Shown: piece by piece, positions 1 through 64,000 of the stretch
Layout of the letters: each line of letters opens with the position of its first letter
Position numbering within the stretch: position 1 is the first letter of the stretch
Assembly (NCBI GenBank): GCA_001664005.1
Contig: CP016093.1
Location: 2,363,001 to 2,427,000, forward strand
Length of the DNA: 64,000 nucleotides
Source of the DNA: Rhizobiales bacterium NRL2
Lineage (GTDB): Bacteria > Pseudomonadota > Alphaproteobacteria > Minwuiales > Minwuiaceae
Reading direction: 5' to 3'
Position numbers and translations under genes: made by a program
The notes under the pieces: generated by a model
Told to the model about the DNA's origin: nothing
What the model saw: only the letters and a program-made list of their open reading frames with translations
The model's database searches: none

Positions 1-155
1 TGCCGGACATCTACGGCACCTGCGACGAGCTGGAAAAGGAAGGCGTTCCCATTCCGCGCCCGCCGGGCCCCATGAAGCACGGGGGATCGGTCATCGCCTT
101 CATCGAGGATCCGGACGGCTACAAGATCGAGCTGATAGAGCGCAAGGCAGCCTAG
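1..155 (+). CDS. gloA: Lactoylglutathione lyase (glyoxalase I), C-terminal end only
   Basis: Only the last 50 codons lie in the window; the frame is read from base 3 to the TAG at 153-155. The visible tail includes the segment FIEDPDGYKIELIE, in which the glutamate is the metal-binding residue of the last beta-strand of glyoxalase I. Glyoxalase I converts the hemithioacetal of methylglyoxal and glutathione to S-lactoylglutathione in the cytosol. The match to the GloA C-terminus is close, but another VOC-fold member cannot be fully excluded because the N-terminal half is missing. Confidence 0.8.
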   Translation, partial: PDIYGTCDELEKEGVPIPRPPGPMKHGGSVIAFIEDPDGYKIELIERKAA

Positions 156-370
156 GTCAGGGCCGCGGCGCAGGCCGCGGCGGCCGCGACCGCCGCAGCC
201 AGCAGAATCAGCCGGAATCCGGTGCCGGCCCGCCAGGGCGGCACGTTGTCGTTGGCGGGCCGTTTCGGCAGCACGGCGAGCCGGCCGATGGCCGGCCCCG
301 GCCGCGGGAACCCGTTCCCGCGAAACCGCGGGACGGTGGCATTACGCGACTGATTCTGTTCCCGCCGCAT
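152..370 (-). CDS. Small single-pass membrane protein of unknown function
   Basis: The frame encodes 72 residues, starting 10 bases after the gltA stop on the same strand, with a GAGG about 10 bases before the ATG. Residues 1-50 are basic and polar and contain a short PANDNVPP segment of a kind that recurs in small alphaproteobacterial proteins. Residues about 52-71 form one Ala/Leu-rich hydrophobic helix ending at the C-terminus, so it may be tail-anchored. Its 3' end overlaps the stop of the converging glyoxalase gene by 4 bases. No function is recognised. It may be co-transcribed with gltA, and it could be a spurious frame in GC-rich DNA. Confidence 0.45.
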   Translation of the reverse strand: MRREQNQSRNATVPRFRGNGFPRPGPAIGRLAVLPKRPANDNVPPWRAGTGFRLILLAAAVAAAAACAAALT

Positions 371-380
371 GGTTCATGCC

Positions 381-1688
<1,308 letters not shown>

Positions 1689-1758
1689 CGTGGACCCCCA
1701 TCCTGTTGTTCGTTGGGCGGCTCGGTCGCCGCGGAATTCCCTTGACCCTTATATGGGC

Positions 1759-1787
1759 ATTATAGCCCAAGCGCCGCGCGAGAAAAT
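1759..1787 (-). promoter_or_regulatory. Candidate gltA promoter with perfect -10 box
   Basis: Read on the minus strand, a perfect TATAAT lies at 1764-1759, about 70 bases upstream of the gltA ATG. A 17-base spacer leads to ATTTTC (1787-1782), which is a poor -35. A 7-bp inverted repeat (CGCGAGA/TCTCGCG, 1777-1793) covers the -35 area and could be an operator or a weak hairpin after gltX. There is no T-run, so a terminator role is unlikely. The -10 is directly seen; activity is inferred. Confidence 0.5.
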
Positions 1788-1802
1788 CTCGCGGACCCTG
1801 CG

Positions 1803-3206
1803 TCAGATGCGATCACCTATGCGCGCGAGCGACTCCTCCCGGCCCAGTGCGACGAGCACATCGAAAATGCCCGGCGAGACATTGGATCCGGTCAGCGCCG
1901 CGCGCAGCGGCTGCGCCACCTTGCCGAGTTTCAGTTCGTTGGTCTCGGCATAATCGCGCACCGCGGCCTCGGCGGCTTCGGCGTTCCAGTCCTCCAGCGC
2001 GGCGAGGCTGTCGCGGACGCCGGCCAGGATCTGCGGCGCTTCGCCGGAGAGCAGCTTGGCCGCCTTCTCGTTTGTCGCGAGTGGCCGTTCGGCGAAAAGG
2101 AAGTCCGCACTTTCAGCCAGTTCGGCGACTGTCTTTGCGCGTTCCTTGAGCGAAGGCATGATGGCGAGCAGGCGGGCGCGTCCATCGGCGTCGACGTCCT
2201 GGCCCTTGCGCGCCAGCATCTCGCAGACGAGCCCGACCAGCCGGCCGTCGTCAGCCTGGCGCAGGTAGTGGCCGTTCAGATGCTCCAGCTTCTGGAAATC
2301 GAAGCGCGCTGCGCTGCGGCCGACATGATCCAGATCGAACCACTCGATGGCCTGTTCCGTGGAGAAGATCTCGTCGTCGCCATGCGCCCAGCCGAGACGC
2401 ACCAGATAGTTGCGCATGGCCTCGGGCAGGTAGCCCATGTCGCGGTAGGCGTCGACGCCGAGTGCGCCATGGCGTTTCGAGAGCTTGGCGCCGTCGGGGC
2501 CGTGGATCAGCGGGATGTGGGCGAACTTCGGCGGCGTCCAGCCAAGCGCCCGGAAGATCAGGCTCTGCCGCGCCGCGTTCACCAGATGGTCGTCGCCGCG
2601 GATGATGTGCGAGACGTTCATGTCATGATCGTCGACCACGACGGAAAGCATGTAGGTCGGCGTGCCGTCGGCGCGCAGCAGGACCATGTCGTCGAGCTGT
2701 TCGTTCTGGAACGAGACCTGGCCCTGGACCAGATCCTCGATGATCGTCTCGCCGGTCCGCGGGGCCTTCAGGCGGATCGCCGGCAGAACATCCTTCGGCG
2801 CGTCCGCCGGGTCGCGGTCGCGCCAGCGCCCGTCATAGCGCACCGGTTGCCCCGCGGCGCGCTGGGTGTCGCGCATGGCCTGCAGTTCCTCGGGGCTGGC
2901 GTAGCAGCGATAGGCTTCGCCGCGGTCCAGCAGCTGTTCGACGATCTCGGCGTGACGCTGCTGGCGCGCGAACTGGAAGACGGGTTCCTCGTCGGCCTCC
3001 AGGCCGAGCCAGTTCAGGCCGTCGAAGATGGCTTCGATCGCCGTGTCCGTGGAGCGCTTGCGGTCCGTATCCTCGATGCGGAGCAGGAAGCGGCCGCCGT
3101 GATGGCGGGCGAAGAGCCAGTTGAACAGGGCGGTGCGTGCGCCGCCGATGTGCAGGAAGCCGGTCGGCGAGGGCGCGAAACGTGTGACGACGCCGTCCTT
3201 GGGCAT
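1803..3206 (-). CDS. gltX: Glutamyl-tRNA synthetase, copy 1
   Basis: This class I aminoacyl-tRNA synthetase charges tRNA-Glu. The 467 residues include the ATP-binding HIGH-type motif at about 19-22 (LHIGG) and the KMSKS-type loop KLSKR at 241-245, followed by the helical anticodon-binding region. An AGGAGAAG ribosome site lies just before the ATG. It is divergent from comEC with 55 bases between starts. A second, clearly different paralogue is at 34.2 kb. In bacteria without GlnRS, one copy may charge tRNA-Gln for GatCAB amidation; which copy does what cannot be read here. Confidence 0.95.
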
Positions 3207-3261
3207 GGATGACTTCTCCTGATGATCGGGATTGACGTAGCATCGCTTCGGGAGGGCGTGG

Positions 3262-5427
3262 ATGTATCATATCCCCGCAGGACTGACGAGACGGCTTGGC
3301 GCGGCGGCGGCCCGCCTGTTGCGCGATCCGGCCGGCGCCCTTGCTGCGGCCCTGGAGGCGGAGCGGGGCCGGCTGTTCAACTTCGTGCCGGTACTCTTCG
3401 GCGGCGGCATCGCCGTGTATTTTGGTCTTCCCTTCGAACCCGCGCTGCCCTGGCTGGGGTTTCTCGCGGTGCTCGCGATGTTCGCCGCGGTCCAGTTGCG
3501 GGCCACGCCGATCCGTCTGCCGGCGCTTGCCTGCCTGCTTGTTGTGCTGGGTCTCGCCGCGGCGGCGCTGCGGACGGAGGCTGTTCGTGCGCCCATTCTG
3601 CCGGCGGAGGTGGGGCCGACGGAGCTGGCGGGCGAGGTGCTGGCGGTGGAGCGCCGGCCCGACGCGGCACGCCTGGTCATCGCGCCGGATCGCTTCGGCC
3701 GGCTTCGGGCCGAGGATATGCCGCAAAAGGTGCGGATTTCCGTCCGCACCGGTGCCGAGGCCATTCGCGCCGGCGACACGGTCACGATGCTGGCCGTCGC
3801 CGGCCCGCCCTCGCCGCCGGCCGAGCCGGGCGCCTTCGATTTCCAGCGCTACGCCTTCTATCGCGGTCTCGGCGGCTATGGCTATGCGCTCGGCGCGGCC
3901 GAAATCGTCCGGCCGGGCGAAGGGAGCGGCTGGCTGAGCCGGCTCAGGGACCGCATGGCTTCCCGCATTGCCGGCGCGATCGGCGGTGCGGCGGGGGGCG
4001 TCGCGGCAGCCCTGATCACCGGTGACCGCAGCCGGATCGGCGAGGCGGAGGAGCAGGCGCTGCGCGATGCGGGGCTGGCGCATCTGCTGGCGATCTCGGG
4101 CCTGCACATGGGTCTGGTGACCGGATTTCTCTTCTTCGGTCTGCGCGCGCTGCTGGCCCTGCATCCGCCGCTGGCGTTGCGGCGGCCGATCAAGAAATGG
4201 GCGGCGCTGGCCGCGATTGCCGGAGGCGCGGGCTATCTCGTGCTCACCGGCGGCTCGGTGCCGACCGTCCGCGCCTTCGTCATGGTCGCGCTCGTCATGC
4301 TTGCGGTGCTGGCGGACCGGCGCGCGATCTCGCTGAGAACCGTGGCCCTGGCGGCGATGCTGATCCTTGCGCTGTCGCCCGAAGCGCTGGTCGAACCCGG
4401 CTTCCAGATGTCCTTCGCCGCGGTCACCGCGCTGGTCGCCGCCTATGAGCGCTATGGCGACCGTTGGCGACGTTCGGGCGGGGAGAGAGGACTGCTTCGC
4501 CGCATTGGCGGCTATCTGGCCGGCGTCGCGCTCACCACGCTGATCGCTGGCGCGGCGACCGGGCCGTTCGCGATCTACCATTTCAACCGTTTCGCCGACT
4601 ACGGCGTGCTCGGCAATCTGGCGGGGATTCCACTGGTCGCATTCTGGGTCATGCCCACGGGGACCCTGGCGGCGCTGGCGATGCCCTTTGGGCTCGACGG
4701 ACCGCTGCTCTGGCTGATGGGGCAGGGCATCGACGCCGTGCTGACGGTTGCCCACTGGGTTGCGGCGCTGCCCGGCGCGGTCCGTCTGGTTCCCGCCATG
4801 CCGGTCTGGGGGCTGAGCGCCGTGGCCCTGGGCGGACTCTGGCTCTGTCTCTGGTCGCGCGGCTGGCGCGTGCTGGGGCTCGGCGGCATCGCCATCGGGC
4901 TGGCCTCGCCGCATCTGGCCGAGCGGCCGCTGATCCGCGTCGATTCGGACGCCCGGCTTGTCGCGGTGCGCACCGAGGCCGGTGCGGTGATGCTCTCCTC
5001 GACGCGGCGGGAGAAGTTCACGGCGGATCAATGGCTGGCGCGTGACGGACTGACGGGTTCGCTTCCATGGCCCGCGCGGCTGGCCAGCCCCGACGGGCGC
5101 ATGCGCTGCGACGACGCCGGTTGTATCTGGCGTGCGGATGGCTGGATGATCGCCCTGCCGGTGCATCAGCGCGCTGTGGCCGAGGACTGTACGCGGGCCG
5201 ACGTGGTGATCAGCCTGGTGCCGGTCTTCGGGCGCTGCCCGTCGGCCCGGATCGTCATCGACCGCTTCGACATCTGGCGCGAGGGCGCGCACGCGCTCTG
5301 GTTCGATGCCCGCGCCGGCCCTTCGGCCAGGTCGGTGAACGCCGTTCGCGGCCGGCGGCCCTGGATCAGGGATCCGGTGCCGGCGAAGGATCAGTACTGG
5401 CGGAAGAGGGCGGTCAGCCGGCCCTGA
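3262..5427 (+). CDS. comEC: ComEC/Rec2-family DNA uptake membrane protein
   Basis: ComEC is the inner-membrane channel for single-stranded DNA uptake in natural transformation. The 721 residues show an N-terminal hydrophobic region, an OB-like domain (about 118-215), and the competence domain with GDRS near 254 and HLLAISGLH at 274-282, followed by many transmembrane helices to about 540. The last ~170 residues lack the HxHxDH metal motif of the metallo-beta-lactamase domain found in Firmicutes ComEC; this reduced tail is usual in Alphaproteobacteria. A GGGAGGG ribosome site precedes the ATG. Its 3' end overlaps lexA by 37 bases in opposite orientation. Confidence 0.9.
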
Positions 5428-6104
5428 ATGCGCACCTGGTCGGGGCGGTAGATGCGGGTTTCGTAGGCCGGGTTCTCGGCTTCCAGCGCGATGGCGTTGC
5501 CGCGGCGGCGCAGGCGCTTCAGCGTCACTTCCTCGCCGTCGATCAGGGCCACGACGATGGCGCCGTTCTCGGCGGTGTCGCAGCGCTCGATCACGACCGT
5601 GTCGCCGTCCAGAATGCCGGCGTTGATCATGGAATCGCCGGCCACTTCCAGGGCGTAGTGTTCACCCCGGCCCAGCACGTGGCCGGGAACGTCGATGTAG
5701 TTGGACTGATCGCGCAGCGCCTCGATCGGCGTGCCGGCAGCGATCCGGCCGTAAAGGGGCAGCGTGGCGCTCTCGCCGGCCGCGGGGGCGGGGGTCGCCC
5801 GGGCAGGCAGCGGCTGGCTCGCCACGACCTGGGGCTGGAACGCGCCGACCTTCGGCTCCTGTATCCTCTGGCGGCCCTCGGGCGTCGCCGAATCCGGCAG
5901 TTTGAGGATCTCCAGCGCTCGCGCCCGGTGCGGCAGGCGGCGGATGAAGCCGCGCTCCTCGAGCGCCGTGATCAGCCGGTGGATGCCGGACTTGGACCTG
6001 AGGTCCAGCGCATCCTTCATTTCGTCGAACGAAGGACAGACGCCATTGTCCTTCAGATAGTCGTGAACATAGAGCAGGAGCTGGTGTTGCTTGCGGGTGA
6101 GCAT
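5391..6104 (-). CDS. lexA: LexA repressor, SOS master regulator
   Basis: LexA represses DNA-damage genes until RecA filaments trigger its self-cleavage. The 237 residues comprise an N-terminal winged helix-turn-helix (1-65), a long linker rich in Pro/Ala and an S24 peptidase domain. The cleavage bond Ala123-Gly124 (IAAG) and the catalytic Ser158 (GDSM) and Lys196 (TLKR) are all present. An operator of its own type lies over its promoter, showing autoregulation. It follows moeA on the same strand. Confidence 0.97.
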
Positions 6105-6145
6105 GGGCGTCGGCCTCCTGAACGCTCGAAAACGAATCCTGTTAT

Positions 6146-6174
6146 GTTCTACGTAAGTTCCTCGATTCCGTCAA
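6146..6174 (-). promoter_or_regulatory. lexA promoter with LexA box over the -10
   Basis: On the minus strand a -35 TTGACG (6174-6169), a 17-base spacer and a -10 TAGAAC (6151-6146) lie about 40-70 bases before the lexA ATG. Read on the plus strand, GTTC (6146-6149), seven bases and GTTC (6157-6160) form exactly the GTTC-N7-GTTC direct repeat known as the alphaproteobacterial SOS box. The box overlaps the -10, so bound LexA would block RNA polymerase and repress its own gene. Confidence 0.85.
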
Positions 6175-6184
6175 TGTTCCCTCG

Positions 6185-7387
6185 TCAGGCGAGGTGATCG
6201 AGCGCGATGTAGTCGATCGGCTCGCCGGCCGCCATCGCCGGCGCGTGCGGCGGTCTTACCGCCAGGGCGTTGGCGCGCGACATGACCGAGAGCATCGAGG
6301 AATCCTGCCGCTCAAACGGCGTGACCGTCTGCAGCCCGTCGTCCCCGCGGACGGCGATGCTGCGCAGATAGTCTTCGCGGCGGTCGTTGGGGGGCAGGTC
6401 CCGTCCAAGACGCCCGCGGCGGAGCGGCGGCAGGGTGTCTTCGGCGCCCAGCATGGCGCGGATGGCGGGGCGCAGGAAGATGACGGCGCAGACCAGCGCC
6501 GAGACGGGATTGCCCGGCAGGCCGAGCAGGGGCACGTCGCCGAAACGGCCGAACATCAGCGGTTTGCCGGGCCGCATGGCGATGCGCCAGAAGTCGATGT
6601 CCAGCCCCTTGCCGCCCAGAACCTCCTGCACGAGATCGTGTTCACCCACCGAGGCGCCGCCGAGCGTCACCAGCATGTCGCAGCCTGCCGCCCGGCGTCC
6701 GGCCTCCGCGAGAGCGTCGGGCCGGTCGAGGGCGATGCCGATATCGACGGCCTCGCCGCCGGCCCTGGCCACCAGTGCGCCGACTGAAAGCGCATTGGAT
6801 GAGATGATCTGGTCCGGTCCCGGCGCCTCGCCGGGGCGCACAAGCTCTTCGCCCGTGGAGAGCAGCGCGATGCGCGGCCGCCGCCGCACGGGAACCCAGG
6901 GCGCGTTCATGGCCGCCAGCAGGCCGATATTGCGCGGCCCGATCTCCTGGCCCGCCGCCATACCGGCATCGCCTTCGCGGAAGTCGAGGCCGGCAGGCCG
7001 GACATAGGTGCCCGACCGGACGGCTTCCCTCGGGCGGATGACGTCCCCTTCCGCTTCGGCGTCTTCCTGGATCAGGATGGCGTCGGCGCCTTCGGGCAGG
7101 GGCGCGCCGGTGAAGATGCGTACCGTCTCGCCCGGGCCGATCGATCCGCTGAAACCGCGGCCGGCCGCGGATTCGCCGATCTGCCGCAGCGGCTGGCCGG
7201 TTCCGGTGTCGGCGGCGCGGACCGCGTATCCATCCATCGCCGACATGTCGGCGGGAGGCTGGGTGCGTCGCGCCAGCACGGCCTCGGCCAGCACCCGGCC
7301 GCTGGCGCGTTCCAGCCCGACCCATTCCAGGGGTGTCGGCGTCAGCGCCGCCAGGATGCGCTCGCGCGCTTCCGCGACGGGGATCAT
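6185..7387 (-). CDS. moeA: Molybdopterin molybdenumtransferase
   Basis: MoeA inserts molybdate into adenylylated molybdopterin in the last step of Moco synthesis. The 400 residues start MIPVAEAR and show [11 protein letters not shown] near 50, [11 protein letters not shown], the LLSTGEEL segment, the [11 protein letters not shown] nucleotide-binding motif and GLPGNPVSA. The open frame extends further upstream, but the start at 7387 is chosen because its ATG overlaps the moaC stop (ATGA), a typical translational coupling. It is the last gene of the trpGDC-moaC-moeA run. Confidence 0.95.
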
Positions 7388-7860
7388 TCGGCCTCGAACC
7401 GGCCGGACTTGCCGCCTTCCTTGGAGATCAGGCGAACGCCGGTGATGACCATGTCGCGCTGCACCGCCTTGCACATGTCGTAGACGGTCAGGGCCGCGAC
7501 CGAGGCGGCGGTCAGCGCCTCCATTTCCACGCCGGTCTTGCCGGTGACCTTGCAGGTGGCGCGGATGAGAATGGCGGGCGGATCGTCCTCCGTCGCGAGA
7601 TCGACCTCGACGCTGTTCAGCGACAGCGGGTGGCACAGCGGGATCAGATCCGGTGTCTTCTTCGCACCCATGATCCCGGCCAGACGCGCCACGCCCATCA
7701 CGTCGCCCTTCTTCGCGCGGCCCTCGACGATCAGGGCCAGCGTTTCCTGGGAGACCAGAACCCGCGCCTCCGCGACGGCGGTGCGCTTCGTCTCGTCCTT
7801 GGCGCCCACGTCGACCATGCGGGCCGCGCCCTTGTCGTCGAAATGGGTGAAGCCGGCCAT
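7384..7860 (-). CDS. moaC: Cyclic pyranopterin monophosphate synthase
   Basis: MoaC acts with MoaA to convert GTP to cyclic pyranopterin monophosphate in molybdenum cofactor synthesis. The 158 residues contain the family signatures LCHPL (75-79), KTGVEMEAL (108-116) and YDMCKA with catalytic Asp128, and KSG near the C-terminus. The start lies one base after the trpC stop, so it is part of the trp-moa transcription unit. That arrangement is common in Alphaproteobacteria. Confidence 0.97.
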
Positions 7861-7861
7861 C

Positions 7862-8680
7862 TCAGCCCGCGGCCCGCATCGCCGGCTCGCCGATCAGGGC
7901 GCGTGTGGCGCCGGCGACATCCTCCTGACGCATCAGGCTCTCCCCGATCAGGAAACTGCGGCAGCCGGCGGCGGCCATCCTGTCCAGGTCGGCGCGGGTG
8001 TTCAGCCCGCTCTCGCTGACCGCCAGGCAACCGGCGGGCAGGGCGGCGGCGCAGGCCTCCGTGGTCGCCAGATCGACATCGAGTGTCTTGAGATTTCGAT
8101 TGTTTACGCCGATCAGTTCGCTTTTCAGATGAGATTTGGCGCGCTCGAGCTCTTCGAGGTCGTGGACCTCCACCAGCACGTCCATGCCATAGCCGAATGC
8201 GGCATCCTCGAGCTCCCGGGCCTGGCCGTCCTCCAGCGCCGCCATGATCAGCAGCACGCAGTCGGCGCCGAGCGCCCGTGCTTCGGCGATCTGATAGACA
8301 TCCAGCATGAAGTCCTTGCGCAGGACAGGCAGGTCCACGGCGGCGCGGGCGGCGGTGAGATAGCCGTCGGCGCCCTGGAAATAGGGCGCGTCGGTCAGCA
8401 CGGACAGACAGCTTGCACCGCCGGCGCGATAGGCCCGCGCCAGCGCCGGCGGGTCGAAATCCGCCCGGATCAGGCCCTTGGAGGGCGAGGCCTTCTTGAT
8501 TTCGGCGATCAGGCCGTAGCGGCCGGCGTCCTGATGTGCGCGCAGGGCCTGCAGGAACCCGCGCGGCGCCGGCTGCGCCTTCGCCGCGGCCTCGACCCGC
8601 GCCAGCGGACGCTCGGCCTTGCAGCGGGCGACATGGTCCAGCTTGTCCGCGCAGATCCTGTCGAGCACCGTGCCGGTCAT
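7862..8680 (-). CDS. trpC: Indole-3-glycerol phosphate synthase
   Basis: This TIM-barrel enzyme closes the indole ring in tryptophan synthesis. The 272 residues carry [12 protein letters not shown] with the catalytic Lys near residue 60, LRKDFM with the second Lys, LVEVHD with the Glu, NNRNL and the SESGL phosphate site. It is a stand-alone TrpC, not fused to TrpF. It starts just after trpD and is followed one base later by moaC. Confidence 0.97.
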
Positions 8681-8682
8681 GG

Positions 8683-9711
8683 TCAGGCGGCCTCGTTGGA
8701 GATCGTCACGAGCTGCGCCAGCCGGGCGGCGGCCGAACCGCCGTCCAGCGACGCCGCGGCCATTTCGGCGCCTTCCTTCAGGGAACCGGCCTTGCCGGCG
8801 ACGATCAGCCCAGCCGCGGCGTTGAGCACGACGATGTCGCGGAAGGCGTTCTTCGCCCCGTTCAGCACGGCCTGCAGCGCCCGGGCGTTCTCCTCCGGGC
8901 CGCCGCCCTTCAGATCTTCCGGGCGCGCGACAGGAAGACCGGCGTCAGCGGGATTGACCTCGAAGACGCTGACCCTGCCATCCGCCAGTTCGGCGACGGT
9001 GGAGGGACCGGTGGTGGTCAGTTCGTCCATGCCGTCGGAGCCGTGCACGACCCAGACCTTCTCCGCGCCCAGCTTCATCTGCACATGGGCCAGCGGTTCG
9101 ACCCACTGCCGGGCGAACACGCCCATGAGCTGGCGTTTCGCGCCGGCCGGGTTCGAAAGTGGACCCAGCAGGTTGAAGATGGTGCGCGTGCCGAGTTCGA
9201 CACGCGTCGGCCCGACATGCCGCATGGCGCCGTGATGACGCGGGGCCATCAGAAAGCCGATGCCGGCTTCCTTCAGCGCCTTCTGGATCAGCGGGAAGGG
9301 GCAGTCGATGTTGACGCCCAGCGCCGTGAGTACGTCGGCCGTGCCGGTCTTCGACGACAGCGCCCTGTTGCCGTGCTTGGCGACGGGAATGTCGTGTGCG
9401 GCGAGGACGAAGGCCGTGGCGGTCGAGACGTTCCAGGTTCCCTTGGCGTCGCCGCCCGTGCCGCAGGTGTCGATCGCATCCGCCGGGGCCGGGATCTTGT
9501 CGGCCTTGGCGCGCATCGCCATGGCCCCGCCGGTGATCTCCTCGACCGTTTCGCCCCGGACCCGGAGCGCCATCAGAAAGGCGCCCATCTGCGAGGGCGT
9601 GGCGTCGCCCGACATCATGATGTCGAACGCCGTCCGAGCATCCTCGACCGGCAGCTTCTCACCTTCGGCGACGCGCCCGATCAGGGCCTTGAAGGTTTCC
9701 ATCTCGTTCAT
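8683..9711 (-). CDS. trpD: Anthranilate phosphoribosyltransferase
   Basis: TrpD transfers phosphoribose from PRPP to anthranilate. The 342 residues contain the glycine-rich PRPP loop DTCGTGGD (81-88) and the second signature [12 protein letters not shown] (112-123) with TADVL after it. The ATG overlaps the trpG stop by 4 bases, indicating coupled translation in the trpG-trpD-trpC order. Confidence 0.97.
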
Positions 9712-10286
9712 TGCTTCAGACCCGCCAGCTTCAGGAAGTTGTCGAGCAGGGCGTGGCCGTGCTCCGAGGCGATGCTCTCGGGGTGGAACTGGACGCCGTA
9801 GACGGGCCGTTCACGGTGGCGCAGGCCCATGATCGCGCCGTCCTCCGTCTCCGCCGTGATCTCCAGCGACTCGGGGAAGCCGTCCCGGTCGACCACGAGG
9901 GAGTGGTAGCGCGTGGCGGTGAATCCCTGCGGCAGGCCGGCGAAGACGTCCTCGCCGCGATGGGTGATCGTCGAAGTCTTGCCGTGCATCAGGATCTTGG
10001 CGCGAATGATCCGGCCGCCGAAGACCTCCCCGATGGTCTGGTGGCCCAGGCAGACGCCGAGGATCGGCAGCTCGGGCGGCGCCGAGGCGACGAGTTCCAG
10101 CGAAATGCCGGCGCTGTCGGGCCGGCCCGGACCAGGCGACAGCACGATGGCCTCCGGCTTCATCTCCAGCGCTTCGGCAACGCTCAGCACGTCGTTGCGG
10201 CGCACGGCGATATCCGCGCCAAGCTCGCCCAGGAAATGGACGAGATTGTAGGTAAAGCTGTCGTAGTTATCGATCAGCAGGATCAT
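9708..10286 (-). CDS. trpG: Anthranilate synthase component II (glutamine amidotransferase)
   Basis: TrpG supplies ammonia from glutamine to TrpE; this branch of enzyme can also serve 4-amino-4-deoxychorismate synthase. The 192 residues start [14 protein letters not shown] and carry the class I amidotransferase triad Cys79 (GVCLGHQ), His168 and Glu170 (FHPE). The open frame runs far upstream, but nothing family-like precedes this ATG. It is the first gene of its cluster, while its partner trpE is 37.8 kb away on the same strand. Confidence 0.95.
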
Positions 10287-10328
10287 GACCGTCGCGCCGT
10301 TGTGAGCCGCCGTTCGGGCGGGTGGGCA

Positions 10329-10357
10329 ACAAAACAGCGCCCCGCGCGGCCCGTCAA
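10329..10357 (-). promoter_or_regulatory. Possible trpGDC promoter
   Basis: On the minus strand TTGACG (10357-10352) is a good -35, followed by a 17-base spacer and TTTTGT (10334-10329), a poor -10, about 45 bases before the trpG ATG. I see no trp leader peptide or attenuator hairpin pair here. A promoter at this place is needed because trpG is not preceded by trpE. Confidence 0.35.
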
Positions 10358-10403
10358 GCGCGAGCTGGCCGGAGACCGTGCTGCCGCGCCCGCCGCGGCG
10401 TGT

Positions 10404-10432
10404 TTGCATCCGGACCGCGCAATCGTTATCTA
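10404..10432 (+). promoter_or_regulatory. Possible promoter of the yfgM-bamB-der run
   Basis: TTGCAT (10404-10409) and TATCTA (10427-10432) are separated by exactly 17 bases, ending 64 bases before the GTG start of the downstream gene. Both hexamers match the sigma-70-type consensus moderately. It faces away from the trpG promoter in the same 210-base divergent gap. Confidence 0.45.
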
Positions 10433-10496
10433 GGTCGCGGATTTTCATCTGCCGCCGCCGCCATGGCGCGGCCCGTTCCGAGGACGCTTCTGACCC

Positions 10497-11147
10497 GTGA
10501 GTGACGATCTCATTTTCCGCGAGGTGGACGAAGACGTCCGCCGCGAACGCTACGAGACGATGTGGAAGCGCTATGGCGCCTATGCCATCGGGGCGACCGT
10601 ACTGATCGTCGCCGTCGTCGCCGGCGTGGTGTTCTGGCAGGACTATCGGCTGAACCAGCGCCAAGAGGCGGGCGCGGCCTTCGAGTCGGCGCTGGATCGG
10701 CTGGACGGGGGGCAGGCGGCCGAGGCCGCCGCCGCCTTCGACCAGATCGCTGCGTCCGGTCCCGGGGGCTATGGAGCTCTGGCCGAAATGCAGGCCGCCG
10801 CCGCGCGGGCCGCCGCCGGTAACGGGCCAGAGGCGCTGGCCGCCTATGACCGGCTGATCGCCGACGGCGAGCTGCGCGCGCTGCATCGCGATGTCGTGCG
10901 ACTGAAGGCGGCCCTTCTGGCTCTGGAACTTGAAGGCGGCGATGCAGCCGTTCAACGACTCGGCGATCTGCCTGACGGCGGGGGCGTGTTCGCCAATGCG
11001 GCGCGGGAGATACGCGCCTCTGCGCTGCTGGCGAAGGGTGACCGGGCCGGGGCTATTGCTGAGCTGCGCGCCATTGCCGAAGACGCCAATGCGACGGCGC
11101 GGCAGCGCGATCGCGTGCGGAACTACATCATGGCGCTGGGGGGCTGA
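10497..11147 (+). CDS. YfgM-like tetratricopeptide membrane protein
   Basis: The protein has 216 residues: a cytosolic start ([12 protein letters not shown]), one transmembrane helix at about 27-46 and an alanine-rich helical periplasmic domain with TPR-like repeats. In other proteobacteria YfgM is a SecYEG-associated periplasmic chaperone co-encoded with BamB and Der, and the same order is seen here. GTG at 10497 is taken as start because the next codons give the usual family N-terminus; a GAGGA lies about 13 bases upstream. Confidence 0.8.
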
Positions 11148-11154
11148 GAAGGCC

Positions 11155-12489
11155 TTGGGCGCAAGTCTGCTCGGAAGGGTGCTGATCGCCGCCGCGCTGG
11201 CGGCGACGGTGGGCGCGTGCGATACGATCGGCTCCTGGTTCGAGACCGAGAAGGTGCCGTTGCCGGGCGAGCGCATCTCCGTCCTGGCGCTGGAAACGTC
11301 GCTGGAGCCGGACGAGAGCGTTCAGGATCTGACCGTGACGCTGCCGGCGGCGGTTTCGAACGCCGACTGGCCGCAGGAGGGCGGCACGCCGGAGGCGGTG
11401 ATGCGGCATCTGGCGCTTTCCGGGTCCCTCAGCCGGGCCTGGAGCGCCGATATCGGCACCGGCTCCAATGATGAGGAACGCGTGACCGCACGGCCCGTTT
11501 CCGCGAACGGTCGTGTCTACACCATGGACGCCCGCGCCAGGGTGAGTGCTTTCGATCTCAGGACCGGTGAGCGGATCTGGCAGGTCGGTCTCGGCCGCCG
11601 CAGCGAGGATCCGGGCGAGATCGGCGGCGGCGTGGCCGTGGGCGACGGCGTGATCGTGGCGACGACGCCCTTCGGCGACCTCTATGCCCTGGAACCCGAG
11701 ACCGGGAACTACTTCTGGCAGGTGAGGATCGACGGTCCGATCCGCGGGGCGCCGCTGGTCAGCAACGGGCGGGTCTATTTCCTGGCGTCGGACAGCCGGC
11801 TCAAGGCACACGATCTGGAGACCGGCGAGGAGATCTGGGTGCACCAGGGACTGCAGGAGACCGCCGAACAGATCGGCACGCCCGCGCCGACGGGCAGCGG
11901 TCCCTTCGTCATGGCCCCGTACGCCTCGGGCGAGATCTACGCCATCCGCGCGGACACCGGCCAGGCAATCTGGTCTGACCAGTTGCTGCGAGCCCGGCGG
12001 ATCACGCCGCTCGGCGCCATCAACGACATCGATGCCCAGCCTGTGATCGACGACGGCCGCGTCTACGTGGTCGGCCAGGGCGGCGCCGCGGCGGCGATCG
12101 ACTTGCAGCGTGGCATTCGTATCTGGGACCAGGAGATCGCAGGCCGGCAGACGCCCTGGTTGACAGGCGATTTCCTCTATCTGGTCTCCTCGGAATCGGA
12201 ACTGGTCTGCCTCTCGGCCGACGACGGCGGCATCCGCTGGGTCACCCAGATGCCGAAGTTCGAGGATCCCGAAGACAACGAGGGCCGGCTGACATGGGTC
12301 GGTCCCGTAGTCGCCGGCGAACGGGTCATCGTCGCCAACAACGAGGGCCAGGTGGCCTTCTATTCGCCGTTCGACGGTTCGCCGGTCGGCGGCTTCGAAC
12401 TGGATGACGGCATCGCCGCGGCCCCCATCGTGGTCGACGGCACGCTGCTCATCGTCACCGATGGCGGCGAACTACTCGCCTATCGCTAG
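11155..12489 (+). CDS. bamB: Outer membrane assembly lipoprotein BamB
   Basis: BamB is the beta-propeller lipoprotein of the BAM complex that folds outer-membrane proteins. The 444 residues begin with a lipoprotein signal and lipobox VGAC, with the acylated Cys at about residue 22, followed by PQQ-like propeller blades with recurring patterns such as G.I.W and VYALD-type turns ([21 protein letters not shown]). A TTG at 11155 is chosen as start; a GTG at 11179 is possible but would give a signal peptide without positive charge. It follows the YfgM-like gene by 7 bases and precedes der. Confidence 0.88.
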
Positions 12490-12501
12490 GATCGGGCTTC
12501 C

Positions 12502-13866
12502 ATGAGCCTCACTATCGCCATTCTGGGCCGACCCAATGTCGGCAAGTCGACGCTGTTCAACAGGCTGGTCGGCAAGCGCCTGGCGCTGGTCGATGACCTG
12601 CCCGGTGTTACCCGCGACCGCCGCGAGGGCGAGGGACGCATCGGGACGCTCCGTTTCCGCGTGATCGACACCGCCGGACTGGAGGAAGCCTTCGACGACA
12701 GTCTGGAAGCCCGGATGCGCCAGCAGACCGAGATGGCGCTTGCCGAGGCGGACGTGGCGCTGCTGATGTACGACGCCCGCGCCGGCCTGACGCCGCTGGA
12801 CAGCCATTTCGCGGGCTGGCTGCGCGAGCAGAGCACGCCGGTCATCGTCGTCGCCAACAAGTGCGAGGGCCGCGCCGGCGAACCGGGCCGGCTGGAAGCC
12901 TATGAACTGGGGCTCGGCGATCCCGTTGGCGTCTCGGCGGAGCACGGCGAGGGCCTGGTCGATCTCAAGGACGCCATCGAGGCGCTGGCGCCGGAGACGA
13001 CGAAACGGGCCGGCCGGGACGCCGCCGCCGATGAGGCGGAGAAGCCGCTGCTGCTCGCCGTCGTCGGACGTCCCAATGCGGGCAAGTCCACGCTCATCAA
13101 CCGGATGATCGGCGAGGACCGCCTGCTGACCGGTCCGGAAGCGGGCATCACCCGGGATTCCATCTCGATCAACTGGCAATGGAATGGCCATCCGGTGCGC
13201 CTGTTCGACACCGCCGGCATGCGGCGGAAGTCGCGCGTCAACCGGAAGCTGGAGAAGCTGGCGGTGGCCGACGGGCTGCGTGCGGTGCAGTTCGCCGAAG
13301 TCGTGGTGCTGTTGGCCGACGCGACCCAGCCTCTGGAGCGTCAGGATCTGGTCCTCGCGCGGCAGACCCTGGAAGAGGGCCGCGCGCTGGTGATCGGCAT
13401 CAACAAGTGGGATCTGCTTGATGACGGTCCCGAAGTCATGCGCGAACTCCGCTATCGACTGGAGCAGCAGCTGGCCCAGGCCCGGGGCGTGCCGATCGTC
13501 GCCTTCTCGGCGTTGACCGGCCGCGGCGTCGACAAGCTGATGCCCGCCGTCATCAAGGCCTACAAAGCCTGGAACCTCCGCGTGCCGACGGCACGCCTCA
13601 ATCGCTGGCTGGAGGAGATGACGGCGCGCCATCCGCCGCCACTGGTCAACGGCCGGCGTTTCCGCATCCGCTATCTGACGCAGGCCAAGTCGCGGCCGCC
13701 GACCTTCGCATTGTTCACCTCTTCCGGCGGCGAACTGCCGGACGCATATGAGCGGTATCTGGTGAACGGGCTGCGCGAGGCGTTCGGCCTGCATGGCGTG
13801 CCGGTCAGAATGATGCTGCGCAAGAGCCACAACCCCTACGAGGAGAAGGCGGGCAAGCGACGATGA
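12502..13866 (+). CDS. der: Ribosome-associated GTPase Der (EngA)
   Basis: Der is an essential GTPase for 50S ribosome maturation. The 454 residues show two tandem G domains, with P-loops GRPNVGKS (9-16) and GRPNAGKS (189-196), DTAG switch II motifs in each, and NKWD in the second domain; the first domain has NKCE. A C-terminal KH-like domain follows. The gene lies 12 bases after bamB, and its stop overlaps the P450 start (ATGA), so the P450 may be translationally coupled to it. Confidence 0.97.
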
Positions 13867-15242
13867 CGGATACCGGACAGGGCGCGCCCAGTCTGCGCCA
13901 TCCCGGCATGAACCGGCGGCTCGGCGTGATCGAGACCATGCGGGTGATGCGCGACAACGTCATCGATCTCTATCCCGACTACATCTTCGACAAGGACTAT
14001 TCGGTCCGCCGCTTCGCCTTCCAGACCTTCGTCATCGTCAACCGGCCCGACCTGATCAAGGAGATGCTGGTCGCCAAGCCGGAGATCTACACCAAGGGCC
14101 GGCTGAACCGGCAGATCCTGGGGCCCGCGCTGGGCAACGGGCTGCTGACCGCAGAAGGCGATTTCTGGCGGCGTCAACGCCGGATCGCCGCCCCGGCCTT
14201 CCATTTCCAGCGGCTGCAGGCGCTGGCCGGCATCATGGTCGACAGCGCCGAGGCGACAGCCGAACGCTGGGCGGCGCATGCCGATACCGGCCGCCATGTC
14301 GACATCGCCCACGAGATGATGCGCCTGACCATGGAGATCGTGGCGCGGACGCTGTTCACCTCCGACATTGCGGGCGACATCGACCGGCTGGGCAAGGCGG
14401 TGTCGATCCTGATCGAGAACCTGGGGCGCCTTTCGCCGATCGATTTCCTGGGTCTGCCGGAATGGCTGCCGCGCTACCGCGACCCGAAGGTGCGCGAGGC
14501 GATGAAGACCCTCGACAGCATGATCTACGCGATCATCGACCAGCGCCGGACGGCGGGCGAGGCCGCGCGCGAGGATCTGCTGCAGATGTTGCTGGACGCC
14601 CGCGATCCGGAAACCGGGGAGGGGATGTCCGACCGGCAGCTCCGCGACGAGGTGATGACCCTGTTCGCGGCCGGTCACGAAACCACGGCGCAGGCGCTGA
14701 GCTGGGCGTTCTATCTGCTGTCCGTGCACCCGGAGGAAGAAGCGAAGTTCCACGCCGAGATCGATTCGGTGCTGGGCGACCGCCGGCCGAATTTCGATGA
14801 CATGCGCACGCTGGAGCGTACGCGCATGGTCATCGACGAGACGCTCAGGCTATACCCGCCGGCCTTCTCCATCAGCCGCACGGCGGAGAAGGACGACCGG
14901 CTGGGCGGCGAACTGGCGGTCCCGAAGGGGGCCATCGTCTCCGCCGTGCCGTGGATCACCCACCGCAATCCGAAGCTCTGGTCGGAGCCCGACCGCTTCG
15001 ATCCGGAGCGCTTCGCCGATCACGAGGTCTATGCGCGCCACAAGCACGCCTATTTCCCGTTCGGCGGCGGCCCCCGCATCTGCATTGGCTCCGGTTTCGC
15101 GCAGCTCGAGGCGCGCATGGTCCTGGCCGTGCTCGGCCGCCGTTACCGGTTGACGCTGAAGCCCGGACACCCGGTCCAGCCGCAAGGGCGCGTGACCTTG
15201 CGCCCGCGCTTCGGTATGAAGATGCGTATCGATCGACGATAG
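13863..15242 (+). CDS. Cytochrome P450
   Basis: The 459 residues carry all P450 signatures: I-helix AGHETT (270-275) for oxygen activation, the K-helix ETLR (326-329), the PERF segment, and the heme loop [12 protein letters not shown] with the thiolate ligand Cys407. No N-terminal membrane anchor is visible, so it is a soluble bacterial type that needs separate ferredoxin and reductase partners; none lie nearby. The substrate is unknown; the fold class resembles fatty acid or terpenoid hydroxylases. Start at 13863 overlaps the der stop by 4 bases. Confidence 0.93.
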
Positions 15243-15271
15243 AGCGGCATTCTTTTTCGGGGAGGGGAGCG

Positions 15272-16456
15272 ATGTCGGGAGTTCTGAGCGGATACCGTGT
15301 GCTGGATTTCGGCCGCTATATCGCGGGACCGTACTGCGCCAGCCTGCTGGCCGAATTCGGCGCGGACGTCATCCGCATCGAGAAGCTGGCCGGTTCCGAA
15401 GACCGCTGGACCACGCCGGTCAACGATGACGGCATCGGCGCGCTGTTCCTGCAGATCAACCGCAACAAGCGTGGCCTCACTCTCAACCCGATGAAGCCGG
15501 AAGGCCGGGAGATCGTGAAGAAGCTGGTTGAGACCGCCGACGTGGTGGTCGCCAATCTGCCCCCTCAGGGCCTGAAGGCCATGGGACTGGATTACGACAG
15601 CCTGAAGGCGATGAAGCCGGACATCGTCCTGACCACGGTTTCCGCCTTCGGCCATGGCGGCCCCTACAGCGACCGCGTCGGCTTCGACGGCATCGGCCAG
15701 GTCATGTCGGGCTCCACCTACATGTCGGGCAGCGAGGACCAGCCGGTGAAGTTCGCCGGCCCCTGGGTGGATTTCACCACCGCGATGATGTCGGCGATCG
15801 GCACGCTGGTGGCCCTGATGCACCGCAAGGAGACCGGCGAGGGCCAGATGGTTGAGGGCGCGCTGGTGCGTTCGGCGCTGACGATCGGCAACGCCGCGCT
15901 GATCGAGCAGGCGATGCTGGGCATCAACCGCAAGCCTACCATGAATCGAGGCCAGACCTCGGGCCCGAGCGACATCGTTCCGACGAAGGATGGCTGGTTC
16001 ATCGTCCAGGTGGTCGGGCGTCCCCTGTTCGAGCGCTGGGCGAAGCTGGTGGGCCGCCCCGACCTGATCGACGATCCGCGCTTCGCCGACGACCTCGACC
16101 GCGGCAACAACAGCGAGATTCTCTCCGAGATCGCCCGCGAGCACGCGAAGGACAAGACCACCAACGAGGTGCTGGCGGAGTACGCCGCGGCCTCGGTGCC
16201 GGCCGGGCCTCTCTATACGCCGCAGCAGACCCTGGACGATCCGCATGTCCAGGCCATGGGCTTCCTGCAGGACGTCGAGTTTCCGAACCTGCCGAAGCCC
16301 GCGCCGGTGGCCAGCGCGCCCATCAACCTGTCGAAGACGCCGGGCGGCATCCGTCACCGTGCGCCCGTGCTCGGCGAGCACACCGAGGAAATCCTGGGCG
16401 AGCTCGGCTACGGCGCCGACGCCATTGCGGAATTCCGCGACAAGCGCATCGTCTGA
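15272..16456 (+). CDS. Class III (CaiB/BaiF) CoA-transferase
   Basis: The family moves CoA between carboxylic acids through an aspartyl-CoA thioester. The 394 residues include the N-terminal Rossmann-like half (GYRVLDFGRYIAGPY), the FGHGGPY region and Asp167 in GPWVDF at the position of the catalytic aspartate. A strong GGGGAGGGGAG ribosome site precedes the ATG at 15272; the longer open frame upstream overlaps the P450 and is rejected. The substrate is unknown. Confidence 0.9.
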   Translation: MSGVLSGYRVLDFGRYIAGPYCASLLAEFGADVIRIEKLAGSEDRWTTPVNDDGIGALFLQINRNKRGLTLNPMKPEGREIVKKLVETADVVVANLPPQGLKAMGLDYDSLKAMKPDIVLTTVSAFGHGGPYSDRVGFDGIGQVMSGSTYMSGSEDQPVKFAGPWVDFTTAMMSAIGTLVALMHRKETGEGQMVEGALVRSALTIGNAALIEQAMLGINRKPTMNRGQTSGPSDIVPTKDGWFIVQVVGRPLFERWAKLVGRPDLIDDPRFADDLDRGNNSEILSEIAREHAKDKTTNEVLAEYAAASVPAGPLYTPQQTLDDPHVQAMGFLQDVEFPNLPKPAPVASAPINLSKTPGGIRHRAPVLGEHTEEILGELGYGADAIAEFRDKRIV

Positions 16457-16459
16457 ACC

Positions 16460-17557
16460 TCAGTCTTTCGGGCAGATCGCCTTCAGCGCGCGCCATTCGG
16501 CGTCGCTGAGGATAGGTTCGTCGCCGGTGCCGCGCGCGGCGATGGTCTCGGCGCGCTCGGTCGGCGCCGGGTGACTGGCCAGGTACTGCAACAGCGAGCC
16601 GCCCTGGCCGGCATCGTGTTTCTGCGCCATGCGTTCGAAGAAGCTCGCCATGCCGCCGGTGGTCACCCCGATGCGGTTCAGTGTTTCGACGGCGAAGGCG
16701 TCGGCCTCCCGCTCGGCATCGCGGCCATAGGACTGGGTCAGCAGCGCGCCGCCAAGCTCGCTGCCGATGTCGCCGGCCGCGCCCGGCGCGAAGACGCTGA
16801 GGACGGCGCTGATGGCGCTGTCGCGGACCATCCGCTCCATCCCGTGGCGGTTCTCCACATGGCCGAGTTCGTGGGCGACGACGCCTGCGACTTCCTCGGC
16901 GCTTTCGGCCTGCTGGATCAGGCCGTCGAAGATCAGGACCCTGCCGCCGGGAAAGGCCACGGCGTTGACCATGTCGACCGGTACGACACGGACATCGACG
17001 CCGCGTTCCATCCGCGCGCCGTCCATGATCTGCGCCACCATCCAGTCGAGCGCCTGCTGTCCCCCGCGCTCCCGGCATTCGTTTTCCATGCCGTCGAAGA
17101 ACTGCGAGAAGGCCGCCAGAGCCTGGTCGCCGAGACGTTTCTCGACCGACTGGGGAATCAGCGCGGCGACGCCGGAGACGATTGCCGGCAGGAAGAGGAA
17201 GAAGAGCGCCGCCAGCGCCGCCACTGCGCCGCCCCAGACGCCCAGCTTCTTCAGGTCGTATTTTCGGCTGTCCGGACGCCGCGCCAGCAGGCCGGGCAGG
17301 GCATCGCGCACTTGCGCCACCAGGGCCTCGCCCTCCAGCAGCAGGCGCGCGCCGTCATGATCCGCGTGACCGAGGCGAAGCGCCTTTGCATTGGCCGGGG
17401 CATCGACGACCTCCAGCCCGGCCTCGCCCCAGTGGATGCTGACGTCGTCCCCCTCGATTCCAATACCCTCGGGGGCAATGTCGACTTCGACATCGTGGAT
17501 CGCGGCGGTGCGTCCGTCCGAGAATGTCGCCCTGGAGCGGTTCCATGGCGCTTCCAT
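16460..17557 (-). CDS. M48-family zinc metallopeptidase, membrane-anchored
   Basis: The 365 residues comprise an N-terminal beta-rich cytosolic domain (1-95) with the sequence character of DUF7092, a transmembrane segment at about 105-132 and an M48 peptidase domain. The zinc site is HELGH (229-233) with Glu284 in the READAFA helix, and SHPAPTER closes the domain. Family members cleave damaged membrane or periplasmic proteins. It lies 7 bases downstream of a DUF898 membrane protein, a pairing that suggests a joint membrane role. The ATG at 17557 is the only plausible start. Confidence 0.9.
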   Translation of the reverse strand: MEAPWNRSRATFSDGRTAAIHDVEVDIAPEGIGIEGDDVSIHWGEAGLEVVDAPANAKALRLGHADHDGARLLLEGEALVAQVRDALPGLLARRPDSRKYDLKKLGVWGGAVAALAALFFLFLPAIVSGVAALIPQSVEKRLGDQALAAFSQFFDGMENECRERGGQQALDWMVAQIMDGARMERGVDVRVVPVDMVNAVAFPGGRVLIFDGLIQQAESAEEVAGVVAHELGHVENRHGMERMVRDSAISAVLSVFAPGAAGDIGSELGGALLTQSYGRDAEREADAFAVETLNRIGVTTGGMASFFERMAQKHDAGQGGSLLQYLASHPAPTERAETIAARGTGDEPILSDAEWRALKAICPKD

Positions 17558-17564
17558 GACGAGG

Positions 17565-18674
17565 TCAGATTCCGTCCATGCTGAGCACGGCGTCGAGGCC
17601 GTCGCCCGGACCGGCGGCCTGCGGATGCACCTGCTCGATGTCGTTCCAGTCCATGCTGCCGCTGATCAGCAGGGCCTGCAGGGCGTGCTCGGTGATGCGG
17701 TACTCGACGAAATAGAGCAATATGGCCCAGGCGGCGGCGAAGAAGACGGAGAAGGCGATGACGCCAGCCACGGCGATGGCGGCGAGATTGCCGACAGCGG
17801 TGGTCGCAGCGCCGGCGGCGGCGAAGACGAGACCCGCCGGCAGGTAGAAAAGCAGACCGATCAGCAGACCGCCGATGATCGAGATGACGACGATCTTCCA
17901 GGGATCGAGCGAGGAATTCAGCGCCAGCCCGTTCATCCGTGTCGCGTTGTAGTGGTAGCGCATGGCGCGGCCCCGCCACCAGACGAGCGCGTAACCGGCC
18001 GTTGGAAGCAGCAGCAACCAGACCGCCAGCCAGGGCCTGAACAGCTCCCGGCCTCGCCCGTCATAGTGGAAGCGGGCGCTGCCGAGGGACATGTTCTCGA
18101 TCAGATAACGCTGGACCACGACATTGAGCCAGGGAAAGGCCAGCCCGAGCGTGAACACGGTGGCCAGCGCCGCGGGCAGGGCGTGGCGGACAAAGCCGAG
18201 GCTCGATCCTTCCAGACCACAGCGTATGCCGCGCCAGGATGTGCGGCGGACCATGTAGCGGCGCGTGCGATAGGCGGCCAGCGCATAGAGGAAGGTGAAG
18301 AACAGGGCGTAGACGCCGAGGGAGACGACGGTGCCTTCCAGCGGGCCGAAGCCGGCGCTCAGCACGGCGAGTTGCAACAGCCAGTAGGTCAGGGCGAACA
18401 GCGCGCCGGCAATGACGAAACCGAGAAACAGCTCCAGACCGCGGCCCGAATACTCCAGCGGCGTGCCGTTGATCTTGGTATGCGCCCAGATGAAGCGGCG
18501 CACGCGGGTGCGCGCCCAGAACCAGTAGATGCCGCCGGTCGCGGCGATCAGCGGCGCCTCCCGCATCAGCAGCCGCCTGAACGCCTTCCGCTCGCCGTCA
18601 TAGGTGATGCTGGTCCAGCGCGGACGTTCCGGCTCCCGGGCGTCCGGAACGCTGAGTGGCGCCTGAGTGTCCAT
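17565..18674 (-). CDS. DUF898 (YjgN-like) polytopic membrane protein
   Basis: The 369 residues start MDTQAPLSV and contain about six to seven transmembrane helices and repeated WxxTR/YxWxRTR-type aromatic-basic segments (YWFWARTRVRRF, AYRTRRYMVRR, YHYNATRMNG). These are characteristic of DUF898. The start at 18674 has an AGGAAAGCAGGG region before it; the longer frame upstream is a shadow of the divergent aminotransferase. Function is unknown. Tight linkage to the M48 peptidase suggests a shared operon. Confidence 0.82.
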   Translation of the reverse strand: MDTQAPLSVPDAREPERPRWTSITYDGERKAFRRLLMREAPLIAATGGIYWFWARTRVRRFIWAHTKINGTPLEYSGRGLELFLGFVIAGALFALTYWLLQLAVLSAGFGPLEGTVVSLGVYALFFTFLYALAAYRTRRYMVRRTSWRGIRCGLEGSSLGFVRHALPAALATVFTLGLAFPWLNVVVQRYLIENMSLGSARFHYDGRGRELFRPWLAVWLLLLPTAGYALVWWRGRAMRYHYNATRMNGLALNSSLDPWKIVVISIIGGLLIGLLFYLPAGLVFAAAGAATTAVGNLAAIAVAGVIAFSVFFAAAWAILLYFVEYRITEHALQALLISGSMDWNDIEQVHPQAAGPGDGLDAVLSMDGI

Positions 18675-18821
18675 ATCCCTGCTTTCCTGCGAGCCCCGGG
18701 AATGAACAAGGTATTTCGGGAACCTGCGAGTCTCAACCCGCGATTGCGGCCGTTGCGCTGGCGGCGCGCCGGCGGCGGGTCTACTCTTGCCCCGATCGAG
18801 ACGCCGGGAGGGGAGACCGCC

Positions 18822-20192
18822 ATGAACGAATTCGCGCCGCGCCACGGCCGCAATCAGCCGTCCTCCATGTTCTTCTGGCCCACCGCCGACCGCCCGGTCG
18901 CGGTCCGGGGCGAGGGCATCTTCATCTGGGATGACGAGGGCCGCCGCTATGTCGACGCGAGCTGCGGGCCCCAGACCACGAATATCGGCCACAACAACCG
19001 CCGCGTGGTCGAGGCCATGCGCGCGCAGATGGACGATATCTGTTTCGCCTTCCGCAGCCATTTCAAGAACGGCCCCGCCGAGACGTTGGCCGACCGGCTG
19101 GCGGATCTGGGCCAGGACAAGGGCCTCACCCGCGCCTTCTTCTGTTCCGGCGGCTCCGAAGCGGTCGAGGGCGCGATCAAGCTTGCGCGCCAGTACGCCC
19201 TCGCGAAGGGGGAGGGGACCCGATACAAGATCATCTCCCGTCTGCCTTCCTATCACGGCTCTACCCTTGGCGCGCTTTCGCTGACCGGCGATCCCGCGAT
19301 GTTCGCGCCCTTCGCGCCGATGATGCAGATCCAGCCCAAGATCCCGGCGCCCTTCGTGGTGGAGCGGCCCGAAGGTGAGAGCGAGGATGCAGCGGCGCTG
19401 CGCTTTGCTCAGGCGCTGGAAGACGAGATCATCAACCAGGGCCCCTCGACGGTGCTGGCCTTCATCATGGAACCGATCGGCGGCGCGGCGACCGGCGGCC
19501 TGATCGCGCCGGACGTCTACTATGCCCGCGTCCGGGAGATCTGTGACCGCCACGGGCTGCTGCTGATCTACGACGAGGTGATGTGCGGTTCGGGCCGGAG
19601 CGGCAAGTACCTCTGCGCCGAGCACTGGGACGCCAACCCCGACATCATCGCGATGGCCAAGGGCCTGGCCGCCGGCTACGTGCCGCTCGGCGCGGTGCTG
19701 GCGAGGGGCGAAATGGTCGAAGCGGTCTACGACGCCGGCGGCTACGCCCACGGCCATACATACTCGGCCGGGCCGCTGGCCTGCGCTGCGGGTCTCGCCG
19801 TGATGGACGTGCTGAAGGAGGACGGTCTGGTGGCCAACGCCGCCCGCCAGGGCGCGAAGCTGAAGGCCGCGCTGGAAGGACTGATGGACGAGTTTCCGTT
19901 CATCGGCGAAGTGCGGGGCCGGGGGCTGATGCTCGGCTTCGACGTCATGGCCGACCGCACGAAGCGCATCCCTCTGCCGCCGGAACTCAACGCCGGCAGC
20001 GAGATCGCCCAGGCCTGCTACGACCGGGGGCTGATCATCTATTCCCGGCGCATGCTGGACGGCCTCCGCGGCGACCATTTCCTGGTCACGCCGCCGCTCA
20101 ACGTTACCGACGAAGAGATCGGTATGATCGTCGACTTGCTCCGGCAGGGGCTCGGGGACTTCGCCCCGAAGGCGGCGGCCGCGACGCGGTGA
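18822..20192 (+). CDS. Class III PLP-dependent aminotransferase
   Basis: The 456 residues match the omega-aminotransferase family: a substrate-binding start (PSSMFFWPTADRP), the PLP phosphate site CSGGSEAVEGAIK, YHGST, Asp251 in LLIYDEVMCG that contacts the pyridine nitrogen, and the Schiff-base Lys280 in AMAKGLAAGY. A GGGAGGGGAG ribosome site precedes ATG 18822; the upstream extension is a shadow of the minus-strand genes. It is the first gene of a five- to seven-gene plus-strand run. The amine substrate is unknown. Confidence 0.92.
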   Translation: MNEFAPRHGRNQPSSMFFWPTADRPVAVRGEGIFIWDDEGRRYVDASCGPQTTNIGHNNRRVVEAMRAQMDDICFAFRSHFKNGPAETLADRLADLGQDKGLTRAFFCSGGSEAVEGAIKLARQYALAKGEGTRYKIISRLPSYHGSTLGALSLTGDPAMFAPFAPMMQIQPKIPAPFVVERPEGESEDAAALRFAQALEDEIINQGPSTVLAFIMEPIGGAATGGLIAPDVYYARVREICDRHGLLLIYDEVMCGSGRSGKYLCAEHWDANPDIIAMAKGLAAGYVPLGAVLARGEMVEAVYDAGGYAHGHTYSAGPLACAAGLAVMDVLKEDGLVANAARQGAKLKAALEGLMDEFPFIGEVRGRGLMLGFDVMADRTKRIPLPPELNAGSEIAQACYDRGLIIYSRRMLDGLRGDHFLVTPPLNVTDEEIGMIVDLLRQGLGDFAPKAAAATR

Positions 20193-20890
20193 GCGTCCGC
20201 GGCAAGGTCATCATCGTCACCGGCGCGGCGAGCGGGATCGGCCGGGCCATCGCCGAAGGCTTCCACGCCGACGGGGCGACGGTGGTCGGCGCGGACGTGG
20301 CGCTACTCGACGGCGCGACGGACTTCACGTTGCGCGAATGCGATGTCAGCGACGCGGCGGCGGTGGGCGATCTCATCCGTTCCGTCGCCGGAGAACACGG
20401 CCGGCTCGACGTGCTGTTCAACAATGCCGGCCTCGGTTTCCGCACCGCGATCCCCGATCACGCGCCCGACCAGTTCGAGAAGCTGATCCGCGTCAATCTT
20501 CTCGGCCCCTATTACGGCATGAAGGCGGCGATACCGCTGATGCGGGCACAGGGCGGGGGACACATCGTCAACACGCTCTCCCGGGCCGCGGAAACCGGGG
20601 CGAAGGGCTTCGGCGCCTACGGCGCGTCGAAGGCGGGGCTTTATGCCCTGACGCGAACGGCGGCGCGCGAATGCGTGGGCACGGGCGTGCTGGTCAACGG
20701 CCTGATCCCCGGGCCGACGCGGTCGGGCATGAACCCCGAGGCGCCGCAGGATCCGGCAGACGTCTATCCGACGGCGAAGTGGCTTGCGGCCTTTGCCGCC
20801 GACGACATGACCGGACGGGTCTTCTGGAACCGCCAGGAATATCGCATTTTCGACGAGGCGAACGCCGCCTTCAGCCGGGAGATCGAGTGA
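20189..20890 (+). CDS. Short-chain dehydrogenase/reductase
   Basis: The 233 residues have the NAD(P) motif TGAASGIG near 12-19, NNAG, the catalytic Ser in TLSRAAE thirteen residues before Tyr, and the YGASK active site. A GTG at 20189 overlaps the aminotransferase stop (GTGA) and gives the usual short SDR N-terminus. At 233 residues it is slightly shorter than most SDRs. The coupling suggests it acts on the product of the transaminase, for example a ketone or aldehyde, but this is inference. Confidence 0.9.
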   Translation: MSVRGKVIIVTGAASGIGRAIAEGFHADGATVVGADVALLDGATDFTLRECDVSDAAAVGDLIRSVAGEHGRLDVLFNNAGLGFRTAIPDHAPDQFEKLIRVNLLGPYYGMKAAIPLMRAQGGGHIVNTLSRAAETGAKGFGAYGASKAGLYALTRTAARECVGTGVLVNGLIPGPTRSGMNPEAPQDPADVYPTAKWLAAFAADDMTGRVFWNRQEYRIFDEANAAFSREIE

Positions 20891-21334
20891 ATGGACGATA
20901 TCGAGCGCATGCTGATCGAGCGCGCCTGCGAGCGGCTGATGATCGAGTACTGCCACTTCGTCGACCACGGCGAGGCGTCGCGGATCGCGGATCAGTTCAC
21001 CGATGACGGGGTCTGGACCTCGCCCGACAACACCATGACCGGCCGCGCCGAAATCGAGGCGGGGTTCGGGCGGCGCGAAGCCGCGACGCACCGCCGTTCG
21101 CGCCATGTCTGCACCAACGCGCTGGTGAACGTCATCGACCGGAACAACGCCACCGGCGTGGTCTATCTGACGCTTCACCGCCATGACGACCACGAACGGC
21201 CGGAACGGGTGCGCCCGTCGGAAGTGCCCGACATCGTCGGCGAATACCGTGACACCTTCGTGCGCACGGACGCGGGATGGCGCTTCACCCGACGAGAGAT
21301 CGCCGTGGATTTCGCCCGAACCGTGAAGCCGTGA
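20891..21334 (+). CDS. SnoaL/NTF2-like protein
   Basis: The ATG follows the SDR stop with no gap. The 147 residues have the NTF2 cone-fold pattern: an N-terminal helix (ERLMIEYCHFVDHGE), a D-DGVW strand, GRAEIEAGF and a C-terminal strand ending with YRDTFVRTDAGWRFTRREI. Members are dehydratases, isomerases or hydroxylases of small ring compounds, or have no catalysis. The neighbours point to a catabolic role, but the substrate is unknown. Confidence 0.8.
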   Translation: MDDIERMLIERACERLMIEYCHFVDHGEASRIADQFTDDGVWTSPDNTMTGRAEIEAGFGRREAATHRRSRHVCTNALVNVIDRNNATGVVYLTLHRHDDHERPERVRPSEVPDIVGEYRDTFVRTDAGWRFTRREIAVDFARTVKP

Positions 21335-21729
21335 TCGATCACGTCTCCATCCAGGTCCGCGACCTGAAGGCGGCGGCGGATTTCTATCGTAAGGTTCTCG
21401 CGCCGCTCGGATTCACGGTGCTGGCGGACAGGCCGGCGACCGTCGGTTTCGGCAGGCGCTATCCGGAATTCTGGCTGAACGCCCGGCCCGACGCTCCCTC
21501 GGCGCGGGCCGATACGGGCTTCCATGTCTGCCTGAGGGCGCGGGACCGGGCAACGGTCGATGCGTTCCACCGCATTGCCCTGGCCGAAGGCGGAACCGGC
21601 GACGGCGCGCCGGGCGAAAGGCAGGTGGCGGTGACGACCTGCTACGCAGCCTTCATCCGCGACCGCGACGGGAACCGGATCGAGGTGGTGACCTTCCCGC
21701 GTCAGCAGGCGACAGCGGGACAGCCCTGA
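21331..21729 (+). CDS. VOC-family protein (glyoxalase/dioxygenase fold)
   Basis: The 132 residues begin VIDHVSIQVRDLKAAADFY and end with FIRDRDGNRIEVVTF, in which His, and the Glu of the last strand, are the usual metal ligands. GTG at 21331 overlaps the upstream stop (GTGA); an alternative in-frame start at 21277 would overlap the previous gene by 58 bases and is less likely. The family includes lyases, epimerases and dioxygenases, so the reaction is open. Confidence 0.8.
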   Translation: MIDHVSIQVRDLKAAADFYRKVLAPLGFTVLADRPATVGFGRRYPEFWLNARPDAPSARADTGFHVCLRARDRATVDAFHRIALAEGGTGDGAPGERQVAVTTCYAAFIRDRDGNRIEVVTFPRQQATAGQP

Positions 21730-21801
21730 TCGGGGTTCCCGAGTCCGGCCAAACATGCTCAATATCGGCGCAATCGTCACGGTGCAGGGGAGCGACGCCG
21801 G

Positions 21802-23409
21802 ATGCCGGTACTGAAATCCGAACTCAACACGCGCTCGGACGTGTTCAGGGCCAACATGGACTTCTGGCGCGGCGAGGTCGGCCGTCTGAAAGAACGCGTC
21901 GGCGAGATCAAGCAGGGCGGCGGGGAGCGCGCCCGCAACCGCCATCTGGAGCGCGGCAAGATGCTGCCGCGCGAGCGCATCCGCGCCCTGGTCGATCCCG
22001 GCGCGCCCTTCCTGGAGTTCAGTCAGCTCGCCGCCTGGGGCCTGTATGACGGCGAGGTTCCCTCCGCCGGCGTCATCACCGGCATCGGCCGGGTGTCGGG
22101 GCTGGAATGCGTCATCGTCTGCAATGACGCGACCGTGAAGGGCGGCACCTATTACCGCGAGACGGTGAAGAAGCACGTCCGGGCGCAGGAAGTGGCGCTG
22201 GAGAACAACCTGCCCTGCATCTACCTGGTCGATTCGGGCGGCGCAAACCTGCCGCAGTGGCCCGAGGTCTTCCCCGACAAGGAGCATTTCGGGCGCATCT
22301 TCTACAATCAGGCCAACATGTCGGCCGCCGGCATCCCGCAGATCGCCGTGGTTATGGGAAGCTGCACCGCCGGCGGCGCCTACGTGCCGGCCATGTCCGA
22401 CGACGCGATCATTGTCCGCCAGCAGGGCACTATCTTCCTCGGTGGCCCGCCGCTGGTGAAGGCGGCGACGGGCGAGATCGTCTCGGCGGAGGATCTGGGC
22501 GGTGCGGACGTCCATTCCCGCACCTCGGGCGTCACCGACCACTACGCCATGAACGACGCCCACGCCCTGGCGCTGGCGCGGCAGATCGTCGGCAACCTGA
22601 ACCGCCTCAAGCCGAAGTCGGTGCGGATCGAGCGCCCCCAGGCGCCGGCCTACGACCCGGAGGAGCTCTACGGCGTGCTGCCCCGGGACGTGCGCCAGCC
22701 CTATGACGTGCGCGAACTGATCGCGCGCATGGTCGACGGCTCGGAGTTCGACGAGTTCAAGAAGCTCTACGGCCAGACGCTGGTCTGCGGCTTCGCGCGC
22801 ATCTTCGGCTATCCGGTGGGCATCGTCGCCAACAACGGCATCCTGTTCTCGGAATCGGCCATGAAGGGCGCGCACTTCATCGAACTCTGCAGCCAGCGCC
22901 ACGTGCCGCTGATCTTCCTGCAGAACATCTCCGGCTTCATGGTCGGGCGGAAGTACGAGGCGGGCGGCATCGCCAAGGACGGCGCCAAGCTGGTCACCGC
23001 CGTTTCCACGACGAAGGTGCCGAAGTTCACCATGGTGGTCGGCGGCTCATACGGCGCCGGCAATTACGGCATGTGCGGGCGCGCCTACGGGCCGCGGTTC
23101 CTGTGGATGTGGCCCAGCGCCCGGCTCGCCCTGATGGGGCCGGAGCAGGCCGCGGGCGTTCTGGCGACGGTCACCCGCGCCAATCACGAACGCCAGGGCA
23201 AGACGTGGTCGGACGCGGAAGAGGCGGAATTCAAGCGGCCGATCATCGAGCAGTTCGAGGAACAGTCCGATCCCTATTTCGCCACCTCGCGCATCTGGGA
23301 CGATGGTCTGCTGGACCCGGCCGACAGCCGCATGACGCTGGGGCTGGCCATCTCGGCGGCGCTGAACAGGCCCGTCGAGGATACGAAATTCGGCGTGTTC
23401 AGGATGTGA
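21802..23409 (+). CDS. mccB: Methylcrotonoyl-CoA carboxylase, carboxyltransferase (beta) subunit
   Basis: The beta subunit transfers the carboxyl group from biotin to 3-methylcrotonyl-CoA in leucine degradation. The 535 residues match MccB length and signatures: [54 protein letters not shown] and [16 protein letters not shown]. It is separated from mccA by 10 bases. Geranyl-CoA or propionyl-CoA carboxylase are alternatives, but the sequence fits the methylcrotonyl type best. Confidence 0.9.
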
Positions 23410-23419
23410 GGCGGCAGAG

Positions 23420-25435
23420 ATGGCATTGTTCGAAAAGATACTGATTGCGAACCGCGGCGAGATCGCCTGCCGCGTCATCCGCACCGCCCGCCGCCTCGGC
23501 ATCCGCACCGTCGCCGTGCATTCCGACGCCGACGCCAACGCCATGCACGTCCAGATGGCCGACGAGGCCTGCCGCATCGGCGAGTCCGAGGTCACGAAGA
23601 GCTACCTGCTGGCCGACCGCATCCTGGAGGCCGCGAAGCGCACCGGCGCCCGCGCCATCCATCCGGGCTATGGCTTCCTGTCGGAGAACGCGGCCTTCGC
23701 CGAGGCCATCGAGAAGGAGGGTCTGACCTTCATCGGTCCCAGCGCCGACTCAATCCGCAGGATGGGGCTGAAGGACGCCGCCAAGGCCATCATGGAAAAG
23801 GCCGGCGTGCCGGTCGTGCCCGGCTATCACGGCGAGGATCAGGATCTGTCGGTGCTGGCCGCCGAGGCGGGTCGCATCGGCTTCCCCGTGCTGATCAAGG
23901 CCGTCGCCGGCGGCGGCGGCAAGGGCATGCGCCGCGTCGACGGCGAGAAGGACTTCCAGAAGGCGCTGGAAGGCGCCCAGCGGGAGGCGAAGAACGCTTT
24001 CGGCGACGAGCGGGTGCTGATCGAGAAGTTCCTGGTCAAGCCGCGCCACATCGAGGTGCAGGTCTTCGGCGACAGCCACGGCAATGCGGTGCATCTGTTC
24101 GAGCGCGACTGCTCCATCCAGCGCCGCCACCAGAAGGTGATCGAGGAAGCGCCGGCGCCGGACATGCCCGAGGCCATGCGGAAGGCGATGGGCGAGGCGG
24201 CGGTCGCCGCGGCGAAGGCCATCGACTACCGCGGCGCGGGCACCATCGAGTTCATCGCCGATGTCTCGGAAGGTCTCCGCCCGGACCGCTTCTTCTTCAT
24301 GGAGATGAACACGCGCCTGCAGGTGGAGCATCCGGTCACCGAACTGATCTCCGGCCAGGACCTGGTGGAGTGGCAGATCCGCGTCGCCGCCGGCGAGAAG
24401 CTGCCGCTGGCCCAGGCGGACCTCACCATCGAGGGCCATGCCATCGAGGCGCGGCTCTACGCCGAGAATCCGTCGAAGATGTTCCTGCCAGCCACGGGCC
24501 GGCTCGACATGCTCCGCTTTCCACCGGAGGGTGAGGGCGTGCGCATCGATACCGGCGTCCGCGAGGGCGACAGCGTGACCCCGTTCTACGATCCGATGAT
24601 CGCCAAGGTCATCGCCCATGGCCGCGACCGCGGCGAGGCGATCCGCAAGCTTTCGGGTGTGCTGGACGCCACCCGCGTCGTGGGGCTGACCACAAACGTG
24701 TTCTTCCTGAAGCGGGTGATCGACCATGCGGCCTTCGAGGCCGCGGACCTGGACACCGGTTTCATCGAGCGGTTCCAGCAGGATCTGGTGCCGGCGAAGC
24801 CGGAACCCGGCCCACGGACGCTCGCACTGGCGGCGCTGGCCGTGCTGGCGGAGCGGGAGGCCGCGCGCAGGCCGGCTCATGACAGCGATCCTTTCAGCCC
24901 CTGGAACGATGCTCATGGCTGGCGGCTGAATGATGACGGCCATGAGGAGCTGCGCTTCCGCGTCGGCGGCGACGAGCATCCGGTGATCGTGCGCTATCTG
25001 CGCGGCGGCGGCTTCCGTCTCGAGGCCGGCGGCGAAACCAGGACGGCGAGCCACGCGCTGAACCGGCATGGCGACCTGGTGGCGACGCTGGATGGCGACC
25101 GCATGCACGCCGCCTACCATCTGGAGCGCGGCCGGATTTCGGTGATCCACGATGGCGCGCTGCTGGCCTTCGAGATCGTCGATCCGCTGGATGCCGACCT
25201 CTCCGACGAGGCCGCCGCCGGCGCCATCGCCGCGCCGCTGCCCGGCAAGATCATCAAGGTCATGGCGGAAGCCGGCCGGAAGGTGAAGAAGGGCGAGGCG
25301 CTGATGATCCTGGAGGCGATGAAGATGGAACACACCATCGCTGCGCCGGCCGCCGGCACTGTCCAGGAAGTCAATTTCGGCGAAGGCGACCAGGTGGACG
25401 AAGGCGCGGTGCTGATCGCGCTGGAGACGGGATAG
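23420..25435 (+). CDS. mccA: Methylcrotonoyl-CoA carboxylase, biotin carboxylase/carrier (alpha) subunit
   Basis: The alpha subunit carboxylates its own biotin with ATP and bicarbonate. The 671 residues hold an N-terminal biotin carboxylase (KILIANRGEIACR at 6-18, glycine-rich AGGGGKGMR, EMNTRLQVEHPVTE), a linker domain and a biotinyl carrier domain with EAMKMEH, in which Lys635 is the biotin site. A GGCGGCAGAG region precedes the ATG. Isovaleryl-CoA dehydrogenase and HMG-CoA lyase, the usual partners, are not in this window. Confidence 0.93.
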   Translation: MALFEKILIANRGEIACRVIRTARRLGIRTVAVHSDADANAMHVQMADEACRIGESEVTKSYLLADRILEAAKRTGARAIHPGYGFLSENAAFAEAIEKEGLTFIGPSADSIRRMGLKDAAKAIMEKAGVPVVPGYHGEDQDLSVLAAEAGRIGFPVLIKAVAGGGGKGMRRVDGEKDFQKALEGAQREAKNAFGDERVLIEKFLVKPRHIEVQVFGDSHGNAVHLFERDCSIQRRHQKVIEEAPAPDMPEAMRKAMGEAAVAAAKAIDYRGAGTIEFIADVSEGLRPDRFFFMEMNTRLQVEHPVTELISGQDLVEWQIRVAAGEKLPLAQADLTIEGHAIEARLYAENPSKMFLPATGRLDMLRFPPEGEGVRIDTGVREGDSVTPFYDPMIAKVIAHGRDRGEAIRKLSGVLDATRVVGLTTNVFFLKRVIDHAAFEAADLDTGFIERFQQDLVPAKPEPGPRTLALAALAVLAEREAARRPAHDSDPFSPWNDAHGWRLNDDGHEELRFRVGGDEHPVIVRYLRGGGFRLEAGGETRTASHALNRHGDLVATLDGDRMHAAYHLERGRISVIHDGALLAFEIVDPLDADLSDEAAAGAIAAPLPGKIIKVMAEAGRKVKKGEALMILEAMKMEHTIAAPAAGTVQEVNFGEGDQVDEGAVLIALETG

Positions 25436-25438
25436 ACG

Positions 25439-25864
25439 ATGGAACAACGCTACACGCTGCTGACGCTCGGCGTCGCCGATCTCGAACGGAGCGTCGCCTT
25501 CTACGAGTATCTGGGCTGGCGCCGGTCGATGCGCGCAGCCAGCGGCGTCGCCTTCTTCCAGTGCGGCGGGGTCGCGCTCGGCCTGTACCCGCGTGAGAAT
25601 CTGGCGAAGGAGGCGGGCGTGCCGGATGACGGCGGCGGGTTCCGCGGTGTGGCTGTCGCGCACAACACCCGCAGCCGCGACGAGGTCGATTCGGTTCTGG
25701 CCGAAGCGGAAGCCGCGGGCGGCCGCGTCGTCCGGCCGGCGGAGGAAGCCTTCTGGGGCGGCTATACCGGCTATTTCGCCGATCCGGACGGGCATCTGTG
25801 GGAGGTGGCGTGGAATCCCGGATTTCCGCTGGATGCCGAGGGCAACGTCACGCTGCCTGTCTGA
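25439..25864 (+). CDS. VOC-family glyoxalase-like protein
   Basis: The 141 residues show a single VOC repeat pair: TLGVADLERSVAFYEYLGW at the start and GGYTGYFADPDGHLWEVAWNP near the end with the His and Glu metal positions. Its ATG is three bases after the mccA stop, so it is probably co-transcribed. It is not closely similar to the VOC gene at 21.3 kb. Methylmalonyl-CoA epimerase-type activity is conceivable but not shown. Confidence 0.8.
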   Translation: MEQRYTLLTLGVADLERSVAFYEYLGWRRSMRAASGVAFFQCGGVALGLYPRENLAKEAGVPDDGGGFRGVAVAHNTRSRDEVDSVLAEAEAAGGRVVRPAEEAFWGGYTGYFADPDGHLWEVAWNPGFPLDAEGNVTLPV

Positions 25865-25867
25865 GGG

Positions 25868-26566
25868 CTAGGCCGCCAGCCACCGTTTCAGGGCATCACT
25901 CACCGCTTCCGGGCGTTCCATGGCCGACATGTGGCCGCAGTCCTCGATCACCTCCAGCCGTGCGCCGGGGATCAGGCCGGCCATCTCCTCGCTCATGGCG
26001 AGCGGCGTCAGCGCGTCCTGGCGTCCGCAGAGCACCAGCGTCGGCACGTCGACGGTCTGGCAGGTCTCCCGGCTGTCAGGGCGGGCCATGATCGCCTTCG
26101 TCTGGTTGACGAAGCCGTCGCGTCCCGTCTCCTCGGCCATGCCGGCGATGGCGGCGGTCAGGGCTGCCTCCTTCAGCCGGTCCTCGTGGATCAGCAAGGG
26201 CATCAGCCGTTCGTGGATTCCGGTGAAGCGGCCCTTGTGCGCGAGTTTCAGAAGGTCCTTTCGCCGCTGCGTTTCCTCGGCCGTGTCACCGCTGGCGCGG
26301 GTGTCCAGCAGCGCCAGGCGCTCGACGCGCTCCGGCGCCTGACGCCAGATCTCGAAGGCGATGTAGCCGCCCATGGAAAGCCCCGCGAGCGCGAACCGCG
26401 CCGGCGCGGCGTCCAGCACCCGCCTTGCGATGGCGGCCATGTTGTCGTCCAGGTCGTGGCGGGGAATGACGATGTCCGCGGCCGGCTCCAGCGCGGCGAC
26501 CTGGTCGCGCCACAGCCGTTCGGTGCAGAGCAGGCCGGGAACGAGCACGACATTCGCTCTGCTCAT
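25868..26566 (-). CDS. Alpha/beta-fold hydrolase
   Basis: The 232 residues show the complete catalytic triad: nucleophile Ser64 in GLSMGG, Asp184 in CGRQDALTP and His212 in CGHMSAMERP. The start NVVLVPGLLC provides the oxyanion-hole loop. No signal peptide is visible, so it is cytosolic. Esterase, thioesterase or lactonase activity is possible; the substrate is unknown. It converges with the VOC gene with a 3-base gap. Confidence 0.88.
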   Translation of the reverse strand: MSRANVVLVPGLLCTERLWRDQVAALEPAADIVIPRHDLDDNMAAIARRVLDAAPARFALAGLSMGGYIAFEIWRQAPERVERLALLDTRASGDTAEETQRRKDLLKLAHKGRFTGIHERLMPLLIHEDRLKEAALTAAIAGMAEETGRDGFVNQTKAIMARPDSRETCQTVDVPTLVLCGRQDALTPLAMSEEMAGLIPGARLEVIEDCGHMSAMERPEAVSDALKRWLAA

Positions 26567-26723
26567 GCGTCCATACGCCCCTGAAGTCCGCGATTGACAA
26601 GGGATAGCGCCACCATTACGTCACCTCTCAGAACGGTTTGCTCAGAGTTAAACCGCCGCGGGCCCGACGGACAATGCGTTTCCGGGGCCACGCGTCCGAA
26701 GGAGTTCCGGTATTAGTAATCCA

Positions 26724-28385
<1,662 letters not shown>

Positions 28386-28397
28386 TCGGGACAGTCG

Positions 28398-28640
28398 ATG
28401 CAGACGATCTTCATCTGGGTGAAGTGCCAGCTCGGTGAGAGCTATGACGTCGCCGATGCGGCCATCCAGGAGATCGAGCAGGTCTCGGAAGTTCATTCCG
28501 TTTCAGGGGAATGGGACCTGTTGATGAAGTGCTACCTCAGTGACGAGCAGGATATCGGCCACTTCGTCTGCGAGAGCATCCAGCGCCTGCCGGGGATCAA
28601 GGACACGTTCACCACGATCACCTTCAAGGCCTTCTCCTGA
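28398..28640 (+). CDS. Stand-alone Lrp/AsnC ligand-binding (RAM) domain protein
   Basis: The 80 residues correspond to the C-terminal effector domain of Lrp/AsnC regulators (IFIWVKCQLGESYDVADAAI through VSGEWDLLMKCY) without any DNA-binding helix-turn-helix. Such single-domain proteins form rings or octamers that bind amino acids and may modulate full-length Lrp proteins. It lies 12 bases after the helicase and 10 bases before the nicotinamidase, so the three may be co-transcribed. Confidence 0.85.
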   Translation: MQTIFIWVKCQLGESYDVADAAIQEIEQVSEVHSVSGEWDLLMKCYLSDEQDIGHFVCESIQRLPGIKDTFTTITFKAFS

Positions 28641-28650
28641 GCCGGCGGTG

Positions 28651-29271
28651 ATGGCGTTCGACACCGCGCGCGACCTGCTGCTGCTGATCGATATCCAGAA
28701 CGATTTCTGTCCCGGCGGCGCACTCGCCGTTGCCGATGGCGACTCGGTCGTTCCCGTCGCCAACAGGCTCGCCGGCCAGTTCGACCATGCCGCCGCGACG
28801 CAGGACTGGCACCCGGCGGATCATTTCTCCTTCGCAAGTCATCACGCGGGCCGTGCGCCCTTCGAGAGCATCGACGCGCCCTATGGACCGCAGACGCTGT
28901 GGCCCGATCACTGCGTCCAGGGCACCGGCGGCGCGGCGTTTCACCCCGATCTCGACATCGGCCGGGCCGAGATGATCGTGCGCAAGGGCTATCGCCCCGA
29001 TCTGGACAGCTACTCCGCCTTCTTCGAGAACGATCAGCGGACGCCCACAGGCCTTGGCGGCTACTGCCGCGAGCGCGGTTTCGAACGGATTGTCATGGTC
29101 GGGCTGGCGACCGACTTCTGCGTCGCCTGGTCGGCGCTCGACGCCCGCCGGATCGGCTTCGAGGTCTCTGTCGTGCTCGAAGGCTGCCGGGCCATCGACC
29201 TCGATGGCTCGCTCGACAAGGCGCTCCACGACATGCGCGCGGCGGGCGTCGAATTGCTCGAGCGCGCCTGA
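28651..29271 (+). CDS. pncA: Nicotinamidase
   Basis: PncA hydrolyses nicotinamide to nicotinate and ammonia in NAD salvage. The 206 residues contain the catalytic triad Asp14 (IDIQNDF), Lys112 (VRKGY) and Cys157 (ATDFCV), and the metal site Asp52, His54 and His58 (DWHPADH). ATG at 28651 is preferred; a GTG three bases earlier is possible. NAD synthetase is encoded 3.3 kb further on, but not in the same transcription unit. Confidence 0.93.
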   Translation: MAFDTARDLLLLIDIQNDFCPGGALAVADGDSVVPVANRLAGQFDHAAATQDWHPADHFSFASHHAGRAPFESIDAPYGPQTLWPDHCVQGTGGAAFHPDLDIGRAEMIVRKGYRPDLDSYSAFFENDQRTPTGLGGYCRERGFERIVMVGLATDFCVAWSALDARRIGFEVSVVLEGCRAIDLDGSLDKALHDMRAAGVELLERA

Positions 29272-29275
29272 TTCC

Positions 29276-30376
29276 CTACTCGAAGGTCTCCGGGTAGAAG
29301 AAGACACGCGAACTGCAGTCCACCGGGTCGTCCGGCATGGGCGAGCATGCCCCGGCGCCGGGCACGTCGAACGGCGCGAAGATCGACAGCGCCGTGCGCT
29401 CGCCGGCCTGCTGCGGCAGCCACAGATGCAGGTCCCAGACGCGCGGATGCCACATCAGCACATTGTTCGGTGTCGGCGCTTCCAGACCCGGGGTTGGGGT
29501 CAGGTCGTCGACGACCGTCTCTCCGGCGACATCCTCGTCCGGTGCACGCAGGGCCATGACGCCGCTCTGCAGATGGTATCCGGCTTCGTGCAGGAACCAT
29601 TCGCTCGAGGGGATGCAGCCCAGAGATGGACGTCGTTCGGCGTCGTCCATGATCTTGCCCCAGGCGCCGCCGATCAGGCGGTAGGGGCCGGCGAAGCCGA
29701 GCGGGTTCGCGATCGCGGCGTTGTAGGCGGCTTCCGTTTCGCCCGCCTCGCGGGCCCGCGGAGCGAAGAACAGCAATCCGGGCGCCTCCATGGTCACCTG
29801 ATTGCTCGTGAAGATACTCGCCGCGCCGGCGAACGTGACGCCGATGCCGGCCAGGCTGGTGTTGCCATGCGGTACGGCTCCGTAGCCCGGCAGAACCAGG
29901 TCGAAATGCGGTTGTGAGGTCGCGAACTGCGCAGTGAGCGCCCTCAGCGTGTCGATGGTGGCGTTGATGGCGTTCTCGCTGCAGCCGACGACGAAGTCCT
30001 GCCGGCCTGAGCGCGCCGTGGCGATCTCGTTGCCGTCCGGCAGGCGGTAGTCCAGGAACCATTCGTAGAACAGGTGATCCGCCGTCAGTGAGGCCACGGC
30101 CTGCGCCGGGGTGGCCCGATAGATTCCGCCGGGCTGGAGAGTCGCTACCGCCTCGTGCGCGTCGGCCGGTCCGGGCCAGTGGTGGCGGCTGAAACGGGCG
30201 TAGACCGCCACGAGCTCGTAACCGGAAGGCACGTCGATCTCGGCGGTCAGCACGCGTGAATCGCCACTCATCCACGGGTCGGTGGTATCCGTGATCGTCG
30301 GGTTCTCGAAACTCTGCAGAAGCTCGCAGCCGGCAAGCAGCAGAAGGGCGGCGATGATGGTGGCTGTGCGTTGCAT
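29276..30376 (-). CDS. Predicted lipoprotein of unknown function
   Basis: The 366 residues begin with a signal peptide and lipobox LLLLAGC, with Cys near residue 17, so it is probably anchored to a membrane. The mature part has no family I recognise: it is rich in aromatic and acidic residues, with segments FYEWFLDYRLPDG, GGAWGKIMDD, CIPSSEWFLHEAGYH and MWHPRVWDLHLWLP, and at least five further cysteines that could form disulfides. Start 30376 is chosen for the GGAG eight bases upstream; ATG 30388 is possible. It lies downstream of the PhoX-type gene on the same strand with a 122-base gap. Confidence 0.75.
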   Translation of the reverse strand: MQRTATIIAALLLLAGCELLQSFENPTITDTTDPWMSGDSRVLTAEIDVPSGYELVAVYARFSRHHWPGPADAHEAVATLQPGGIYRATPAQAVASLTADHLFYEWFLDYRLPDGNEIATARSGRQDFVVGCSENAINATIDTLRALTAQFATSQPHFDLVLPGYGAVPHGNTSLAGIGVTFAGAASIFTSNQVTMEAPGLLFFAPRAREAGETEAAYNAAIANPLGFAGPYRLIGGAWGKIMDDAERRPSLGCIPSSEWFLHEAGYHLQSGVMALRAPDEDVAGETVVDDLTPTPGLEAPTPNNVLMWHPRVWDLHLWLPQQAGERTALSIFAPFDVPGAGACSPMPDDPVDCSSRVFFYPETFE

Positions 30377-30498
30377 GATCTGCTCCACGACTGCCGGGCC
30401 GTGGGGCCATGGTACCCGAATCTGCTTCGAATTGGAAAAAAGGTGGCGAACCGGAACCTGCCGCCTTCTCCCGCGTTATCCCACGGCTGGGCGGAAAC

Positions 30499-32391
30499 TC
30501 AGCCGACCACGCCGCCGTCGTCGCGGCGGATGGCGATGACCGCCGAGCGCGGGACGGCGTCGCCGCCCCCCGGCCAGTGGCTCTTGCCTGAATCACCCGG
30601 ATGCTGGATGCCGATGAAGACGGTGCGCCGGTCCGGAGTCCAGGCGAATCCGGTTATCTCGCACTCCTTCGGACCAACCATGAAGCGCCGAATCTCGCCG
30701 GTCGCCGGGTCGCCGATAAGCATCTGGTTGTTGCCCATGCCGGTGAAGTCGCCCTCGTCGGAGTCGTTGCCGTCGGTCTGGATCCAGATCAGGCCCGTGG
30801 AATCGAAGGCGAGACCGTCGGGCGAGTTGAACATGTTTTCCCGGGTCACGTTCTCCGAGCCCGCATAGGCGTCGCTGTGGACGGCCGGATTACCGGCCAT
30901 GACGAACAGGTCCCACGAGAATGTGCTGGCCGTGTGGTCCTCGTTGTCGGGGACCCAGCGGACGATCTGGCCGTAGTTGTTGGCCGCGCGCGGGTTCGGG
31001 CCGTTGACCGGGGTGGGGTCGCCGCCGGCATTCGGCCTGGCGGCCCGGTGCCTGTTGTTGGTCAGGCAGCAATAGGCTTCCGCCTTCATCGGATTGGCCG
31101 CGACCCATTCGGGGCGGTCCATCGTCGTGGCGCCCACCGCCGAGGCCGCCTGCCGGGTGTGGATGCAGATCTCGGCCCGGGACTTCATGCCCGTGGTCTC
31201 CGGCGTCAGTTCCAGCCACGCGCCGCGGCCGTCGTCATGGAACCTGGCGACGTAGAGCCTGCCATCTTCCAGCAGGTCGGCGTTGTCGCCGCCAGCCACG
31301 TACCTGCGGTCGGAGACGAAGCGGTAGATGAACTCGCCGCGTTCGTCATCGCCGAGATAGACGACAACGCGCCCGTCATTGGCGACGACCAGTTCGGCGT
31401 TCTCGTGCTTGAAGCGGCCGAGAGCGGTTCGCTTCTTCGGTGTCGAGGCCGGGTCGAGGGGATCGATCTCGACGACGTAGCCGGCGCGGTTCGGCTCGTT
31501 CGGGTGTCTTGCGATGTCGAAACGCTCGTCCACCGTCGCCCAGTCATAGCCCCAGTCCTTCGGGCCGATGCCGTAGCGCTTCATCGCGTCGGTGATCGCG
31601 GGGTTCTCGTGGGACGAGGAGAAGTATCCGTTGAAGTTCTCCTCGCAGGTCAGGTAGGTGCCCCAGGGCGTGCGGCCATTGCCGCAATTGTTCCAGGTGC
31701 CGAGCGTCCGGGCTCCGGCCGGGTCGGCGGCGGTCTTCATCAGGTCGTGACCGCGTGCCGGGCCGGTGATCTCCATGGGCGTCTGCGGCGTGATCCGGCG
31801 ATTGAACGCGCTGTCCCTGACGATCGACCACTTGCCGTCCTGCCAGGTGATCTCGACGACCGAGACGCCGTGGGCCAGCATGCCCTTGAGGATGTCGTCC
31901 TCGCCCGCCGGCTTGTCATTCTCCCGGTTGCCCCAGATGACCTTCCGGTTCGTGTACTCGTTGTTGACCGCGAGAACGTAGCGGCCGTCGCGGGTGAACA
32001 GCGCCATGCCGTCATTGTTGTCGCCGAAGGCGCGGGCCTGGCTGTCGGCGCTGCCGCGTGTGGCATGGTCGAACTCGGGCGCGTCGGACCACATCGGCTC
32101 GCCCCAGACGGCGACCGTGTGCCAGTTGTAGCCCTTCGGCAGCGTGATCGTGTCCAGCGTGTTGGCCTCGACCGGCGCGAACCCGAAGCGGCCCGCAGCG
32201 TGCGCCGGACGGGTCAGCGCGGAGGTGCCCAGGAACATTGCCGTCGCGCCCAACGCCGCGGCGCCGCCGACGAAGGCGCGACGGGAATAGCGGCGCGCGG
32301 CGATCCGGTCGAAATCCGTCGTCTCGACCGGCGGATTGTTGAGTTCGTCGAACTCGTCGAACGAGATTTCAGTCAGCTTCTGCTCTGACAT
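30499..32391 (-). CDS. PhoX-type alkaline phosphatase (DUF839), Tat-exported
   Basis: PhoX enzymes are calcium/iron-dependent periplasmic phosphatases. The 630 residues carry a twin-arginine signal (SRRAFVGG at 36-43, hydrophobic stretch, AHA cleavage near 65), then a beta-propeller with family segments NNEYTN, TCEENFNGYF, GRFKHENAEL, YLGDDERGEFIYRF and FNSPDGLAFD. An ATG with GGAG six bases before it (32391) is taken as start; the open frame extends to 32484. Regulation by phosphate is plausible, but I find no convincing Pho box. Confidence 0.85.
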   Translation of the reverse strand: MSEQKLTEISFDEFDELNNPPVETTDFDRIAARRYSRRAFVGGAAALGATAMFLGTSALTRPAHAAGRFGFAPVEANTLDTITLPKGYNWHTVAVWGEPMWSDAPEFDHATRGSADSQARAFGDNNDGMALFTRDGRYVLAVNNEYTNRKVIWGNRENDKPAGEDDILKGMLAHGVSVVEITWQDGKWSIVRDSAFNRRITPQTPMEITGPARGHDLMKTAADPAGARTLGTWNNCGNGRTPWGTYLTCEENFNGYFSSSHENPAITDAMKRYGIGPKDWGYDWATVDERFDIARHPNEPNRAGYVVEIDPLDPASTPKKRTALGRFKHENAELVVANDGRVVVYLGDDERGEFIYRFVSDRRYVAGGDNADLLEDGRLYVARFHDDGRGAWLELTPETTGMKSRAEICIHTRQAASAVGATTMDRPEWVAANPMKAEAYCCLTNNRHRAARPNAGGDPTPVNGPNPRAANNYGQIVRWVPDNEDHTASTFSWDLFVMAGNPAVHSDAYAGSENVTRENMFNSPDGLAFDSTGLIWIQTDGNDSDEGDFTGMGNNQMLIGDPATGEIRRFMVGPKECEITGFAWTPDRRTVFIGIQHPGDSGKSHWPGGGDAVPRSAVIAIRRDDGGVVG

Positions 32392-32490
32392 CATGGTCTC
32401 CATCGATGGTCGGGGCGTCGTCGCCAGCGCGATCCTCATTCGCCGGCACATTTGATCCATGTAGATACTCCCGCAATGCTGCATCGCCGT

Positions 32491-32502
32491 GACACCGGTG
32501 TC
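32491..32502. other. Perfect 12-bp palindrome in the phoX-like/nadE divergent gap
   Basis: GACACCGGTGTC lies in the 157-base gap between the diverging PhoX-type gene (start 32391) and nadE (start 32549). It is self-complementary over 12 bases and lies 46 bases before nadE. It could be an operator for either gene. In GC-rich DNA a chance palindrome of this size is not rare. Confidence 0.25.
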
Positions 32503-32548
32503 CGCGCGGGCTGTTCCGCAGGGTGCGGATGTGGTCTAGAGAAGCTGC

Positions 32549-34207
32549 ATGCCGGACACACTCAGAATAGCACTGGCACAGGCCAATCCGACCGTCGGCG
32601 ACATCGCCGGCAATGTCGCGCTGGCGCGGATGCTGCGCGCCGAGGCCGCCGTTGCCGGGGCCGACCTGATCGCCTTTCCGGAGATGTTCGTCACCGGCTA
32701 TCCGCCCGAAGACCTGCTGTTCCAGCCCGCCTTCCAGACGGCGGCCATCCGGGCGGTCGAGGATCTGGCGTCGGAAACCGGCGATGGCGGACCGGCGATG
32801 CTGATGACCGGCTGCTGGCGGGCCGATGGCCGGCTGCACAATGCGGCGATGATGCTGGACCGCGGCGCCGTGCAGGCCACGACGTTCAAGCACCGCCTGC
32901 CCAACTATGGCGTTTTCGACGAGAAGCGGCAGTTCGCCGAAGGGCCGCTGCCCGGTCCGCTTTCCTGCCGTGGCGTGCGGCTGGGGGTGATGCTCTGCGA
33001 GGACATGTGGTCCCCGGATGTGGCCGAGTGCCTGCAGGAGACCGGCGCGGAGATCCTGATCGTCGCCAACGGTTCGCCCTTCGACGTGACCAAGCCGGAT
33101 CTGCGGATCAACGGCGCCGTCGCGCGGGTCACCGAAACGGGCCTGCCGCTGCTCTATCTCAACCTGGTCGGCGGGCAGGACGAGCTCGTGTTCGACGGCG
33201 GCTCATTCGCGCTGAACGCCGATCTCCGCACCCCGGTCCGCCTGCCGGAGTTCGAGCCGATGCTCTGCGTCACGGACTGGCGGCGCAACGGTGAGGCCTG
33301 GCGCTGCGTGCCCGGGACGGACATTGCTCCTCTCGGACATGTGGACGCGATCTACCGCACGGTGATGCTGGGGCTGAGGGACTTTGCGGAGAAGAACGCC
33401 TTCCCGGGCGTGGTTCTCGGTCTGTCGGGCGGCATCGACACGGCGCTCAGCGCCGCCATCGCCGTCGATGCGGTCGGGCCCGAAAGGGTCTGGTGCACCA
33501 TGCTGACATCCGAGGCGACGGATGCGGACCGCCGCCGGAATGCGGAAGCGGTGGCGGCGCTGCTGGGCGTCAGGCTCGATGTCTGTCCGATCGCCGACAG
33601 CCTCTCCGCGCTCAATGCCGCGTTGGGCCCGGCCTTCGGTGAGGGCCAGCCCGACACTGTCGACCGCAATCTCGAGGCGCGGACGCGGGGATCGATGCTG
33701 ACGGCGCTGGCCGAACGCAGTGGCTATCTGCTGCTCGGCACGGGCAACAAGTCGGAAATCTCGGTCGGGCTCGATACGCTCCACGAGGACGAATTCGCCG
33801 ACTTCGGCGTGCTCAAGGATCTCTACAGGACGACGGTGAGGGCTCTGGCCGAGTGGCGCAACGCCAACCGGCCCGCCGGCGGGCTGGGACCCGATGGCCG
33901 GGTGCTGCCGCAGAGCCTGATCGAAATGCCTGCGGCGGCGCGGCCGTCGATTGCGGTCGGCGCCGGCGACCTGCCGGCCTTCGATGAGCTCGACGACATG
34001 CTCGAGTGCCTGATCGAAGGCGAGATGTCGGCCCGGCAAGTGGTCGAACGGGGCCATGACGCGGCTGTCGTGCGCCATGTCGAATACCTGTTCCATCGCG
34101 CCGAGCATCGCCGCCGCCGGACTGCGCCCGGGGTCAAGGTGACCACCCGGAGTTTCGGCCGCGACCGCCGGTTTCCCATCACCAACGCCTTCCGGGAGAC
34201 TGGATAA
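32549..34207 (+). CDS. nadE: Glutamine-hydrolysing NAD synthetase
   Basis: The enzyme amidates deamido-NAD with ATP and glutamine. The 552 residues fuse an N-terminal nitrilase domain, with triad Glu45 (FPEMF), Lys114 (FKHRLPN) and Cys150 (CEDMW), to a C-terminal synthetase domain with PP-loop SGGID (293-297) and GTGNKSE (397-403). Compared with usual enzymes the PP-loop reads SGGIDT not SGGIDS, and the stretch after GNKSE (SVGLDTLHEDEFADFG) departs from the common SVGYATLYGDM pattern. Its stop is two bases before gltX2. Confidence 0.9.
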   Translation: MPDTLRIALAQANPTVGDIAGNVALARMLRAEAAVAGADLIAFPEMFVTGYPPEDLLFQPAFQTAAIRAVEDLASETGDGGPAMLMTGCWRADGRLHNAAMMLDRGAVQATTFKHRLPNYGVFDEKRQFAEGPLPGPLSCRGVRLGVMLCEDMWSPDVAECLQETGAEILIVANGSPFDVTKPDLRINGAVARVTETGLPLLYLNLVGGQDELVFDGGSFALNADLRTPVRLPEFEPMLCVTDWRRNGEAWRCVPGTDIAPLGHVDAIYRTVMLGLRDFAEKNAFPGVVLGLSGGIDTALSAAIAVDAVGPERVWCTMLTSEATDADRRRNAEAVAALLGVRLDVCPIADSLSALNAALGPAFGEGQPDTVDRNLEARTRGSMLTALAERSGYLLLGTGNKSEISVGLDTLHEDEFADFGVLKDLYRTTVRALAEWRNANRPAGGLGPDGRVLPQSLIEMPAAARPSIAVGAGDLPAFDELDDMLECLIEGEMSARQVVERGHDAAVVRHVEYLFHRAEHRRRRTAPGVKVTTRSFGRDRRFPITNAFRETG

Positions 34208-34209
34208 TC

Positions 34210-35556
34210 ATGGCCGAACCCTCCGCGCCCCGCGTCCGCTTCGCGCCCAGCCCGACGGGCCAGCTCCACCTCGGCAACATCAAGGCGGCGGTGATCAACT
34301 GGCTGTTCGCGCGCCATCATGGCGGCGACTTCCTGCTCAGGATCGACGACACCGACGGCGGCCGGTCGGAGACCGCCTACGAGGAGGACATCCTGCGGGA
34401 TCTGAAATGGCTGGGACTGCGCTGGGACCGTTTTGCCCGGCAGTCGGAACGGACGGAACGCTACGCCGCCGCCATCGAGGTGCTGAAAGGGCAGGGGCGC
34501 CTCTACGCCTGCTACGAGACGCCGGAGGAACTGGAGCGCAAGCGCGGGCTGCAGCGCGCCGCGGGCCGGCCGCCGGTCTATGACCGCGCGGGGCTGCGCC
34601 TGACCGACGAACAGCGCGCCGCTCTGGAGGCGGAGGGGCGGCGGCCGCACTGGCGGTTCCTGCTGACGCAGGAGCGGGTGGTCTGGGACGATCTGGTGCG
34701 CGGGCGCCAGGAGGTGGACGCCGCCTCGCTCTCCGATCCCGTGCTGATCAGGGAGGACGGGCGGCCCCTCTACACGCTCAGCTCGACCGTCGACGACGGC
34801 GAGTTCGGGATCACCCAAGTCATCCGCGGCGAGGACCACGTTGCCAACACTGCTGCCCAGATCCAGCTTTTCGAAGCATTGGGCCACGCGTCGCCGGCCT
34901 TCGGTCACTTCGCGCTGCTGGTCGACACCGATGGCGCACCGCTGTCGAAGCGCGCCGGCAGCCTGACAGTCGCGGCGCTGCGTGAGGCCGGCATCGAGCC
35001 GGTCGCGATTGTCAGTCTGCTGGCGCGGCTCGGTACGTCGAAACCGGTGGAACTGTTCCGCAGCAACGAGGCGGCGGGGAAAGCGTTCGACCTTTCGGCC
35101 TTTGGCCGCGCCGCCGCGCGCTTCGACATGGCCGAGCTGCAACGCCTGTCCGCACAGTTCGTTCACGGGCTGGAACCCGACGAGGCGGCGCGGAGGCTGG
35201 GCGATCACCGGCCGGCCGTGCTCGCCATCTGGGAGGCCGTTCGAGGCAATCTGAACAGCTTCGACGACTTCCAGGCCTGGATCGACCGGATCGAAGAGGC
35301 CATCGTGCCGACGATCGAGGAGCCGGACTACTGTGCCGAGGCTGCCGGACTGCTGCCGGAAGGCGACCTGGACGAGACAAGCTGGAAGACCTGGACCGAC
35401 CTCCTGAAAGCCGAAACCGGCCGCAAGGGCAAGGCGCTGTTCCGCCCGCTCAGGCTGGCGCTGACCGGCCGGGAACATGGACCGGAGATGCAAAAGCTGC
35501 TACCCCTCATCGGCCGCGACCGGGCCGTGCGGCGCCTTCGGGGCGAAACAGCCTGA
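34210..35556 (+). CDS. gltX: Glutamyl-tRNA synthetase, copy 2
   Basis: The 448 residues carry LHLGN in the HIGH position (19-23) and PLSKR (244-248) in the KMSKS position, then a full helical anticodon-binding half, so this is not a truncated Glu-Q-RS. It differs strongly from copy 1 at 1.8-3.2 kb. Paralogues of this kind in other bacteria are specialised, one for tRNA-Glu and one mainly for tRNA-Gln. The gene starts two bases after nadE and precedes cimA, so it belongs to the nadE-gltX-cimA-trmJ run. Confidence 0.92.
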   Translation: MAEPSAPRVRFAPSPTGQLHLGNIKAAVINWLFARHHGGDFLLRIDDTDGGRSETAYEEDILRDLKWLGLRWDRFARQSERTERYAAAIEVLKGQGRLYACYETPEELERKRGLQRAAGRPPVYDRAGLRLTDEQRAALEAEGRRPHWRFLLTQERVVWDDLVRGRQEVDAASLSDPVLIREDGRPLYTLSSTVDDGEFGITQVIRGEDHVANTAAQIQLFEALGHASPAFGHFALLVDTDGAPLSKRAGSLTVAALREAGIEPVAIVSLLARLGTSKPVELFRSNEAAGKAFDLSAFGRAAARFDMAELQRLSAQFVHGLEPDEAARRLGDHRPAVLAIWEAVRGNLNSFDDFQAWIDRIEEAIVPTIEEPDYCAEAAGLLPEGDLDETSWKTWTDLLKAETGRKGKALFRPLRLALTGREHGPEMQKLLPLIGRDRAVRRLRGETA

Positions 35557-35589
35557 TCCACCAGGGACTTCGCTGGCGAAGTGAATGCG

Positions 35590-37209
35590 ATGAGCAAGGA
35601 ACGCCTCTACCTGTTCGACACCACGTTGCGCGATGGTGCGCAGACCAAGGGCGTCGACTTCTCGGTCGAGGACAAGCGGACCATTGCGCTCGCACTCGAC
35701 CAGCTAGGGCTGGACTACATCGAAGGCGGCTGGCCGGGTGCGAACCCGACCGACACCAGCTTTTTCGAGAACCCGCCCAGGCTGCGCCGCGCCAAGCTGG
35801 TCGCCTTCGGCATGACCAAGCGCGCGGGCCGTTCCGTCTCCAACGATCCGGGCCTGTCGCAGGTGCTGGGCGCCCAGGCGGACGCCGTCTGCCTGGTGGG
35901 CAAGTCCTGGGACTTCCATGTCGATCTTGCCCTGGGGATTCCGCGCGAGGAGAACCTCGTCTCCATCCGCGAGAGCATCGCCGCCGCCGTCGAGCGCGGG
36001 CGGGAGGCCATGTTCGACGCCGAGCACTTCTTCGACGGCTATCGCGACAACCCCGACTACGCCCTGGCCTGTATCGAGGCGGCTCTGGAAGGCGGTGCGC
36101 GCTGGGTCGTGCTCTGCGATACCAACGGCGGCACCCTGCCGGCGGACGTCGAGCGGATCGTCGCCGAGGTGGCGGCGAAGTATCCCGGCGAGCGGATCGG
36201 CATTCACGCCCACAACGATACCGAGAACGCCGTGGCCAACAGTCTGGCCGCCGTCCACGCCGGCGCCCGGCAGGTGCAGGGCACGCTGAACGGTCTGGGC
36301 GAGCGCTGCGGCAACGCCAACATGATCTCGGTGATTCCGTCGCTGATGCTGAAGCCGACCTATGCGGACCGGTTCGAGACCGGCATTCCGGTGACCGAGC
36401 TCAGGCATCTGACGCAGACCTCGCGGCTGCTGGACGAACTGCTCAACCGGGCGCCCAACCGCCATCAGGCCTATGTCGGCGACAGCGCCTTCGCCCACAA
36501 GGGCGGGCTGCATGTTTCTGCGGTGCAGAAGGACCCGAAGACCTACGAACACATCGACCCCGAAATCGTCGGCAACCGCCGGCACGTGCTGGTCTCGGAC
36601 CAGGCCGGGCGCTCCAACATCCTGGCGCGGCTGGAGGAGTGCGGCATCGAGGTCGAGAACGACGACCCCCGGGTCGGCCGCCTGCTGGATGCGGTGAAGC
36701 AGCGCGAATTCGAGGGCTATTCCTATGACGGCGCGGAGGCGAGCTTCGAGCTGATGGCGCGCCGGACCCTGGGGCAGGTGCCGGAGTATTTCCGCGTCGA
36801 GCGTTTCCGGGTGATGGTGGAGCGCCGCTTCAACGCCCGCGGCGAGCTGGTCACCGTCTCCGAGGCGACGGTGAAGATACTGGCCGGGGGCGAGGATCGC
36901 CTGACGGTCGGTGAGGGCAACGGTCCCGTGAACGCCCTGGATCAGGCGCTGCGGCAGGCGCTGGACGGACTCTACGCCGAACTGTCGGATCTCCGTCTCG
37001 TCGACTTCAAGGTCCGCATCCTGACCGGCGGCACCGAAGCGGTAACGCGTGTCCTGATCGAGAGCGCAGACGGTACGGGCGAGCGCTGGTTCACGGTCGG
37101 CGTCTCGAGCAACATCGTCGAGGCGAGCTTCGACGCGCTCCACGATTCGATCACCTACAAGCTCTACCGCGACGGCGCCCGCACGGCGGGCCGCATCGCC
37201 GCCGAATAG
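35590..37209 (+). CDS. cimA: Citramalate synthase
   Basis: CimA condenses pyruvate and acetyl-CoA to (R)-citramalate in the threonine-independent isoleucine pathway. The 539 residues have the HMGL-like TIM barrel with DTTLRDG (10-16), the metal motif HAHND, NGLGERCGNAN and a C-terminal LeuA-type regulatory domain with VKILTGG-like strands, the site of feedback by isoleucine in the family. The alternative GTG at 35581 would add three residues. LeuA is the main alternative, but the GGWPGANPTD segment fits CimA. Confidence 0.92.
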   Translation: MSKERLYLFDTTLRDGAQTKGVDFSVEDKRTIALALDQLGLDYIEGGWPGANPTDTSFFENPPRLRRAKLVAFGMTKRAGRSVSNDPGLSQVLGAQADAVCLVGKSWDFHVDLALGIPREENLVSIRESIAAAVERGREAMFDAEHFFDGYRDNPDYALACIEAALEGGARWVVLCDTNGGTLPADVERIVAEVAAKYPGERIGIHAHNDTENAVANSLAAVHAGARQVQGTLNGLGERCGNANMISVIPSLMLKPTYADRFETGIPVTELRHLTQTSRLLDELLNRAPNRHQAYVGDSAFAHKGGLHVSAVQKDPKTYEHIDPEIVGNRRHVLVSDQAGRSNILARLEECGIEVENDDPRVGRLLDAVKQREFEGYSYDGAEASFELMARRTLGQVPEYFRVERFRVMVERRFNARGELVTVSEATVKILAGGEDRLTVGEGNGPVNALDQALRQALDGLYAELSDLRLVDFKVRILTGGTEAVTRVLIESADGTGERWFTVGVSSNIVEASFDALHDSITYKLYRDGARTAGRIAAE

Positions 37210-37221
37210 ACAGCATCGCGC

Positions 37222-38034
37222 ATGGCCGGCACCGACCGCCGCTTCAGGGATTCCGCCTTGCCGCAGCCGGCGATCATTCTCGTCCGGCCACAGATGGGCG
37301 AGAATATCGGCGCGGCAGCGCGGGCGATGCTGAATTTCGGCCTGGGCGAGATGCGTCTCGTCGCGCCGCGCGACGGCTGGCCCAGCGAATCGGCCCGCGC
37401 CATGGCCTCCCGCGCCGACGAGGTGCTGGAGCATGCGCGGCTGTTCGAGACCACCGAGGAAGCGATCGCCGATCTGCATCACGTCTACGCCACCACGGCG
37501 CGGGGGCGGGAGATGGCGAAGCCCGTGGTGACGCCGAGGGAGGCTGCGAGCACGGGCGTCGGGCGCGTGCGCGCGGGCGAGCGGGTCGGCATCCTGTTCG
37601 GCGGTGAGCGGGCCGGTCTGGACAATGACGACGTGGCGCTGGCGCGGGCTGTGGTCCAGGTCACCGCCAACCCGGCGTTTTCCTCACTCAACCTGGCGCA
37701 GGCCATTCTGCTCGTCTCCTACGAATGGCGGCTGGCGGCTCTTGCGGCAGGCGAGGCGACGACCATGCCTCCGGCGCCGGAGGAGGCCGGGCCCGTGGCC
37801 GAAGCCGCGCAGATGACCGCGTTCCTCGATTTCCTTTCGGCGGAGCTCGACGCAGCCGGGTTCTTCCACCGCATTGCCGACAAGCGGCCCACCATGCTGC
37901 GGAACATCCGGGCGATGTTTCACCGCGCGGATCTGCGTGAGCAGGAGGTCAGGACGCTGTTCGGTGTGGTCCGCAGTCTCTCCGGCCACCGTCAGGGCAC
38001 AAGGGGCGCGAAGGACGGGGAAAAGGGCGGTTGA
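37222..38034 (+). CDS. trmJ: tRNA (cytidine/uridine-2'-O-)-methyltransferase TrmJ
   Basis: TrmJ methylates the ribose at position 32 of the anticodon loop. The 270 residues contain the three SPOUT motifs: PQMGENIGAAARAM near 23-36, GILFGGERAGLDNDDV and FSSLNLAQAILLVSYEW, which build the trefoil knot that binds SAM. A C-terminal helical extension follows, as in the family. It starts 12 bases after cimA. The stop overlaps the -35 of the rpsD promoter. Confidence 0.92.
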   Translation: MAGTDRRFRDSALPQPAIILVRPQMGENIGAAARAMLNFGLGEMRLVAPRDGWPSESARAMASRADEVLEHARLFETTEEAIADLHHVYATTARGREMAKPVVTPREAASTGVGRVRAGERVGILFGGERAGLDNDDVALARAVVQVTANPAFSSLNLAQAILLVSYEWRLAALAAGEATTMPPAPEEAGPVAEAAQMTAFLDFLSAELDAAGFFHRIADKRPTMLRNIRAMFHRADLREQEVRTLFGVVRSLSGHRQGTRGAKDGEKGG

Positions 38035-38059
38035 CAGCCCGCAGCCCCGGTCCTATAGC
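38031..38059 (+). promoter_or_regulatory. rpsD promoter
   Basis: A perfect TTGACA (38031-38036), exactly 17 bases and TATAGC (38054-38059) lie about 71 bases upstream of rpsD. The -35 contains the trmJ stop codon. CTATA-type -10 boxes are usual for alphaproteobacterial housekeeping promoters. The resulting leader would be about 65 bases, long enough for autoregulation by S4, but I identify no specific S4-binding fold. Confidence 0.75.
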
Positions 38060-38129
38060 ACGGCCTCCCGCGACCGGAACGCACCGGCCGCGTTCATCTG
38101 TGATTTGACCGAACGGCAGAAGGCAACCG

Positions 38130-38750
38130 ATGTCGAAGCGTATCAGCGCGAAATACAAGATCGATCGCCGCATGGGCGAGAACCTCTGGGGCCGTCCGAA
38201 GAGCCCCGTCAACCGCCGCGACTACGGTCCCGGACAGCACGGGCAGGCAGGCAAGCGCAAGAAGGTCTCCGACTTCGGTCTGCACCTCCGCGCCAAGCAG
38301 AAGCTCAAGGGCTACTACGGTTCGATCACCGAGAAGCAGTTCCGCCGGGTCTATGGCGAGGCCGTGCGCCGCAAGGGCGACACCTCCGAGAACCTGATCG
38401 GCCTGCTGGAGAGCCGCCTCGACGCGCTCGTATACCGCATGAAGTTCGTGCCGACCGTGTTCGCGGCGCGGCAGTTCGTGAACCACGGCCATGTCAACGT
38501 GAATGGCCGGCGGGTGAACATTCCGAGCTACCGCTGCAAGCCGGGCGACGTGATCGAGGTCCGCGAGAAGTCGCGCCAGATCAACCTGGTGCTGGACGCC
38601 GCGGAGTCGTCGGAGCGCGAGACGCCCGACTATGTCGAGGTCGACCACAACAAGATGACCGGCAAATACACCCGCGTGCCCAAGCTGGCCGACGTGCCCT
38701 ACGCGGTGCAGATGGAGCCGAATCTGGTCATCGAGTACTACTCGCGCTGA
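38130..38750 (+). CDS. rpsD: 30S ribosomal protein S4
   Basis: S4 nucleates assembly of the 30S 5' domain by binding 16S rRNA. The 206 residues match the usual length and hold [25 protein letters not shown] and the S4 RNA-binding domain ([14 protein letters not shown] through [13 protein letters not shown]). The zinc cysteine cluster of some S4 forms is absent, as expected for this phylum. It stands alone with its own promoter and terminator and is outside an alpha operon. Confidence 0.98.
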
Positions 38751-38807
38751 GTTCCGGAAGCCGGCGGGCCGAGGTTGGATGGGCCGGCCAGGCAGACCAG
38801 ATCGAGG

Positions 38808-38837
38808 ACGGCGTCGGAGCAATCCGGCGCCGTTTTT
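38808..38837 (+). terminator. Rho-independent terminator of rpsD
   Basis: A hairpin with arms ACGGCGTCGGA and TCCGGCGCCGT (11 pairs including one wobble) closes on a GCAA tetraloop and is followed directly by five T residues (38833-38837). It starts 57 bases after the rpsD stop. This is the clearest intrinsic terminator in the window. Confidence 0.9.
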
Positions 38838-38866
38838 CATTTCCGGTCGGCGTGCGGGAGATTCTG

Positions 38867-39030
38867 TCATGCCCGTCGCCGGAGGCGCGCGGGCATCGCG
38901 CCGCGGCAAGACGCCGGAGTCCGGCTTAGAGCATTCCACGAAGTGATGGAATCACTTGGCGTCCTGGGGCTTGACCCCAGGACCCAGTCCTTCTGTCCGC
39001 TGGGCCCTTGGATCGAGTCCAAGGGCGACA
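38867..39030. repeat. Composite palindromic intergenic repeat
   Basis: The 388-base gap between rpsD and the next gene holds no gene. After the terminator come four inverted repeats: ATGCCCG/CGGGCAT (38869-38896); AAGTGAT/ATCACTT (38941-38957); GTCCTGGGG/CCCCAGGAC with a 5-base loop (38961-38983); and GCCCTTGGA/TCCAAGGGC with a 5-base loop (39004-39026). The third and fourth form the bipartite element, roughly GGACCCAG...CTGGGCCC..GATCNAGTCC, that recurs in alphaproteobacterial genomes. Related copies are at 42.6, 43.9 and 47.9 kb. Confidence 0.7.
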
Positions 39031-39138
39031 GAGTAGGGCGGTTCAATCAAACATCGGAACGGCCTTGCCCGATCCCCGAGTGGCGCAGGCGCCATCGGGG
39101 ATGACAACAAGGGCCATCCACGGGCGGGCGGTGTCGGT

Positions 39139-39927
39139 TCAGCCCATGCGCATGCCGCCCGAAATGGTGATCGTCTGGCCGGTCATGCCGTCGGATTCGC
39201 CTGAGCCCAGATAGACGGCGATATGCGCGATTTCGACCGGCTCCAGCATGCGCCCGATGGGCACGCGGTTCACCAGCATCGTCTGCAGTTCCTCGACCGG
39301 CATGCCCAGGATCTCCGCGTGATCATCGAACTGGTCGATCATGTCGGTATTCACGAAGCCCGGGCAGATGGCGTTGACGGTGATCCGGTCCTTGGCATGC
39401 TCCAGCGCCGCGCAGCGCGTCATGCCGACCACGGCATGCTTGGAGGTGTTGTAGGCGCCCTGATTGAGGGATTCCCACTTGCCGGCGGTCGAGGCGATGT
39501 TGACGATCTTGCCGCCGCCGGACTTCTGCATGTGGCGCAGGGCGAACTGCATGGCGTGGAAGACGCCATAGGTGTTCACCTGCATGATCCGGTCGAAGGT
39601 CTCGGGCTCGTAGTCGATGAAGCGGCTGGCCTTGTAGACGCCGGCATTGTTGACCAGCACGTCGAGGCCGCCGAGCCGGTCGACGCAGGTTTCGATCATG
39701 GCCTCCACCGCGGCGCGGTCGCTGACATCCGCTGCCAGCGTCTCCACCTTGCCGCCGTGGGCAGCAGCCTTCGCCGCAATGTCCCGGAGCTGCGGCAGGC
39801 CGGTCGCGACCAGCATGAGGTCCGCGCCTTCCTCGGCGTAGCGTTCCGCGATCGAGGCGCCGATGCCGCGGCTCGCACCCGTGATCAACGCCCGCCGGCC
39901 GGCGAGCCGTCCCTGTCTTTCGGCCAT
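39139..39927 (-). CDS. Short-chain dehydrogenase/reductase (3-hydroxyacyl type)
   Basis: The 262 residues contain TGASRGIG near 16-23, NNAGVY, the catalytic Ser in NIASTAG and the YNTSK site thirteen residues later, then PGFVNTDM and a C-terminal SGGMRMG. The sequence resembles 3-hydroxybutyrate and acetoacetyl-CoA dehydrogenases of the classical family, but substrate is not readable. It is last in a minus-strand run with the Panacea-domain gene (gap 53) and hemB. Confidence 0.9.
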   Translation of the reverse strand: MAERQGRLAGRRALITGASRGIGASIAERYAEEGADLMLVATGLPQLRDIAAKAAAHGGKVETLAADVSDRAAVEAMIETCVDRLGGLDVLVNNAGVYKASRFIDYEPETFDRIMQVNTYGVFHAMQFALRHMQKSGGGKIVNIASTAGKWESLNQGAYNTSKHAVVGMTRCAALEHAKDRITVNAICPGFVNTDMIDQFDDHAEILGMPVEELQTMLVNRVPIGRMLEPVEIAHIAVYLGSGESDGMTGQTITISGGMRMG

Positions 39928-39980
39928 TCCGTGTTCTCCCCCTGGAACCCTGTAGGGGAGTCATAACCCGGCGGCGGCGG

Positions 39981-40589
39981 TCAATAAATCCGGCGTTTCG
40001 GGGCCCAGCGTTTCACGGCCTTGCCGCCGGTGATGACCCTGGGCACCCCGTCAGGCAGTTCGGGGCGTTCCTCGTTCGCCGCCGGCGGTGGCTTCACCTG
40101 GGCGGCGGGGCGGCGTTCGGCTTCCCGGGCGGCGGGCTGGATGAAGGTCCGGCGATAGGCCTCGGCCATCAAGTCCAGCGGAATCTCCGCATCCGGCGCG
40201 GCCTGGCGCACATCTGAGAAGATGCCATCGGTCTCGACGAAAGCGTCGAGCTGCTCGACCGGCGACCTGGCGAACTTGCGGTAGATGAGTTTCAGGCAGG
40301 CCTCGGCGCGGTCATCGATCTCCTTGGGCCGGTCGGGCTCGCCGCCCTGCTCCAGCACGGGATAGAGATTGGGGTCGCAGGGTCCGAGGGTACTGGCGAC
40401 GAAGCGGCTCGGCATCAGCGCGCGGCCTTCATTGGCGGCAGCGTAGAGTCCCTGCGCCATGTAGAGCAGAAGTTGCAGCTTGCGCGGCTGCAGCCTTATG
40501 CCGTCCTGCTCCGCCGCGAAGCGGAACCAGCCGACGGCTGCAATGGTGGATTTCAGCGCGGGCGCGCGGAATCTGGGGCTCCCTGTCAT
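39981..40589 (-). CDS. Panacea-domain (SocA/DUF4065-like) protein
   Basis: Residues about 15-90 fit the Panacea/DUF4065 pattern: a WFRFAAEQDGIRL start, the helix PRKLQLLLYMAQGLY and then GPCDPNLY in place of the usual GPV-P-vY. The 202-residue protein ends in a proline- and charge-rich tail (140-202). Panacea proteins are known as antitoxins in two-gene toxin-antitoxin systems and as the ClpXP adaptor SocA. Here both neighbours are metabolic genes (hemB 35 bases upstream), and no small toxin-like gene is adjacent. The assignment is by motif only. Confidence 0.62.
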   Translation of the reverse strand: MTGSPRFRAPALKSTIAAVGWFRFAAEQDGIRLQPRKLQLLLYMAQGLYAAANEGRALMPSRFVASTLGPCDPNLYPVLEQGGEPDRPKEIDDRAEACLKLIYRKFARSPVEQLDAFVETDGIFSDVRQAAPDAEIPLDLMAEAYRRTFIQPAAREAERRPAAQVKPPPAANEERPELPDGVPRVITGGKAVKRWAPKRRIY

Positions 40590-40624
40590 GGCGCGCAGTC
40601 TCGCCCGCCATGGCGAACAAAGGG

Positions 40625-42573
<1,949 letters not shown>

Positions 42574-42588
42574 TCGCTCCCGGCGTCC

Positions 42589-42692
42589 CGGAAGGGCCGG
42601 AGGCTCTGTCCGGGATCGATGCCGGAGCATTTCCGGCAATCGGACCAGGGGCGGCGGTGCTCAGGCATGGGCCCCGGCTCAGAGGCCGGGGC
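42589..42692. repeat. Palindromic intergenic repeat between convergent genes
   Basis: The 142-base gap between two converging genes contains TCCCGGA...TCCGGGA-type arms (about 42592-42616) and a perfect GCCCCGGC/GCCGGGGC hairpin with a 6-base loop (42671-42692). There is no T-run on either strand. The hairpins may act as bidirectional mRNA end structures or be a dispersed repeat. Confidence 0.45.
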
Positions 42693-42715
42693 GCGTCGGT
42701 CTCGCGCGCCTCGCT

Positions 42716-43003
42716 CTACAGCCCCTCGACGACGATGAACTGGCCGTCGGCGGCGCCTTCGCGTTCCTTCTTGGCGGCCTGGTATTCGGGTGAATTGTAG
42801 AACGCCTGCGCCGCCTTCATGTCGGCGAAGCGGAGCACCACCACGCGGCGGGTCTCCTCGTCGCCCTCCAGCGTCGCCAGCGCGCCGCCGCGGGCCAGGT
42901 ACTCGCCGCCGTACTTCTTGATGGCGGCCGGGGCCAGCGCCTTGTAGTTCTCGTACTTCTCCGGATCGGTGACGTTGACGCGGGCGATCACGTAGGCGGC
43001 CAT
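42716..43003 (-). CDS. DUF1330 domain protein
   Basis: The 95 residues form a complete DUF1330 domain of the dimeric alpha-beta barrel fold: AAYVIARVNVTDPEKYENYKALA at the start, GGEYLARGG in the middle and RFADMKAAQAFYNSPEY near the end. No catalytic role has been established for the family. It stands alone on the minus strand between two crotonase-fold genes. Confidence 0.9.
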   Translation of the reverse strand: MAAYVIARVNVTDPEKYENYKALAPAAIKKYGGEYLARGGALATLEGDEETRRVVVLRFADMKAAQAFYNSPEYQAAKKEREGAADGQFIVVEGL

Positions 43004-43071
43004 GGCTTCTTTCCTTCGCTGATTGGACTAGGCTGAGCCGCAATCTAGCCTGAACGCGCGGGGAGGAAATC

Positions 43072-43866
43072 ATGGAACTGCAGTTTTCGACGATCGAGCG
43101 GCGGGGGCGCATCGTCATCGTCCGCTTCGACAGGGGCATCGCGGCCAATCCCCTGTCGGACGCCCTGATGAAGGAACTGACCGACATCGCCCGCCATCTC
43201 GACGACGATCTCGAGAGTTCGGTGGTGGTGCTGGCGGGCCGCGACGACAACTTTTCCATGGGCTTCGATCTGAAGGATCCGGTCGCCGAGCAGCGCGCCG
43301 AGGCCGGCCTGCTCGCCAGGCGGCGCTCGATCCAGCGCGGGCCGCGGCTCTGCCGCGCCTGGGAGGAACTGGAGCAGATGACCATCTGCGCCGTTGAAGG
43401 CTGGTGCGTCGGCGGCGGCGTGGCGCTGGCCTGTTCGCTCGACCTCCGCGTCATGGGAGAGGGGGCGACCTACTACGTTTCCGAGATCGAGCGCGGCATG
43501 AACATGAGCTGGAACTCGGTGCCGCGCTTCGTGAACCTGTGCGGCCCTGCGCGGACCAAACGGCTCGTCGTTATGGCGGAGAAGGTCGGCGCGGAACGGG
43601 CGCTGGAATGGGGCCTGGCCGACGAGGTGGCGCCGAAGGGCGGCGCGCTGGAGAAGGCGCTGGAAATGGCCGAACGCATCGCCAGCCTGCCGCCGGTGCA
43701 GGTGCGCATGTGCAAGAAGGACGTCGACGTCGCCGCCAAGGCGCTCAACCACGCCGTCAGCTTCATGGACGCCGACCAGTTCTGTCTCTCCATGACCGGC
43801 GAGGACTACAAGGAAGGCGTGCAGTCGTTCCTCGAGAAACGCCCGCCGCGCTATACGGGACGTTGA
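43072..43866 (+). CDS. Enoyl-CoA hydratase/isomerase family protein
   Basis: The 264 residues belong to the crotonase family, with the oxyanion-hole segments FSMGFDLKD and CVGGGVALACSLDLRV. Around the first acidic position it has SEIERGMNMSW, so a Glu is present, whereas the second position (NSVPRFV) lacks one. It is only distantly similar to the protein at 41.8 kb. Substrate is unknown. GGGGAGG lies before the ATG. Confidence 0.88.
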   Translation: MELQFSTIERRGRIVIVRFDRGIAANPLSDALMKELTDIARHLDDDLESSVVVLAGRDDNFSMGFDLKDPVAEQRAEAGLLARRRSIQRGPRLCRAWEELEQMTICAVEGWCVGGGVALACSLDLRVMGEGATYYVSEIERGMNMSWNSVPRFVNLCGPARTKRLVVMAEKVGAERALEWGLADEVAPKGGALEKALEMAERIASLPPVQVRMCKKDVDVAAKALNHAVSFMDADQFCLSMTGEDYKEGVQSFLEKRPPRYTGR

Positions 43867-43937
43867 ATTGCGCGGGCGGAGCGACAGTTCTGCTTCCATG
43901 AGGCCTGGATTTCCGGGTGCAGGCACACGGCATTTCA

Positions 43938-44010
43938 ATTGGCTGTCCCGGGGCCTGGCCCCGGGACCCGGTTTGCATGGTCAGTTTCTCTGGGCCCGGC
44001 GATCAAGTCA
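43938..44010. repeat. Second copy of bipartite palindromic repeat
   Basis: GTCCCGGGGCC, one base and GGCCCCGGGAC (43945-43967) form an 11-bp inverted repeat. It is followed at the same distance as in the 38.96-kb element by CTGGGCCC, then GATCAAGTCACGGGGC. The two copies lie in direct orientation 5 kb apart and bracket the dehydrogenase-Panacea-hemB-crotonase block. Confidence 0.6.
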
Positions 44011-44044
44011 CGGGGCGGAACAGGGCCAGCATTTCGGTTCGCGG

Positions 44045-44051
44045 AAGGAGG
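44045..44051 (+). promoter_or_regulatory. Ribosome binding site that fixes a TTG start
   Basis: AAGGAGG is a perfect Shine-Dalgarno sequence four bases before the TTG at 44056. No ATG or GTG with comparable spacing exists near it, so this site decides the start of the ABC transporter gene. Confidence 0.8.
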
Positions 44052-44055
44052 ATCG

Positions 44056-45879
44056 TTGAGGAACACCGTATCCGGCACGCCGTCCGGCCCGCCCGACTGG
44101 AGCGTGCTGCGCCGGTTGCTGCCCTATCTCTGGCCGAAGGACGACTGGCGGCCGAAGCTGCGCATCGTCCTCGCCGCCTGCTTCCTGGCCGGTTCCATCG
44201 CGGCGGGGGCGACGGTGCCGTTCCTGCTCAAGCACGCCGTCGACTCGCTGGATGCGGAGAGTATCGCCATCGGCGCGGCGATCGCCTTCGTGGTGGCCTA
44301 CGGTCTCGGGCGGGTGTTGCAGCAGGGTCTGGCGCAGGCCCGCGACGGCATCTTTTCCGCGGTCGGACAGCGGGCCGCGCGGCGTGTGGCGCGCCGCGTC
44401 TTTCAGCGGCTGCACGAGCTCAGCTACCGCTTCCATACCGAACGCCGCACCGGCGCCCTGCATCAGCTCATCGACCGCGGCGCCAAGGCGATCGACTTCC
44501 TGTTGCGCATGGCGCTGTTCAACGTCGTTCCCGTGGTCGGCCAGGCGGTGATCTTTCTCGGTATTCTGGTGATCGAGTATCAGTTCTGGTTTGCGGTCGC
44601 GACCTTCGCCACGGTGATCGCCTTCATCGCCTTCACCTTTCTGGTGACCGAGTGGCGCATCGGCATCCGCCGGGAGATGAACCGCCGCGACGAGGAGGCC
44701 TATGCCAGCTCCGTCGACAGCCTGCTGAACTTCGAGACCGTGCGTTATTTCGCCAATGAACCCTACGAGGTCGAGCGTTTCGACAATCGGCTTGCGGGCT
44801 ACGAGAAGGCGGCGGTGCGCAGCCAGGTCAGCCTGGCTTTCCTGAACACCGGGCAGGGCTTCATCGTGGCCACGGGCCTGGTCATCGTCATGGTGCTGGC
44901 GGCAAGGGGCGTTGCCGACGGCTCCATGACCATCGGCGATTTCGTTCTGATCAACGCGTTCCTGATCCAGCTCTACATGCCGCTCAACATGCTGGGCATG
45001 GTCTACCGCGAGGTGAAGCAGAGCCTGGTCGACATGCAGAAGATGTTCGGCCTGCTGGACCGGGAGATCGAGGTCGGCGATGCGCCGGAGGCAAAACCGC
45101 TCGCCTTCCGCGGCGGCCACATCGAGTTCGACAACGTGACCTTCGGCTACGACCCGCGGCGCACGGTGCTGGACGGCGTTTCCTTCGAGGTGCCGCCCGG
45201 CCACACCATCGCCGTGGTCGGTGAATCTGGCGGCGGCAAGTCCACGCTGACGCGGCTGCTGTTCCGCTTCTTCGACGTCACCGGCGGCCGCATCCTGATC
45301 GACGGGCAGGACATCCGCGACGTCACCCAGGCCTCGTTGCGCCGGACGCTGGGCGTCGTGCCCCAGGACGTGGTGCTGTTCAACGACACGCTGGAGCACA
45401 ACATCCGCTATGGCGATCTGGAGGCCGGCGACGAGGCGATGAACGCGGCGATCGACGCAGCCCAGCTCCGCCCCCTGATCGACAGCCTGCCCGACGGCCT
45501 GGCCAGCACCGTCGGCGAACGCGGCCTGAAGCTCTCCGGCGGCGAGAAGCAGCGCGTCGCCATCGCGCGGATGATGCTGAAGGATCCCGGCGTGATGATC
45601 TTCGACGAGGCGACCTCGGCGCTGGACACGGCGACGGAGCGGGAGATCCAGAAGGCGCTGACCCGCGTCTCTCAGGGCCGGACGACGCTGATGATCGCGC
45701 ACCGGCTCTCGACGGTGGTCAACGCCGACCAGATCATCGTGCTGGACGGCGGACGCATCGCCGAACGCGGCCAGCATCACGAACTGATCGCCCGTAACGG
45801 CCTCTACGCCCACATGTGGCGGCGCCAGCAGGCCGAGCGGGCGCAGGACGGCGAAGGCGCGGTCAGCGCCGCGGAGTAG
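44056..45879 (+). CDS. Atm1/HMT1-type ABC half-transporter (fused TM and ATPase)
   Basis: The 607 residues comprise six transmembrane helices (about 35-310) and one ABC ATPase with Walker A GESGGGKST (389-397), signature LSGGEKQR near 503 and Walker B FDEATSALD. The segment NFETVRYFANE, and an N-terminal part with YLWPKDDW, are typical of the Atm1/HMT1 group, which exports glutathione conjugates, glutathione persulfide or metal-thiol complexes. It would work as a homodimer in the inner membrane. The TTG start follows a perfect ribosome site. Confidence 0.9.
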   Translation: MRNTVSGTPSGPPDWSVLRRLLPYLWPKDDWRPKLRIVLAACFLAGSIAAGATVPFLLKHAVDSLDAESIAIGAAIAFVVAYGLGRVLQQGLAQARDGIFSAVGQRAARRVARRVFQRLHELSYRFHTERRTGALHQLIDRGAKAIDFLLRMALFNVVPVVGQAVIFLGILVIEYQFWFAVATFATVIAFIAFTFLVTEWRIGIRREMNRRDEEAYASSVDSLLNFETVRYFANEPYEVERFDNRLAGYEKAAVRSQVSLAFLNTGQGFIVATGLVIVMVLAARGVADGSMTIGDFVLINAFLIQLYMPLNMLGMVYREVKQSLVDMQKMFGLLDREIEVGDAPEAKPLAFRGGHIEFDNVTFGYDPRRTVLDGVSFEVPPGHTIAVVGESGGGKSTLTRLLFRFFDVTGGRILIDGQDIRDVTQASLRRTLGVVPQDVVLFNDTLEHNIRYGDLEAGDEAMNAAIDAAQLRPLIDSLPDGLASTVGERGLKLSGGEKQRVAIARMMLKDPGVMIFDEATSALDTATEREIQKALTRVSQGRTTLMIAHRLSTVVNADQIIVLDGGRIAERGQHHELIARNGLYAHMWRRQQAERAQDGEGAVSAAE

Positions 45880-45882
45880 ATT

Positions 45883-47379
45883 TCAGAAGTACGGCGCGAC
45901 CTTGCCGAGATTGGCGTAGATGGTCTTCGTCTGGGTGAAGTGGCCGATGGTTTCCAGCCCGTTCTCCCGGCCGACGCCGGACTGCTTGTGGCCGCCGAAG
46001 GGCACTTCCGGCGGCGTCACGTTGTAGTCGTTGATCCAGACCGTGCCGGCCTGCATCGCATTGGCGACGCGGTGGGCGCGGGCGAAGTCGGTGGTGAAGA
46101 CCGCCCCGGCCAGTCCGAAGGGCGTGTGGTTGGCGCGGGCGACGACCTCGTGCTCCTCCTCGAAGGGCAGCACCGCCATGACGGGACCGAAGATCTCGTC
46201 GCGCACGAAGCTCATGTCGTCGGTGCATTCGGCGAAGACCGCCGGGTGGACGAAATTGCCTGCGGCGAGGGTCGGATCTTCCGGGCGGTGGCCGCCCACG
46301 ACGTGCAGCGCGTTGGAGCGGCGCGCCGCCTCGATATGGCCCATGACCTTCTCCAGATGGCCGGCGCTGATCAGCGCGCCGATCTTCGTCGCCGGGTCGA
46401 ACGGGTCGCCGAGCGGAATGCGAGCGACCTTGTCTTCCAGGCTTTCCAGGAAGCGGCGGTAGATGCGGCGCTGGACGAAGACGCGGGTGCCGTTGGAGCA
46501 GACCTCGCCCGCGGAGTAGAAATTGGCCGACATGGCGGAGTCGACCGCGCCGTCGAAATCGGCGTCGTCGAAGACGATCAGCGGGGACTTGCCGCCCAGC
46601 TCCAGGGTGACCCCCTTCAATGTCTGCGCGGCGTCGGCCATGACCTTGCGGCCCGTGCCGACCTCGCCGGTCAGGCTGATCTTGGCGATGCCGGGATGGC
46701 GGGAGAGCAGCTGGCCCACCCGGCCGTCGCCCTGGACGACATTGAAGGCGCCCGGTGGCAGACCAGCCTCGAGATAGATCTCGGCCAGCTTCAGCGCCGA
46801 CAGCGGCGTCAGCTCGGCGGGCTTGAAGATCATGGTGTTGCCGCAGGCCAGCGCCGGCGCGGACTTCCAGAGCGCGATCTGGATCGGATAGTTCCATGCT
46901 CCGATGCCGGCGCAGACGCCCAGCGGTTCGCGGCGCACCATGGCGAAGGCATCGGGACCGAAATCATGGTGCTCACCGTGAATGGCGGGCGCGAGGCCGG
47001 CGTAGTACTCCAGCATCTCGGCGCCGGTGATGACGTCGACCTCGGCGGTCTCGGCGATGGGCTTGCCGGTGTCCAGCGTTTCCAGCCGCGCCAGTTCCCC
47101 GTTGCGCTCGCGCAGGATCGCCGCGGCGCGCAGCAGCACCTTCGCGCGCTCCCGCGCCGGCGTCGTCGACCAGGTCAGAAAGGCCTCCTGCGCCGCCTCG
47201 ACGGCGGCCTCCACGTCCTCGGGCGAGGCCATGTCGACCTCGCAGATCACGTGGTTCGTCGCCGGATTCAGGGTCTCGAACGTCTCCTCGGCCGTGCCGG
47301 GCCGATAGCGGCCGCCGATGAAGAGCTGTTGCACGCCGAGGGTGGTGTTCGGACCGTAATGGGTCTGGTCTTCAGCCAT
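45883..47379 (-). CDS. betB: Betaine-aldehyde dehydrogenase-like NAD-dependent aldehyde dehydrogenase
   Basis: The 498 residues have the ALDH active site: Glu in LELGGKSP and the nucleophile Cys in SAGEVCSNGTRV, plus the cofactor segment GAWNYPIQ and the closing PFGGHKQSGVGREN. The GEVCSNGTRVFV context and the EVPFGGHK end match BetB, which oxidises betaine aldehyde to glycine betaine. No betA or betI is adjacent, so another aldehyde substrate is possible. It converges with the ABC transporter, three bases apart. Confidence 0.85.
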   Translation of the reverse strand: MAEDQTHYGPNTTLGVQQLFIGGRYRPGTAEETFETLNPATNHVICEVDMASPEDVEAAVEAAQEAFLTWSTTPARERAKVLLRAAAILRERNGELARLETLDTGKPIAETAEVDVITGAEMLEYYAGLAPAIHGEHHDFGPDAFAMVRREPLGVCAGIGAWNYPIQIALWKSAPALACGNTMIFKPAELTPLSALKLAEIYLEAGLPPGAFNVVQGDGRVGQLLSRHPGIAKISLTGEVGTGRKVMADAAQTLKGVTLELGGKSPLIVFDDADFDGAVDSAMSANFYSAGEVCSNGTRVFVQRRIYRRFLESLEDKVARIPLGDPFDPATKIGALISAGHLEKVMGHIEAARRSNALHVVGGHRPEDPTLAAGNFVHPAVFAECTDDMSFVRDEIFGPVMAVLPFEEEHEVVARANHTPFGLAGAVFTTDFARAHRVANAMQAGTVWINDYNVTPPEVPFGGHKQSGVGRENGLETIGHFTQTKTIYANLGKVAPYF

Positions 47380-47458
47380 CGCGTTGGCCTTTCCTTGATC
47401 CGCCGGAGGGCGGCGATAGGATCATTGCCCGACCGCTCGCCGCAACAGGAAATCCGGC

Positions 47459-47947
47459 TTGAAAGACAATACCCCCGACCCGCGCACGCCCCAGGTGGTC
47501 GCGCGCGCGCCCTTCACCGTCCGCCGTCTGGTCCGCTGGGGGGATTCCGATCCGGCGGGGATCGTCTACACCGGCACCTATCTGGATTACATGGTCGAGG
47601 CGGCGGAGGATTTCTTCATCACGCTCACCGGCCGCCACTGGCGGGACATGCAGACGGAAAGCGGCACCGGCACCCCCATGGTCCACGCCTCGATGGATTT
47701 CCTGAAGCCCGTGCCGGCGGGGCAGGCCATCGACATCGCCGTCCATGTGGGCAGGCTGGGCGCCTCGTCCTTCGATCTGCACTTCGTTTCCCGCACCATG
47801 GCGGGCGACGTCTGTTTCACCGGCAAGCTGACCGGCGTCCACATCCGCCATGTCGGCCCCGGCGCTATTGCCGCCCAGGCCATGCCGGCGGACTGGAAGG
47901 CGAAGCTGGAAGAGTATTCGAAGGCGTTTCCGGTTCCGGAGAAATAG
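47459..47947 (+). CDS. Hotdog-fold acyl-CoA thioesterase
   Basis: The 162 residues belong to the 4-hydroxybenzoyl-CoA thioesterase type: RWGDSDPAGIVYTGTYLDY near 26-44 holds the catalytic Asp31 of the DPAGIVY motif. A TTG at 47459 with AGGA nine bases upstream is the likely start. The 80-base divergent gap to betB suggests a shared regulatory region. Substrate is not known. Confidence 0.85.
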   Translation: MKDNTPDPRTPQVVARAPFTVRRLVRWGDSDPAGIVYTGTYLDYMVEAAEDFFITLTGRHWRDMQTESGTGTPMVHASMDFLKPVPAGQAIDIAVHVGRLGASSFDLHFVSRTMAGDVCFTGKLTGVHIRHVGPGAIAAQAMPADWKAKLEEYSKAFPVPEK

Positions 47948-47950
47948 GTC

Positions 47951-48036
47951 ATGCCCGCCTCCGTGCGGGCATCCGGTCAATTCATTGACTCGCGGCGAAG
48001 CCGCACCGGACCCCCGCACAGGGGCGGGGGTGCCGG
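47951..48036. repeat. Cluster of three hairpins between convergent genes
   Basis: Three inverted repeats follow one another: ATGCCCGC/GCGGGCAT (47951-47972), GCGGC/GCCGC (47992-48004), and CCGGACCCCCGC/GCGGGGGTGCCGG with one bulge (48006-48036). The first shares the core GTCATGCCCG...CGGGCATC with the element at 38.87 kb. They separate the thioesterase and trpE stops and may protect both mRNA ends; no T-run is seen. This is also the right-hand junction of the block that separates trpE from trpG. Confidence 0.55.
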
Positions 48037-48053
48037 AGTGTGGTGAGACAACT

Positions 48054-49571
48054 CTACCGCATGTTCCCCGACCGCGCGGCGAAGCGCACGGCTTCCTCGG
48101 CGGCGCGCATCAGCGCTTTGGCCTTGTTCACCGTCTCCTGATACTCGGCTTCCGGGTCGCTGTCGGCGACGACGCCGCCGCCGGCCTGGACGTGCATCAC
48201 CCCGTCCTTGACCACGGCGGTCCGCAGCACGATCGCCGTGTCCATGGCCCCGCCGGCGGAGAAATAGCCGATGCCGCCGGCGTAGAGGTGGCGCTTGTCC
48301 TTCTCCAGTTCCTCGATGATCTCCATCGCGCGGACCTTGGGCGCGCCGGAAACCGTGCCGGCCGGAAAGCCGCCGATCAGGGCATCGAGCGCGTCGTGGG
48401 CGTCGTCCAGTTCGCCTTCGACGTTGGAGACGATGTGCATGACGTGGCTGTAGCGTTCGATGACGAACTTCTCGGTGACGTTGACCGTGCCGATCCTGGC
48501 CACCCGGCCGACGTCGTTGCGGCCCAGATCGAGCAGCATCAGGTGCTCGGCCAGCTCCTTCGGGTCCGACAGCAGTTCCTCGGCCAGCGCCGCGTCCTCC
48601 GCCGGCGTCGCGCCGCGGGGCCGGGTGCCGGCGAGCGGGCGCAGCGTGATCCGGCCATCCCGGACGCGGACCAGGATCTCCGGACTGGAGCCGACGACGG
48701 AAAAATCGCCGAAATCGAGGAAATACATGAAGGGCGAGGGGTTGGTGCGCCTGAGCGCGCGATAGAGCGCCAGCGGGGGCAGGGTGAACGGCACCTCGAA
48801 GCGCTGGGAGGGCACGATCTGGAAAATGTCGCCGGCGCGGATGTACTCCTTCGCCTTCTCGACCATCGCGTGATACTCGCCACGCGTGGTGTTCGACGTC
48901 GGCGGCGGCAGTTCCGCCAGTTCGTCGGCGCCTGCGCGGCTGTGGGGCAGAGCGCGGTCGAAATCGGCCACCGAGTCGGCCAGCCGCTCGCAGGCCCGCG
49001 CATAGGATTGTCTGGCGCTGACGCCCTCCTCGGGCCAGACCGGGGTCACGATCGTGACCATGTCGCGCACGCTGTCGAAGATCGCCATGACCGTCGGGCG
49101 CACGAACAGCGCATCCGGCACACCCAGCGCGTCGCGGTTGCCCGAGGGCAGGCGCTCCATCAGCTTGACCGTGTCATAGGCCATGTAGCCGAACAGTCCC
49201 GCCGACATCGGCGGCAGTTCGGGCGGCAGGTCGATGTGGATCTCGGCCAGCAGCTTGCGGAAGCTTTCCAGCGTCGGTTCGGCACAGGGTTCGAACGCCT
49301 CGGGGTCGAAGCGCGCGGAGCGGTTGATCTCCGCCTTGTCGCCGTGGGCGCGCCAGATCAGGTCCGGCTTCAGGCCGATGAAGGAATAGCGGCCGCGGAT
49401 CGCGCCGCCCTCCACCGATTCCAGCAGGAAGCAGTTGGGACGGCCGTCGGTCAGCTTCATGAAGGCCGAAACGGGGGTCTCCAGGTCGGCGACGATCTCC
49501 GTGTAGACGACCTGGCCGCGGCCTTCGTCATGGACCGTCCGGAAATCCTCGAGGGTCGGCGTGAAGCTCAT
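48054..49571 (-). CDS. trpE: Anthranilate synthase component I
   Basis: TrpE forms anthranilate from chorismate with ammonia from TrpG. The 505 residues hold the N-terminal tryptophan-feedback motif LLES (in CFLLESVEGG), and the chorismate-binding C-terminal half with GDIFQIVPSQR, the LAGTRPRG segment, the HLMLLDLGRNDVGRV signature and a GAPKVRAM segment. It is not fused to TrpG. It starts 20 bases after ppiD, so it is probably transcribed with it. No leader peptide fits in that gap. Confidence 0.96.
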   Translation of the reverse strand: MSFTPTLEDFRTVHDEGRGQVVYTEIVADLETPVSAFMKLTDGRPNCFLLESVEGGAIRGRYSFIGLKPDLIWRAHGDKAEINRSARFDPEAFEPCAEPTLESFRKLLAEIHIDLPPELPPMSAGLFGYMAYDTVKLMERLPSGNRDALGVPDALFVRPTVMAIFDSVRDMVTIVTPVWPEEGVSARQSYARACERLADSVADFDRALPHSRAGADELAELPPPTSNTTRGEYHAMVEKAKEYIRAGDIFQIVPSQRFEVPFTLPPLALYRALRRTNPSPFMYFLDFGDFSVVGSSPEILVRVRDGRITLRPLAGTRPRGATPAEDAALAEELLSDPKELAEHLMLLDLGRNDVGRVARIGTVNVTEKFVIERYSHVMHIVSNVEGELDDAHDALDALIGGFPAGTVSGAPKVRAMEIIEELEKDKRHLYAGGIGYFSAGGAMDTAIVLRTAVVKDGVMHVQAGGGVVADSDPEAEYQETVNKAKALMRAAEEAVRFAARSGNMR

Positions 49572-49591
49572 GGAAGGGTTCCGATGGCAGG

Positions 49592-51487
49592 CTACTGTTC
49601 GAGATAGATGCCGTTGGGGTCCACGGCGTTGGTGAAGGCGCGCTGGTTGATCGAGACGCCGTGTTCGTCGCGGAGCGTCTGCAGCAGGGTCTGGCGCACG
49701 TCTTCGGAGAACGACTCGCCGATCACTTCGGCGAGGGCTGCGGTCCGGTCGCCGCTGCTGCTGACATCCGCCTCCGCGACCGCGTCGACGGTGACCAGAA
49801 CCTGTGCGCCGCGGGCGCCGCCGCCCGCCGACTGGCCGGCCTCCAGGCCAAAGACGGTGTCGCGCAGTTCGCCGCTCAGGTCCGGCGCGCCGGCCTGACG
49901 GGTGACGCCCTCGGCGGTCTCGACCTCGGCCTCGAAGCCGCTGGCGATGTCTTCCAGGCTCTCGCCGCCCTCCAGACGCTGTTCCAGCTTCGCGCGCTCG
50001 GCGGCAGCCAGTTCGGCAAGCTGTTCGCGCCGCCAGGCGGCGGCGACCTCGCCGCGGACATCCTCGAAGGGTTGCAGGGCGGGCGGGACCACTTCCATCG
50101 CCTGCACCAGCAGAATCGCGCCGTTGTCCAGTTCCTGCGCCGCCAGGTCGTCGCCGGGTTCGGCGGCGAACAGTTCCTCCAGCGCCGCGGACGGCAGGCT
50201 CTCGGAAGGGTTCCCGCCTTCCAGGGTCAGGCCCTGGCGGGTCACCGGCGGAAGTTCCATCATCTTCAGCGACAGGATGTCGGCGACCTCGGCGACCTTC
50301 GCGCCGCCGGCCAGTTCGTCCTCGATGCGATTGGAGATGCCGACCAGATCGCCGATGGCGCGGTCCAGCTTCAGATCCTGCGCCACGGCTTCCCGCACCT
50401 CGGAGAGCGGCCGGACGTTCTCTTCGGTGACCTCCGTGACGTGAACCAGGTGCCAGCCGAAATCGCTCTGCGCCGGTCCGGCAACCTCGCCTTCCGCGGC
50501 GGAGAAGGCGGCGTCGGCCACACGGTCGGGCAGATCTCCGGGTCCGACGCGGCCGACATCGATCGGCGCGGAGCCGGTCGCATCCTCCACGGCCTTGTCG
50601 AAGGCCACGCCCTCGTTGATCCGCGCCAGCACATCGGCGGCGGCGGCCTCGTCGGCGAAGATCGCCTGTTTCACGGAGCGGCTGGCCGGGCGGGTGAACT
50701 CCGCCAGCCGGGCCTGGTAGGATTCCTCGATCTCGCTTTCGGAGACTTCGATGTTCTCGGCCAGATCCTGCGGCCGCACCAGGATGATACGGGCCGAACG
50801 GCGCTCCGGCGCAGTGAAGGGGGCGGGGTTGGCCTCGTGATAGGCCCGCAATGCGGCCTCGTCCGGCTCCGGCGCGCTCGCCAGGGCATCATTGGGCAGC
50901 CTGAGGATACGCAGGTCGCGGCTTTCGAGCTGCCAGGCCAGGATGGCGCGCGCCATCGGGGCGGGCCCCTGGGCCAGACCCGCGGTCATGGTCGACTCGA
51001 TCTGCCGGTTCAGCATGTCCTGCCGCATGTTCTCGACGAACTCGCCCTCGGAAAAGCCGGCGCGGCGCAGGATTTCCTCGAAGCGGAAGCGGTCGAAGTT
51101 CCCGGTCGGGCCCGTGAACCCCGGGTCGTTGCGGATCTCGATGGCCACTGCATCGTCGGTCACGCCAAGACCGAGTTCCTCGGCTTCCTCGGCCAGAACC
51201 GCGTTGTCGACCATCCCCGAAAGGACCTGATTGTAGAGCCCGATCTGAATGGCGAGTTCCGGGTCGATGGGCCGGTTCTGCTGCTGGGAGAGAAACTGGA
51301 TCCGCCGCTGCGCCTCGTTGACGAAGCGCTGGCTCTCGATCTCGCGGTCGCCGACGGTGGCCACCGGGGCATTCGGGGCCGTTCCGACAAAGTCGTTCAG
51401 ACCCCACAGCGCGAAGCTGAGGATCAGGAGGACCAGCAGGGCCCGGACGACCCATTTGGCCATGCCCTTTTGCGTCTTCTGCATCAT
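49592..51487 (-). CDS. ppiD: Periplasmic peptidyl-prolyl isomerase/chaperone PpiD
   Basis: PpiD is an inner-membrane anchored chaperone at the SecYEG exit that helps newly exported proteins. The 631 residues have a cytosolic start ([12 protein letters not shown]), one transmembrane helix (about 13-33), a SurA_N-like helical region (to about 240), a parvulin domain (about 240-370) and a long helical C-terminal part. Start at 51487 is the first of two adjacent ATGs; an upstream frame to 51532 is unlikely. It precedes trpE with a 20-base gap and is divergent from tpiA. Confidence 0.9.
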
Positions 51488-51638
51488 GGTGCTGTCTCGC
51501 GGCTCCGCGCTTGGAATTCGGCTGGCGGACATTAGTCGCGCCCCGCGCGCCCCGCAACCGCCGCGCGCCCTTGCGACGGGTGACCTCGGGCGCGATCCGC
51601 GCTATGCACTCCATATGGATCCAGCAGGGGGTATGGTG

Positions 51639-52382
51639 ATGCTGATTGCCGGCAACTGGAAGATGAACGGACTTGCCGCTGACGCCGCGGCGCAGGTCAG
51701 GGCGCTGGCGGATGATATCGGACGCGCCGGCGGGGCCGAACTTCTGATCTGTCCGCCGGCGACGCTGATCCAGGTCATGGCGCGGGCGTTGGAGGAAGCC
51801 GGGATCCGCGACCGCGTGGCGCTGGGCGGCCAGGATTGCCACATCGCCGAGAAGGGCGCGCACACCGGCGACATCTCCGCCTGGATGCTGAAGGACATCG
51901 GCTGCAGCCATGTCATCGTCGGCCATTCGGAACGGCGCATCGACCACGGCGAGGACGACGACCTGATCCGCGCCAAGGCCGAAGCCGCGCTGGAGGCGGG
52001 ACTCGTCGCCATCGTCTGCATCGGCGAGACCGAGGCGCAGCGGCAGGCCGAGGAAACCGAACTCGTGCTCTCGCACCAGCTCCGGGGGTCAATGCCGTCG
52101 GGGGCGACGCGGGAGAACGCGGTGATCGCCTACGAACCGGTCTGGGCGATCGGTACCGGACACACGCCGACGGCCGAGGACGTGGCCCATGTGCATCGGC
52201 ATATCCGCACGGTCGCCGAGGATTTCTTCCCCGACGACCTGCGCATTCTCTATGGCGGTTCCGTCAAGCCCGACAATGCCGGGGCGCTGCTGGCGGTCGA
52301 CGGGGTTGACGGCGCGCTGGTCGGCGGGGCCAGTCTGAAGGCCGAGGATTTTCTCGCCATCGCCGCGGCGGCGAAGGCCTGA
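51639..52382 (+). CDS. tpiA: Triosephosphate isomerase
   Basis: TpiA interconverts dihydroxyacetone phosphate and glyceraldehyde 3-phosphate. The 247 residues carry Lys8 in AGNWKMN, the electrophile His96 in VGHSERR, the catalytic base Glu166 in [11 protein letters not shown], and the phosphate loop YGGSVKPDN. Among several ATG/GTG codons, 51639 is chosen because AGGGGG lies seven bases upstream and the protein then begins as in relatives ([10 protein letters not shown]). Confidence 0.96.
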
Positions 52383-52474
52383 TGCCTGCCGCTTGACCAG
52401 CCGGGCATTGCATCCGATCTGATAGTGTGTAAAAGCCGCCCCAGCCCCAAGTCAGCCCGGAATTCCCGCAGCCC

Positions 52475-52807
52475 ATGCTTACCATCATCACCGTCATTCA
52501 CGTCCTGATCGCCATCGCGATGGTCGGCGTCATCCTCATGCAGCGGTCCGAAGGCGGTGCGCTCGGCATCGGTGGCGGAGGATCGGGCGGCGGCATGGGC
52601 GGCATCATGTCCGGCCGGGGCACGGCGAATCTGCTGACGCGGACCACGGCGGTGCTGGCGGCGATGTTCATCGCCACGTCGATCATCCTGGCCATCCTGG
52701 TCGGGGGCAAGGACGAATCGGGATCGATTCTCGACCAACCGGTGCAGCAGCAGGCCCCTGCCGCGCCCGCGCAGCCCGAAGGCCCGGCCGTCCCGCAATC
52801 CGATTAA
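52475..52807 (+). CDS. secG: Preprotein translocase subunit SecG
   Basis: SecG is the small accessory subunit of the SecYEG channel. The 110 residues have two transmembrane helices (about 3-22 and 53-76) around a glycine-rich loop (LGIGGGGSGGGMGGIMSGRG), with LLTRTTAVLAAMF starting helix two. A proline/alanine/glutamine-rich tail follows, as is usual in Alphaproteobacteria. It lies between tpiA and pyrG, a conserved order. Confidence 0.95.
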   Translation: MLTIITVIHVLIAIAMVGVILMQRSEGGALGIGGGGSGGGMGGIMSGRGTANLLTRTTAVLAAMFIATSIILAILVGGKDESGSILDQPVQQQAPAAPAQPEGPAVPQSD

Positions 52808-54523
<1,716 letters not shown>

Positions 54524-54533
54524 GAACAACGAC

Positions 54534-55385
54534 ATGGCGGATACCGCGAAGACGCCGACACCGGGCCGGATGACCGCCGGGGCGGTGGAGATGGGCAACG
54601 ACCTGCCGCTCGTCATCATCGCGGGCCCCTGTCAGCTCGAGGACCGGGATCACGCGCTGAAGATGTCGGAGGCGATCCGGGAGATCGGCCGCCGGCTCGA
54701 CGTGCCGGTGATCTACAAGACCAGCTACGACAAGGCCAACCGCACCAGCCTGAAGGGCAGGCGTGGCCTGGGACTGGAGAAGTCGCTGGCGATCTTCGAC
54801 GAGATCCGCCGCGATATCGGCCTGCCGGTGCTGACGGACGTTCACAGCGAGGCCCAGTGCGCCGAGGTCGCACCGCATGTCGACGTGCTGCAGATTCCGG
54901 CCTTTCTCTGCCGCCAGACCGACCTCTTGCTGGCCGCCGGCGAGACGGGATGCGCCATCAACGTGAAGAAGGGCCAGTTCCTGGCGCCCTGGGACATGGT
55001 CAACGTGGTCGACAAGATCCGCTCCACCGGCAACGGCAACGTCTCGGTCTGCGAACGCGGCGCCAGCTTCGGCTACAACACGCTCGTCACCGATTTCCGC
55101 GGCCTGCCGATCATGGCCGAGCAGACCGGCTGCCCGGTGGTGTTCGACGCCACGCACTCGGTGCAGCAGCCGGGCGGGCAGGGCGGCAGTTCCGGCGGCG
55201 ACCGGCGCTTCGTGCCCTATCTGGCGCGGGCCGCGGCCGCCGTAGGGGTTGCGGCGATCTTCATGGAGACCCATCAGGACCCGGACAACGCGCCGTCCGA
55301 CGGGCCGAACATGGTGCCGCTGGACCAGCTCGAGGGTCTGATCGCCACGCTGAAGCGTTTCGACGGGCTCGCCAAGTCGCTCTGA
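54534..55385 (+). CDS. kdsA: 3-deoxy-8-phosphooctulonate (KDO-8-P) synthase, metal-dependent type
   Basis: KdsA condenses phosphoenolpyruvate and arabinose 5-phosphate for lipid A core synthesis, so the cell makes LPS. The 283 residues contain IIAGPCQLED, KTSYDKANRTS, FDATHSVQQPGG, and METHQDPDNAPSDGPN. The Cys in AGPC, with the later His, Glu and Asp, marks the metal-dependent class; the E. coli-type enzyme has Asn in place of this Cys. It is followed by a tiny membrane gene and eno. Confidence 0.95.
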   Translation: MADTAKTPTPGRMTAGAVEMGNDLPLVIIAGPCQLEDRDHALKMSEAIREIGRRLDVPVIYKTSYDKANRTSLKGRRGLGLEKSLAIFDEIRRDIGLPVLTDVHSEAQCAEVAPHVDVLQIPAFLCRQTDLLLAAGETGCAINVKKGQFLAPWDMVNVVDKIRSTGNGNVSVCERGASFGYNTLVTDFRGLPIMAEQTGCPVVFDATHSVQQPGGQGGSSGGDRRFVPYLARAAAAVGVAAIFMETHQDPDNAPSDGPNMVPLDQLEGLIATLKRFDGLAKSL

Positions 55386-55389
55386 GGCG

Positions 55390-55548
55390 ATGGAGCGCCG
55401 CCCGCGCCAGCCCCACCGCGAGCCGCCGCGCTTCCGTAAGGGGCCGCCGGACTGGCGCCAGGTGTGGCGCTTTGCCCGCGCGCCCATGATCGCCTTTGTC
55501 ATTTTCGCCCTGCTGGTTTACCTCTTGCAGCGCCTCGGTTTCGCCTGA
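55390..55548 (+). CDS. 52-residue single-pass membrane protein between kdsA and eno
   Basis: This short frame starts with ATG four bases after the kdsA stop and ends in TGA. The first 32 residues are strongly basic and proline-rich (MERRPRQPHREPPRFRKG), and residues about 33-47 form one hydrophobic helix (MIAFVIFALLVYLLQ), with a short RLGFA end. The positive-inside rule predicts N-in topology. Position in the conserved pyrG-kdsA-eno run supports it as a real small protein; in many relatives FtsB follows eno, but this is not FtsB. Function is unknown. Confidence 0.6.
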   Translation: MERRPRQPHREPPRFRKGPPDWRQVWRFARAPMIAFVIFALLVYLLQRLGFA

Positions 55549-56871
<1,323 letters not shown>

Positions 56872-56954
56872 GGCGCGCGAAAGCCGCCTTGAGTGGGCCC
56901 CGATTAGCGGGCACTCTCCGGCCAGCAAGTGATTTGCACGGGGAGGATTGAATC

Positions 56955-58109
56955 ATGCGCGGTCAGGGACCCCTCAGCGGGATCAAGGTAGTCGAACTGG
57001 CGGGCATCGGCCCGGGGCCGATGTGCGGCATGCTGTTCGGCGATCTGGGCGCCGACGTCATCCGCATCGACCGCCAGGAGGCGGCGGATCTCGGCATCGA
57101 CCGGGGCAGCAACAAATGGGATCTGCTCAACCGTTCCAAGCGGTCGGTGGCGGCGAATCTCAAGACTTCGGATGGCGTGGAGACGGTGCTCAGCCTGGTC
57201 GAGAAGGCCGACATCCTGATCGAGGGCATGCGTCCGGGCGTCACCGAGCGTCTCGGCCTCGGGCCCGACGAATGCTGGGCGCGCAATCCACAGCTGGTCT
57301 ACGGCCGCGTCACCGGCTGGGGCCAGACCGGGCCGATCGCGCACGCTGCCGGACATGACATGAACTACATCGCGCTCACCGGTGCGCTGCACGCCATCGG
57401 GCGCAGCGACAGCGGGCCGGTGCCGCCGCTCAATCTGGTCGGCGATTTCGGCGGCGGCGCGCTCTACCTCGCCTTCGGCTGTCTCGCCGCGGTGATCGAC
57501 GCGAAGGAATCCGGCAAGGGCCAGGTGGTCGACGCGGCGATGATCGACGGCGCCTCCAACCTGATGACCGCGATCTACGGCATGAAGGCGGCCGGGCGCT
57601 GGAAGCAGGAGCGGGGCACCAACATCCTGGATACCGGCGCGCATTTCTACGACGTCTACGAGACGAAGGACGGCAAGTACGTCTCCATCGGCTCCATCGA
57701 GAAGAAGTTCTACGCCGAACTGCTCGAGAAGACCGGCATCGACCCCGCGGAAATGTCGGAGCAGATGAACCCGGATAGATGGCCCGAATATTCGGAGAAG
57801 CTCGGGAAGGTCATCAGGACGAAGACCCGCGACGAGTGGACCGAGATCATGGAAGGTTCCGACGTCTGCTACGCGCCGGTCCTGGACATGGACGAGGCGC
57901 CGGAGCATGCGCACAACAAGGCGCGCGAGACCTTCATCGACATCGACGGGGTGGTGCAGCCGAACGCCGCGCCGCGCTTCTCCCGTACGCCCAACGGCCG
58001 GCCGACCGTCGCGCCCGATCCGGGGCAGAATACCGACGAGGTGCTGACCGAGTGGGGCTTCACCCCCGATGAGATCGAACGGTTGAAGGCCTCCGGCGCG
58101 GTTCGCTGA
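56955..58109 (+). CDS. Alpha-methylacyl-CoA racemase-like CoA-transferase family protein
   Basis: The 384 residues are of the CaiB/BaiF fold but closest to AMACR/Mcr racemases, which invert the alpha-methyl centre of branched acyl-CoAs before beta-oxidation. The catalytic pair is seen as His134 in AGHDMNY and Asp164 in VGDFGGG, together with GWGQTGP. GGGGAGG precedes the ATG. A dehydrogenase gene starts one base after its stop, suggesting coupling. Confidence 0.9.
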   Translation: MRGQGPLSGIKVVELAGIGPGPMCGMLFGDLGADVIRIDRQEAADLGIDRGSNKWDLLNRSKRSVAANLKTSDGVETVLSLVEKADILIEGMRPGVTERLGLGPDECWARNPQLVYGRVTGWGQTGPIAHAAGHDMNYIALTGALHAIGRSDSGPVPPLNLVGDFGGGALYLAFGCLAAVIDAKESGKGQVVDAAMIDGASNLMTAIYGMKAAGRWKQERGTNILDTGAHFYDVYETKDGKYVSIGSIEKKFYAELLEKTGIDPAEMSEQMNPDRWPEYSEKLGKVIRTKTRDEWTEIMEGSDVCYAPVLDMDEAPEHAHNKARETFIDIDGVVQPNAAPRFSRTPNGRPTVAPDPGQNTDEVLTEWGFTPDEIERLKASGAVR

Positions 58110-58110
58110 G

Positions 58111-58869
58111 ATGGGCCGTCTCGACCGCAAGGTCGTCTGGATCACCGGCGCAGCCTCGGGCCTGGGCCGGGAATCCGCGTTGCGCTGCGCCGCCGAGGGC
58201 GCCCGCCTGATCGTCACCGATCTGGCGGCGCCGGAAGCCGTCGCCGCCGGGATCGCGGACGCGGGCGGGGAAGCCCTGGCGCTGGCGCAGGACGTCACCG
58301 TCGAAGGGCGCTGGGACGAGGTCGCCGACGAGGCGGAGAAGGCCTTCGGCGGCTTCGACGTGCTGGTCAACAATGCCGGCCTGGGTGAGAACCGGCCTCT
58401 GGCGGAGACCACGCTCACCCAGTGGCGGCGCGTGCAGTCGGTCAACCTCGATTCGGTCTTTCTCGGCACGCGGCTCGCCTTCCGGCGCATGCGGCCGGGC
58501 GGTTCGGTGATCAACATCTCGTCGATTCTCGGGCTGGTCGGCAATGCCGGTACCGCCGCCTACTGCGCATCGAAGGGCGGGGTCCGCCTGCTGAGCAAGT
58601 CCGCCGCGGTCGACGCGGCGCAGGCCGGGCTGACGATCCGGGTCAATTCGATCCATCCGGGTTACATCGAGACGCCCATGGTGGTGGATGCCGTCAACAA
58701 GCGTCCCGAACCCGATCAGGTCATGGCCTACATCGCCAGCCGGCATCCGGTCGGTCATCTGGGGGAGCCCGCCGACATCGCCCACGCCGTGGTCTACCTT
58801 GCCTCCGACGAGAGCCGGTTCGTCACCGGCGCCGAAATGGTCGTCGATGGCGGCTACACCGCCTGGTGA
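58111..58869 (+). CDS. Short-chain dehydrogenase/reductase
   Basis: The 252 residues show TGAASGLG near 12-19, NNAGLG, the catalytic Ser in NISSILG thirteen residues before Tyr, the YCASK site and the C-terminal FVTGAEMVVDGGY. An Asp (TDLAAP) after the second strand suggests NAD preference. It is likely translated with the racemase-like gene upstream and may oxidise a 3-hydroxyacyl or steroid-like alcohol; this is inference. Confidence 0.92.
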   Translation: MGRLDRKVVWITGAASGLGRESALRCAAEGARLIVTDLAAPEAVAAGIADAGGEALALAQDVTVEGRWDEVADEAEKAFGGFDVLVNNAGLGENRPLAETTLTQWRRVQSVNLDSVFLGTRLAFRRMRPGGSVINISSILGLVGNAGTAAYCASKGGVRLLSKSAAVDAAQAGLTIRVNSIHPGYIETPMVVDAVNKRPEPDQVMAYIASRHPVGHLGEPADIAHAVVYLASDESRFVTGAEMVVDGGYTAW

Positions 58870-58948
58870 GTCGCCGCCGGCCCCCTGCGCCCCGGAAGAT
58901 TGCCCTTCGCGCCCGGTCGTGACACCTTGACCGGTCAGGGGGCAGCGC

Positions 58949-61258
58949 TTGGGAGTGGGCGTCGGTATGGACAGCGTCGGCGCTTCGCAGAATATCGGCG
59001 ATAGTGCGCTTTCGGCCGTCGACGTGACGCCGCGGCGGCCGGCGGGAAGCCCGGGCGATTCGTCGTCCCTCGACCGCGATTCCCGCATCCGCGCGGCCAT
59101 GATCGCGGAACTGATCCGCGATTCGTCCCGGCTGCGGGTCAGTCCCTTCATTCTGGTCGCGATCCTCGGCACCGTCTTCGTCGACCGCGCGCTTTGGCCG
59201 ACCATCGTCCTGATCGTCGGCGCGGCCCTGTTCACGATTGCCGGCGACCGGCTGCGCAAGGCGTTCGATGCGGCAGGCACTGCGCCGGAGAACGCCGAGG
59301 CCTGGGGCCTGCGGTATGTCGCGCTTTCCGCTGTGGTGGGGGTGATCTGGGGTTCCTGCCTGGCGGGCTATTTCGACCCCGGTTCCTATCCGCATCAGGC
59401 GTTTCTGGCCCTGCTCACCTTCGGCTCGCTGTTTGCCGCCATCGTCCACAGGGCGCTCTATCCGCCGGCCTTCATCGCGCTGGCCGTGCCGACGGTGGCG
59501 CCGCTGCTGTTCATGCTCGCGCTGACGGGTGACGAACTCGGCGTCGCCACGGCTGCCATGGGTCTGCTGGGCTTCGCGGTGCTGCTGGGCTGGCTGCGCA
59601 TCCTCAACAAGCGGTTCAGGGAGTCCTTCTCGCTCCGGTTCCAGAACACGGACCTGATCGAACGGCTGGAGGCGGCGCACCGTTCGGCGGAGGCCGCCCG
59701 GCAGGCGGCGGAGGCCGGCGACCGCACCAAATCCGAATTCCTCGCCACCATCAGCCATGAACTCCGCACGCCGATGAACGGCATCATCGGCATGACCGGA
59801 TTGCTGCAGGGCACGAAGCTCGGCCCGCAACAGCGCTCCTACGCCGACATCATCAAGGAATCGGCGGATGCTCTGCTCAATCTGATCAACGACATCCTGG
59901 ACCTGACCAAGCTCGAATCGGGCCGGGTGGAACTGGACGACAGTCCCTTCGAACTGGCCCGGACCATCGAAGGGACCGTCGGCCTGATGGCGGAACGGGC
60001 GCAATCCAGCGGGCTCGAACTGGCCAGCTACATCGCCCCGGACGTGCCGGACATCCTGACCGCCGACGCCGGGCGGTTGCGCCAGGTGCTGCTCAACCTG
60101 CTCAGCAATGCGATCAAGTTCACCGAGGAGGGCTCGGTGACGCTGACGGCGACGCTGGCGCCGCAGTCGCGCGCCATGCTGCGTCTGGAAGTCACCGATA
60201 CCGGCATCGGCATTCCCGCCGACGTTCTGCCCCGCCTGTTCCGCCCGTTCAGCCAGGCGGGCGGCATTTCCAGGCGGTTCGGCGGCACGGGACTGGGGCT
60301 CGCGATCTCGCGCCGCCTGGTGGACGCCATGGGCGGCGAGATCTCGGTCGAAAGCGAGGATGGCGGCGGTTCGACCTTCCGCGTCGACCTGCCCATACGA
60401 TCCGGCAAGCAGGCGCAGGCGCCCGACTCCCTGGATGGCGTCGAGGTGATTCTGGTCGGTCCGTCCGGCGTGGTGCGCGACGTTACCGCCCGCTATGCCG
60501 AATGCTGGAACGCGACGGTGCGGGCAGCGGACGATCCGGCGGAGGGACTCCGCTGCCTGCGGGCCGCCGGCGGCGATCCGGTTGCGGTGATCGACTGGCG
60601 CGTGAGGGGCGGCGCGGGGGATCTGGCGCGGCGTGTGCGGGCGGATGCCGCCCCGAAGAACTGCCGGCTGGTCCTGACCGTGCCGGTGGGCGTTGTCGAG
60701 GCGGTGCCGGAGGATGAAGACGCCCTGTTCGATGCACGGCTGTTGCAGCCGGTGCGCCGCGCCCGATTCCACCGGGCGCTGGCGGGCGGGCCGGCCGAAG
60801 CGCCGGACGAGAGCGCCCGTCCGCGCCGGACCGTTGCCGCCCCGGGCGCGCGCCTGCGCGTTCTGGTCGTCGACGATGTCGCTGTGAACCAGAAGCTGGC
60901 GGCCTCGATCGTCGAGATTTCCGGCCATGAGGCCGTGGTCGCGGGCGGCGGACGCGAGGCGTTGCAGGCGCTGCGCACGCTGCCCTATGACCTCGTGCTG
61001 ATGGACGTCGAGATGCCGGAAATGGATGGACTGAGCGCGACCCGCGCCATACGGCAGATGCCCGGCACCGCCGGCGCCATTCCGATCATCGCGATGACGG
61101 CCCATCCGGGCGACGAATATGTCTCGCGCTGCATGGACGCAGGCATGAACCGTTATCTGGCCAAGCCGCTGGACGCCGCGGAACTGATTTCGATCCTGCA
61201 GGAGCATGCGGACCGCGCCGCGAGCCTGCCGCCGGGCGACACCGCCGAAGGAGACTGA
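58949..61258 (+). CDS. Hybrid sensor histidine kinase with C-terminal receiver
   Basis: The 769 residues begin with an N-terminal region of about six transmembrane helices (66-220), a short coiled coil (about 232-260), and a HisKA domain with phospho-acceptor His270 in ATISHELRTP. The HATPase domain (LLSNAIKF, DTGIGIP, GGTGLGLAIS) is followed by a degenerate receiver-like segment (about 493-610), then a true receiver with Asp686 (LMDVEMPEMDG) and the AKPLD lysine. TTG 58949 with AGGGGG six bases before is taken as start; ATG 58967 is an alternative. It precedes the giant coiled-coil gene by 4 bases. Confidence 0.88.
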   Translation: MGVGVGMDSVGASQNIGDSALSAVDVTPRRPAGSPGDSSSLDRDSRIRAAMIAELIRDSSRLRVSPFILVAILGTVFVDRALWPTIVLIVGAALFTIAGDRLRKAFDAAGTAPENAEAWGLRYVALSAVVGVIWGSCLAGYFDPGSYPHQAFLALLTFGSLFAAIVHRALYPPAFIALAVPTVAPLLFMLALTGDELGVATAAMGLLGFAVLLGWLRILNKRFRESFSLRFQNTDLIERLEAAHRSAEAARQAAEAGDRTKSEFLATISHELRTPMNGIIGMTGLLQGTKLGPQQRSYADIIKESADALLNLINDILDLTKLESGRVELDDSPFELARTIEGTVGLMAERAQSSGLELASYIAPDVPDILTADAGRLRQVLLNLLSNAIKFTEEGSVTLTATLAPQSRAMLRLEVTDTGIGIPADVLPRLFRPFSQAGGISRRFGGTGLGLAISRRLVDAMGGEISVESEDGGGSTFRVDLPIRSGKQAQAPDSLDGVEVILVGPSGVVRDVTARYAECWNATVRAADDPAEGLRCLRAAGGDPVAVIDWRVRGGAGDLARRVRADAAPKNCRLVLTVPVGVVEAVPEDEDALFDARLLQPVRRARFHRALAGGPAEAPDESARPRRTVAAPGARLRVLVVDDVAVNQKLAASIVEISGHEAVVAGGGREALQALRTLPYDLVLMDVEMPEMDGLSATRAIRQMPGTAGAIPIIAMTAHPGDEYVSRCMDAGMNRYLAKPLDAAELISILQEHADRAASLPPGDTAEGD

Positions 61259-61262
61259 ACCG

Positions 61263-64000
61263 ATGCTGCTGAAATGGTCGGGACGTTCGGAAGAGGAAGC
61301 GGTTCGCGCGGAGGCGGCGGACGAGGCTGCGGCCGCGGATATCGGCAGGGTCCGGCGCGTCACCGCCGTGGTCCTTGGCGGTGCGACCGTCGTCTGGGCG
61401 ATCCTGGTCTGGCGCTACATCGCCTGGTCGGTGGGCTTCGGCTCGCTCGGCCTGATGCTGCCGCACGAAGTGGCGCTGCTGGTGCTGGCGGCCTTCACGC
61501 CGCCGCTGTTCCTGTGGCTCGCCGGTTTCCTCTACTGGCGCAGCGTCGAGGCGGGCCGCAGCCGCGCCGCCCTTCTGGAAGTGCTGTCGGACATCAGCGG
61601 TCCGAACGCCGAGGCGGAGGCGAAACTGAACGCCGTGGCGCTCTCGCTGCGCCGACTGAGCCAGACCGTCGAGTCGGAACTGTCCAATGCGCTCGCCCGC
61701 GTGGAATCCCTGGACTCCCGCATCGGCGCGGGGGCAGAGGCGCTGTCGCGCAACGCCGCTGCCGCCGGCGGCCGGGCCGACGATGTCTCCGCGCTGCTGA
61801 GCGATGCTCTGGCGGAACAGAACCGGCTGCTGGCGGAGTTCGAGCGCGTCGGCGAAAGGGTGCGTGAACTGGGCCGGACCGAGAGCGGCAATCTGAGCGC
61901 GACTGTGGCACTGGCCGAACGGCGCACGGCGGAGATCGGCGCCGCCCTGGAATCCAAGGTGAAGGCGGCCGGGGAAACCGTTGAAATCGTGGCCAGAAGG
62001 GCGGAGCAGATCGGCCATTCCATCGATCAGCCGCTGGGGCGTCTGCGCGAAGAGAGCGACCAGACGGTGCGCCGTATTGCGGGCGCCACCCAGGATCTCA
62101 AGGCCAGGATCGAGGCGCTTTCCCAGGAGATGGCGCGGACGGCGGATCAGTCCGGAGCGGTCGGCAAGGGCGTCGACGACAGCCTGATTCGGGTGCGCAC
62201 CGCTGCCGGCGAGATCCGCACCCTGATCGGCGATCTGGATCAATCCACGCGGGAGCGGCTCGAGGAACTGGGCGAACTGGCATCGGGGGCCATTCGGGCG
62301 TCCGATCAGGCGGCAGGCCGCGTTGACCGGCGGATGGCCGAACTGGCGGGCTCTCTAGACAGCGTCAATGTCGGCGCCGGCGAAGCGGAGCAGGCGCTGC
62401 TGGCCGCGGTCGAACAGGCCCGGGCCGCGGTCGACCTGTTCCGCGAGCATGCCGAGGCGGCGGGCGAGACGGCGTCCGCGACTGCAGATCGCTCCGAAGG
62501 CGCCGCAGCGCATGTGACCGAAGCCGGCGCGGCCTTCGCCGCTGCGGGCCGGCAGATCGAAGCCGCCGACATCAGGCTGTCCACCGCGCAGGAGCGGATC
62601 GACGCCACCGTTTCGCATCTGTCGGGCGTCGTCGAGGAAGGCATGGCCGGCCTGGAGGAGCGCGTGCGGGAGGTCGCCAGCTTTGCCGAAGCGGCCACGG
62701 AGCGGTCGGCCGAACGGCTGGCCGCGGTCTCCGGCGGCCTCGCCGGGACCGCCCGCGACCTGGAGAAGCAGATCGCCTTCCTGGAGCAGCGCACCGAGGC
62801 CTCCGGGGAGAAGGGACGGGAGACGTCGGCGCGGCTGTCGGCGCGCGTAGCCGAACTGTCTGCCGCGCTGGAGGAAGTCGGGCTGGAAGCGGCGCGCAGC
62901 GATGCCGGTCTGCGGGACCTGGCGGAACGCGGCCAGGACGCCGTCCGCAGCCTGGGCGAGGCGCTCGACGAGGTTGCCCGCGGCGCCGAAGGCAGCGAGG
63001 AACGCGCCCGGCAGTCCGTGGAGTCGATCGAAGGTGCGGCGCTGTCCTTGTTGAGCGCCGGCGACCGTGTCGACGAGCGTCTGGCGCAACTGGGTGACGT
63101 CGTGACCCTGCGCACCGGCGAACTGGAAGACATCGCGGCGCGGATTGCCGCGGCGGCGCTGGCCGCGGAACAGGGGGCGGCCGAACGCCTGGAACAGGTC
63201 GCCGACCGGGTGGAGCATGCGACGTCGGCGGCGGGCGGATCCTTCGCCAGTCTGTCGGATGATCTGTCGGCCTTCATGTCCGACCTTCAGAGCCGGACGG
63301 GAGCCATGCGGGCGACGGTGGACGAGGCCACGGGCGCATCCGACCGGGCCTCGGCGCGGCTGTCGGAATCGGTCGCCGAACTGGCCCTTCTGCTCAAGGA
63401 TATCGAGCAGGCCGTGGGCGGGGCGGGCGAGAACATGTCGACGCTGGATGGTCAGGTGCGGGATCTGGCCGCCGCGATCCGCCACAGCATCGAGGAGAAC
63501 CTGGAAGTCCTGGAGGGACGCAGCCGGGCGGTGACCGCGGAACTGACCGCGCGCTCGGGGGACCTTGAGGAAGCTTCGGGCCGTCTGGAGGAGCGCGCTG
63601 CGCTCTCGGCGGAACGGCTGGTTGCGGTCGAGGGGCGGCTCGGCGCGCAGGCGCGGGAGACGGAAGACGCCTTCGGCGTGTTCGTGGATCTCTGGCGCGA
63701 CCGCACCGAGGGACTGGAAGGGATGGCCGGCCGACTCCGCGCCTTGGCCGAGGGCCTGGACGGGGAGACAGCAGCCAGACTGGAAGGCGTCGTCGGCGGA
63801 CTCCAGCGGGCAGTGGACGAAACCCGGAGCGCTATCGGCAGCCTGGAGACGGAGAAAACGGGCCTGCAGAAGATCAGCTCGGAGCTGGGCGAGAATCTGA
63901 GCGGTGCCGCGGCCGAACTGGAATTGAAACTGTCGGCGGCGGCGGCCACGGCGGACGGCGCCGCCGGGCGGCTGGCTGAGCGGATCGGCGAACTGGAAGC
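61263..64000 (+). CDS. Giant coiled-coil membrane protein, TipN-like architecture (3' end outside window)
   Basis: The frame stays open from ATG 61263 to the window end, at least 912 residues. After a short acidic N-terminus come two transmembrane helices (about 33-57 and 70-93), then an uninterrupted Ala/Glu/Leu/Arg-rich heptad pattern with hardly any proline, i.e. a very long coiled coil. Two N-terminal TM helices plus a long coiled coil is the layout of the Caulobacter pole-organising protein TipN, but this is an analogy of architecture; apolipoprotein- or chemoreceptor-like repeats look similar. It is likely co-transcribed with the hybrid kinase 4 bases upstream. Confidence 0.8.
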   Translation, partial: MLLKWSGRSEEEAVRAEAADEAAAADIGRVRRVTAVVLGGATVVWAILVWRYIAWSVGFGSLGLMLPHEVALLVLAAFTPPLFLWLAGFLYWRSVEAGRSRAALLEVLSDISGPNAEAEAKLNAVALSLRRLSQTVESELSNALARVESLDSRIGAGAEALSRNAAAAGGRADDVSALLSDALAEQNRLLAEFERVGERVRELGRTESGNLSATVALAERRTAEIGAALESKVKAAGETVEIVARRAEQIGHSIDQPLGRLREESDQTVRRIAGATQDLKARIEALSQEMARTADQSGAVGKGVDDSLIRVRTAAGEIRTLIGDLDQSTRERLEELGELASGAIRASDQAAGRVDRRMAELAGSLDSVNVGAGEAEQALLAAVEQARAAVDLFREHAEAAGETASATADRSEGAAAHVTEAGAAFAAAGRQIEAADIRLSTAQERIDATVSHLSGVVEEGMAGLEERVREVASFAEAATERSAERLAAVSGGLAGTARDLEKQIAFLEQRTEASGEKGRETSARLSARVAELSAALEEVGLEAARSDAGLRDLAERGQDAVRSLGEALDEVARGAEGSEERARQSVESIEGAALSLLSAGDRVDERLAQLGDVVTLRTGELEDIAARIAAAALAAEQGAAERLEQVADRVEHATSAAGGSFASLSDDLSAFMSDLQSRTGAMRATVDEATGASDRASARLSESVAELALLLKDIEQAVGGAGENMSTLDGQVRDLAAAIRHSIEENLEVLEGRSRAVTAELTARSGDLEEASGRLEERAALSAERLVAVEGRLGAQARETEDAFGVFVDLWRDRTEGLEGMAGRLRALAEGLDGETAARLEGVVGGLQRAVDETRSAIGSLETEKTGLQKISSELGENLSGAAAELELKLSAAAATADGAAGRLAERIGELE

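Follow-up and report, generated by a model that had tools for sequence, protein, structure and literature searches.

The window, by which we mean the whole stretch of 64,000 nucleotides analysed here from the genome of Rhizobiales bacterium NRL2, closes with a hybrid histidine kinase gene and the first part of a gene for a giant coiled-coil protein, referred to below as the scaffold (Table 1). The genome is a single 4.70-Mb contig and the scaffold frame was followed past the window end. Retrieval of the full gene, proposed in a preliminary description of this DNA, gave window-equivalent positions 61263-66104 (L003:9263-14104), encoding 1613 residues and including a C-terminal domain that lies outside the window. 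The same description had placed a protein of at least 912 residues with two transmembrane (TM) helices four bases after a multi-TM hybrid kinase, and this is borne out, with the kinase stop at 61258 and the scaffold ATG at 61263. The ribosome-binding site GAAGGAG stands ahead of this ATG; initiation at an alternative ATG in frame at 61206 would lengthen the protein by 19 residues. The aminotransferase gene starts one base past the scaffold stop codon. On the opposite strand, L003:15792-17582 encodes a 596-residue protein with stretches that by eye resemble Sel1-type and ankyrin repeats; it lies downstream of an MgtC-like gene.

Table 1. Genes and features at the kinase-scaffold locus (window positions unless a locus is given).
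Feature	Position	Strand	Remarks
CaiB-type CoA-transferase gene	56955..58109	+	Also upstream of scaffold in kinase-free sister lineages
Short-chain dehydrogenase (SDR) gene	58111..58869	+	Between CaiB and kinase
Hybrid histidine kinase	58949..61258	+	769 aa; profile domains and TM prediction
Scaffold gene, part within window	61263..64000	+	N-terminal 912 codons
Conserved N-terminal two-TM module	61383..61655	+	HMM match to residues 41-131
Scaffold coiled coil	61683..64000, on to about 65702 equivalent	+	Residues 141-1480
Class I/II aminotransferase gene	L003:14106-15266 (window-equivalent 66106-67266)		Kept in congeners

Six TM helices are predicted in the kinase, followed by HisKA, HATPase_c and receiver domains. 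The phospho-acceptor histidine, in the motif ISHELRTP, and Asp686 of the receiver are both intact, and with these domains and catalytic residues the protein is a hybrid histidine kinase. A degenerate receiver-like stretch occupies about residues 495-610, while the six-TM sensor region has no library match. The order HisKA-HATPase-degenerate receiver-receiver is shared with BarA-type hybrid kinases, as is the Hpt domain seen in congeners, but the window kinase scores 386 bits against 890, far under the BarA equivalog cut-off. Neither the window kinase nor that of a close relative (G004), both ending at 769 residues, has an Hpt domain; a separate Hpt protein would therefore be needed for their phosphorelay. 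Two divergent congeners have kinases with an Hpt domain at the C terminus (L078:7426-10047 and L079:7510-10170).

The two TM helices of the scaffold span residues 32-50 and 57-75, with none further on. The coiled coil that follows was expected from the preliminary description to be nearly proline-free, and it contains two prolines in 1340 residues. Hydrophobic residues recur along it at spacings of +3/+4, +7, +11 and +14. The spacing of +7 gives z = +9.4 relative to 1000 shuffles, so that the coiled coil is not an artefact of composition; this local spacing exceeded that of the shuffles, whereas Fourier power at coiled-coil periods over the whole sequence did not. The protein ends in a 118-residue helical C-terminal domain (CTD). 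When the window protein is compared with those of the two divergent congeners both ends are 52-55% identical, whereas the middle of the coil drops to 23-33% identity over long stretches. As judged from these identities, the ends are conserved and the spacer between them varies freely.

Both ends recur widely. The CTD was detected in 91 of 240 genomes of the class Alphaproteobacteria with a single-sequence query and in 96 of 240 with a profile, usually as one copy per genome. Our class locus set comprised 61 loci (60 neighbourhoods and the window's own), and in all 61 ORFs, which range from 508 to 2416 residues, the CTD lies at the extreme C terminus. The N-terminal two-TM module, which spans about 91 positions, was matched in 57 of these 61 loci; the window's own match is by construction, its sequence having served as a seed for the HMM. 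Further matches came from 73 of 80 Rhizobiales proteins and from four short homologues. Short proteins of 328-364 residues, with both modules and almost no coil, are encoded at L257:2130-3158, L258:2344-3438, L259:2131-3177 and L260:2233-3219, and one genome (G029) has the long form of the scaffold besides a short two-module protein. Scans of full-length proteins matched no Pfam or NCBIfam family to the CTD, and a sequence search of the PDB gave nothing convincing. An AlphaFold model of the CTD from Rhizobiales sequences is all helical with a moderate mean pLDDT of 76. Foldseek returned no match to this model at E <= 0.001, and VIA-align gave Z values of up to 6.3, inside the chance range for helical bundles.

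We use the two terminal modules to define a TipN/GPR/RgsE-type superfamily, and the scaffold displays its features: a CTD at the extreme C terminus, a two-TM module and a long coil between them. In a tree of both modules the window protein groups with other lineages in a branch of their own, apart from the Rhizobiales clade, with moderate path support (0.53 to 1.0); a TipN-like protein is placed with poor support (0.5-0.85). The window scaffold is a previously unreported protein whose branch is separate from that of true GPR.

GPR and RgsE form a ring at the growth pole and are required for rod shape. GPR (Atu1348 of Agrobacterium tumefaciens), to which the classification PF01442 is applied, has 2115 residues with two N-terminal TM helices, apolipoprotein-like helices and a Pro-rich region at 1890-2000, and loss of its C-terminal 221 residues abolishes function (PMC8262873). 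RgsE (SMc00190 of Sinorhizobium meliloti) has 2089 residues; distant homologues are known from Rhodospirillales and Emcibacterales and may differ in role (PMC7327166). A scan of named genomes gave 80 Rhizobiales loci (Bosea, Microvirga, Brucella, Ancylobacter, Rhodoplanes and others). Complete genes mostly encode proteins of about 1400-2300 residues with N-terminal TM helices and the same CTD, about 38% identical to that of the window and usually preceded by a Pro-rich stretch. The published anatomy of GPR and RgsE matches these relatives, and the kind of protein is thus already known. The window scaffold shares with GPR and RgsE the two N-terminal TM helices, the giant helical body and the CTD of GPR-type proteins, a likeness drawn through the named Rhizobiales proteins and the published description of GPR. 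It differs in size (1613 residues against about 2100) and lacks the Pro-rich linker, the stretch between residues 1174 and 1604 being proline-free. Against PF01442 the window part reaches 34.3 bits and the full protein 18.7, both below the cut-off of 90, which the Brucella tritici protein passes with 125 bits.

The neighbours also differ. The window has the order CaiB-SDR-kinase-scaffold-aminotransferase, whereas Mla/MCE genes accompany GPR/RgsE. Within 6 kb of the Rhizobiales GPR-type gene MlaF and MlaD occur at 68 of 80 loci, MlaE at 67 and PqiC at 59. In the named Rhizobiales (L177-L256) an MlaE-MlaF-MlaD-PqiC-like lipid transport block faces the GPR-type gene in convergent orientation, an arrangement also seen at L086, L100, L115, L116, L118, L119, L121, L125, L129, L131 and L133; we found no report of this adjacency in the open-access literature. 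At L118 and at 40 of the 80 Rhizobiales loci the GPR-type gene has an Hpt-domain gene (PF01627) no more than 6 kb away; at the loci inspected, this gene lies upstream on the other strand.

TipN marks the new pole in Caulobacter. The protein of C. crescentus has 882 residues (PMC13170164), and the likeness of GPR to TipN has already been described (PMC8546619). Our comparison goes through an 860-residue TipN-like protein of one genome in the class sample (G071). This genome gave the best class-sample match to the DivJ profile (443 bits), the score on which its DivJ-bearing status rests; a DivJ profile search in family f5 singled out no Caulobacteraceae. The search of G071 covered about 0.57 of 2.5 Mb, and there the 860-residue protein was the top match for both the CTD (8.8e-6) and the N-terminal module (2.5e-4), although the matches are weak at 20.5 and 18.8 bits. 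It has the modules in the right order and a Pro-rich linker ahead of the CTD. The window scaffold thus has in common with TipN the layout, and with the TipN-like protein both terminal modules; it is twice as long, resembles the TipN-like protein weakly and at the profile level only, and is without the Pro-rich N-terminal and linker regions of that protein. The G071 match supports a link between TipN and the superfamily, short of proof. The resemblance to TipN proposed in the preliminary description thereby gains probable homology through two modules, but GPR/RgsE is the clearer relative.

The two modules common to the window, GPR/RgsE-type and TipN-like proteins place all three in one superfamily, and we consider it probable that the scaffold is an alphaproteobacterial member related to GPR/RgsE-type proteins and, more weakly, to TipN, acting as a pole marker or builder. 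Library matches to SMC, apolipoprotein and similar families, all of them below curated cut-offs, might instead point to a coiled-coil membrane protein of unrelated origin (SMC-like, ZorA-like or apolipoprotein-like), similar to TipN in layout only. We judge this very improbable, since the scaffold has in common with GPR-type proteins two modules outside the coil, one at each end. We give almost no credence to a PodJ-type assignment. PodJ is likewise a polar scaffold with coiled coils and a membrane anchor, but its coiled coils lie in a cytoplasmic N-terminal part, with a TM segment and a periplasmic C terminus following (PMC10127582), and the window scaffold, with its TM helices ahead of the coil, reverses that order.

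The preliminary description had also suggested that linkage to a sensor kinase makes the pair a polarity or envelope-stress module, and had proposed that conservation of the pair be examined. The kinase and scaffold genes adjoin in six genomes of the genus (the window genome and G001-G005); in a seventh (G006) they lie on different contigs. Outside the genus a kinase was directly upstream of the scaffold at none of 57 class loci, some of them truncated, and at none of the 80 Rhizobiales loci, these counts being drawn from ORF calls and phmmer matches and not from curated annotation. Conservation therefore holds within the genus and is absent from all loci examined elsewhere, which leaves the case for the module weak; no result of the analysis points to envelope stress. 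We found no report of kinase-scaffold adjacency in the open-access literature. At L087, L091, L092 and L095 a CaiB gene, with or without SDR, lies just before or near the scaffold gene with no kinase between, and at L087 the SDR gene is immediately upstream of it. Since CaiB or SDR abuts the scaffold in these sister lineages, the kinase is most simply explained by insertion in the ancestor of the genus, and it looks like a genus-level insertion. A PhoB-like response-regulator gene adjoining the scaffold gene at L134 was set aside as unrelated.

What such an insertion means for function can be read in two ways. On the first, the two proteins would be a functional signalling pair, the scaffold concentrating or regulating the kinase at the pole, as PodJ does with PleC, and the phosphorelay output tracking polar state. 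The four-base spacing, retention of the pair in the genus despite divergence of the scaffold coil, down to 23-33% identity over long stretches, the intact histidine and aspartate, and the Hpt-domain genes near half of the Rhizobiales GPR-type genes (40/80) are consistent with this. Against it, the pairing is confined to the genus, proteins elsewhere that are related to the kinase in its sensor region are not encoded next to a scaffold gene, and conservation extends to the CaiB, SDR and aminotransferase neighbours, so that general synteny accounts for the pairing. We regard a signalling pair as unlikely. The other reading, that the kinase entered the operon by chance and has only transcription in common with the scaffold gene, seems to us the better founded and rather likely: the kinase-free CaiB and CaiB-SDR arrangements agree with it, and kinase genes are abundant, with 77-89 kinase-query matches per congener, although retention of the pair in all congeners examined and its near-abutting spacing count the other way. 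A genus-level unit in which a GPR/TipN-type polar scaffold places or gates a BarA-like phosphorelay kinase for polarity signalling is accordingly a tentative proposal, to which we attach a low probability.

With the scaffold taken as a GPR/RgsE- and TipN-type protein, a polar scaffold function is likely, although it is a prediction. Reasoning from GPR, RgsE and TipN, the two N-terminal helices would anchor the protein in the inner membrane, the cytoplasmic coil would oligomerize and set the reach of the assembly, and the C-terminal helical domain would dock partners. By homology the scaffold most likely marks or builds the growing or new pole. The hybrid kinase gene, a genus-specific addition, is probably transcribed together with the scaffold gene, and the kinase may signal from the site of the scaffold. 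PopZ is present in the window genome.

What is new here is the scaffold member and its narrow pairing with a kinase, found in one genus; this kind of scaffold was known already. The pairing carries little weight unless an interaction with the scaffold is shown but, if true, the scaffold-kinase unit would connect polar growth with two-component signalling in a new way. The two modules tie TipN-like, GPR-like and uncharacterized alphaproteobacterial proteins into one testable family, in which the ends are conserved and the coil ranges from almost none to about 2000 residues, and they would provide a sequence handle for telling lineages in which such a scaffold serves pole marking from those in which it serves polar growth.
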